The notes beneath the pieces are model-generated. The model searched no databases. It saw only the letters and a list, made by a program, of their open reading frames with translations, and had not been told where the DNA came from. The translations under genes and the position numbers were made by a program. Below are positions 1 to 37,889 of a stretch of 37,889 nucleotides of DNA, in pieces (position 1 is the first letter of the stretch; every line of letters begins with the position of its first letter). Origin of the DNA: Bacteroidales bacterium (lineage in GTDB: Bacteria; Bacteroidota; Bacteroidia; Bacteroidales; JAADGE01); NCBI GenBank assembly GCA_029934515.1, contig JAOZMB010000013.1, positions 1-37,889 on the forward strand, read 5' to 3'.

Positions 1-543
1 ACTAAAAGCCCATCGAAAGAATGGCAACTTGAACATGACGAAGCAAAAAACTGGACTTGGAAAGATGAAAATCCAATTACTAATATAACTTGGAATGATG
101 CTGTTATGTATTGTAAATGGTTGTCGAAAAAAAAAGGGAAAAATTATACATTGCCAACAGAAGCACAATGGGAATTTGCTGCAAAAGGAGGAGTAAAAAG
201 TAAAAAATACAAATACAGTGGAAGTAATAACATAAATGATGTAGCATGGTACGATGAAACTTCAAATGAAAGAGGCCCAATGCCAGTTGGAAAATTAAAA
301 CCAAACGAGCTTGGTATTTATGATATGAGCGGGAACGCTTGGGAATGGTGTCTTGATTATTATGGAAAATATAATTCATCTAAAAAGAAAAACCCAAAAG
401 GACCTGAAAAAGGATTATATAAAGTGGTAAGAGGAGGCTCTTGGTACTACGTTGGACGACTTGCAGTAGTTACAGCAAGAGACGGACCTTATATACATTA
501 CACAAACTATAATTACGGTTTCAGACCAGTGATAAATCCTTAG
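1..543 (+). CDS. SUMF1 / formylglycine-generating-enzyme-like domain protein, C-terminal part (cut by window edge)
   Basis: The reading frame is open from base 1 and ends with TAG at 541-543, so this is the 3' part of a longer gene. Visible SUMF1-fold signatures in order: NPITNITWNDAVMYCKWLS, LPTEAQWEFAAKGG, ELGIYDMSGNAWEWCLDYY, VVRGGSWYY and a final YGFRPV. These define the C-type-lectin-like SUMF1 fold. The cysteine pair used by genuine formylglycine-generating enzymes is absent (the region reads RLAVVTARDG), so catalysis on sulfatases is unlikely; many Bacteroidota paralogues are surface or secreted proteins of unknown role. A decayed relative with the same start of the domain lies at 21612-22630. 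No clear terminator follows. Family assignment is confident, function is not. Confidence 0.85.
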   Translation, partial: TKSPSKEWQLEHDEAKNWTWKDENPITNITWNDAVMYCKWLSKKKGKNYTLPTEAQWEFAAKGGVKSKKYKYSGSNNINDVAWYDETSNERGPMPVGKLKPNELGIYDMSGNAWEWCLDYYGKYNSSKKKNPKGPEKGLYKVVRGGSWYYVGRLAVVTARDGPYIHYTNYNYGFRPVINP

Positions 544-695
544 TATAAATATATCGTAGATTAAGAATTTATAAAAAGGTAAACACTTATTGAAACCACA
601 AAAATTATTTGAAACAACACAAAGTTCATAATGATTATAAATAATTATATTAAATCAAAATATAAAAATTAAGCAAAATTATTAATAATAAATTT

Positions 696-1703
696 ATGGG
701 AAAAATTAAAGTTGGAATTAACGGTTTCGGACGTATAGGACGAAATGTTTATAAAATTATTCTTGAAAATACAGATTATAAAGTCGTAGGAATAAATGAT
801 TTGACAAGTAATAAAGTACTTGCTCATTTATTAAAATATGACTCTACACAAGGAAAATTTAATGGTAAGGTCGATTATAACGATGAAGGTTTGGTAGTAA
901 ACGGAGAGAACGTTAAAGTTAGCGATGAAAGAAATCCAATAAATATACCTTGGGGAGAAACTCCTGATGTTGTAATTGAATCAACTGGAGTATTCAGACT
1001 CAGAGAAAGCGATAAAGGAGGATACGGAGACCACTTAAAAAACGGTGCTAAAAAAGTAATACTAACAGTACCAGCGAAAGATAAAATCGATAACATGATT
1101 GTACTTGGTGTAAACGATGAAGTATTGAAATCCGAAGATACATGCGTCTCAAATGCTTCATGTACAACAAATTGTCTTGCACCAATAGCCAAAATTTTAA
1201 ATGATAATTTTGGATTACAAAGAGGTCTTATGAATACTGTTCATTCATATACAAACGACCAACTTATTCTCGACGGACCTCACAACGATTTGAGAAGAGC
1301 ACGCTCAGCCGCGGTATCTATGATACCAACAACAACTGGAGCTGCAAAAGCAGTAGGTAAAATTATTCCTGAATTAGAAGGAAAATTAAACGGAATGGCG
1401 ACAAGAGTACCAACTCCAACGGGTTCATTAATTGATTTAATTGTAACTCTTGACAAAGATGTTACTGTCGAACAGGTTAATGCAGCTGTTAAAAAAGCAG
1501 CCGATGGTGAAATGAAAGGAATATTGGAATATTGTGATGACCCGATAGTTTCAGTAGATATTATTCACAATCCGCACTCTTCAATTTTTGACGCACAAAG
1601 TACTATGGTAATAGGTGGTAATATGGTTAAAGTATTGTCTTGGTACGATAATGAATGGGGATACTCATGTAGAGTTGTTGATTTGATAGGAAAATTATTT
1701 TAA
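696..1703 (+). CDS. gap: Glyceraldehyde-3-phosphate dehydrogenase (type I)
   Basis: 335 residues, full length for the family. It catalyses oxidative phosphorylation of glyceraldehyde-3-phosphate with NAD+ in cytosolic glycolysis. The N-terminal Rossmann motif is KVGINGFGRIGR (residues 5-16). An Asp at 35 in GINDLT fits NAD preference. The active-site block SNASCTTNCLAP carries the catalytic Cys156, and His183 (TVHSYTNDQ) is the base. The C-terminal WYDNEWGYSCRVVDL is canonical. The ATG at 696 puts the conserved GKIKVGINGFG right at the start, so the start is secure. A long inverted repeat (1712-1759) follows, suggesting a single-gene unit. Nothing odd is seen. Confidence 0.98.
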   Translation: MGKIKVGINGFGRIGRNVYKIILENTDYKVVGINDLTSNKVLAHLLKYDSTQGKFNGKVDYNDEGLVVNGENVKVSDERNPINIPWGETPDVVIESTGVFRLRESDKGGYGDHLKNGAKKVILTVPAKDKIDNMIVLGVNDEVLKSEDTCVSNASCTTNCLAPIAKILNDNFGLQRGLMNTVHSYTNDQLILDGPHNDLRRARSAAVSMIPTTTGAAKAVGKIIPELEGKLNGMATRVPTPTGSLIDLIVTLDKDVTVEQVNAAVKKAADGEMKGILEYCDDPIVSVDIIHNPHSSIFDAQSTMVIGGNMVKVLSWYDNEWGYSCRVVDLIGKLF

Positions 1704-1711
1704 ATATAAAC

Positions 1712-1759
1712 TTTGACAGGTTTGAACAAAAAATTATAAAATGTTTAAAACCTGTCAAA
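1712..1759 (+). terminator. Inverted repeat behind gap, probable terminator
   Basis: TTTGACAGGTTT (1712-1723) is exactly complementary to AAACCTGTCAAA (1748-1759), with a 24-nt AT-rich loop. It lies 9 bases behind the gap stop codon. No uninterrupted T-run follows directly (there is ATGATTTTATTTTTATT), so it could also be a REP-like hairpin or an mRNA 3' end protector. Confidence 0.55.
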
Positions 1760-1829
1760 TATGATTTTATTTTTATTGATTTGTGTTAATTTAAAATAAA
1801 TTATACACAGATTTTTTATTTTTATAAAT

Positions 1830-3701
1830 ATGAAAAAGTTTCAATTTATTTTATTATCTGTTTTTGTTATCAATATTGTTATATCGAACAGAGATAGTAT
1901 CAAAGTTACTGAGTTCAATTATTTAAAATTTTCGGATACAAATATTAACGACAGTATTTGTGATTTTGATACTGCAAATATAAAAATTCCAGACATAAAC
2001 AAACAAACAGAAATATTAAAACACCCTAATTTATTTGCAAATATTACAGATAAAAACGGAGCAAAATTCGAAAGAAATGTTAATATATTTGCAAATGATT
2101 TAAAATTTAAAACAGATTCATTAGGAATTTTTATTGGAAATATAAATGCTGGAGATAATTCTTTATTGATAAAATATTATAAAAATGAAAAAAAAGAGGA
2201 AAAAGATAGACCACAATACGAATTGATATTTGAAAAAAATATACATAGGGATAGTATTTATAATATGAAAATATTGCTTGCTGGAAAAAGAAAAATGAAA
2301 AACGAAATATCTGTAAAAGATATTGAAACACCGTACAAAAAACAAGCATTGAATGTAAACACAATAAAAACTTATAATGAATTTCTTAAGCGATTCCCGT
2401 CAGGAAAATTTCGTAAATTAATTTACAAAAAAAGACAAATTATTATTGACAGTATAAGAGAAAAAGTTTTTTTTGAATATATAAAAAAATGGTATAAACT
2501 AAATTGCTGCATAGAATATCAAAATATATTTCCTAAAGGTAAACATTATTCTGAAGTTATAGACGTAAAAAATGAAATTTTGAAATTCAAGAAGGTCAAG
2601 ATAAAAAAAACTATTGAAACTTGCAACGAATATCTATTAAATTATCCAAACGGACACTTCAAAAAAAATGTTGACGAACTAAAAGAAACATATTATTACT
2701 TAAATGCAAAAAAAACATTATCCATCGAAAACTGTGAACATTATCTGGCAGAATACCCATCTGGTAAATATTACAAAATAATTACAAATTTAAAAAATGA
2801 TATTCTTGCATTTCAAAAAGCTAAAAATATTAGTACAATCTCATCTTACCAAGAATATATTAACTCTTTTGACACAGGGGTATATGTAGCAGAAGCTACA
2901 AATGCAATCGAAGAACTAACGATTTATGAAAAAGTTGTTCTTATAAATACAATTAAAGTTTACGAAGAATATATAGCTTTATATAAGAATGGTATTCGTC
3001 TCGCCGAAGCAAAAAACTCAATAAAAGACCATAAAGCATTCCAGACAGCATCATTGATTTTCACTACAGAAGGATACAAAAATTATATAGATTCGTTCCC
3101 ACTGGGTCTAAACAAAAAATATGCAGAACAAAGAATAGAAAAACTAAAACACCAGAATATATTAATAGACAGAAGAGACGGTAAAATATATAAAACAGTT
3201 GAAATAAACGGCTTACTGTGGATGTCGGAAAATCTTAATTACGATACTATCGGCGCATGGCAATATGATGATATTGTCGAAAATGGAGATATATACGGAA
3301 GACTTTATAGTTGGGAATGTGCAAAAAAAATATGTCCACAGGATTGGCAATTACCAAGTGACTCTATTTTTAAAGAAATGTTAAATTCTTTGGGGGGCGA
3401 TAAAGTTGCAGGCGGAAAAATAAAATCAACAAGCGAACTATGGAAACCGCCAAATAAAGAAGCTACAAACGAAAGTGGATTCAATGCTTTACCAGCAGGA
3501 AATAGATTATATTTAAATAATCTTTCTGGTTCATATAGTTATTTAAAACAAAATGCAGACTTCTGGACAAGTACAGAATGTGATGGAAAAGAAACTGCAT
3601 GGAAATATAGCTTCTTGAATAAACAATGTGGAAGTTACAGATTCTCAGAACCAAAAACAAGTGCTTTATCAGTGCGCTGTTTTAAAGAAACAAACAAATA
3701 A
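1830..3701 (+). CDS. Secreted repeat protein with C-terminal FISUMP (Fibrobacter succinogenes major paralogous) domain
   Basis: 623 residues. The N-terminus MKKFQFILLSVFVINIVIS is a signal peptide. Residues ~170-445 contain about six degenerate ~45-residue repeats of the form Y-x-x-Y-(I/L)-x-x-(F/Y)-P-x-G-x-(Y/F), for example YNEFLKRFPSGKFRK, CEHYLAEYPSGKYYK and YKNYIDSFPLGLNKK; these are TPR-like helical pairs seen in other secreted Bacteroidota proteins. From ~450 on there is a FISUMP domain (TIGR02145 type): DRRDGKIYKTVEINGLLWMSENLNY, split here by position into DGKIYKTVEI and LLWMSENLNY, then GRLYSWECA, CPQDWQLPS, ESGFNALPAGNR, DFWTSTE and a terminal LSVRCFKE. The ATG at 1830 is followed at once by the signal peptide. 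Likely a surface or secreted protein of unknown ligand. Confidence 0.85.
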   Translation: MKKFQFILLSVFVINIVISNRDSIKVTEFNYLKFSDTNINDSICDFDTANIKIPDINKQTEILKHPNLFANITDKNGAKFERNVNIFANDLKFKTDSLGIFIGNINAGDNSLLIKYYKNEKKEEKDRPQYELIFEKNIHRDSIYNMKILLAGKRKMKNEISVKDIETPYKKQALNVNTIKTYNEFLKRFPSGKFRKLIYKKRQIIIDSIREKVFFEYIKKWYKLNCCIEYQNIFPKGKHYSEVIDVKNEILKFKKVKIKKTIETCNEYLLNYPNGHFKKNVDELKETYYYLNAKKTLSIENCEHYLAEYPSGKYYKIITNLKNDILAFQKAKNISTISSYQEYINSFDTGVYVAEATNAIEELTIYEKVVLINTIKVYEEYIALYKNGIRLAEAKNSIKDHKAFQTASLIFTTEGYKNYIDSFPLGLNKKYAEQRIEKLKHQNILIDRRDGKIYKTVEINGLLWMSENLNYDTIGAWQYDDIVENGDIYGRLYSWECAKKICPQDWQLPSDSIFKEMLNSLGGDKVAGGKIKSTSELWKPPNKEATNESGFNALPAGNRLYLNNLSGSYSYLKQNADFWTSTECDGKETAWKYSFLNKQCGSYRFSEPKTSALSVRCFKETNK

Positions 3702-3763
3702 AAATAATAAATTTTATTGTTTTATTGTAATAAATAAATTGATATATTTAAATTTAAAAGAAC

Positions 3764-4849
3764 ATGAAAACAACAGCATTTACGCATCTACACAAACAAT
3801 TGGGCGGCAAAATGGTTGAGTTTGCAGGATTTGAAATGCCAGTCCAATATTCCGGAATAAATGATGAACATATAAATGTAAGAAAAAATGTAGGAATATT
3901 TGATGTCGCACACATGGGAGAAATTTGGGTAAAAGGAAAAAAAGCGTTTGATTTTGTTCAGAAAGTAACAAGCAATGATATTGCAAAGTTAAGTCCGGGA
4001 AAAATACAATATTCTTGTTTTCCTAATGGAAAAGGAGGAATTATTGACGATTTACTGGTTTATCAATACGAAGAACAAAAATATTTGTTGGTAGTGAACG
4101 CTTCAAATATTGAAAAAGATTGGAATTGGCTTCTCAGTCAGAATACAGAAAAAGCAGAACTCGAAAACGCTTCAGATAAAATAGCACAAATTGCTGTTCA
4201 AGGACCTGAAACAACAAAAGTTTTGCAAAATTTGACTGATATAAATCTCTCTGAAATAAAATATTATACTTTTGTTACAGGAAAATTTGCGGGAGTTGAT
4301 AATGTTATTATTTCGGCAACAGGTTACACAGGTGCAGGAGGTTTTGAAATATATGCCTATAACAGCGATGCCGAAAAAATCTGGACAAAAATAATGAAAG
4401 CTGGAAAAAAATACGGTATAAAACCAGCGGGACTTGCAGCAAGAGATACATTAAGATTAGAAATGGGGTTTTGTTTGTATGGAAATGATATTGATGATAC
4501 AACTTCGCCGATAGAAGCTGGACTAGGATGGATAACAAAATTTACGGAAGGAAATAATTTTATTGATAGAGATTATTTACAAAAACAAAAAAAAGAAGGA
4601 GTAAAAAAACGACTGCGAGCTTTTGAAATGATTGAAGGAGGCATCCCAAGAAAAGGATATGATTTATACGATTCGGAAGAAAATTTAATAGGAAAAGTAA
4701 CATCTGGGACGATGTCGCCAATGTTAAAAAAAGGAATAGGAATGGGATATATTAATAAAGAACAAACAAAAATAGGAAATGAAATTTTTGTGAAAATAAG
4801 AAAAAAAATGAAAATTGCAAAAATCGTTAAATTACCGTTCTACAAATAA
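3764..4849 (+). CDS. gcvT: Aminomethyltransferase, T-protein of the glycine cleavage system
   Basis: 361 residues, normal length. T-protein transfers the methylene group from aminomethylated H-protein to tetrahydrofolate, releasing ammonia. Conserved blocks: [21 protein letters not shown] near the N-terminus (in two parts: [12 protein letters not shown] and [11 protein letters not shown]), [27 protein letters not shown] with the catalytic Asp, [39 protein letters not shown] and [15 protein letters not shown]-terminal [17 protein letters not shown] block completes the family. The other gcv genes are not in this window. Start at the ATG of [13 protein letters not shown] strong hairpin terminator follows at 4863-4913, so the transcript ends here. 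Confidence 0.97.
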
Positions 4850-4862
4850 AATATTTTTTTAT

Positions 4863-4913
4863 CCTGCGAATAAGTGCGGTAAAAAAACACCGCACTGGCG
4901 CAGGTTTTTTTTT
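4863..4913 (+). terminator. Rho-independent terminator of gcvT
   Basis: Two stacked stems, CCTGCG/CGCAGG and AGTGCGGT/ACCGCACT, with an A-rich loop, followed by nine T residues (4905-4913). This is the clearest intrinsic terminator in the window. Confidence 0.9.
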
Positions 4914-4961
4914 AATCTGTGAAAATACGTATAATCCGTGTTCGTCAGTGTTCCTATTATG
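4914..4961 (+). repeat. Dispersed ~48-bp intergenic repeat, family B copy 1
   Basis: Starts AATCTGTGAAAATACGTATA and ends GTGTTCCTATTATG. The reverse complement of 24183-24230 matches along the full 48 bases with only a few differences; 8278-8324 is a more diverged copy. It sits immediately behind the gcvT terminator. No coding content. Confidence 0.7.
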
Positions 4962-5039
4962 ATGTACAAGTAACGCCTATAACAAGAACTTTGACAAATT
5001 AATACTAATTTTTTTAATTTCTAAATATATATTTTTGAT

Positions 5040-7196
5040 ATGAGAAGAACATTTTTATTATTAATAATCAGCCTGTTAATTAATTTTGTTGCACAAGGAC
5101 AGGAAAAAATGTTAAGTTTGGAGGAAGCCGTTAGAGGTCAGTGGCGACAGTTTTATCCAGAACATTTATCTGGAATTATGCCTTACGGAGAAGACGATTT
5201 TACTTATGTAGAGGATTATGAAAATATTAAAAAGATAAATAAAAAATCGGGAGAAGATGAAGTTATTTTAACATTAAGCCAAATTAACGAAGCTATTAAA
5301 AAATCTGGAAAAGAAGAATTAAAACATTTTCCTTTTTGGGATTACGCTTGGCAAACAGAAAACATAATTACATTCAAAAGTGGAACAAATTTTTATGTAT
5401 ATAATAAAGTAAATAAGTCTTTTGATTTTTTGGCTGATTTGCCTGAAAAAGCAGAGCATATAAGATTCTGTAAAGAGAACAAAAAAATTGCATTCACGAT
5501 TGATAATAATCTGTTTTTTATGGACGAAAAATTAGTCAAAACAGCAATAACAAACGACGAAAATGCTGGTATTGTAAATGGAAGTTCTTATGTTCATAGG
5601 CAGGAGTTTGGCATAGATAATGGTATATTTTGGTCTCCAAAAGGAAATTTTATGGCTTTCTATCGAAAAGACGAAACTATGGTAGATGATTATCCGCTTG
5701 TAAACACTGGAACAAGAATTGCAAGTTTGAAAAATTCAAAATATCCAATGATTGGAGAAAAAAGCGAAGAAGTTACACTTGGTATTTACAAACTTAAAAC
5801 AAAAAAAACAGTATTCGTAGATGTTAAGGATTTCACTGCCGAGAGATATTTAACTTGCATAACATGGGATCCTGATGAAAAATATATTTATATAGCTGTT
5901 CTTAATCGCGAACAGAACAAATTAAAACTTAATAAATATGATGCAGAGACAGGTAAATTTGTTAAAACACTCTTCGTTGAGGAACACGAAAAATATGTCG
6001 AACCAGAACATCAGTTGATATTTGTAAAAAATCAAAATGATAAATTTTTGTGGTACAGCGAAAGAGACGGATATAATCATTTGTATATGTATGATACAGA
6101 AGGAAAATTAATTTCGCAACTTACAAAAGGTAAATGGATAGTTCTCGATTTTTTGCAATTTGATGAAAAAGGAAAAAACTTTTTTATTACATCTACAAAA
6201 GAAAGCCCAATAGAATTGCATACGTATAAGGTGAACTTGGAAACAAGTAAAATAGAAAAAATAACATCTAATGCGGGAATACATAAAACGGTTATTTCAA
6301 ATTCATCTAAATATTTTATAGATACATACAATAACACTGAAATACCGAATGCAACAGAACTGAAAAATAAAAAAGGAAAAACAATAAAATCAATATTAAA
6401 AGCCAAAAATCCGCTTCTTGATTATAAAATTGGCGATATGAAAATTGGCAAAATAAAAGCGGCTGACGGCAAAACGGATCTTTATTATCGTCTTATAACT
6501 CCGCCAGACTACGACCCAAATAAAAAATATCCAGCAATTGTATATGTTTACGGGGGGCCACATGCACAGATGATTCAAAAATCGTGGAAGAACGGCGGAC
6601 TGTGGAAATATTACATGGCACAAAAAGGATATGTTGTTTTTACAATAGACAATAGAGGCTCTTCAAACAGAGGTCTTGAATTTGAAAATGTAATACACAG
6701 ACAATGCGGACAGGAAGAAGTTGCAGACCAGATGAAGGGAATTGAATTTTTGACAAAACTTAGCTATGTTGATAAAAATAGAATTGGTGTACACGGTTGG
6801 AGTTATGGAGGTTTTATGACAACTTCGCTAATGACAATGCACCCAGATATTTTTAAAGTAGGAGTAGCTGGAGGCCCTGTTATTGATTGGAAATATTACG
6901 AAGTTATGTACGGCGAGCGATATATGGATACACCAAAAGAAAATCCTGAGGGTTTCGAAAAGACAAGTCTTTTGAATAAAGCAAAAGATATAGAAGGGAG
7001 GTTATTAATAATTCATGGTTATATAGACCCAGTTGTTGTTCCTCAAAATAGTTTGGATTTTATACGTTCTTGTATAAAAGCTAAAACAGATGTCGATTTT
7101 TTTCTTTATCCAGATTCGGAGCATAACATGAGAGGCGAAACAAGAGTTCATTTAATGAAAAAAGTAACTCGATATTTCGATGACTTTTTAAAATAA
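5040..7196 (+). CDS. S9 family prolyl peptidase, dipeptidyl-peptidase IV-like, secreted
   Basis: 718 residues. Signal peptide MRRTFLLLIISLLINFVAQG. Residues ~100-460 form the DPP-IV N-terminal beta-propeller (YVHRQEFGIDNGIFWSPKG is the propeller motif carrying substrate-binding Glu), and ~490-718 the alpha/beta-hydrolase domain. Catalytic triad: Ser588 in GWSYGG, Asp663 in HGYIDP, His695 in SEHNMRG. The family removes dipeptides, usually X-Pro or X-Ala, from peptide N-termini in the periplasm; in Bacteroidota this serves peptide nutrition. Exact specificity cannot be read from the sequence. The gene stands alone between the gcvT terminator and a hairpin shared with the convergent crotonase gene. 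Confidence 0.93.
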   Translation: MRRTFLLLIISLLINFVAQGQEKMLSLEEAVRGQWRQFYPEHLSGIMPYGEDDFTYVEDYENIKKINKKSGEDEVILTLSQINEAIKKSGKEELKHFPFWDYAWQTENIITFKSGTNFYVYNKVNKSFDFLADLPEKAEHIRFCKENKKIAFTIDNNLFFMDEKLVKTAITNDENAGIVNGSSYVHRQEFGIDNGIFWSPKGNFMAFYRKDETMVDDYPLVNTGTRIASLKNSKYPMIGEKSEEVTLGIYKLKTKKTVFVDVKDFTAERYLTCITWDPDEKYIYIAVLNREQNKLKLNKYDAETGKFVKTLFVEEHEKYVEPEHQLIFVKNQNDKFLWYSERDGYNHLYMYDTEGKLISQLTKGKWIVLDFLQFDEKGKNFFITSTKESPIELHTYKVNLETSKIEKITSNAGIHKTVISNSSKYFIDTYNNTEIPNATELKNKKGKTIKSILKAKNPLLDYKIGDMKIGKIKAADGKTDLYYRLITPPDYDPNKKYPAIVYVYGGPHAQMIQKSWKNGGLWKYYMAQKGYVVFTIDNRGSSNRGLEFENVIHRQCGQEEVADQMKGIEFLTKLSYVDKNRIGVHGWSYGGFMTTSLMTMHPDIFKVGVAGGPVIDWKYYEVMYGERYMDTPKENPEGFEKTSLLNKAKDIEGRLLIIHGYIDPVVVPQNSLDFIRSCIKAKTDVDFFLYPDSEHNMRGETRVHLMKKVTRYFDDFLK

Positions 7197-7212
7197 TATT
7201 CATAATAAAAAA

Positions 7213-7249
7213 ATCCGTGTTCCTATTATGAAATTATAGTAACACGGAT
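7213..7249 (+). terminator. Hairpin between convergent genes (bidirectional terminator candidate)
   Basis: ATCCGTGTT (7213-7221) pairs with AACACGGAT (7241-7249), with a 19-nt loop. It stands 17 bases behind the peptidase gene and between two convergent genes. The left arm plus CCTATTATG matches the 3' end of the family B repeat, so it may be a shortened, self-complementary form of that repeat. Confidence 0.6.
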
Positions 7250-7285
7250 AAAATAATTTTTGTTATAATTTTATATAAAAACTAA

Positions 7286-7375
7286 TTAGTAATTGTTAAA
7301 AAATAACTTTTTGATTTGTTTTTTGTAAAATACTTATTATCAGGTGTAAACCAATTCGTAATTCGTAATTTACTT
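7286..7375 (+). repeat. Dispersed ~100-bp MITE-like repeat, family A copy 1
   Basis: Starts TTAGTAATTGTTAAAAAATA and ends AATTCGTAATTTACTT. It is nearly identical to 25990-26094 in the same orientation and to 12247-12351 and 16796-16895 in reverse orientation. This copy lacks one AATTCGTAATTTAT unit near its end and is about 90 bp. Its right edge runs into the stop codon of the crotonase gene (7374-7376). Confidence 0.85.
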
Positions 7376-8150
7376 ACCATTTTTTGATTTTCGTTTTGTT
7401 TAAGAATGCTGAAATACCTCTCTTACAATCTTTTGTATTTCTTGATTTTGCATTTATTTCTGCTGCTAAATTAAGTGCTTCGTTGTAGTTATAGTTTTGA
7501 ACATCTGCGATTAACTGTTTTGTAATTCTAAGAGAATCTGAGGACGCATTAGTTATTAGTTCTTTGGCAAAATCATAAACAGATTTTTTAATTTTATCTT
7601 TCTTGACAATATAATTAAAGATATTATAATCTGCGGCTTTTTGTGCAGAAATAATCTCTCCTATAAGTAGCAATTCTTTTGCTTTTGCTTCTCCTATTTT
7701 TCTGATAAGAAACACACTAACAATAGCTGGAACAAAACCAATTGTTGTTTCTGGATATCCGAATTTAGCTTCTGGAATAGAAAAAATAAAATCGCAAACA
7801 GTTGCCAAACCAGCGCCTCCAGCAATAGCATGTCCCTCTACCTGAGCAATAACAATTTTATCAAGTGTATAAATTAATTTATATAACTTCATCAGATTTT
7901 TTGAGTCAACAAAATTCTCCTCGAAACTATTATTTTGTAATGTTTTTAGAACAGATAAATCTGCTCCAGCACAAAACGTATTACCATTTGCTTTCAGAAT
8001 AATTATTTTTACTTTCTTATCTTTTTCGGCAATAGTAAATGTTTGTTTCAGCTCGTTTATCAATTCTGGGTTCAAGGCATTTCTTTTTTCAGGACGATTG
8101 ATAGTAATATATCCTAGCTGTTTAATTATATCATAATTTATGTATTTCAT
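7374..8150 (-). CDS. Enoyl-CoA hydratase/isomerase family protein (crotonase fold)
   Basis: 258 residues, full length. Crotonase signatures: ITINRPEKRNALNPELINEL at the start, oxyanion-hole segment CAGADLSVL, GHAIAGGAGLATVCDF and FGYPETTIGFVPAIVS. Of the two catalytic glutamates of true 2-enoyl-CoA hydratase, the first (GGGCEL type) is replaced by Gly in GGAGL, while the second is kept in GYPET. This pattern occurs in methylglutaconyl-CoA-hydratase-like and other family members, so the substrate is open. ATG at 8148-8150. The gene is alone, convergent with the peptidase, and its stop lies in a family A repeat. Confidence 0.88.
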   Translation of the reverse strand: MKYINYDIIKQLGYITINRPEKRNALNPELINELKQTFTIAEKDKKVKIIILKANGNTFCAGADLSVLKTLQNNSFEENFVDSKNLMKLYKLIYTLDKIVIAQVEGHAIAGGAGLATVCDFIFSIPEAKFGYPETTIGFVPAIVSVFLIRKIGEAKAKELLLIGEIISAQKAADYNIFNYIVKKDKIKKSVYDFAKELITNASSDSLRITKQLIADVQNYNYNEALNLAAEINAKSRNTKDCKRGISAFLNKTKIKKW

Positions 8151-8262
8151 ATAAAATTTTTGAATTGTTTAAAAAAATATACTAAAGTGAATTAGGTCTT
8201 CTGATTTAAATATAACTTTTTCAAAATTATAAATATTAATTTTACAAAAAAAACGATATTTA

Positions 8263-8271
8263 TATCTTTGC
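8263..8271 (+). promoter_or_regulatory. Bacteroidota -7 promoter element with no gene behind it
   Basis: TATCTTTGC is a perfect match to the TAnnTTTG -7 consensus. On the plus strand it points away from the crotonase gene and into the 3' end of the minus-strand mqnB gene. Only repeats lie downstream, so it is either a relic or drives a non-coding transcript. Confidence 0.5.
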
Positions 8272-8277
8272 AACAAA

Positions 8278-8324
8278 ATCCGTGAAATATCCGTATAATC
8301 AGCGTTCTTCCGCGTTCCTATTTA
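8278..8324 (+). repeat. Dispersed ~48-bp intergenic repeat, family B copy 2 (diverged)
   Basis: ATCCGTGAAATATCCGTATA at the start and CGCGTTCCTATTTA at the end follow the family B consensus seen at 4914-4961 and 24183-24230. It lies directly behind the orphan promoter at 8263. Confidence 0.6.
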
Positions 8325-8400
8325 TCGGAGTAACAGGGGAATACCCAAATATTTATCGGAGTAATAGGAGAATACCCAAATATTTATTGGAGTAACAGGA
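8321..8400 (+). repeat. 31-bp tandem repeat, about 2.6 units
   Basis: Units at 8321-8351, 8352-8382 and 8383-8400 (partial) begin TTTATCGGAGTAACAGG, TTTATCGGAGTAATAGG and TTTATTGGAGTAACAGG. The unit also holds a small GGG-AATA-CCC type hairpin. The last unit overlaps the final codons and stop (8384-8386) of mqnB. Confidence 0.85.
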
Positions 8401-9061
8401 ACAAAGATATTATTTTTTTGTGTAAAGTACTAATTGCTTTTGGAATATTCCAATTTTCTTTGTTTCTTACTTCAATATAATTTGAAACTGTTCTCAGTTG
8501 CATAAAAGGAACTCGCTCATTTAGACATACATAAAACAATGCAGCGCCTTCCATGGTTTCCACATCAGAATTAAATTTTTTTATTCTTTGATTAATTTGA
8601 TTTATATTTCCAGAAACAGAACTTACCGTAATTCCAGCAACTTTTTTAATATCTTTCAGAATATCAATATTATAATTATTAATTAGTAGTCCGTTTGTAA
8701 ATGGGAATTGATTTTTCTTAATAAAATTCAAATCAAAAAGTGTTTTAAAATCGTTTTCAGACTGTATTCCAAGATTTGCAAATTCTTCTGAAATAATATT
8801 AACAGCTTCACCTATTTCTATATATTTTCTGAAACTCCCACAGATTCCAACATTTAAAATAAAATCATATCTGTTCTTATTTAAAGTTTTTGTTAATTGA
8901 TAAACAGTAAAAACAGTTCCTATTCCAGTAATAAGAATATCAATATTATTTTTCATAAATTTATATGAACTTAGACATTCATTTATATTGCAACAGAAAA
9001 CAAATTCTTTTCTTATAGAATTAATTTCAAACTCAGTAGCAGATACTATTAATATTTTCAT
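8384..9061 (-). CDS. mqnB: Futalosine hydrolase (menaquinone biosynthesis, futalosine pathway)
   Basis: 225 residues from the ATG at 9059-9061. A TTG 15 bases upstream is in frame but sits at the probable transcription start, so ATG is preferred: MKILIVSATEFEI is the canonical nucleoside-phosphorylase-fold start. Other motifs: ITGIGTVFTVYQL, NVGICGSF, VETMEGAALFYVC (ribose/purine binding Glu) and QLRTVSNYIEVRN. The last two are typical of MqnB rather than MTA/SAH nucleosidase. The enzyme cleaves futalosine to dehypoxanthine futalosine and hypoxanthine, implying the alternative menaquinone route. A TATCTTTGC promoter lies just upstream (9083-9091). The C-terminal codons are built from a tandem repeat unit (SLFLLLQ). 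Confidence 0.85.
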   Translation of the reverse strand: MKILIVSATEFEINSIRKEFVFCCNINECLSSYKFMKNNIDILITGIGTVFTVYQLTKTLNKNRYDFILNVGICGSFRKYIEIGEAVNIISEEFANLGIQSENDFKTLFDLNFIKKNQFPFTNGLLINNYNIDILKDIKKVAGITVSSVSGNINQINQRIKKFNSDVETMEGAALFYVCLNERVPFMQLRTVSNYIEVRNKENWNIPKAISTLHKKIISLFLLLQ

Positions 9062-9082
9062 ATTTTTAAAAGTCAATTTTTC

Positions 9083-9091
9083 GCAAAGATA
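9083..9091 (-). promoter_or_regulatory. -7 promoter element of mqnB
   Basis: On the minus strand this reads TATCTTTGC, a full match to the Bacteroidota -7 consensus, ending 22 bases before the mqnB ATG. It supports the start at 9061. A clear -33 TTTG is not seen. Confidence 0.65.
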
Positions 9092-9180
9092 AGAAAAATA
9101 AATCCGAAAAGCTAATTCACATTAGTATAATTAATATCTATCAAACACATCAAAATATTTAAGTACTGAAAATCAATGTA

Positions 9181-9201
9181 TTACTATTTTGAAAATAGTA
9201 A
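9181..9201. promoter_or_regulatory. Perfect 21-bp palindrome in the mqnB / R-M intergenic region
   Basis: TTACTATTTT (9181-9190), a central G, then AAAATAGTAA (9192-9201): every position pairs. The rest of the 9062-9428 interval is AT-rich with no coding signal, apart from a weak T-rich/A-rich inverted repeat at 9279-9304 and the two promoters. The palindrome has the size of a regulator operator, but it is ~190 bases from the R-M promoter; role unknown. Confidence 0.4.
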
Positions 9202-9390
9202 ATTTTAATAATTCTAAAAACATAACATATTGGTAATAAAGTATGATTTGTTTTTGATGCGTTTGCCCTAAAAAATCATTTTTCTTTTTTTTATTAAAGA
9301 AAAAAAATAATTTTGTAAAAAAAGTATCAACCAAAAAGTATTTATAATTTTTAAAAGTGCTTATTTATAGTATTTTAAAAATAAAAATGA

Positions 9391-9399
9391 TATTTTTGC
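9391..9399 (+). promoter_or_regulatory. -7 promoter element of the R-M operon
   Basis: TATTTTTGC fits TAnnTTTG and lies 29 bases before the ATG of the first R-M gene at 9429. It argues against the upstream GTG start at 9357. The -33 region is a poor match. Confidence 0.45.
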
Positions 9400-9428
9400 G
9401 CCAACAGAAATTTAAAAAATGTAGCCTA

Positions 9429-9644
9429 ATGAAAACTTTTGACGTAATTTTAACAAAATCGTACATAGTAAGAATAAGATCAGATAATGAAAATTCGGCA
9501 AGAGAGTTTTCTCAAATATTTACAAGTGATATAATAGATTTATCAACTGATAATGATAAAAAAAATTATAAGTTTGAAATTGAAAATATTGACTGTAAAA
9601 TTAATGAAATCTTTGAAACCAAAGAAATTAATGAAAACAATTGA
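9429..9644 (+). CDS. Small protein, first gene of the R-M operon, unknown function
   Basis: 71 residues, starting MKTFDVILTKSYIVRIRSDN and ending ETKEINENN. The pattern of an N-terminal beta strand with charged/hydrophobic alternation, then DIIDLSTDNDKKNYKFEIENI, resembles small DpnD/PcfM-like proteins that accompany DNA-modification genes; this is recollection of a pattern, not a proven match. The ATG is chosen because the promoter at 9391 would exclude the in-frame GTG at 9357. Its stop (9642-9644) overlaps the methyltransferase start by 14 bases, indicating translational coupling. It is not a helix-turn-helix controller protein as far as I can see. Confidence 0.7.
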   Translation: MKTFDVILTKSYIVRIRSDNENSAREFSQIFTSDIIDLSTDNDKKNYKFEIENIDCKINEIFETKEINENN

Positions 9645-10473
9645 AACAAAAATATTGCAAGGTGACAGTAAGAAAGAATTAAAAAAATTAAAAGATAATT
9701 CTATTGATTTGATTGTAACATCGCCACCTTACGCAGATAGAAGGAAAAAAACTTATGGCGGTGTTAAACCTGAAAAATACATAGAATGGTTTTTACCAAT
9801 AAGTTCTGAACTATTACGAGTTTTAAAACCAACTGGAACTTTTATTTTAAATATAAAAGAAAAAGCTGAAAAAGGCGAGCGACACACTTATGTTATAGAG
9901 TTAATTTTAGCTTTAAAAAATCAAGGTTGGTTGTGGACAGAAGAGTTTATATGGCATAAAAGAAACTCATATCCGGGAAAATGGCCAAACAGATTTAGAG
10001 ACAGTTGGGAACGTTTATTGCAATTTAATAAAGAAAAAAAATTCAATATGTATCAAGATGCTGTAAAAGTTCCTGTTGGTGATTGGGCAAAAAAAAGACT
10101 AAATAATTTAAGTAGTATTGATAAAAAAAGAGACAATGCCAAAAACAATAGCGGTTTTAGTAAAAATATTTCTAACTGGGTAGGTAGAAAAACTGTATAT
10201 CCTACTAATGTTTTACATCTTGCAACTGAATGTAGTAACAAACAACATAGTGCTGCATTCCCACGTTCTTTGCCAGAATGGTTCATTAAATTATTTACAA
10301 AAAAAAATGACTGGGTTTTAGACCCTTTTGTCGGTTCGGGTACAACAATTGAAGTAGCCAGTAAAATGCAAAGAAATTCTATCGGAATAGATATTGTTCC
10401 AGAATATGTAGAAATGATAAAATCAAAAATACAAGAAAAAAGATATACGCTTTTTGAACCAACAATAAAATAA
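9631..10473 (+). CDS. Type II DNA methyltransferase, beta class
   Basis: 280 residues from the ATG at 9631 (MKTIETKILQGDSKKELKKL); the open frame upstream to 9553 is inside the preceding gene. The catalytic motif IV TSPPYADRRKKTYGG (residues ~26-40) comes before the AdoMet motif I DWVLDPFVGSGTTIEVA near the C-terminus: the order of beta-class amino-methyltransferases. SPPY favours N4-cytosine, though some N6-adenine enzymes carry it. GIDIVPEYVEM follows motif I. It protects host DNA from the partner nuclease, whose ATG lies only 7 bases downstream. Specificity cannot be read from the sequence. Confidence 0.88.
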   Translation: MKTIETKILQGDSKKELKKLKDNSIDLIVTSPPYADRRKKTYGGVKPEKYIEWFLPISSELLRVLKPTGTFILNIKEKAEKGERHTYVIELILALKNQGWLWTEEFIWHKRNSYPGKWPNRFRDSWERLLQFNKEKKFNMYQDAVKVPVGDWAKKRLNNLSSIDKKRDNAKNNSGFSKNISNWVGRKTVYPTNVLHLATECSNKQHSAAFPRSLPEWFIKLFTKKNDWVLDPFVGSGTTIEVASKMQRNSIGIDIVPEYVEMIKSKIQEKRYTLFEPTIK

Positions 10474-10480
10474 AAATTAA

Positions 10481-11395
10481 ATGGAATATACACAAGAAGG
10501 ATTAATTAAATATATTTGCGAAAAAGTTGATGGTATTGGTGCTAAAACAGCAGATAGAATAGCTGGTTTTATGGTAGATATTGTAAATTTTTGTGAAAAT
10601 ACAAGCCAATTATCAAATTTCGTAACATCAAAAGGAAGAAGATTTGTAAAAGATATTCAAATTGCAGAAATCAAAAAAAGAATAGATGAATATATTTTAA
10701 ATCCAGAAATGGAAATAAATAATATTTGGATCTCTGTTTTAATTAAAAATTTTGTGAAAAATAGTATCAAAGAACTAAAAAATACAACATTAGAAAAGTT
10801 ATTAATCAATCCGTTTCTTGTAAAAGCTTTTGGTTTTGATGACCACAAAGAAGTTGTTTCTTTTTATTTTTATCAAAAAATAACTCGTTCAGTAGTAACA
10901 TCATGGGGTTTTACAGTTGAGGGTTTATTATTGTGTAGCGGTGCCGAAAAAACAGATATAGCTGGTTTTGATATGAAAGTAGAAAAAGAAGAAAAAACTT
11001 TTCAACTACAAATAAAATCAAGCCCAAATACAATGAGCATAGAACAAGTAAGACAACTAAATACACACATAAAAAACATTAAAGATAATGTTCAAAATAT
11101 TCCTATTCTTGGAATGACTTATGGAACACGTGAACAAATTAGCAGACAAATTCAATCAACATTAACAGATTATCCAAAATCAACAAAAATAGGTAAAGAA
11201 TTGTGGGATTTTATCGCAAATGAAAATGGATATTGTATTAAGTTACTTGATTTAATTGATGAAATTACAAAAAATTCACATTTTAAATTTTCTCAAGAAC
11301 TTGAAGAAAAAAAGTTATTATTAATAAAAGATTGGGAAAACAAGTTCGGAAAAGGCAAAAAAAGTGTAGACTTAGTATTAAATAAATATATTTAA
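10481..11395 (+). CDS. Putative type II restriction endonuclease, PD-(D/E)XK-like
   Basis: 304 residues, directly behind the methyltransferase. N-terminal residues 14-32 (KVDGIGAKTADRIAGFMVD) look like a helix-hairpin-helix. A nuclease core is suggested by Asp159 and Asp164 in EKTDIAGFDMKV followed by the strand TFQLQIKSSP, with Gln177-x-Lys179 in the place of (D/E)XK. The rest is mixed alpha/beta with Lys-rich C-terminus. I do not recognise a named endonuclease family. The assignment rests on the operon position plus this core, and recognition sequence is unknown. Codon and base use do not stand out from the AT-rich surroundings. Confidence 0.7.
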   Translation: MEYTQEGLIKYICEKVDGIGAKTADRIAGFMVDIVNFCENTSQLSNFVTSKGRRFVKDIQIAEIKKRIDEYILNPEMEINNIWISVLIKNFVKNSIKELKNTTLEKLLINPFLVKAFGFDDHKEVVSFYFYQKITRSVVTSWGFTVEGLLLCSGAEKTDIAGFDMKVEKEEKTFQLQIKSSPNTMSIEQVRQLNTHIKNIKDNVQNIPILGMTYGTREQISRQIQSTLTDYPKSTKIGKELWDFIANENGYCIKLLDLIDEITKNSHFKFSQELEEKKLLLIKDWENKFGKGKKSVDLVLNKYI

Positions 11396-11539
11396 TTGTT
11401 AAGTTTCACAACATTATTTACTAACTTATTTAATATTTTGCAAGATTTAAAAACTGACAACAAAGAGATTATCATTTTATTGCATGCAGGACAGATGCAT
11501 AAAAATATAAAATATTGTGTAATACACAAATACAGACAA

Positions 11540-11630
11540 TAATCACAACGCAAAAAAACAAAGAACAAATAAAAATGGTGATTATTTACTTGCTTTAAAG
11601 AAAAATCAAAAGAATAGTTACGATAGAGTA
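11540..11630 (+). pseudogene. Remnant of an ISAs1-family (DDE) transposase
   Basis: In one frame from 11574 the sequence reads NGDYLLALKKNQKNSYDR, which matches the conserved GG(D/H)Y(V/L)LALKxNQ block of ISAs1-type transposases. Just upstream, in another frame, KNKEQIK would fit the preceding QKEIAxxI segment, so an A-run frameshift separates them. No start, no rest of the catalytic domain and no terminal repeats are visible. The whole 11396-11744 interval behind the R-M operon otherwise holds only a repeat fragment (11628-11655) and the sixA promoter. Confidence 0.6.
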
Positions 11631-11655
11631 AAAAATAACTTTCTGATTTGTATTT
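11628..11655 (+). repeat. Truncated family A repeat fragment
   Basis: GTAAAAAATAACTTTCTGAT then TTGTATTT matches the internal part of the family A repeat (TTAAAAAATAACTTTTTGAT then TTGTTTTT) with a few mismatches; the rest of the element is missing. It abuts the transposase remnant. Confidence 0.45.
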
Positions 11656-11676
11656 CTCATTTACAAATTATTATTT

Positions 11677-11712
11677 TATTTTTGCAACAATTTACAATTA
11701 TAAAATTGTAAA
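11677..11712 (+). promoter_or_regulatory. sixA promoter with 9-bp inverted repeat in the leader
   Basis: TATTTTTGC (11677-11685) fits the -7 consensus. Immediately downstream, TTTACAATT (11691-11699) and AATTGTAAA (11704-11712) form a perfect inverted repeat with a 4-base spacer. It covers the expected transcription start, so it could act as an operator or a 5' hairpin. sixA starts at 11745. Confidence 0.5.
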
Positions 11713-11744
11713 AAACAAGATAATAAAAATAAATACCATCACGA

Positions 11745-12230
11745 ATGAAAAAAATATTAATAATGCGCCATGCAAAATCAGATTGGAATAATATATTTCC
11801 AGATTTTGACCGTCCACTTAATAAGCGAGGTAAAAAAGCGGCTATTTTTATGGGAAAGGAAATAAAAAAAAGAGTATTAACACCAGATATAATAATATCA
11901 TCTCCAGCCAAAAGAGCAAAACAAACCTCTGAATCTATTGCTGATAAATGCAATTATAATAAAAAAATTATTTTTGAAGATAATTTTTATTTTGGATATA
12001 TGAAAGATATCGTTGATACTTTGATAAAACTGTCTGATAATTACAACTCAGTTATGATTTTTGGACACAACCCAACAATGGAAAGTCTCGTAGAATTTTT
12101 ATCAGACAAATATGTTGTTATGCCAACGGCTGCAATATCTGTATTAAATTTTGATGCAAAGAGTTGGAAAACACTGAAGAAAAGTTCATGTAAATTAGTT
12201 TTGCATCTCAAACCAAGAGATATGATGTAA
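11745..12230 (+). CDS. sixA: Phosphohistidine phosphatase SixA-like, histidine phosphatase superfamily
   Basis: 161 residues, full length. The superfamily motif MRHAKSDWN carries Arg8 and the nucleophile His9. A second Arg is in SSPAKRAKQT and a second His in FGHNPTME. SixA removes phosphate from histidine residues of phosphotransfer proteins; in Bacteroidota the true substrate is not established. The N-terminal placement of the RHG-like motif makes the ATG at 11745 secure. The next gene (mutA-like) is separated by a family A repeat, so co-transcription is doubtful. Confidence 0.9.
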   Translation: MKKILIMRHAKSDWNNIFPDFDRPLNKRGKKAAIFMGKEIKKRVLTPDIIISSPAKRAKQTSESIADKCNYNKKIIFEDNFYFGYMKDIVDTLIKLSDNYNSVMIFGHNPTMESLVEFLSDKYVVMPTAAISVLNFDAKSWKTLKKSSCKLVLHLKPRDMM

Positions 12231-12246
12231 AAAATAAAAAAGCATC

Positions 12247-12351
12247 TAAGTAAATTACGAATTATAAATTATGAATTACGAATTGGTTTACAACTGATAA
12301 TAAGTATTTTACAAAAAACAAATCAGGAAGTTATTTTTTAACCATTACTAA
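12247..12351 (-). repeat. Dispersed ~100-bp MITE-like repeat, family A copy 2
   Basis: Reverse orientation relative to copy 1. It starts TAAGTAAATTACGAATTATA and ends TTAACCATTACTAA. It begins 17 bases behind the sixA stop and ends ~40 bases before the mutA-like start: the only copy between two genes of the same direction. Confidence 0.85.
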
Positions 12352-12391
12352 TTTAAGTTACTAAGAAATAAAATTTAAAAAACATATTTTT

Positions 12392-13648
12392 ATGAATAAA
12401 GATAAATTATTTATTGATTTTCCGTCTGTTGCAACAATCGAATGGGAAGATAAAATAAAAAAAGACCTTAAAGGGGCAGATTATGAAAAAAAACTTGTAA
12501 CAAAGACAATTGATGGTTTTTATATAAAGCCATATTATAGGTGTGAAGATATTAGAGATTTGGAATATTTGAATATACCGCCTGGAAAGTTTCCTTTTGT
12601 CAGAGGAAATAAAACATCAGAAAACAATTATTTAATTCGTCAAAATATATTTGTTGATGACTACAAACAGACAAATAAAAAAGCAATTGATATTATTGGT
12701 AAAGGAGTTACCTCCTTAGGATTTGTGCTTGAGAAGAAAAAAAATATAGCAAAAAATGACTTCTTTGATTTATTGAATAATATTAATATCTCTAAAATAG
12801 AAATAAATTTTATTGCTGGAACTAATTCGATTGTTATTTTAAAATTGTTAGAACAATACGTTTCTTTAAATATTTCAGAACCAGCATCTGTGGTTGGTTC
12901 AATTGATTTCAACCCATTTGCTCATCTGTCGAAATCTGATAAATGTTGCGTTAACGAAATTTATAATGAAACGAAAGATATTAAATCGCTTTTTTATTTT
13001 GCAGAAAAAAATATTCCAAACATAAAAATATTATCTGTTAATGCTTCGCTTTTTAGAAATGCAGGTGTTACAGCGGTTCAGGAAGTTGCTTTTGCGATGG
13101 CAATGGGAAGCGATTATTTGGAAAGAGCATCAGAAATAGGAATCGAAATTGATAAACTTTGTCAAAAAATAATATTTACTTTCGGAACAGGTTCTAACTA
13201 TTTTATTGAAATTGCAAAAATAAGAGCAGCACGATTACTTTGGGCAAAAATAGTAAGAGCTTATAATCCTGACAGTTCTGGAAAAATGTATGTTCACTCA
13301 GTTACATGCGATTGTAACAAAACAGCAAACGACCCGTTTATCAATGTCTTGCGAACAACAAGCGAAACAATGTCGGCAATAATAGGTGGGGCAGATTCAT
13401 TGCTTGTTAATCCTTTTGACAAAAATTATAAAGAACCAAATGATTTTTCGGAAAAAATAGCAAGAAATATTTCAATAATTTTAAAAGAAGAAGCATACTT
13501 TGACAAGGCAATCGACCCAGCAGCAGGAGCATATTATATAGAAAATTTAACAAACTCAATAGCCGAACATGCTTGGAAACTCTTTGTAGAAATAGAAAAC
13601 GAAGGTGGATGGATAAAAACATCAAGAAAAAATATAATTAGTGGTTAG
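12392..13648 (+). CDS. mutA: Methylmalonyl-CoA mutase small (beta) subunit-like protein, short C-terminus
   Basis: 418 residues. Mutase TIM-barrel features: DFPSVATIEWEDKIKKDLKG at the start, RQNIFVDDYKQTNKKAID, SVNASLFRNAGVTAVQEVAFA, GTGSNYFIEIAKIRAARLLW, VTCDCNKTANDPFINVLRTT and DPAAGAYYIENLTNSIAEHA. In the mutA/mutB heterodimer this subunit is non-catalytic; the pair interconverts methylmalonyl-CoA and succinyl-CoA. Canonical MutA is ~600 residues or more, with a vestigial B12-binding domain. Here the frame stops right after the barrel, and the TAG lies inside a TTAGTTG tandem repeat. Short beta subunits may exist naturally in some Bacteroidota, so truncation versus short form is open. mutB is not adjacent. 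Confidence 0.85.
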   Translation: MNKDKLFIDFPSVATIEWEDKIKKDLKGADYEKKLVTKTIDGFYIKPYYRCEDIRDLEYLNIPPGKFPFVRGNKTSENNYLIRQNIFVDDYKQTNKKAIDIIGKGVTSLGFVLEKKKNIAKNDFFDLLNNINISKIEINFIAGTNSIVILKLLEQYVSLNISEPASVVGSIDFNPFAHLSKSDKCCVNEIYNETKDIKSLFYFAEKNIPNIKILSVNASLFRNAGVTAVQEVAFAMAMGSDYLERASEIGIEIDKLCQKIIFTFGTGSNYFIEIAKIRAARLLWAKIVRAYNPDSSGKMYVHSVTCDCNKTANDPFINVLRTTSETMSAIIGGADSLLVNPFDKNYKEPNDFSEKIARNISIILKEEAYFDKAIDPAAGAYYIENLTNSIAEHAWKLFVEIENEGGWIKTSRKNIISG

Positions 13649-13670
13649 TTGTTAGTTGTTAGTTGTTAGT
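13645..13670 (+). repeat. TTAGTTG heptamer tandem repeat at the mutA stop codon
   Basis: Three full TTAGTTG units plus TTAGT. The stop codon TAG (13646-13648) of the mutA-like gene is part of the first unit. No gene function is apparent. Confidence 0.85.
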
Positions 13671-13747
13671 AGCTCTTGCGCCTGTCATGTGTTTTCACTT
13701 GCCAAGTTCAAATCTATATATTCTGTAAAAATATCAAAATAATATTT

Positions 13748-14707
13748 ATGTCAAAATTAAAAAAATCTTATAACGATTACTCTTCCTTCTTACGAAGGAA
13801 ATTCAATATGCGAGTTCAAAAAATTGCCGTAGATGCAGGTTTTACATGTCCGAATAGAGACGGAACAAAAGCTCTAAACGGCTGTACTTATTGCAATAAT
13901 GATACCTTTAAACCTTTTTATTGTACTCCTAAAAAAACTATTTCTAATCAACTTAATGAAGGTATAGCTTTTTTTTCAAAAAAATATAAAACACAAAAAT
14001 ATCTTGCTTATTTTCAAGCATATTCAAATACTTATGCTGATATATCACAGCTCAAAAAAATCTACTCAGAAGCATTATCCGTATCTGGTGTAATTGGATT
14101 AATTATTGCAACACGTCCAGATTGTATTGATAACAAAAAACTTGATTATCTGGAACGACTTGCTAAAAAATATTTTATTGTTATAGAGTACGGAATAGAA
14201 TCTTGTAACAACAAAACACTTGAAAAAATTAACAGGTCGCATACTTTCGAAGATTCCGTAAATGCGATTCAACTTACAGCTGGAAGAGGTATTCAAATAG
14301 GTGTTCATATTATTTTGGGTTTACCCGGCGAGAGCAATAAAACAATGATAAACCATGCTCGTATATTATCAAACCTGCATTTTGACACACTAAAATTGCA
14401 TCAATTGCAAATCATAAAACATACAGAAATGGCTAAACAATATGCAGAACATCCTGAAAAATTTAATCTATTCTCGGCAACAGAATATATTGATTTTGTT
14501 GTTAAATTTGTTGAAATGTTGAGACCAGATATTATAATAGAACGATTTATCAGTGAAGCACCAGCCGAGTTGCTGATTGCACCAAAATGGGGTAGATTAA
14601 AAAATTTTGAAATAGTCGCAAAAATAGAAAAAAAATTTAAAACAGAAAATACTCGACAAGGTAAATTTTACAATTTTATAAATATCAAAAAAAATCAACA
14701 GTCGTAG
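13748..14707 (+). CDS. TIGR01212-family radical SAM protein (YhcC-like)
   Basis: 319 residues from the ATG at 13748 (MSKLKKSYNDYSSFLRRKF). An in-frame TTG at 13676 lies in the repeat-bearing leader and would add an unlikely 24 residues. The Fe-S cluster site is CPNRDGTKALNGCTYCNN, three cysteines in the Elp3-like long spacing typical of this family. GLPGES, SEAPAELLIAPKWG and the C-terminal KKFKTENTRQGKFY are family hallmarks. Substrate is unknown; relatives have been linked to tRNA or envelope chemistry without proof. Its 3' end overlaps the convergent WbqC-like gene by 23 bases. Confidence 0.88.
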   Translation: MSKLKKSYNDYSSFLRRKFNMRVQKIAVDAGFTCPNRDGTKALNGCTYCNNDTFKPFYCTPKKTISNQLNEGIAFFSKKYKTQKYLAYFQAYSNTYADISQLKKIYSEALSVSGVIGLIIATRPDCIDNKKLDYLERLAKKYFIVIEYGIESCNNKTLEKINRSHTFEDSVNAIQLTAGRGIQIGVHIILGLPGESNKTMINHARILSNLHFDTLKLHQLQIIKHTEMAKQYAEHPEKFNLFSATEYIDFVVKFVEMLRPDIIIERFISEAPAELLIAPKWGRLKNFEIVAKIEKKFKTENTRQGKFYNFINIKKNQQS

Positions 14708-15314
14708 TACCTTCATTAAAAAGCAAATCCAAGATGCTTAGATTTTCTTTAAATCCAAACTTCTCTGAAAATACCTGAGTGTACTCATTTATGTAAAAAT
14801 CTGGTACATTATGTATTTTATTTTTGGGGTGAATTGCTTCTCTGAAATCATCTAAATCTGTATTGAATACAAATTTTTTTGTAAAATTTATATTTTTTGT
14901 TTCTTCTATTTCGCTAATTACAGTTCTGATAATCTCTAAATTCATATCAAAAAGATATTTATATTTTTTACTAAAAAAAATCTTAAAAGCATCAATATAA
15001 AATTCGTAAAAAGGAGATGAACGATAAGCAGAATCAATACTGCGAAAATGGTTTTTTTGCCAATCGTTGGTATAATCTATCTCAACATCAGTAATTTTTA
15101 TTTTCTTTCCAGATATTTTTTTTACTGGAATACTTAACGTTTGCAAACCATTTGCACCATATATAACACAACGATTCCTATAACTTTGTTTTTTATAATT
15201 TTCATATTTTTCAAGAAATATATTCTCATATTTTATTAATTTTGAGAAATAAATAATAGGAGGAAAATAAGCAATCGACAATAATACGTTTTTATATTTA
15301 CTATGATTTTGCAT
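14685..15314 (-). CDS. WbqC-like family protein
   Basis: 209 residues. Recognised by SIAYFPPIIYFSKLI near the N-terminus, QSYRNRCVIYGANGLQTLSI, VEIDYTNDWQKNHFRSIDSA and YRSSPFYEFY. WbqC-like proteins are found in polysaccharide loci and scattered in Bacteroidota; the biochemical role is unknown. No signal peptide. Stop TGA lies inside the radical SAM gene on the other strand, with convergent overlap of 23 bases. ATG at 15312-15314. The comF gene lies 57 bases upstream on the same strand, so the two may be co-transcribed. Confidence 0.8.
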   Translation of the reverse strand: MQNHSKYKNVLLSIAYFPPIIYFSKLIKYENIFLEKYENYKKQSYRNRCVIYGANGLQTLSIPVKKISGKKIKITDVEIDYTNDWQKNHFRSIDSAYRSSPFYEFYIDAFKIFFSKKYKYLFDMNLEIIRTVISEIEETKNINFTKKFVFNTDLDDFREAIHPKNKIHNVPDFYINEYTQVFSEKFGFKENLSILDLLFNEGTTTVDFF

Positions 15315-15371
15315 GTGATTTGTAAATTGATAACAGAATAAATTAATGAATTATGAAAAAAAATTTTCAAG

Positions 15372-16070
15372 TTAATGAGTTGTAACGGCTAATGTTGCGA
15401 TGCTGACTTTTGTATTTTTTATTTTCAATATTTCTTTTGCACACGATGAAAGAGTCGAACCAGTCGTTATTACATCATCAATTAATAAAATATGTTTGTT
15501 TGCAATAATATGAGGATTTTTTATCCCAAAAACAGATTCTACATTTTTTCTTCTCTCTTCTATTGTTTTTTTTGTTTGTGTATCTGTATGAACTTTTCTT
15601 ATCAATATTTTGTTTATGACTTTTTTATTTAAAGATTCTGAAATTCCATTTGCAATAATTTCACTTTGATTAAAACCTCTTCTTCTGAATTTTATTGGAT
15701 GCAAAGGAACAGGAATAATATAATCAATTTCACTAAAAATAGAATCTCTCAGTACATAACCAAAATCTTTTCCAAGCTCAAATCCTATTTTTTGAACTCC
15801 ATTATATTTGAATTTATGAATTACTTTTTGATATTTACTTCCCTTAAAGAAATGAAAATATGATGTAGCATAACTTATATCAACAACTCCCCAGAAAAGT
15901 TTACATATTTTATTATTGTTCGGGTCTATTTGATAGTTCGTTTTAGGCAGTTTATAATTACATTCTGTACAAAGAATTTTTTCAGATTGTATTAGATTAT
16001 TTCCACAGGCTGCACATATTTTTGGGAAAAATAGTTCAATAAAATGAATAAAATATTTATAAATTGACAT
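15372..16070 (-). CDS. comF: ComF family protein, phosphoribosyltransferase-like
   Basis: 232 residues from the ATG at 16068-16070; one codon upstream is TTG, which is less likely. The N-terminus has the zinc-finger-like CAACGNNL...CTECNYKLP, as in ComF/GntX. The middle carries GKDFGYVL and the RRRGFNQSE segment, and the C-terminus the PRPP-binding loop LLIDDVITTGSTL. ComF is needed for natural DNA uptake in competent bacteria and interacts with the translocation machinery in the cytoplasm; in Bacteroidota the role is inferred. Divergent from the SPOR lipoprotein gene (102 bases between). Confidence 0.92.
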   Translation of the reverse strand: MSIYKYFIHFIELFFPKICAACGNNLIQSEKILCTECNYKLPKTNYQIDPNNNKICKLFWGVVDISYATSYFHFFKGSKYQKVIHKFKYNGVQKIGFELGKDFGYVLRDSIFSEIDYIIPVPLHPIKFRRRGFNQSEIIANGISESLNKKVINKILIRKVHTDTQTKKTIEERRKNVESVFGIKNPHIIANKHILLIDDVITTGSTLSSCAKEILKIKNTKVSIATLAVTTH

Positions 16071-16172
16071 CAAAATAATTATTTTTTTTATAATTTCGTT
16101 TTTTTGTTTTATAATTGCACTTTCAATAAGAATTTTGAAATTTAATAAAATTAATTTAAAATAGAAAAAAAG

Positions 16173-16730
16173 ATGAAAAGAATAAGTTTTATTTTGATGG
16201 TCGCATTTACAATTTTTATTGCCAGCTGTGGAGCAAAAGAAGAAAAAAAAATTGATACAGATAAAGATAAAGAAGCAAATACAGTTGTGGACGAAACAAA
16301 TCCAGATTACGATATTTATAACAACGAATCGGATACGATAGATGAGGAAATAACAGATACAGTTTCTGATGTAGAAGAGATACCAGAAGAAGAAGAAGTA
16401 AAAGAACCAGTAAATGTTGAAAATGAGGACGGTACAACAAGTAAAGTATCAGAAGAAGAATTAGCAAAAGAAACAAAAAAGAAACATGTTAAGAAATTTT
16501 ACATTATTGCAGGCAGTTTTAAGGACATGAAAAATGCAGTAAATTTTAAAGAATTTTTTAAGAAAAAAGGACATCCAGCAATGGTTTTATATCCATTTCA
16601 TTCGTTCAACAGAGTAGCAACAGGTACTTATACTACACTAAAAGGATCAAGAAAAGATATTAAAAAATTCAGAGATTTGAATTTGAAATGTAACGGAGAG
16701 AAAGTAGAATATTGGCTTTTGTGGAGATAG
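16173..16730 (+). CDS. SPOR-domain lipoprotein
   Basis: 185 residues. Signal peptide MKRISFILMVAFTIFIASCG with lipobox IASC, so Cys19 is the lipidation site. Residues ~25-105 form an acidic, Glu/Asp/Thr-rich low-complexity linker. Residues ~110-180 form a SPOR domain (KKFYIIAGSFKDMKNAVNFK, HPAMVLYPFHSFNRVATGTY), which binds denuded glycan strands of peptidoglycan and often localises proteins to the division site. Specific partner unknown. A strong hairpin follows at 16739-16776. The promoter region is TA-rich without a full -7 match. Confidence 0.88.
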   Translation: MKRISFILMVAFTIFIASCGAKEEKKIDTDKDKEANTVVDETNPDYDIYNNESDTIDEEITDTVSDVEEIPEEEEVKEPVNVENEDGTTSKVSEEELAKETKKKHVKKFYIIAGSFKDMKNAVNFKEFFKKKGHPAMVLYPFHSFNRVATGTYTTLKGSRKDIKKFRDLNLKCNGEKVEYWLLWR

Positions 16731-16738
16731 ATTCACTA

Positions 16739-16776
16739 TTTTTTGTAGAGACTAACTTGGAGGTCTCTACAAAAAA
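16739..16776 (+). terminator. Bidirectional intrinsic terminator
   Basis: GTAGAGAC (16745-16752) pairs with GTCTCTAC (16763-16770), flanked by six T residues on the left and a run of A on the right. The symmetrical shape serves both the lipoprotein gene and, on the other strand, nupC. Confidence 0.75.
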
Positions 16777-16795
16777 ATATTTTTATAAACTACTT

Positions 16796-16895
16796 AGTAA
16801 ATTACGAATTATAAATTATGAATTACGAATTGGTTTACACCAGATAATAAGTATTTTACAAAAAACAAATCAGGAAGTTATTTTTTAACCATTAC
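16796..16895 (-). repeat. Dispersed ~100-bp MITE-like repeat, family A copy 3
   Basis: Reverse orientation. It begins AGTAAATTACGAATTATAAA and ends TTTTTTAACCATTAC. The next three bases (16896-16898) are the nupC stop codon, so the element is flush with the gene end. Confidence 0.85.
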
Positions 16896-18734
16896 TTATC
16901 CTAGAATCATTCCCATTATTGTTGCCGACATCAAAGATGCCAATGTTCCAGCCAAAAGGGCACGCATTCCGAGTTGTGAAAGTTGAACTTTTTTGCCTGG
17001 TGCCAATGTTCCTATCCCGCCTATCTGAATACCTATTGACGCAAAATTGGCAAAACCGCATAACATATATGTTGACATTATTACAGATTTTTGTTCAAAA
17101 AATGCTCCAGCAGTTTTATAATCAGCCAAACTCATATAACCAATAAATTCTGTCAATATAATTTTTTCGCCGAGCATTTGTCCGACATAAGTAATATCCT
17201 GAGAATGAACTCCTATCAGCCACATCAGAGGTGCAAATAAGTATCCAAGTATAAATTTTAACGAAAATCCAGTATATTGTCCGTTGGAAACATCCGCTAT
17301 CCAAAGGTTCAAATCTGTAACATCTCCTATCTTAAAAAGTACAAAATCGAACATTGCAATAAATGCAATAAAAACCAATAACATCGCAGCAACATTAACA
17401 GCAAGTCTTAGTCCTTCGCCTGTTCCATTTGAAATTGCATCAAGAACGTTCTCGCCAATTTGCGCTTTGCTTACTTTTACTTGTTTTTCAATATCCTCTG
17501 TTTGTGGCAATAATATTTTTGATATTACAATAACACCAGGTGCCGCCATAATCGATGCCGCAAGCAAATGTTTTGCAAACATTAACCTCTGAACAGGGTC
17601 ATCGCCGCCAAGAAAACTTATATAAACGGCAAGTACGCCACCAGCAAGAGTCGCCATACCGCCAGACATAACAAGCAAAATTTCGGAACGATTCATCTTC
17701 TCAAGATATGCTTTTATCATTAACGGAGATTCTGTTTGACCAAGAAAAATATTGCCAGCAACAGATAAACTCTCAGCTCCTGATAACTTTAATAATTTTG
17801 TCATAATCCAAGCCATACCACCGACAATTTTTTGAATTATACCAAAATAAAATAAAACACTTGTCAAGGCTGCAAAGAAAATTATTGTTGGTAATATCTG
17901 AACAGCAAAATTATTTAATGCAGATTCAATGCTTCCACTACCAAAAGATTTAAATAAAAAAGCCGTTCCTGATTTTGTAAAATCAAGTATTTTGACAAAT
18001 ATTTTGCCTATAAATTCAAACATCATCTGAACAGGAGGAAAATATAAAACACTCACAGCAAGCAATATCTGTAAAGAAAGACCTATAAAAACTATTTTCC
18101 ATGATATTTGTTTTCTATCTGTACTAAAAAGAACAGAAATTCCTATTAAAACAATCATGCCAAGCAAACCACGAAGCAAACTTATAATCGAAAATCCACT
18201 TGAATTTGTTGAGACTACGCTTGTCTGTTCTGTTATTTCGTTTTGCAATTCTTTATGATAAGTCCAGCTATTTTCGATATTCGAAATAATAAGTTCCTCT
18301 TCCGTACATTTACTAACAAAAAACTTTTTTATTATTTTTTTTGTACCTATTTTATTATTAATAGTTTTCTGAATTTTCTCTCCATTTGAATAAAATATAA
18401 GTTCTGGTTGGTTGTTTCTGATTATATAAACTGTTGAATCTATTGATATTTCGAAATCAGTTGTAAGAAACAAGGTATCGGTTCGGAATAGCCACAAACC
18501 AGATGAAAAAGTGCTGTCGTTAAGCGAATTAAAAGAAAATGTAAAATCTTTGTTAAGAGATAAATGTTCAGTATAAGTTTGTTCTTTGTCGGTAGCCGAG
18601 CTTAAAACTTCACCTGCGACCCAGTTATTTTTTAACAAATCATAAGTTTTCTTTTCTTTAAACAAAGAAAAAACAATAATTAATGCAACTATTACAGTTA
18701 CAATACTGGTTTTTATTATTCTCGATTTATTCAT
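16896..18734 (-). CDS. nupC: Concentrative nucleoside transporter (CNT/NupC family) with N-terminal periplasmic extension
   Basis: 612 residues against ~400-430 for usual NupC. The CNT core starts at ~185: LLGMIVLIGISVLFSTDRKQ (N-terminal Nucleos_tra2 segment), NIFLGQTESPLMIKAYL (substrate-site helical hairpin), then CGFANFASIGIQIGGIGTLA and GMRALLAGTLASLMSA at the end. The CNT family drives nucleoside uptake with Na+ or H+. The first ~180 residues are unusual: a membrane anchor (residues ~8-24), then a mostly beta, presumably periplasmic domain (WVAGEVLSSATDKEQ, FSFNSLNDSTFSSGLW). The gene follows the mannosyltransferase gene by 22 bases. Confidence 0.9.
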   Translation of the reverse strand: MNKSRIIKTSIVTVIVALIIVFSLFKEKKTYDLLKNNWVAGEVLSSATDKEQTYTEHLSLNKDFTFSFNSLNDSTFSSGLWLFRTDTLFLTTDFEISIDSTVYIIRNNQPELIFYSNGEKIQKTINNKIGTKKIIKKFFVSKCTEEELIISNIENSWTYHKELQNEITEQTSVVSTNSSGFSIISLLRGLLGMIVLIGISVLFSTDRKQISWKIVFIGLSLQILLAVSVLYFPPVQMMFEFIGKIFVKILDFTKSGTAFLFKSFGSGSIESALNNFAVQILPTIIFFAALTSVLFYFGIIQKIVGGMAWIMTKLLKLSGAESLSVAGNIFLGQTESPLMIKAYLEKMNRSEILLVMSGGMATLAGGVLAVYISFLGGDDPVQRLMFAKHLLAASIMAAPGVIVISKILLPQTEDIEKQVKVSKAQIGENVLDAISNGTGEGLRLAVNVAAMLLVFIAFIAMFDFVLFKIGDVTDLNLWIADVSNGQYTGFSLKFILGYLFAPLMWLIGVHSQDITYVGQMLGEKIILTEFIGYMSLADYKTAGAFFEQKSVIMSTYMLCGFANFASIGIQIGGIGTLAPGKKVQLSQLGMRALLAGTLASLMSATIMGMILG

Positions 18735-18756
18735 ATAATATCAATTATTAAATTTT

Positions 18757-19473
18757 TTACTTAAATTTTTTAAATCTCATTTTTACAACACCCCAAAGTG
18801 CTTCACTAAAAATACCTCCGCTCATTTTTGAAGTTCCTTCTGTTCTGTCCGTAAAAACAATAGGAACTTCTTTTGCTTTGAACCCGTATTTATATGCTCT
18901 ATATTTCATTTCTATCTGAAAGCCGTAACCTTTCATTTTTATTTTATCAATACCTATTGTTTCAAGTACTTTTCTTTTATAACAAACAAATCCAGCTGTT
19001 GTGTCTTTTATTTTTAGACCCGTAATAAGTCTAACATACAAAGAGGCACAAAAAGATATTAATATTCTGCTAAGAGGCCAATTAACGACACTAATTCCTT
19101 TAATATATCTGGAACCTATTGACAAATCGGCTGTACCATTTGCACATATATTGTAAAGGTTCAGTAGGTCTTTTGGAGGGTGCGAAAAATCGGCATCCAT
19201 TTCAAAAATATAATCATATTTTTTTTCTATTGCCCAATGAAAACCAGTTATGTATGCTGTACCGAGACCGAGTTTTCCACTTCTTTCAAGAATATTTAAT
19301 TTGTTGGGAAAAGAATGTTGCAGTTCTTTAATCTTTTTTGCAGTGCCATCTGGTGAATTATCATCAACTATAAGTATATGAAATGATTTGTCAAAAGAAA
19401 AAACTTTACGAACAATATTTTCTATATTTTCTATTTCGTTATATGTTGGTATTATTACTATGCTGTCTGTCAC
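18757..19473 (-). CDS. Polyprenol-phosphate mannosyltransferase (DPM1-like GT2)
   Basis: 238 residues. GT2 fold: IVIIPTYNEIENIENIV (residues 5-21), VDDNSPDGTA, GLGTAYITGF, then the DxD motif in FEMDADFSHPP and the family block GSRYIKGISVVNWPLSR. C-terminal TDRTEGTSKMS is also characteristic. It moves a hexose, probably mannose, from GDP-mannose to a polyprenyl phosphate at the cytoplasmic membrane, for later protein or polysaccharide glycosylation; the exact sugar is inferred. The start is GTG at 19473, since IVIIPTYNE must be at the N-terminus and no ATG is available. It lies between sppA and nupC. Confidence 0.88.
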   Translation of the reverse strand: MTDSIVIIPTYNEIENIENIVRKVFSFDKSFHILIVDDNSPDGTAKKIKELQHSFPNKLNILERSGKLGLGTAYITGFHWAIEKKYDYIFEMDADFSHPPKDLLNLYNICANGTADLSIGSRYIKGISVVNWPLSRILISFCASLYVRLITGLKIKDTTAGFVCYKRKVLETIGIDKIKMKGYGFQIEMKYRAYKYGFKAKEVPIVFTDRTEGTSKMSGGIFSEALWGVVKMRFKKFK

Positions 19474-19518
19474 CTTAAATAATTAAATTATTGATTAATA
19501 TTAAGAATTATAATTTTT

Positions 19519-19563
19519 TTTGATAGAATTCCCCCTTTAACCAAGTTAAAGAACACTATCAAA
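19519..19563. repeat. Two-stem hairpin between sppA and the mannosyltransferase gene
   Basis: TTTGATAG (19519-19526) pairs with CTATCAAA (19556-19563), and inside it CTTTAAC (19535-19541) with GTTAAAG (19545-19551). On the minus strand it is followed by A residues, not T, so it is more like a REP-type hairpin or RNA processing/stability element than a terminator. Confidence 0.5.
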
Positions 19564-19577
19564 GGAACTTACGAAGT

Positions 19578-21338
19578 TTAGTTTATTTCTACAAAATACG
19601 GCAATCTTGCTTGAATACCTTTTATTTCTTTTACTTTTTTAAATTTTCTGTATAATATATATGTTTCTCCGAGTTCTTCTTCTATTATTGAATTTTTTGA
19701 ATTTTTAAATAAATCTCCTATTATTTTTTCGAACATTTCTTTTTCTGGATACACTTTAATTTTATAATCTTCGAGTCCAGATTTCTGTGAAGCTATATCT
19801 ATTGCAATCTGTAAACCACCCATAACATCTACCAATCCATTATCGAGAGCATCTTTACCACTCCACACTCTTCCTTGTCCGATTGAATCAATATCTTCTT
19901 TTGTCATTCCTCTTCCTTCGGCGACATGTGTAATAAATGTATCATAAATATCTTCTATTTTTTCCTGAATAATGGCTCTTTCAAAAGGTGTCATTTTTTT
20001 TGTTGGACTTCCGATATCTGCATGTTTATTTGTATTTACAGTACTTGTATTTACTCCGATTTTATTCATAAGTTCAACAGTATTAAACAATAAACCGAAT
20101 ACTCCTATTGAGCCTGTAATTGTGTTTGGCTCTGCTACAATTGTATCCGCAAAACATGCAATATAATATCCGCCAGATGCTGCAACATCTCCCATAGATA
20201 CGATAAATGGTTTTTCTTTTTTTGCAAGAATTGTTTCACGCCAAATAATCTCTGACGCAAGTGCGCTGCCGCCGGGTGAGTTTACTCTAAGAACAATTGC
20301 TTTCACAGATGTATCCATTCGTGCTTCTCTTATTGATTTTGATAATGATGCTGAACCAATTGTTTCATCATCGCCTTTGCCCATATTTATCTGACCAGAG
20401 GCATAAATTACAGCTATTTTTTTATTAGTATATTTTTTTATATTTTCTATATCATAGTTGGCTGGTGTTTTTAAATAATCAGATAAACTTACAGTATTCA
20501 AATCATCTTTTTTTTCTATTTCAGTTAGAGTTTTTAGTTCGTCTACGACCATATCATAATATTTAAGCTCGTCAATCATTTTGTATTCAAGAGCAGCTTT
20601 TGCACTTTTTATATACAAACTGTCAGCATAAAGGTTCAAATTTTCGATAGAAATTTTTCTTTCTTTACTTATACCTTTAAGGAAATTGTTCCATATTGAG
20701 CCAACATATTTTAATGTTTGTTCGCGATTGGCATCGCTCATTTGGTCTAACATAAACGGTTCGACTGCACTTTTAAATTTGCCGTGTCTGATAATCTCTG
20801 GTTCTACTCCTATTTTTTCAAGCATCGATTTAAAAAACATAATCTGTGCGCTAAGTCCCATAAATTGCATATCGCCTTCGGGAGTTAAATATATTTTATC
20901 GGCGGTAGAGGCGAGGTAGTAAGATTTATGTGTATAAAAATCAGCATTTGCTATAATAAATTTTCCCGATTTCTTAAAATCGAGTAATGAATTTCTAATT
21001 TCTTCGACAGTTGCGACACCAGCTGGAATAGAAGATAGATTAAGCCAAATACCTTTAATATTATCATCTTTCTCGGCAGTCTTAATGGCATCAGTAATAT
21101 CGCTGAGACCAAGTTTTGTATCAATTGAAAATTTCGATATATTAGGTTGAGTAGAACTGCGGTCTGCTATTTGATTCTCAAAACTTAATTTCAAAACTGA
21201 TTTCTCTTTCACAACAATATCTTCATCTGAAAATTTAGCTATTCCAACAATAACTAATACTCCAATTAATGCAACAATAATTAATGCCAAAATAGAACCA
21301 AACATTCCTGCAAACATAAACTTAAAAAAACTTTTCAT
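19578..21338 (-). CDS. sppA: Signal peptide peptidase SppA, 67K type (protease IV)
   Basis: 586 residues, full length of the long, tandem-domain SppA. One N-terminal membrane anchor (residues ~11-34, FGSILALIIVALIGVLVIVG). The catalytic Lys is expected at 189 in GKFKSAVEPF of the first domain, and the nucleophile Ser388 is in GDVAASGGYYIA of the second, as in the Ser-Lys dyad of E. coli SppA. RVNSPGGSA and GSIGVFG are further signatures. It cuts signal peptides left in the inner membrane. Likely start of a minus-strand group with the mannosyltransferase and nupC genes, driven by the promoter at 21372-21380. Confidence 0.95.
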   Translation of the reverse strand: MKSFFKFMFAGMFGSILALIIVALIGVLVIVGIAKFSDEDIVVKEKSVLKLSFENQIADRSSTQPNISKFSIDTKLGLSDITDAIKTAEKDDNIKGIWLNLSSIPAGVATVEEIRNSLLDFKKSGKFIIANADFYTHKSYYLASTADKIYLTPEGDMQFMGLSAQIMFFKSMLEKIGVEPEIIRHGKFKSAVEPFMLDQMSDANREQTLKYVGSIWNNFLKGISKERKISIENLNLYADSLYIKSAKAALEYKMIDELKYYDMVVDELKTLTEIEKKDDLNTVSLSDYLKTPANYDIENIKKYTNKKIAVIYASGQINMGKGDDETIGSASLSKSIREARMDTSVKAIVLRVNSPGGSALASEIIWRETILAKKEKPFIVSMGDVAASGGYYIACFADTIVAEPNTITGSIGVFGLLFNTVELMNKIGVNTSTVNTNKHADIGSPTKKMTPFERAIIQEKIEDIYDTFITHVAEGRGMTKEDIDSIGQGRVWSGKDALDNGLVDVMGGLQIAIDIASQKSGLEDYKIKVYPEKEMFEKIIGDLFKNSKNSIIEEELGETYILYRKFKKVKEIKGIQARLPYFVEIN

Positions 21339-21371
21339 AATCTTATTTTTATTTTATTTTAAATTTTTTTT

Positions 21372-21380
21372 ACAAAGATA
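21372..21380 (-). promoter_or_regulatory. -7 promoter element of sppA
   Basis: The minus strand reads ATATCTTTGTA here, containing TATCTTTGT, a full TAnnTTTG match. It ends 34 bases before the sppA ATG. Confidence 0.6.
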
Positions 21381-21480
21381 TATTTTTTTATAAAAATTAA
21401 AAAAAAATTGTATTTTTTTATAAAAACTAAAAAAAAATTGTATTTTTTTATAAAAACTAAAAAAAATTGTATTTCTTTAT
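21381..21480 (+). repeat. 30-bp AT-only tandem repeat, 3.3 units, upstream of sppA
   Basis: Units at 21381-21410, 21411-21440, 21441-21469 (one base shorter) and a partial one at 21470-21480. Each has the form TATTTTTTTATAAAAACTAA followed by AAAAAAATTG. T-tracts and A-tracts recur at three helical turns, directly upstream of the sppA -7 element. Confidence 0.9.
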
Positions 21481-21564
21481 GTTATATATTATATTAAATA
21501 TCTACATGTTTTGTGAGAGATACAGATATTATTATTCTGAAAAGACAAAAAAAAACAATAGTAG

Positions 21565-21609
21565 CTCCGTGTTTAACATTATGCCGATAGGCATAAAAAA
21601 AACACGGAG
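21565..21609. terminator. Long two-part hairpin behind the PEGA/SUMF1 pseudogene
   Basis: CTCCGTGTTT (21565-21574) pairs with AAACACGGAG (21600-21609), and inside it TATGCC (21580-21585) with GGCATA (21590-21595) around a GATA loop. The outer arm shares CCGTGTT with family B repeats. It could terminate either strand. Confidence 0.55.
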
Positions 21610-21611
21610 AT

Positions 21612-22630
21612 TAATTTTGGGTTGTTGCCAATTATTTCTTTCCACTGCTTTTGGGTTACTTCATACTTGCCTATATAAAAATCATAAACCGTTACAGTGT
21701 GTATTGGTTGTTCATCATCATAGCGATTTCCTCCCATTTTGAATGTTCCTCCTTTAACCAATACCATTTTATTGTCTGTTTTGTATTCTGTTTTAAGTTG
21801 CAGTGTATATGTTTTTTTCCGTTTTGTCGTATGTTTATTGTATGTTCTGTATCTTTGTATTTATCAATTCCAGTTAGTTTCACTATTTGTTCTCCAAAAG
21901 ATAGATCAATATTTTGCGATGCTTTACCTTTATAATTACCGTTAATATACAAGTTTGCTACTTGCGGTTTGCTGTTTATTGTAACTGTTACTCCGCTTTT
22001 CAGTATAAGTTCTGTTTGTATTGTTTGTCCTTCTTATAATACTTATTTTTTTGTTGTCGTTGCGTAGTTGGTCTTTTTTGCTTCTATTGTATAGTCTCCT
22101 ATCATAATATCGTAAAGCATTATCGAACTTGTGCCTTTATATTTTCCGTTAATAAAAATTTCGGCTTCCGATGGTGTAGTTGTAATTGCGATGTTACCTT
22201 TTCTTTCCTTTAAATTATAATTTTTGTTTTGCGGTACGTTTGCTTTTATATTTATATTATCTTTCTGTGTTTTATATTTTTCGAGAGTTTTAATATGGTA
22301 ATCTTCAATAATATATTCCAGTGGAATAAATCCTTCTTTTTGTATCATTATACGTTTTTCTCCTGGTGAGACATATAGTTTATAAATTCCTGCATCGTCG
22401 TATGGTATATCATCTCCACAAAACCCCATATTACAGTCAAATTTTAAACCTCTCAAATTAGTATGAATTTTTATTATCGCACATTTTTGGCTGTTGTCAT
22501 CTGTTTGTGGGCTTACTCTTGCGGTAATATCTTTGGGGGTGTATATAAATTTCTTAACCCAAAATTCTTGTGCTTCTGTTGTATTTATTGCTGTTACAAT
22601 AAACAATAAAATAAAAATGTTTTTTTTCAT
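21612..22630 (-). pseudogene. Decayed PEGA-SUMF1 secreted protein gene
   Basis: From the ATG at 22628-22630 (MKKNIFILLFIVTAINTTEAQ, signal peptide; an upstream TTG is rejected) the frame encodes a first PEGA domain (EIFINGKYKGTSSIMLYDIM) and reaches TAA at 22043-22045. Past two in-frame TAA codons the same frame continues as EGQTIQTELILKSGVTVTIN and a second PEGA (LYINGNYKGKASQNIDLSFG) to ~21790. There a frameshift moves to a frame reading MVLVKGGTFKMGGNRYDDEQ and YIGKYEVTQKQWKEIIGNNP, the start of a SUMF1 domain. That domain is cut after ~50 residues by the hairpin at 21565-21609. At least three lesions plus a 3' loss: not functional. It is the same architecture family as the protein at 1-543. 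Confidence 0.85.
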
Positions 22631-22871
22631 AGTTCGTTTTTTTTGCAAAGTAATAATAAATAATTTTAAACAAAAAAGTTTTATATATCTATTATTCAGA
22701 ACTTTATCATTTTTTAGATTTGATAATATTAAACAAACTGTCCCACCTTATACGGGTAGCCAAAAATAATAATTTATTTATATTATTTTTTTATAAAAAA
22801 TTAATATTTACTTTTATATAAAATTTATAAAATATAAGATATAATTTAATAAAAAATTAATATAACATTTT

Positions 22872-24167
22872 ATGAAATTAGAAACTAAGCATGTAGATAA
22901 TTTTATTGTAAAAGATTGTTTGATTAAATTTGCAGATAATTCTTTGGAAAATAATAGCGCATTGCACAATAAAACCAAAAAAGGAAGTGATTATCTTGGC
23001 TGGGTTAATTTACCTTTCGAGTTGAACAGTGATATAATAAGCGATATTGAAAAAACAGCTTCTGATTTACGAACTGAAAATGATGTTATTGTTGTGATTG
23101 GTATAGGCGGTTCTTATCTTGGAGCAAAAGCAGTGATTGAAGCATTGAGCAAAAGTTTTGTTCCAAACAGACAAAACATAAAACCTATGGTTGTTTTTGC
23201 TGGAAATAATATAAGCGAAGATTATTTGTACGAGCTTTGTGAATTTTTAAAGGATAAGTCATATTCAGTGATAGTTATCTCAAAATCAGGAACAACAACA
23301 GAGCCAGCAGTTGCATTCAGGATTTTAAAAAAAGATTTATACAATAGATACAAAAACAATGCAAACAAAAGAATAGTTGTAATAACAGACAAAAAAAAAG
23401 GTGCCTTAAAACAACTTGCCGATATGAATGATTACAAAACTTTTGTTATTCCAAACGATGTAGGAGGACGATTTTCTGTTTTAACGCCAGTGGGTTTACT
23501 GCCTATTGCTGTTGCTGGATTTGATATAAAACAACTTATTGATGGAGCAAAAAATATTGCAAAACAAACAGGAATAAAAAAAAGTTTTGATGAAAATATT
23601 GCAGCGAAATATGCACTTATAAGAAATTTGCTTTACAAAAATAATTACAATATTGAAGTTCTTGTTAATTATAATCCAAAATTAAAATACTTTGCAGAGT
23701 GGTGGAAACAACTTTACGGCGAAAGCGAAGGAAAAGAAGGAAAAGGAATATTCCCTGCAAGTGCAAGTTTTACTACTGATTTACATTCTATCGGACAATA
23801 TATACAAGACGGAATAAGAAATATATTTGAAACTGTAATATCTGTAAAAGAACCAGACAACAAATTATTATTGCCATCAGATTATGATAATTTGGATAAT
23901 TTAAATTATCTTGCAGGAAGACGAATCGACCATATAAACAAAAGTGCAGAACTCGGAACAAAACTTGCACATGTTGAAGGAGGTGTGCCGAACATAACTA
24001 TTGAAATACAAAAAATAAACGAATACTGTATCGGCGAATTAATATATTTTTTTGAAAAAGCATGCGGAATAAGTGGATATCTGCTCGATGTAAACCCATT
24101 CGACCAGCCAGGTGTAGAAACATATAAAACAAATATGTTCAAAATTCTTGGTAAACCAGGATATTAA
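22872..24167 (+). CDS. pgi: Glucose-6-phosphate isomerase
   Basis: 431 residues, the short bacterial form. It interconverts glucose-6-phosphate and fructose-6-phosphate in the cytosol. Motifs: VIGIGGSYLGAKAVIEAL, VISKSGTTTEPAVAFRIL (phosphate-binding SKSGTT), DVGGRFSVLTPVGLLPIAVA, GESEGKEGKGIFPASASFTT with the catalytic Glu, DLHSIGQYIQDG, and a C-terminal NPFDQPGVETYK with the catalytic Lys. ATG at 22872. The 241 bases upstream to the pseudogene start are very AT-rich, almost pure A/T from ~22770, with no clear -7 box. A family B repeat follows the gene. Confidence 0.97.
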   Translation: MKLETKHVDNFIVKDCLIKFADNSLENNSALHNKTKKGSDYLGWVNLPFELNSDIISDIEKTASDLRTENDVIVVIGIGGSYLGAKAVIEALSKSFVPNRQNIKPMVVFAGNNISEDYLYELCEFLKDKSYSVIVISKSGTTTEPAVAFRILKKDLYNRYKNNANKRIVVITDKKKGALKQLADMNDYKTFVIPNDVGGRFSVLTPVGLLPIAVAGFDIKQLIDGAKNIAKQTGIKKSFDENIAAKYALIRNLLYKNNYNIEVLVNYNPKLKYFAEWWKQLYGESEGKEGKGIFPASASFTTDLHSIGQYIQDGIRNIFETVISVKEPDNKLLLPSDYDNLDNLNYLAGRRIDHINKSAELGTKLAHVEGGVPNITIEIQKINEYCIGELIYFFEKACGISGYLLDVNPFDQPGVETYKTNMFKILGKPGY

Positions 24168-24182
24168 TATAAATAAGCGAAG

Positions 24183-24230
24183 CATAATAGGAACACGGAA
24201 AAACACAGATTATACGGATTTTCACAGATT
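24183..24230 (-). repeat. Dispersed ~48-bp intergenic repeat, family B copy 3
   Basis: Reverse orientation of the copy at 4914-4961: CATAATAGGAACACGGAAAA at the start, TTTTCACAGATT at the end. It lies between pgi and the GAF-protein gene. Confidence 0.7.
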
Positions 24231-24258
24231 TATAAATCTTAAACAAATAATATTTTAA

Positions 24259-25983
24259 ATGATTTTATCAAACAAGCATAAAGTTAAAAACAGTCTTATA
24301 GTAATGTTTTTTATTGTTATAATTTTGTCGTCAATAACATTTTTTTTGATTGCCGACCTAAAAAATAAATTAAATAATGTTCCTGATAACAGTTATAATA
24401 TTACAATATTAGATAATAATTTATTCCAACTTAAAGAAGACCTATTTTTGTTTGTAGATAATGAACATGAACAACTTTTTTTTGATTTGAAAGAAGATAA
24501 ATATACGAACAAAGTTTTATTAGATATTGAAAATTGTGATAAATTAACAGAAAATTTGTCCGAAAATTTTATAGATAATAAAAATATAATAAAATATAAT
24601 TTTGTTGAAATAAATAGATTGCTAAAAAAGTTTAATAATAAGTTCAAATTATTAACAAACAATATATTAAAAATTGGTAATGAAAATACTGGTTATACGG
24701 AATCAATAATCTATATAGAAAAAAAATTAGAACGTAAAATTACTATTTTTGGAAACAATGACATTCTGGATAAATTTAATAATCTAAAAAAACAAAGACA
24801 ATTATTTTCGGAAGAAAAATCTTTTGTTTATTCGAAAAAATTTATTAGTAAATCAAAACAATTACTTGACGAGCAGATTTTCAAAAATATAGATACAACC
24901 AACAATTACGGTTCAAGGCAAATTATTGATGCTCTGAGTGAGTACGATAATACGTTTGTTCTTTATAAAAATTTGTTTGTTGAGAACGGAATAAATTATA
25001 AAACAGGAATTACAGTTGAGATGTTGGAAATTATTCAAACAATACAAGTTTTATTGTCCGAAGTTATTCCTGTTGTTAATAATAGAAATAGAGAAATAAA
25101 GAGCTTAAACAAATATTTAATTATTCTAATATTAGTTATTTATTTATTAATTACTGGTTTTTTAATTATATTATTTTTTAAATCTTTTCAAGAAAAAATT
25201 AATAAACTTAATAAAATAGTTAGTGATTTGTTCTCTGTGGATAATGAGAAATTGAAAAATGATTTTGAAAATATATTAACAACTCTGAATTTACATTCCG
25301 AAGATTTGAAGAAAAAAGAAATATTTATTAATGATATAATATCAGAGAACTACGAAACAGATATAAATTTTGTTAATAAGAACGACAGGATTAGCAAATC
25401 GTTAATGAAATTGAAAATTAAATTAAAAAAAGAAAAAATATCAAATATCGAACTACATAAAGAAAGAGAGACTTCTGATAAAATAACACTCGAACTTGCT
25501 AAATTTGAAAATATATTTAGACGACACACAAATTCAGATAATAAACAACTTAATTTTGAAATAATCTCAAACCTTGTAAGATATCTTGATGCAAATATTG
25601 GAGGTATATATTTTATTAAGAAAATAGGAAACAAAAAAGTCTTATATATAGACTCCGCTTATGCTTTTAATCAAGAAAAAATTATAACGAAAATTATTGA
25701 ATTAGGAGAAGGATTGGTCGGGACTGCGGCAATAGAAAAAACAACATTTTATATTAACAAACTGCCAGAAGATTATCTAAAAATTGTAACAGCTTTTGGT
25801 AATACAAAACCTAAGGCTTTACTTATTGTTCCTATAATGCTTGGCGAAAAAGTTTTTGGAATTATCGAACTCGCCTCACTAAACGATTTTAATAAAAATG
25901 ATATAAAATTTGTTGAAACACTCGGAAATGATATGGCTTCTACATTATCGGTCTCAGGATATATATATTTAAGCACCGAATAA
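24259..25983 (+). CDS. Membrane-anchored sensor-like protein with C-terminal GAF domain
   Basis: 574 residues. Two membrane segments: residues ~14-33 (VMFFIVIILSSITFFLIADL) and ~287-307 (IILILVIYLLITGFLIILFF). The ~250 residues between them are helical and would be periplasmic, like four-helix sensor domains. A charged coiled coil follows, then a GAF domain from ~430 (LNFEIISNLVRYLDANIGGI, LGEGLVGTAA, ALLIVPIMLGEKVFGIIELA). No kinase, cyclase or other output domain follows; the protein ends VSGYIYLSTE right after the GAF domain, 6 bases before a family A repeat. Related proteins usually continue with coiled coils or kinase domains. It may act through a partner, or be cut short. Confidence 0.8.
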   Translation: MILSNKHKVKNSLIVMFFIVIILSSITFFLIADLKNKLNNVPDNSYNITILDNNLFQLKEDLFLFVDNEHEQLFFDLKEDKYTNKVLLDIENCDKLTENLSENFIDNKNIIKYNFVEINRLLKKFNNKFKLLTNNILKIGNENTGYTESIIYIEKKLERKITIFGNNDILDKFNNLKKQRQLFSEEKSFVYSKKFISKSKQLLDEQIFKNIDTTNNYGSRQIIDALSEYDNTFVLYKNLFVENGINYKTGITVEMLEIIQTIQVLLSEVIPVVNNRNREIKSLNKYLIILILVIYLLITGFLIILFFKSFQEKINKLNKIVSDLFSVDNEKLKNDFENILTTLNLHSEDLKKKEIFINDIISENYETDINFVNKNDRISKSLMKLKIKLKKEKISNIELHKERETSDKITLELAKFENIFRRHTNSDNKQLNFEIISNLVRYLDANIGGIYFIKKIGNKKVLYIDSAYAFNQEKIITKIIELGEGLVGTAAIEKTTFYINKLPEDYLKIVTAFGNTKPKALLIVPIMLGEKVFGIIELASLNDFNKNDIKFVETLGNDMASTLSVSGYIYLSTE

Positions 25984-25989
25984 TTTTTA

Positions 25990-26094
25990 TTAGTAATTGT
26001 TAAAAAATAACTTTTTGATTTGTTTTTTGTAAAATACTTATTATCAGGTGTAAACCAATTCGTAATTCGTAATTTATAATTCGTAATTTACTTA
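25990..26094 (+). repeat. Dispersed ~100-bp MITE-like repeat, family A copy 4
   Basis: Same orientation as copy 1, with one extra AATTCGTAATTTAT unit near the right end. Starts TTAGTAATTGTTAAAAAATA, ends TTCGTAATTTACTTA. Its last three bases (26092-26094) are the tamB stop codon; its left edge is 6 bases behind the GAF-protein stop. Confidence 0.85.
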
Positions 26095-29000
26095 TTTGTT
26101 ATTTTTCTTTTTTTTCTTATCTTTGTCTATCCAAAAAAATAAACGATTAAATTCGCGCAACCAGAAAAAACCAACTCCTTGTGTGTACTGTCCTTTATCG
26201 TAATCTAATTCATCGTTTGCTTTGTTGAAAACCTTCATACGTACAGAACCTTGTTTGTTTAATTTAACTTCCATTTCTACTTCTCCTACAAAACCAGATG
26301 AATTTGTATTTACATTTTCTTCTTTAAGCGTTCCTCCTACTCCAACATTTCCGTTTAATATAATTCTATCGTCCCATAGTTGTGTGGACAGCGCGACCTC
26401 TAATTCATCGTTTGTAATACGGTCTCCCGATTGATAATTTACACCTACATCAAAATCATTGCTAATATCCGAGAGCCATCTATTAAGCTGATTTGTAAGT
26501 ATTTCACCTGTTTTTACAACCGCACCATCGCTTACTCCTTCCTGACTCAAACCTGGCAATGGCTGAAATGCACCAATAATCAACAGAGATAAAAATTGCT
26601 TATTTATACCGTCTTTTTGTAAATTTTCTAACTGCTCCGACACTGATTCAAAACCGTTTGGAATTTTAACTCCGAAATTTATATCTGGGTTCATTAGCTT
26701 TCCCGACATTGTAATATTGCAGTCTGCTGCTGATTTTATTGTCCTATATTGGTCGTCCACCATTAAATCGTACAACAAAACTTTCTTTAAAGAATAAATT
26801 GCACTTAGGTCAATTATTGCATTCTCAGGGTCGCCGTACCATCTTATCGTACCTCCTTTTTTGATATCAAAATGCTTACTAATAATACTTTTTAAGGTAA
26901 ACAAATAATCTCCTTCTTCTATTTCAAAATCTCCGAACATTGTAAAATCTCCTCTTGTATCGATTCCTATTTCCATACTCCCTCTGCCTTTTGCTTTAAT
27001 TATATCGTCAGAGCTTTCGTCCATTATTAACTGTATCTCTGCTTCTGGAGTCAGTTCTAGGTTCAGGTTTAATTTCATTCCAGATAGGTCTGCTGTATAT
27101 TCATCTTCATAAATTTCATTTTTGTTTACACGCAAAGTATTATCGTTTACATAGCTTATAAAACCAGTCTCTTCGCTTAAATTCTCGCTTGAAGAAAGAG
27201 GTATAAAAAAAGCTGTTCGTTTTCCAGTAATTAGATTAATATCAATAATTATATCATCAATAGGACCAGTAACATTAATATTTCCTGTTCCATATGCTGT
27301 ACCGTAAAATGCAGACGAGTCGGTTGGCACAGTGTTTAGTAGTTGGAAATTATTAGCTTTAACAAAAATACCAAGTTCAAAATTATCAAAATTATTATGT
27401 TTTATCTCTCCGTTAAGTATAGCGTATCCAGAACGTTTGTGAGAGAACAATTTTGTTTTTTCAATTTTTATTTTTTTGTTACTTATATTTATATTCATTT
27501 CACCGTCAACAGAATATTTTGTGTTTAGATACAAAACATTTATTAAAGTATTTATTAATTTTATATCTCCGTTCACTTGCGGGTCTTTTAAATAACCAAA
27601 AATATTTAATTCACCCCATAGTTGAGCCTCAGGATTTGTTTTTATATTTTCTTTGTATAAACTCTCAAATGATTTTATTTTAAATCCTTGTAGTTTTGTT
27701 ATCAACGAGATACTATCTTTTTTCGGATAATAATATCCTCCTATGCTGTCTTTTATTTTTTTTGTGCGTCCCGTTAATGTGAATAGACTTATTCCGATTC
27801 TGTTATCCATTTTTTGCCATTCGCTTTTTATATACAAATCGCCAAGAGAAATTCCACTTATACGCAATGATTTTATTGTATCGTTTGTAAAAAATAAAGG
27901 TTTTTTATATAATTGAACAAAATGTGTTCTTCCGTTTAAAGTTCCTTCCAGACTTGGTTCGCCCTTAGTTAGGGCTTCCAGAGATGTCAGCTCGAACTCT
28001 TTAAATTTTGTTGTAAGAGTATCGTTTTCATATTCAGATATTTTTCCGTTAATTGATATTTCCTGTTTATTGTTTTTTATTAATAAATTCCGAATATCAA
28101 CAGATGACGTATCTATTATTATTTCAGAGTCTGTAAAATTCCAAGATACATCTGCTACTTTAACATTTGATTTATCAAATTTACAATTTATTATATTCTT
28201 TTTTTTGTTGTCTACTTTCTCTGTAATACTTAATAAACCTTTAATTTTTCCAGAATAAGCCAAAGTATCTTTATAGTTGTCCCATGTAATATTAAAATCA
28301 ATACTATTGTTATGCAATTTTGATGATATATCAAAATTTTCAAGTTCCATATATCCAGCTGGGTTCAATGCCGAGCCTCCTGTTTTAATGTGTAAGCTGT
28401 CATTTTCTGTGTTTGCAATTATATAAAAATCATTAATTTTAGTATCTTCATAGTTAATATATTCCGATGATAAGACCATATTTAAGGTTTTATTTTTTAG
28501 ATTAAAATCTCCATCTATCTTTGTATTTTTTGCAATATCAAGTTCTGATAAAACTAACTGACTTATTAATTTAGGTTTTTTTATGTTCACAGAAAAAATT
28601 AGATTTTCTATATGCTCGATTTTTTCATTTTGTGTATTTTCTTTTTCAGGAATAAATATAGGCAAAAATTTACCTGTCAATATTTCCAGAGATTCAATAA
28701 TGTGTGATAGTTTACCGGAATTAGTAATATCTACATCAATAAAATCAGATTTTAGAATTATTTTTTTTTCATCGTTCTGAATACTTGTTTGTAAATTGAA
28801 TTTATTTAACAAAATATTTAAGCTGTCATTTTGATATTTTAGTCCTTTGTAAAGTTTAATATTACCATCAAAATCGTCAATATTTACACCTTTAAAATTG
28901 CCATTAAAAGCAAAAGATAAAAGTGATTTTTTCGTATTTTTTTCAAGATTTAGTTTTTTTAAATCTACTTTATCGAGTATCAAATCAAATGCAAATTCAG

Positions 29001-30567
29001 GTATTTCTGGATTAAAATTTAGCATACCATTAAGCTCTGCATGAACACCGTCTTGCTCTAAATAGACACTTACACTGTCAAATTTAAGGTCGTACATATC
29101 TGCATACAAACGGATATTTTTGTATGTAAAATTTTTGTAAGTAAAGCTGTCTATTTTTCCTATTGTTTTTAGTTTTATTTTTTTGTTTTTAAGATACTTG
29201 AAATCTATTGTTTGTTCGAAAGTAAGATTTCCGAACTCATCTCCACCGATTTTTTTCATATCAATATTTTCGGCTTTGAACATACCTTTTGCCCCAAAAG
29301 TTGTAACAGAATCGCGACTGCCGACAATATCTACTGTTATTTTTCCAAAATTTCCATTTAATTTTCCTTCTGAAACAAAATTAAAAATAGAACCTTTTGT
29401 AATACCAGAGTAGTTTATTTTATTAATATTTTGCATACTTTCTGGCATTTCAAAAATTTGTCCTGTATCGTTTGGGAGTTTAATATTTTTTATTTTAATA
29501 ATATCAGCATTTAAATTTTTTATGTCAATCAAAAAATCCAAGTTTTCTATATCAGGCAAATTATTCAATTTCGAACTAAATTCTATACGTAAAGCATTTT
29601 CATATCTCAAAATTAAATTTTTTATATCTAATTTATCAATACTTCCACTTAGAGCGCCATTCAGAAATATTGTTTGTTCGAAACCAGACAAGTCTGGAAC
29701 AAAATATGCCAAGTCTTTCAAATTAAGTTTAGAACTATCCTTAAAATTAGCGCCCCAATATAAATCACTTATAGGATTTGAAAAAGCACCCCAATTTTTA
29801 TATTTTATATAAAGACTGTCTAAAAACAGCTCCGAATCAGACATTACACATTCGTAATTATCGAGAAGTATAGCTTGCGGACTTATTAAACTTTTTGATG
29901 ATTTAAATTTTTTGATTTCTGTACCGCTTTTATCTTTAAGAGATATATTATTTATTTTTACTTTTATATCTTCGTCAAAAATATCCAAATTAGAAAGTGA
30001 AACATTTAATTTTGTAATTTCAAGGTCATCGTAGTTAATACCATTAATTTTCTCTGGATTGTATATTTTATAAATAAATTTTGCATCATTTAGTTCAAAT
30101 TTATTACATCGCAAACGAAATGCCTGCGAAGATGCTGTATCTGTATCTTCGGAAGTAAAAGCATCAATAATAAATTGCAAGTTTAGTACATCTCTTTCTG
30201 TCTCATAAAGTTTGCATATCAAACCGTTTAACTCAATTTTATTCAAACTAATATCATCAATAGAGGTAATAAAATTTGATGGTGAAATATTTATGTTATC
30301 AACATAAACAAGAGTATCTTTTTGTAAATCCTGCAAATAAACGCCGTCTAAAATTATTCCATCGAAAAAAGAAATATTTAGATTTTTAATTTTTAATTTT
30401 GTTTTTAGAACTTCCGAAAGCTCTTTTACGGCATAATCTTTTATCTTATTTTGAACAAAACTTATTTGCAATATCAAAAAAATAGCAATTAAAAGTACCA
30501 AAACAGATAATATTGCAATAAAAAATATTTTACTTATCTTTTTAATATTAAATAGTTTTTTTGTCAT
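26092..30567 (-). CDS. tamB: TamB-like translocation and assembly module protein (AsmA/TamB superfamily)
   Basis: 1491 residues from the ATG at 30565-30567 (MTKKLFNIKKISKIFF). The frame extends to a TTG at 30663, but a promoter at 30661-30668 puts transcription start inside that extension. One membrane anchor at ~14-36, then a very long beta-rich body with FDG/LDG-type strands that would form a hydrophobic groove across the periplasm. The C-terminal DUF490 domain contains RGDFTMFGDFEIEEGDYLFT, FDIKKGGTIRWYGDPENAII and FLSLLIIGAFQPLPGLS. TamB-like proteins move phospholipids and help outer-membrane protein assembly. No TamA/BamA-like gene is next to it. The stop codon lies in a family A repeat. 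Confidence 0.88.
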   Translation of the reverse strand: MTKKLFNIKKISKIFFIAILSVLVLLIAIFLILQISFVQNKIKDYAVKELSEVLKTKLKIKNLNISFFDGIILDGVYLQDLQKDTLVYVDNINISPSNFITSIDDISLNKIELNGLICKLYETERDVLNLQFIIDAFTSEDTDTASSQAFRLRCNKFELNDAKFIYKIYNPEKINGINYDDLEITKLNVSLSNLDIFDEDIKVKINNISLKDKSGTEIKKFKSSKSLISPQAILLDNYECVMSDSELFLDSLYIKYKNWGAFSNPISDLYWGANFKDSSKLNLKDLAYFVPDLSGFEQTIFLNGALSGSIDKLDIKNLILRYENALRIEFSSKLNNLPDIENLDFLIDIKNLNADIIKIKNIKLPNDTGQIFEMPESMQNINKINYSGITKGSIFNFVSEGKLNGNFGKITVDIVGSRDSVTTFGAKGMFKAENIDMKKIGGDEFGNLTFEQTIDFKYLKNKKIKLKTIGKIDSFTYKNFTYKNIRLYADMYDLKFDSVSVYLEQDGVHAELNGMLNFNPEIPEFAFDLILDKVDLKKLNLEKNTKKSLLSFAFNGNFKGVNIDDFDGNIKLYKGLKYQNDSLNILLNKFNLQTSIQNDEKKIILKSDFIDVDITNSGKLSHIIESLEILTGKFLPIFIPEKENTQNEKIEHIENLIFSVNIKKPKLISQLVLSELDIAKNTKIDGDFNLKNKTLNMVLSSEYINYEDTKINDFYIIANTENDSLHIKTGGSALNPAGYMELENFDISSKLHNNSIDFNITWDNYKDTLAYSGKIKGLLSITEKVDNKKKNIINCKFDKSNVKVADVSWNFTDSEIIIDTSSVDIRNLLIKNNKQEISINGKISEYENDTLTTKFKEFELTSLEALTKGEPSLEGTLNGRTHFVQLYKKPLFFTNDTIKSLRISGISLGDLYIKSEWQKMDNRIGISLFTLTGRTKKIKDSIGGYYYPKKDSISLITKLQGFKIKSFESLYKENIKTNPEAQLWGELNIFGYLKDPQVNGDIKLINTLINVLYLNTKYSVDGEMNINISNKKIKIEKTKLFSHKRSGYAILNGEIKHNNFDNFELGIFVKANNFQLLNTVPTDSSAFYGTAYGTGNINVTGPIDDIIIDINLITGKRTAFFIPLSSSENLSEETGFISYVNDNTLRVNKNEIYEDEYTADLSGMKLNLNLELTPEAEIQLIMDESSDDIIKAKGRGSMEIGIDTRGDFTMFGDFEIEEGDYLFTLKSIISKHFDIKKGGTIRWYGDPENAIIDLSAIYSLKKVLLYDLMVDDQYRTIKSAADCNITMSGKLMNPDINFGVKIPNGFESVSEQLENLQKDGINKQFLSLLIIGAFQPLPGLSQEGVSDGAVVKTGEILTNQLNRWLSDISNDFDVGVNYQSGDRITNDELEVALSTQLWDDRIILNGNVGVGGTLKEENVNTNSSGFVGEVEMEVKLNKQGSVRMKVFNKANDELDYDKGQYTQGVGFFWLREFNRLFFWIDKDKKKKKNNK

Positions 30568-30660
30568 AACATAAATATTTATTTTCTTTGTAAGTTCCGA
30601 TTTAGCAAAAGCTAATAAATTTTTTATTAAATTAGTTGGAATATATTTAAAATAACTTGG

Positions 30661-30692
30661 CAAAGTTACACTAATTTATTATTATTTACAAA
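30661..30692 (-). promoter_or_regulatory. tamB promoter (-33 and -7)
   Basis: On the minus strand TTTG (30689-30692), a 20-base spacer and TAACTTTG (30661-30668): both elements and the spacing fit the Bacteroidota sigma factor consensus. It fixes the tamB start downstream at 30567 and leaves a ~90-base leader. Confidence 0.65.
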
Positions 30693-30775
30693 TATTTGAA
30701 CCTGTACAATAAAAAGTTTTTTGTGTATTGTGTAAAAAAACTTTCAAACAATTATTAAATTAAAAATTAACAAAA

Positions 30776-32647
30776 ATGGCATATCTACTTGTTGAGAATA
30801 TAAGTAAATCTTTTAATGAAAGAGTATTATTTGAAAATATATCTTTCGTAATAAATAAACATGAAAAAACTGCTCTAATTGCAAAAAACGGAGCAGGAAA
30901 AACAACGATCTTAAATATTATAAGCAAACTTGAAAGCGCTGATACAGGAAGAATAATATTTGAAAAAGGTATAACTGTTGGATATTTAAAACAGGAACCA
31001 GATTTTGATAATAATAAAACTGTAATGGAACAAGTTTTTTCTTCGTCTGATAAAATAATAAATGCTGTAAGAAAATACGAAGATGCAATGAATTCTGGTA
31101 AACAAAAACTTATACAGGAATCGATAGAAGAAATGGATATATTAAATGCGTGGGATTATGAATCTAAAATAAAAAAAATACTTCATAAATTAAAAATTTT
31201 TAATCTTAATCAACTTGTTTCGGAGCTATCCGGTGGACAAAAAAAACGCCTTGCACTTGCAAATGCTCTTATTAACAAACCAGATTTTTTGATACTTGAT
31301 GAGCCAAGCAATCATCTTGATTTTGAAATGATTGAATGGCTTGAAGGATATTTAACAAAAGTAGAAATTACTATACTTGTTGTTACTCATGACAGATATT
31401 TTCTGGATAGTGTTTGTTCAAATATTATTGAACTCGATGACAAAAAAATGTTCGTATATAAAGGAAATTATACTTACTTTCTTAAAAAGAAAGCTGAGAG
31501 AACAGAAAAAAATTATATGGACATAGAAAAAGCAAAAAATATTCTAAAAAAAGAATCAGAATGGATGAGCAGACAACCAAAAGCAAGAGGAACAAAAGCA
31601 AAATATCGTGTAGAAAATTTTTATAAAATTAAAGATAAAGCTGACAGAAAAATAAATAATGATAAAGTAGGAATAAATATTAAATCTAAAAGACTTGGTA
31701 AAAAAATAATTGATATTTATGGAATTGGTAAGAAATATGACAATAAAGTTTTAATAAGTGATTTTTCTTATAAATTTACAAGATTAGAAAAAATAGGAAT
31801 AGTTGGCAATAATGGAGTTGGGAAAAGCACATTTCTAAATATTCTTGCCAATGAATTGCAAAGCGATACAGGTTATTTGGAATACGGCGAAACTGTTGTT
31901 TTGGCTTATTACAAACAGTCTGGACAGGAAATAGAAAATAATATGCGGGTTATAGATGTTATAAAAGATGTTGCTGATGTTATTTCGCTTGGCGAAGGAA
32001 GAACTCTTTCGGCTGCAAGGTATCTGGAACATTTTTTGTTTCCGAGAGACATGCATTATTCTACGGTTGCAAAACTTAGCGGAGGAGAAAAACGAAGATT
32101 ATATCTTATGACTGTGTTGATGAAAAATCCGAATTTTCTGATACTTGACGAACCTACTAACGACCTTGATATAATGACACTCAACGTTATAGAAGAATAT
32201 TTGCAAAATTTTAATGGCAATTTATTAATCGTTTCGCATGACCGTTATTTTACTGATAATGTTGTGGATACTTTATTTATTTTTGAAGGAAACGGAAAAA
32301 TTAGACATTTCCCTGGCAATTATTCTGTATATAATGCTGCCGAGAAGGAAAAAAAATTGAACAAAGAAATTGAAAATTCAAAAAAAAATGTAAAAAATAA
32401 GAAGAAAATTAAAGTAAATATAAAAAAATCTAATAAATTAACTTACAAAGAACGACTTGAATTAAAGTCTATTGAAAAAGAATTAGAAGAGTTGAATATC
32501 GAAAAAACTGTCATCGAAGAAATATTAAATTCTTCAAATATAGAATCAAAAAAATTTGCTAAAAAATCAAAACGTTACATAGAGCTGACAGAAATTATTG
32601 ATGAAAAAGAATATCGATGGCTCGAACTTGACGAGAAAGAAAATTAG
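30776..32647 (+). CDS. uup: ABC-F family ATPase, Uup-like
   Basis: 623 residues, two ABC domains without membrane segments. First domain: Walker A AKNGAGKTT, signature ELSGGQKKRLALA, Walker B FLILDEPSNHLD. Second: GNNGVGKST, KLSGGEKRRLYL, FLILDEPTNDLD. The linker between them is long and Lys/Glu-rich. The C-terminal ~90 residues are a charged coiled coil (KLTYKERLELKSIEKELEEL) as in Uup. ABC-F proteins act on ribosomes as translation factors; Uup types also bind DNA and affect transposon excision. Divergent from tamB with 208 bases between. Antibiotic resistance function is not implied by the sequence. Confidence 0.9.
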   Translation: MAYLLVENISKSFNERVLFENISFVINKHEKTALIAKNGAGKTTILNIISKLESADTGRIIFEKGITVGYLKQEPDFDNNKTVMEQVFSSSDKIINAVRKYEDAMNSGKQKLIQESIEEMDILNAWDYESKIKKILHKLKIFNLNQLVSELSGGQKKRLALANALINKPDFLILDEPSNHLDFEMIEWLEGYLTKVEITILVVTHDRYFLDSVCSNIIELDDKKMFVYKGNYTYFLKKKAERTEKNYMDIEKAKNILKKESEWMSRQPKARGTKAKYRVENFYKIKDKADRKINNDKVGINIKSKRLGKKIIDIYGIGKKYDNKVLISDFSYKFTRLEKIGIVGNNGVGKSTFLNILANELQSDTGYLEYGETVVLAYYKQSGQEIENNMRVIDVIKDVADVISLGEGRTLSAARYLEHFLFPRDMHYSTVAKLSGGEKRRLYLMTVLMKNPNFLILDEPTNDLDIMTLNVIEEYLQNFNGNLLIVSHDRYFTDNVVDTLFIFEGNGKIRHFPGNYSVYNAAEKEKKLNKEIENSKKNVKNKKKIKVNIKKSNKLTYKERLELKSIEKELEELNIEKTVIEEILNSSNIESKKFAKKSKRYIELTEIIDEKEYRWLELDEKEN

Positions 32648-32668
32648 TAATAATGTTGAAAATATTAT

Positions 32669-33541
32669 TTATCTGCCACCTGAGAGTATTTTTAAAATAT
32701 TAAATTTTCTTGTTAATAAGAACAATAACGAAGTAAATATTATTGCCAACAATATTTGTAAGATAATATTAAGATAAGCATTTTTAACGAAAAAACTTAT
32801 TATAGGATAAAATAATACAATTATTGGGGCATGATATAAATGCAACAAATACGAAAAAGCTCCTGTTTTAAAAAATATTATCTTTGTATCTATTAATAAT
32901 ACGAAAATGAAAATTGAGACGAAATATTTTGAAAATTGATTAAAATATAAGAAAGAAATTATTGATATAAAAAACGAAACTATTAAATAAATATATTTGT
33001 TGATTTTAAACTCTGCAATAAATATTCCCGTTATAAATAAAATTAATATATCGTATCTTAACATTAACTTTCCGAAGACAAGCAATGGAATAATTATTAA
33101 TAACATTTTTAAGTTCTTACCAAAAATTAGCTCGATTAGAACAAATACAATAAAAATATCTCTTACAAAATAAGTTGGAGGATTAATTGGAGGCGAGTTT
33201 ATAGATAATAATCCTTCCGAAATTAATGAAAAATCGTATGTTAATCTATTCAGGAAATTATATCCAAAATAATTTGCAATTATAACAGGTATTAATATTG
33301 TTATATTTGCAATTACGTATGGAATTAACAAACTTTTTATTTTTTTTGAAAATAATGATTTTTTATTTTTAGATATTTTCCAATACAAATAACCAGAGAT
33401 TATTGATAAAATAACTGTCCCATATTTAGGAATTTCTTCGATAAAGAAATAGAAAATTCCGTCTGTTAGTTCATGTTTTGTGTGTGTAAATATTATTAAA
33501 ATTACAGCTACCAGACGAATTAACTCGATGCTATATTTCAT
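32669..33541 (-). CDS. Membrane acyltransferase, acyltransferase-3 family
   Basis: 290 residues with about nine to ten hydrophobic helices. The N-terminus SIELIRLVAVILIIFTHTKH has the (R)-x(9-11)-H arrangement of acyltransferase-3 proteins, with His20 as candidate catalytic base. Further helices such as VILSIISGYLYWKI follow. The family transfers acetyl or other acyl groups to surface sugars or peptidoglycan; the acceptor is unknown here. It lies 37 bases behind the histidine kinase gene on the same strand and ends 21 bases from the convergent ABC-F gene. Short for the family (usually ~330-380 residues), otherwise intact. Confidence 0.75.
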   Translation of the reverse strand: MKYSIELIRLVAVILIIFTHTKHELTDGIFYFFIEEIPKYGTVILSIISGYLYWKISKNKKSLFSKKIKSLLIPYVIANITILIPVIIANYFGYNFLNRLTYDFSLISEGLLSINSPPINPPTYFVRDIFIVFVLIELIFGKNLKMLLIIIPLLVFGKLMLRYDILILFITGIFIAEFKINKYIYLIVSFFISIISFLYFNQFSKYFVSIFIFVLLIDTKIIFFKTGAFSYLLHLYHAPIIVLFYPIISFFVKNAYLNIILQILLAIIFTSLLFLLTRKFNILKILSGGR

Positions 33542-33578
33542 TTTGTAAATATTATTTTTTTATTACAATTATAGAATC

Positions 33579-34409
33579 TTATATCTTAGGCAAAGTAAAA
33601 CTAAAAGTGCTTCCTTGTCCAGGTTCGCTATCAACGAATATTTTACCTCCATTTTTATTTACAAATTCTTTACAAAGAATTAATCCAAGACCTGTTCCGT
33701 GTTCGTTATTTGTTCCTGGTGTTGATTGTACTTTATCGATTCTGAATAATCTATTTATTTTTTCTATTGGTATTCCTATTCCATTATCTTTAATTTTTAT
33801 TTTTGAAAATTTATCTGAATGCTCAATAGAAATAAATATTTCGCCTCCTGTCAATGTAAATTTTAAGGCATTTGAAATCAAATTTCTAAGTATAGTTTTT
33901 AACATATCCAAGTCAACGAATACATAATTATAGAAGAACAAAAAATCTGTTATTATAGAAATTCTTTTATTTTCTGCGTTTTCTCTAACAAATTCAATTT
34001 CTTCTTCTATAATTTTCACTATATTTACTTTTTCGGGTTCGAATTTTATATTATCTGTCTGCGCCCTTGACCATTCAAGCAAATTTTCAAGAAGTTTATA
34101 TCCGTTATATGCTGATTTATTAAGATACAGAACAATTTTTTCTATTTGTCTATTATCATATTTATCAATATTTTCGATTAATATATCAATAAATCCTAAC
34201 ATTTGATGAAATGGATTTTTTAAATCGTGTGCAATTATCGAAAAGAATTTATCTTTTGTTGCAATAATATTTCTTAATTGTTTTTCGTTTTCTGTTAATA
34301 AGACTATTCTTTCCGCCAATTTTTTGTTCTTGTTAAGTTCTTTTTTCAACGAAATATTTTCTTTTTCTAATTGAATGATTCTTGCATTTATTTTATTTTC
34401 AGATAACAT
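33579..34409 (-). CDS. Soluble sensor histidine kinase without an input domain
   Basis: 276 residues, no membrane segment. Residues ~5-50 form a coiled coil (INARIIQLEKENISLKKEL). HisKA: FFSIIAHDLKNPFHQMLGF with phospho-acceptor His61. HATPase: N-box NLISNALKFT, G1 KDNGIGIP, G2 GTGLGLILCKEFVNKNGG, then PGQGSTFSFTLP. There is no sensor domain, so input may come from a partner through the coiled coil. No response regulator gene is nearby. Same strand as recJ (74 bases upstream) and the acyltransferase gene (37 bases downstream). Confidence 0.9.
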   Translation of the reverse strand: MLSENKINARIIQLEKENISLKKELNKNKKLAERIVLLTENEKQLRNIIATKDKFFSIIAHDLKNPFHQMLGFIDILIENIDKYDNRQIEKIVLYLNKSAYNGYKLLENLLEWSRAQTDNIKFEPEKVNIVKIIEEEIEFVRENAENKRISIITDFLFFYNYVFVDLDMLKTILRNLISNALKFTLTGGEIFISIEHSDKFSKIKIKDNGIGIPIEKINRLFRIDKVQSTPGTNNEHGTGLGLILCKEFVNKNGGKIFVDSEPGQGSTFSFTLPKI

Positions 34410-34483
34410 TTTTTATTTTTTTATTTTTGATAAATATTTAAAAATAATAGTATTTGTTCAAGAGCTAACTATTAATTGTATAA

Positions 34484-36190
34484 TCAAAATTGAATATATT
34501 TGACTACTGCCTGTAGGCTAATTCTACCCTTAAATACATTTTCGTCCAGTGAATAACAAACAGTAAACGGTTTTTTATTATGAATATTTTTATAATGCTG
34601 TGCCATTGAAAAAGCTATTCCAGATAATACTTTATTATCAGAATCTTTCATTTCTATTCTTAGGTGTTCTTTATTTTTTCCGACAGGCATTGTTCTTCCT
34701 GTATCTATAACATTTTTTGTTAAGAACAAAGGAGATAGGTTTCCAGGTCCGAAAGGAGCAAACTGTTTCATTATTCTAAAAAATTTTGGTGTTATGTCAG
34801 CGAATTTTATTTCTGCATCAACTTTAATAACCGGTATCATTTGTGCTGGAGTGATGTTTTCTGATACAAAAGTTTCAAAACATTTTGTAAATTTTTCAAT
34901 ATTTTCAATTTTCATTGTCAATCCAGCAGCAAAAGTGTGTCCGCCAAAATTCTCCAGCAAATGAGCGCATGCTTCAACTGCTGCGTACAGGTTAAAATCA
35001 GAAACAGAACGAGCCGAGCCTGTTGCAATACCATTTGACTCTGTAAGCACTACCGTTGGACGATAATAAGTTTCCGTTAATCGTGAAGCTACAATACCTA
35101 AGACTCCTTTGTTCCATTTTGCATTATAAAGAACAGTACTTTTTTTATTTCTTAATTGGATATTATTACCTATTATTCTTAGTGCTTCATGTGTTATTTT
35201 TCTGTCTATATATTTCCGTTCAGTATTATAATCATCAATTTTTTTTCCAAGTTTTTTTGCTTTTTCTGAGTTATCTGCAATCAATAATTGAACAGTATAT
35301 TTACCTGATTTTATTCTTCCAGCAGCATTAATTCTCGGTCCTATTTTGAAAACACAATCAGTAATAGTTAGAACTTTATTTTCAACACTGGCAATTTTTT
35401 TAATTGCATTTAGTCCTTCTATGGGTTTTATATTTATTTTTTTAAGTCCGAAATAAGCAAGTATTCTATTTTCTCCTGTAATTTGAACAATATCAGAAGC
35501 AATACTTACAACGAGAAGGTCTATATATTTATACAATTTATTAAAATGTATTCTTTTTCTTATTGCAAATGCTTGTAGAAATTTGAAACCTACACCACAA
35601 CCCGAAAGTTCTTTAAAAGGATAATTACAATCAGACCTTTTAGGGTCAAGTACGGCAATTGCATTTGGTATATTCTTCCCAGGTTTATGGTGGTCACAAA
35701 TAATAAAATCTATACCTATTTTATTTGCATATTCAATCTTGTCAACAGCTTTAATACCACAGTCAAGTGCAATAACAAGCGTACATCCTTTTTCTTTTGC
35801 ATAATCTATTCCTTTCAATGATATTCCATAACCTTCGGAGTATCTGTCTGGAATATAATAATATAAATTATCATGTATGTCATTCAAAAATGAATAAACA
35901 AGAGCTACAGATGTTGTTCCGTCAACATCATAATCACCAAAAACAAGTATTTTTTCTTGTTCTGTTATTGCCTTATATAATCTTGAAACCGCTACTTCCA
36001 TATCCTTCATTATGAAAGGATTGTGAAGATTATTTAACGAAGGACGAAAAAAAAACTTCGCCTCATCAAAATTTGTTATTCCTTTTTGCACCAGAAGATT
36101 TGCAAGTATCTCATCGATTTTAAGTATATCCTGCAAATGTTTAATTGTTTCGGGATTGCCCCGAGGTTTTATAATTATTTTATTTTTCAT
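34484..36190 (-). CDS. recJ: Single-stranded-DNA-specific exonuclease RecJ
   Basis: 568 residues from the ATG at 36188-36190; a TTG one codon upstream is in frame but less likely. DHH-family motifs: VFGDYDVDGTTSVAL, ALDCGIKAVDKIE, CDHHKPG with the DHH triad, and GPRINAAGRIKSG. The later GIVASRLTETYYRP and FGGHTFAAGLTM belong to DHHA1. A C-terminal OB-fold segment (APFGPGNLSPLF) completes the enzyme. RecJ degrades ssDNA 5' to 3' in recombination and mismatch repair. A candidate promoter lies at 36210-36240. The gene heads the group recJ - histidine kinase - acyltransferase. Confidence 0.95.
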   Translation of the reverse strand: MKNKIIIKPRGNPETIKHLQDILKIDEILANLLVQKGITNFDEAKFFFRPSLNNLHNPFIMKDMEVAVSRLYKAITEQEKILVFGDYDVDGTTSVALVYSFLNDIHDNLYYYIPDRYSEGYGISLKGIDYAKEKGCTLVIALDCGIKAVDKIEYANKIGIDFIICDHHKPGKNIPNAIAVLDPKRSDCNYPFKELSGCGVGFKFLQAFAIRKRIHFNKLYKYIDLLVVSIASDIVQITGENRILAYFGLKKINIKPIEGLNAIKKIASVENKVLTITDCVFKIGPRINAAGRIKSGKYTVQLLIADNSEKAKKLGKKIDDYNTERKYIDRKITHEALRIIGNNIQLRNKKSTVLYNAKWNKGVLGIVASRLTETYYRPTVVLTESNGIATGSARSVSDFNLYAAVEACAHLLENFGGHTFAAGLTMKIENIEKFTKCFETFVSENITPAQMIPVIKVDAEIKFADITPKFFRIMKQFAPFGPGNLSPLFLTKNVIDTGRTMPVGKNKEHLRIEMKDSDNKVLSGIAFSMAQHYKNIHNKKPFTVCYSLDENVFKGRISLQAVVKYIQF

Positions 36191-36209
36191 CAATATTATA
36201 TCACAGTAT

Positions 36210-36240
36210 TAAAGGTACTTTGCACACTCAACTATGACAA
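36210..36240 (-). promoter_or_regulatory. Candidate recJ promoter
   Basis: On the minus strand TTG (36238-36240), a 20-base spacer and TACCTTTA (36210-36217), one base off the TAnnTTTG consensus. Distance to the recJ ATG is about 20 bases. Confidence 0.35.
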
Positions 36241-36871
36241 CAATGTGTTACACCAAACAAACAAGAAATACCTAATTCAATATAAATTATTTTGGTAAAA
36301 AAAAATAAAATATTACAATTTTACAAATTTTTTTTTGAAAAACTTAATAATATTAAGTTATCATTTTGCAATTCAATAATTTAACATATAAAAAATTATA
36401 AACAATAAACTGATTAAAGTAATAGACCTCTTTCCTAAATAATAAGATTTATGTTATTGATTATCATGTATATAAAAATTTGGCAATCTTAGTAAAGCTC
36501 TCATGTGCTTAACCGAAATACACACAAGTTAAAACATGTATAAATATTCAATTCTATTAACTCATATTTAGAGAAAAAAACATTAAAATATGGAAACATG
36601 CCTTTATTTTATTAATTGTAAAAAAGCATCAATTCACGTGATATAAATATATGTCAAAATTTTTTTTTGAATAATTTATCATTTTATACCTTACAAAAGG
36701 TTAGCAAGAAATCGTTATTGCCTTAATATCATTTATATAGGTTTTAAATTTGTTCCTGTTTTTAGGCGATTTTTTGTGCAAAACTTAGAAAAAAAATTTT
36801 TTCGGCTTATATAATGAATTATTTTGATAAGAAATATTGGTTGTACTAACTAACTATTTATTAATCTTTTT
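36241..36871. other. Non-coding AT-rich interval
   Basis: About 630 bases with stops in all frames and no gene that I can support. It contains a short perfect inverted repeat, AACTTAAT (36341-36348) and ATTAAGTT (36352-36359), and AT-rich sequence without tRNA-like folding. It separates recJ from the transposase remnant. Confidence 0.5.
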
Positions 36872-36901
36872 TATCTTTGCCAAAAAAATAAATCAGCGAT
36901 T

Positions 36902-37066
36902 ATGTCAGAAATTACTTGTCCTTCTTGTTGTTAACTCAATATATAAAAAAATGGTCATATTCATACAGGACATCAAAATTATAAATGTTTAGAAAAAGAT
37001 TGTTATCGACAATTTATCTTAAACTCAACCAAGAAATACATAAGCGAATCCGATTTTTTTTGGTAA
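36902..37066 (+). pseudogene. IS1-family transposase remnant (N-terminal zinc-finger part)
   Basis: In one frame from the ATG at 36902: MSEITCPSCC, stop, LNI, stop, then KNGHIHTGHQNYKCLEKDCY and RQFILNSTKKYISES. This is the InsA-type start of IS1 transposases (CPxC, NGxxxxGxQxYxC, CxRxF, TKKYIS). Two in-frame TAA codons (36932-36934, 36944-36946) kill it, and similarity ends at about 37050, where the leucine-rich-repeat pseudogene begins on the other strand. A TATCTTTGC -7 element lies upstream at 36872-36880. Confidence 0.8.
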
Positions 37067-37889
37067 ACTGCTAAATTGATTACCTTTCAAATACAATTTA
37101 GTAATATTTTTCAGGTTCCAATTTCTTTGGGTAAACTTGTTAATTCATTTTTGTATAAACTTATTCTTCCAATAATATTTTTCAGGTTTCCAATTCCTTT
37201 TGATAAAATTTCCAACATATTATTACTTAAATCAAGATAAGTAAGTTGAGTTTGTTGTAAAATATTTTTGGAATTTCTTGTAATTTATTTGAAAATTCAA
37301 TACCTTTTATAAGTTTCCAATAAGAGCTATCAATATCTGATAAATCGTTTACTGAAACATAAACTGAGTTTATTCGGGTGGTTTTTACTTTTATGAAACA
37401 ATCTTGCTAATCAATATCTTTTATTACCAATTAAATTAATATGTTTTAGGTTTTGGCATTTGGTCACTTCTTTTGGGAGGCGTAAAAGGGCATTATCGCT
37501 TAGATCAAGTCTGTCAATTTTATCAAGTATTTCGTTTTTATTATAATGATTATATACTTTCCATTCCTTATCATGCTCTTTTACTGCTTTGTCGAACATT
37601 GAGGTTTCTACTTTTATTTGCATTTGTTCGGCTTTTTCAAGTGCTTTATCTGCTATTTCTTTTTGTTTTTGTGCTTTGTCAAGTGCTTTTATTATTCAGT
37701 GCTTGCAGTTCATAAAATATTTTTTGTATGTTCGGAAGTTTATCTGTGAACTTATTCAGCAAACTTAATTTATCTGAACGTATTGAAAACAGTGTTTTAA
37801 CTGGTATTTTTCTGTGTAATAAAGTTACTGTTTTTGGTCTTAATATTTCAAGATATACAAATAATGGTGGCAGTTACCGTAATATTCAG
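37050..37889 (-). pseudogene. Broken nSTAND1 NTPase - coiled coil - leucine-rich-repeat gene (cut by window edge)
   Basis: Read on the minus strand from the window end: one frame gives LFVYLEILRPKTVTLLHRKI, then VKTLFSIRSDKLSLLNKFTD and IQKIFYELQALNN, a pattern I associate with the nSTAND1 (novel STAND NTPase) domain. At ~37690 the frame changes to KALDKAQKQKEIADKALEKA (coiled coil), MFDKAVKEHDKEWKVYN and LRRs (IDRLDLSDNALLRLPKEV, CQNLKHINLIGNK) until a stop at 37411. Further LRRs continue in other frames: LTYLDLSNNMLEILSKGI, ISLYKNELTSLPKEIG, KLYLKGNQFSSLPKKIG. The gene stops at the IS1 remnant. Several frameshifts; not functional as it stands. Such STAND-LRR proteins are thought to act in signalling or defence. 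Confidence 0.75.

Follow-up and report, generated by a model that had tools for sequence, protein, structure and literature searches.

Relic of nSTAND1 and leucine-rich repeat sequence between an IS1-like remnant and a repeat fragment in a Bacteroidales genome, and a recurrent SIR2-like, nSTAND1 and exported-repeat gene set in its relatives

Antiphage proteins of the Avs and the bacterial NACHT (NLR-like) types join a STAND NTPase to a repeat sensor at the C-terminus and sense phage proteins in the cytoplasm. Among STAND NTPases, the accessible text of PMC8195603 names the nSTAND1 clade, and that of PMC10907252 describes nSTAND1 proteins bearing FGE domains. The latter also predicts that one sensor of a STAND system, a NACHT-bearing protein, is periplasmic, so the idea of sensing outside of the cytoplasm is not without precedent. 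An operon made of SIR2-like, nSTAND1 and exported leucine-rich repeat (LRR) genes goes unnamed in the literature that we searched by title and beginning of abstract, subscription journals being mostly excluded, and the passages of PMC13174449 consulted on STAND and SIR2 describe no such three-gene set.

We analyzed a stretch of DNA of 37,889 nucleotides (the window), which is the entire contig C197 of a 3.34-Mb Bacteroidales draft genome in 201 contigs; position 37889 is therefore the end of the contig. Genomes, contigs and fetched loci are labelled G, C and L, respectively, G000 being the genome of the window itself. The terminal part of the window holds the following features:

36837 to 37053, forward strand: IS1-like remnant with the left terminal repeat and the start of an InsA-like frame, delimited by alignment to four copies in the same genome
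37049 to 37117, reverse strand: last retained LRR stretch, ending at the IS1 junction, with 52–74% identity over 22–23 amino acid residues to L094, L100 and L102
37117 to 37269, reverse strand: LRR stretch in a different frame, detected by LRR_1 (21.7 bits for a cut-off of 20.6)
37266 to 37463, reverse strand: LRR-region stretch, interrupted by stops, in a third frame, 61% identical over 67 aligned residues to L035
37414 to 37689, reverse strand: coil and first LRR in an open frame of 92 codons, 56% identical over 93 residues to L034 (107 bits)
37682 to 37849, reverse strand: central part of an nSTAND1 domain, corresponding approximately to residues 191–246 of its relatives, by homology to proteins of G005 and G030
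37835 to 37889, forward strand: repeat fragment reaching the contig end, 89–90% identical over 52–55 bases to C149 and C132

The original prediction had recognized nSTAND1 and LRR sequence in this region, and both identities are borne out by homology. With the coil-LRR piece the best match scores 107 bits and with the nSTAND1 piece 64 bits, compared with a maximum of 24.6 bits when eight related proteins were aligned to 200 dinucleotide shuffles of positions 36200–37889. The nSTAND1 piece is 65% identical over 51 residues (37834–37682, reverse strand) to an nSTAND1 protein of G005 and 52% identical over 56 residues (37849–37682) to one of G030, two proteins that score 91–98 bits on PF20703; a direct Pfam scan of the fragment alone returned no match. 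Besides LRR_1, which passes its threshold, the models LRR_8, LRR_4 and LRR_14 align to the LRR piece under their cut-offs. The coil is of low complexity, and the LRR part of two relatives scored far under the cut-offs of the NCBIfam secreted-effector LRR models, with generic LRR similarity. Alignment of the relatives locates the P-loop and Walker B upstream of residue 191, in a part that is absent from the window, and we therefore regard the nSTAND1 piece as a relic rather than as a working member of its clade. Reading through the LRR, coil and nSTAND1 sequence (37049–37849, reverse strand) requires four frame changes and meets stops in addition, and the IS1 frame has internal stops and is cut off, in agreement with the earlier view that both elements are broken. 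This decay is local and does not reflect poor sequence overall, because the adjoining 569-residue ORF at 34484–36193 is open. Screening of positions 36200–37889 against plasmids by blastn gave no match, and a search of PHROGs gave one family without assigned function (E 4e-5). The other extremity of the contig also lies inside a gene, as window positions 1–543 encode the C-terminal end of a protein with an FGE-sulfatase domain (PF03781, E 2.7e-37).

Homology to nSTAND1 stops at about position 37689, near residue 245 of the relatives, and the coil starts at 37689. In the relatives, about 200 or more residues separate these two points (about 200 in the fused protein of G193:C849 and 260 in that of G030:C170). 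Everything between the nSTAND1 middle and the coil is thus missing, which supports a deletion. A membrane segment of nSTAND1 and a signal peptide of the LRR protein would both fall within the lost part. A frameshift alone at 37690, where the frames meet in an A-run, was considered and rejected given the 200 or more residues that the relatives have there. A deletion fusing the NTPase to the coil at about 37690 had been predicted, and the loss of the intervening stretch stands; its placement inside one gene does not stand in the same way, an origin from two genes being at least as likely. On balance, we judge it probable that the relic derives from an nSTAND1 gene and a separate exported coil-LRR gene, fused by deletion and with both ends replaced by repeat debris. 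The ancestral locus would have contained a gene for a membrane-type nSTAND1 NTPase followed by the separate coil-LRR gene and probably preceded by a SIR2-like one. Loss of some 1.5 kb, as estimated from gene lengths in G005 and G147, would have joined the middle of nSTAND1 to the LRR gene at its coil; further deletions would have brought the left end against the IS1-like fragment and the right end against a different repeat fragment, and the remaining sequence would have gathered frameshifts and stop codons.

Comparison with the closest relatives bears on the number of ancestral genes. At E≤0.001 the coil-LRR peptide finds matches in 12 of 60 genomes, and at E≤1e-8 in 9 of 393 from the order, the window's own genome being included in both counts; searching the 92-residue peptide against genome contigs returned three loci with short LRR matches, which were left out of the comparison. 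Its eight best distinct relatives (49–62% identity) are all separate genes that open with a signal-peptide-like stretch. Three of these eight are located behind nSTAND1 and SIR2-like genes or pieces thereof (G282:C198, G147:C118 and G147:C296); the single closest one, G005:C349, is not behind nSTAND1, which weighs against the two-gene origin. For the nSTAND1 fragment, the eight best distinct relatives are all linked to SIR2-like genes. Because the LRR part is nearest to separate signal-peptide genes, and such genes directly follow nSTAND1 in relatives, a loss across a gene boundary is no less likely than a loss within a single gene. The alternative, proposed by the original prediction, is that a single fused nSTAND1-coil-LRR gene lost about 0.6–0.8 kb internally and then decayed. 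Fused nSTAND1-LRR genes do exist (G030:C170, 970 residues; G193:C849, 661 residues; and G190:C36), the first two with a SIR2-like gene upstream, and a fused origin needs a smaller deletion. However, the coil-LRR piece is less like the three fused proteins (47, 41 and 32% identity) than it is like the separate genes, a comparison confounded by kinship because G005 belongs to the window's own family and G030 and G193 lie outside of it. A tree built for separate versus fused origin (23 rows, 4 of 20 branches starred) placed the window row without support. We view the single-gene origin as possible and rather unlikely. The same coil-LRR module also ends a 1212-residue frame in G090:C481 (L126, 184–3819), the start of which carries what we take to be a TIR-like sequence motif; the module seems to be common to different effectors.

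The left end of the relic is an IS1-like remnant that is cut off internally. As the original prediction had advised, copies were sought elsewhere in the genome, and the stretch starting at 36832 or 36837 and ending at 37053 proved 77–78% identical to copies in C23, C60 and C142 and 84% identical to one in C129. Alignment to these copies moves the start of the element from 36872, where it had been drawn, to about 36837. The left end is common to C23 and C142, in which inspection of the sequence reveals both terminal inverted repeats; the right end is gone from the window. The InsA-like frame begins with an ATG at 36902 and contains internal stops; it aligns to the InsA zinc-ribbon model with an E-value of 1.6e-4 (21.8 bits, below the cut-off of 26.1), and the remnant has no DDE transposase domain. 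The sole match to DDE_Tnp_IS1 (PF03400) in the whole genome spans 38 of 131 positions, and the assembly therefore contains no working IS1 transposase. Sequence comparison indicates that C23 and C142 are devoid of 20 internal bases that the window and C129 copies retain, a pattern suggestive of the spread of an internally shortened, non-autonomous form of IS1. Two further repeats are found in the window outside of the remnant: the non-coding 36420–36588, left of IS1 and 90% identical to C72:8974–9145 of the same genome, and 36657–36802, 79% identical to C119:258–414.

LRR homology on the reverse strand reaches down to 37049 and IS1 homology on the forward strand ends at 37053, which fixes at 37049–37053 the direct passage from IS1 into decayed STAND-LRR sequence that had been predicted at about 37050. 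Insertion followed by deletion had been offered as its explanation. The joining of an IS1 fragment by deletion is retained; an insertion of IS1 into the LRR gene is left unsupported, because no LRR homology beyond chance-level rows was found to the left of the element (36200–36836). A history in which IS1 inserted into the LRR gene, and a later deletion took the right half of IS1 together with part of the gene, agrees with the abutment of the two sequences; given the absence of LRR homology on the left, we find it improbable. Such a history would bear on the left junction alone, and it fits an origin from one gene as well as from two.

On the right, nSTAND1 homology yields at about 37835 to the repeat fragment, so that the relic is cut on both sides. 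A peptide from this repeat family matches only the window's own genome, both among 40 relatives and among 296 genomes of the phylum, and the fragment returned no match in Pfam, NCBIfam or plasmids; we presume that it is possibly transposase-like. It is very doubtful that faulty assembly at repeats close to the contig end produced the junctions, for even though the contig ends within a repeat at 37889 and several other contigs of the genome (C20, C105 and C172) end in IS1 matches, misassembly does not explain the four frame changes and stops in 37049–37689, which is not repeat sequence, and the adjacent 569-residue frame is open.

Returning to the preferred reading, two genes fused by deletion, we examined how nSTAND1 genes are organized in relatives. 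Within the order, the G005 nSTAND1 query found matches in 22 of 393 genomes, at 35 places in total. All 35 places with their surroundings, together with G005, G282:C198 and a Haliscomenobacter plasmid, amount to 38 nSTAND1 ORFs counted by one rule, with signal-peptide and membrane calls made by our own hydropathy rules rather than by a trained predictor. A SIR2-like gene is located directly upstream of 26 of the 38 ORFs. The contig ends within 700 nt downstream in six of these, leaving 20 with a visible downstream region, and half of the 20 are directly followed by a signal-peptide repeat gene (nine LRR/coil, one WD40) at a spacing of −61 to +4 nt in nine cases and +250 nt in one. Of the remaining ten, three have LRR or WD40 fused into their own frame, and seven show neither by the references used. 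L120 (G282:C198) is counted among the 38 and fails the distance rules, as it consists of broken nSTAND1 and SIR2-like pieces with an LRR gene about 1 kb further on; L183, whose adjoining WD40 gene is without a signal peptide, was left uncounted. The hydropathy rule assigns a hydrophobic, presumptive membrane segment to 33 of the 38 ORFs, mostly near residues 430–520, one of these calls being the short broken L120 fragment and untrustworthy. Three of the five ORFs without such a segment lie at a contig end and one is interrupted by a stop; the last, the fused G193:C849, is seemingly complete, and the SIR2-like protein paired with it begins with a hydrophobic stretch, so that the topology is not without exception. 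On the Haliscomenobacter hydrossis plasmid pHALHY02 (NC_015512.1), the annotation reads, in order, SIR2 family protein, hypothetical protein, WD40 and WD40. In L177 (G104:C58), two tandem nSTAND1 genes stand behind a single SIR2-like gene.

The window's own genome retains one nSTAND1 paralogue, an open frame of 1140 residues in C189 (L066, 3954–7373) composed of nSTAND1, a membrane segment and WD40, with no SIR2-like gene upstream by the scoring rule. The search for intact paralogues, another suggestion of the original prediction, thus gave a mixed answer: nSTAND1 is open at C189 but WD40-bearing, and no second coil-LRR copy was found in the genome. No SIR2-like match was obtained anywhere in the assembly, and the window contig ends inside nSTAND1, before the site where a SIR2-like gene would be expected. 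A SIR2-like search of 60 genomes gave matches in six, including the source of the query; the window's genome is not among them.

Among the SIR2-like partners, SIR2_2 matches 13 of 15 proteins at E≤0.01, and a profile made from the partners finds KomC (E 0.0025) and ThsA (E 0.038). As a rule, they have neither signal peptide nor membrane segment by the hydropathy rule. Residues P221 and D222 (P-D) and N260 and G263 (N-x-x-G) are invariant in all 15. An Asn has a catalytic role in SIR2 NADases, and the KomC H146N entry suggests one for the aligned His as well. At the positions of the KomC Asn (TTNYD) and His (HG), the aligned SIR2-like profile has Pro and Leu, which makes canonical NADase chemistry doubtful. 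One of the proteins also matches EAD11 and another EAD7, effector-associated domains that could recruit partners. When PADLOC was run on the 15 proteins, two ThsA models matched two and one members, respectively, and four further models matched one each. Run on five relatives, it gave a weak SIR2 match in one, a HEAT/ARM model for the WD40 paralogue of the window's own genome and nothing for the other three, with no match to its STAND models among the five. PDB sequence searches with a single SIR2-like and a single nSTAND1 protein returned one weak, unrelated row each.

By itself, the relic is a case of ordinary genome decay and carries little weight, beyond illustrating how a locus may be lost when neighbours are fused by deletion and both ends are swapped for mobile-element debris. 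The point of interest is the recurrent three-gene set, whose order in relatives (SIR2-like, membrane nSTAND1, signal-peptide LRR or WD40) predicts a receptor of immune type whose sensor would lie outside of the cytoplasm. Judging by homology, the intact system would most likely be a switch across the inner membrane: some cue in the envelope would be sensed either by an exported protein with LRR or WD40 repeats or by a repeat domain attached past the membrane segment, the STAND NTPase would relay the signal, and the SIR2-like partner would act inside the cell. A putative defence role for the set is suggested by the protein families involved. We tentatively propose that the window preserves what remains of a STAND system, as yet undescribed, that spans the envelope and combines an exchangeable exported LRR or WD40 sensor, a single-pass membrane nSTAND1 NTPase and, in the cytoplasm, a SIR2-like partner whose active site is non-canonical; such a system might sense phage or envelope damage outside of the cytoplasm and act inside. 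If true, this envelope-receptor reading would widen the known topology of bacterial STAND receptors.

Compared with known elements and systems, the left-hand remnant resembles IS1-family elements by the terminal inverted repeats of its sister copies, alongside a sub-threshold match to the InsA zinc ribbon, and differs from them by having no DDE part. The nSTAND1 fragment is 52–65% identical to proteins that score on PF20703; unlike nSTAND1 NTPases, it keeps about 55 residues and has lost the P-loop and Walker B side. The pHALHY02 set shares with the relatives a SIR2-like gene directly before a membrane-segment nSTAND1 gene, followed by genes for exported repeat proteins, and differs from the window in that WD40 takes the place of LRR and the genes are intact. 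Thoeris ThsA and KomC, both SIR2 NADases, are within reach of the profile of the SIR2-like partners, which depart from KomC at the Asn and His positions described above. Finally, whereas Avs and NACHT proteins sense in the cytoplasm, the sensor of the relatives is predicted to lie outside of it.
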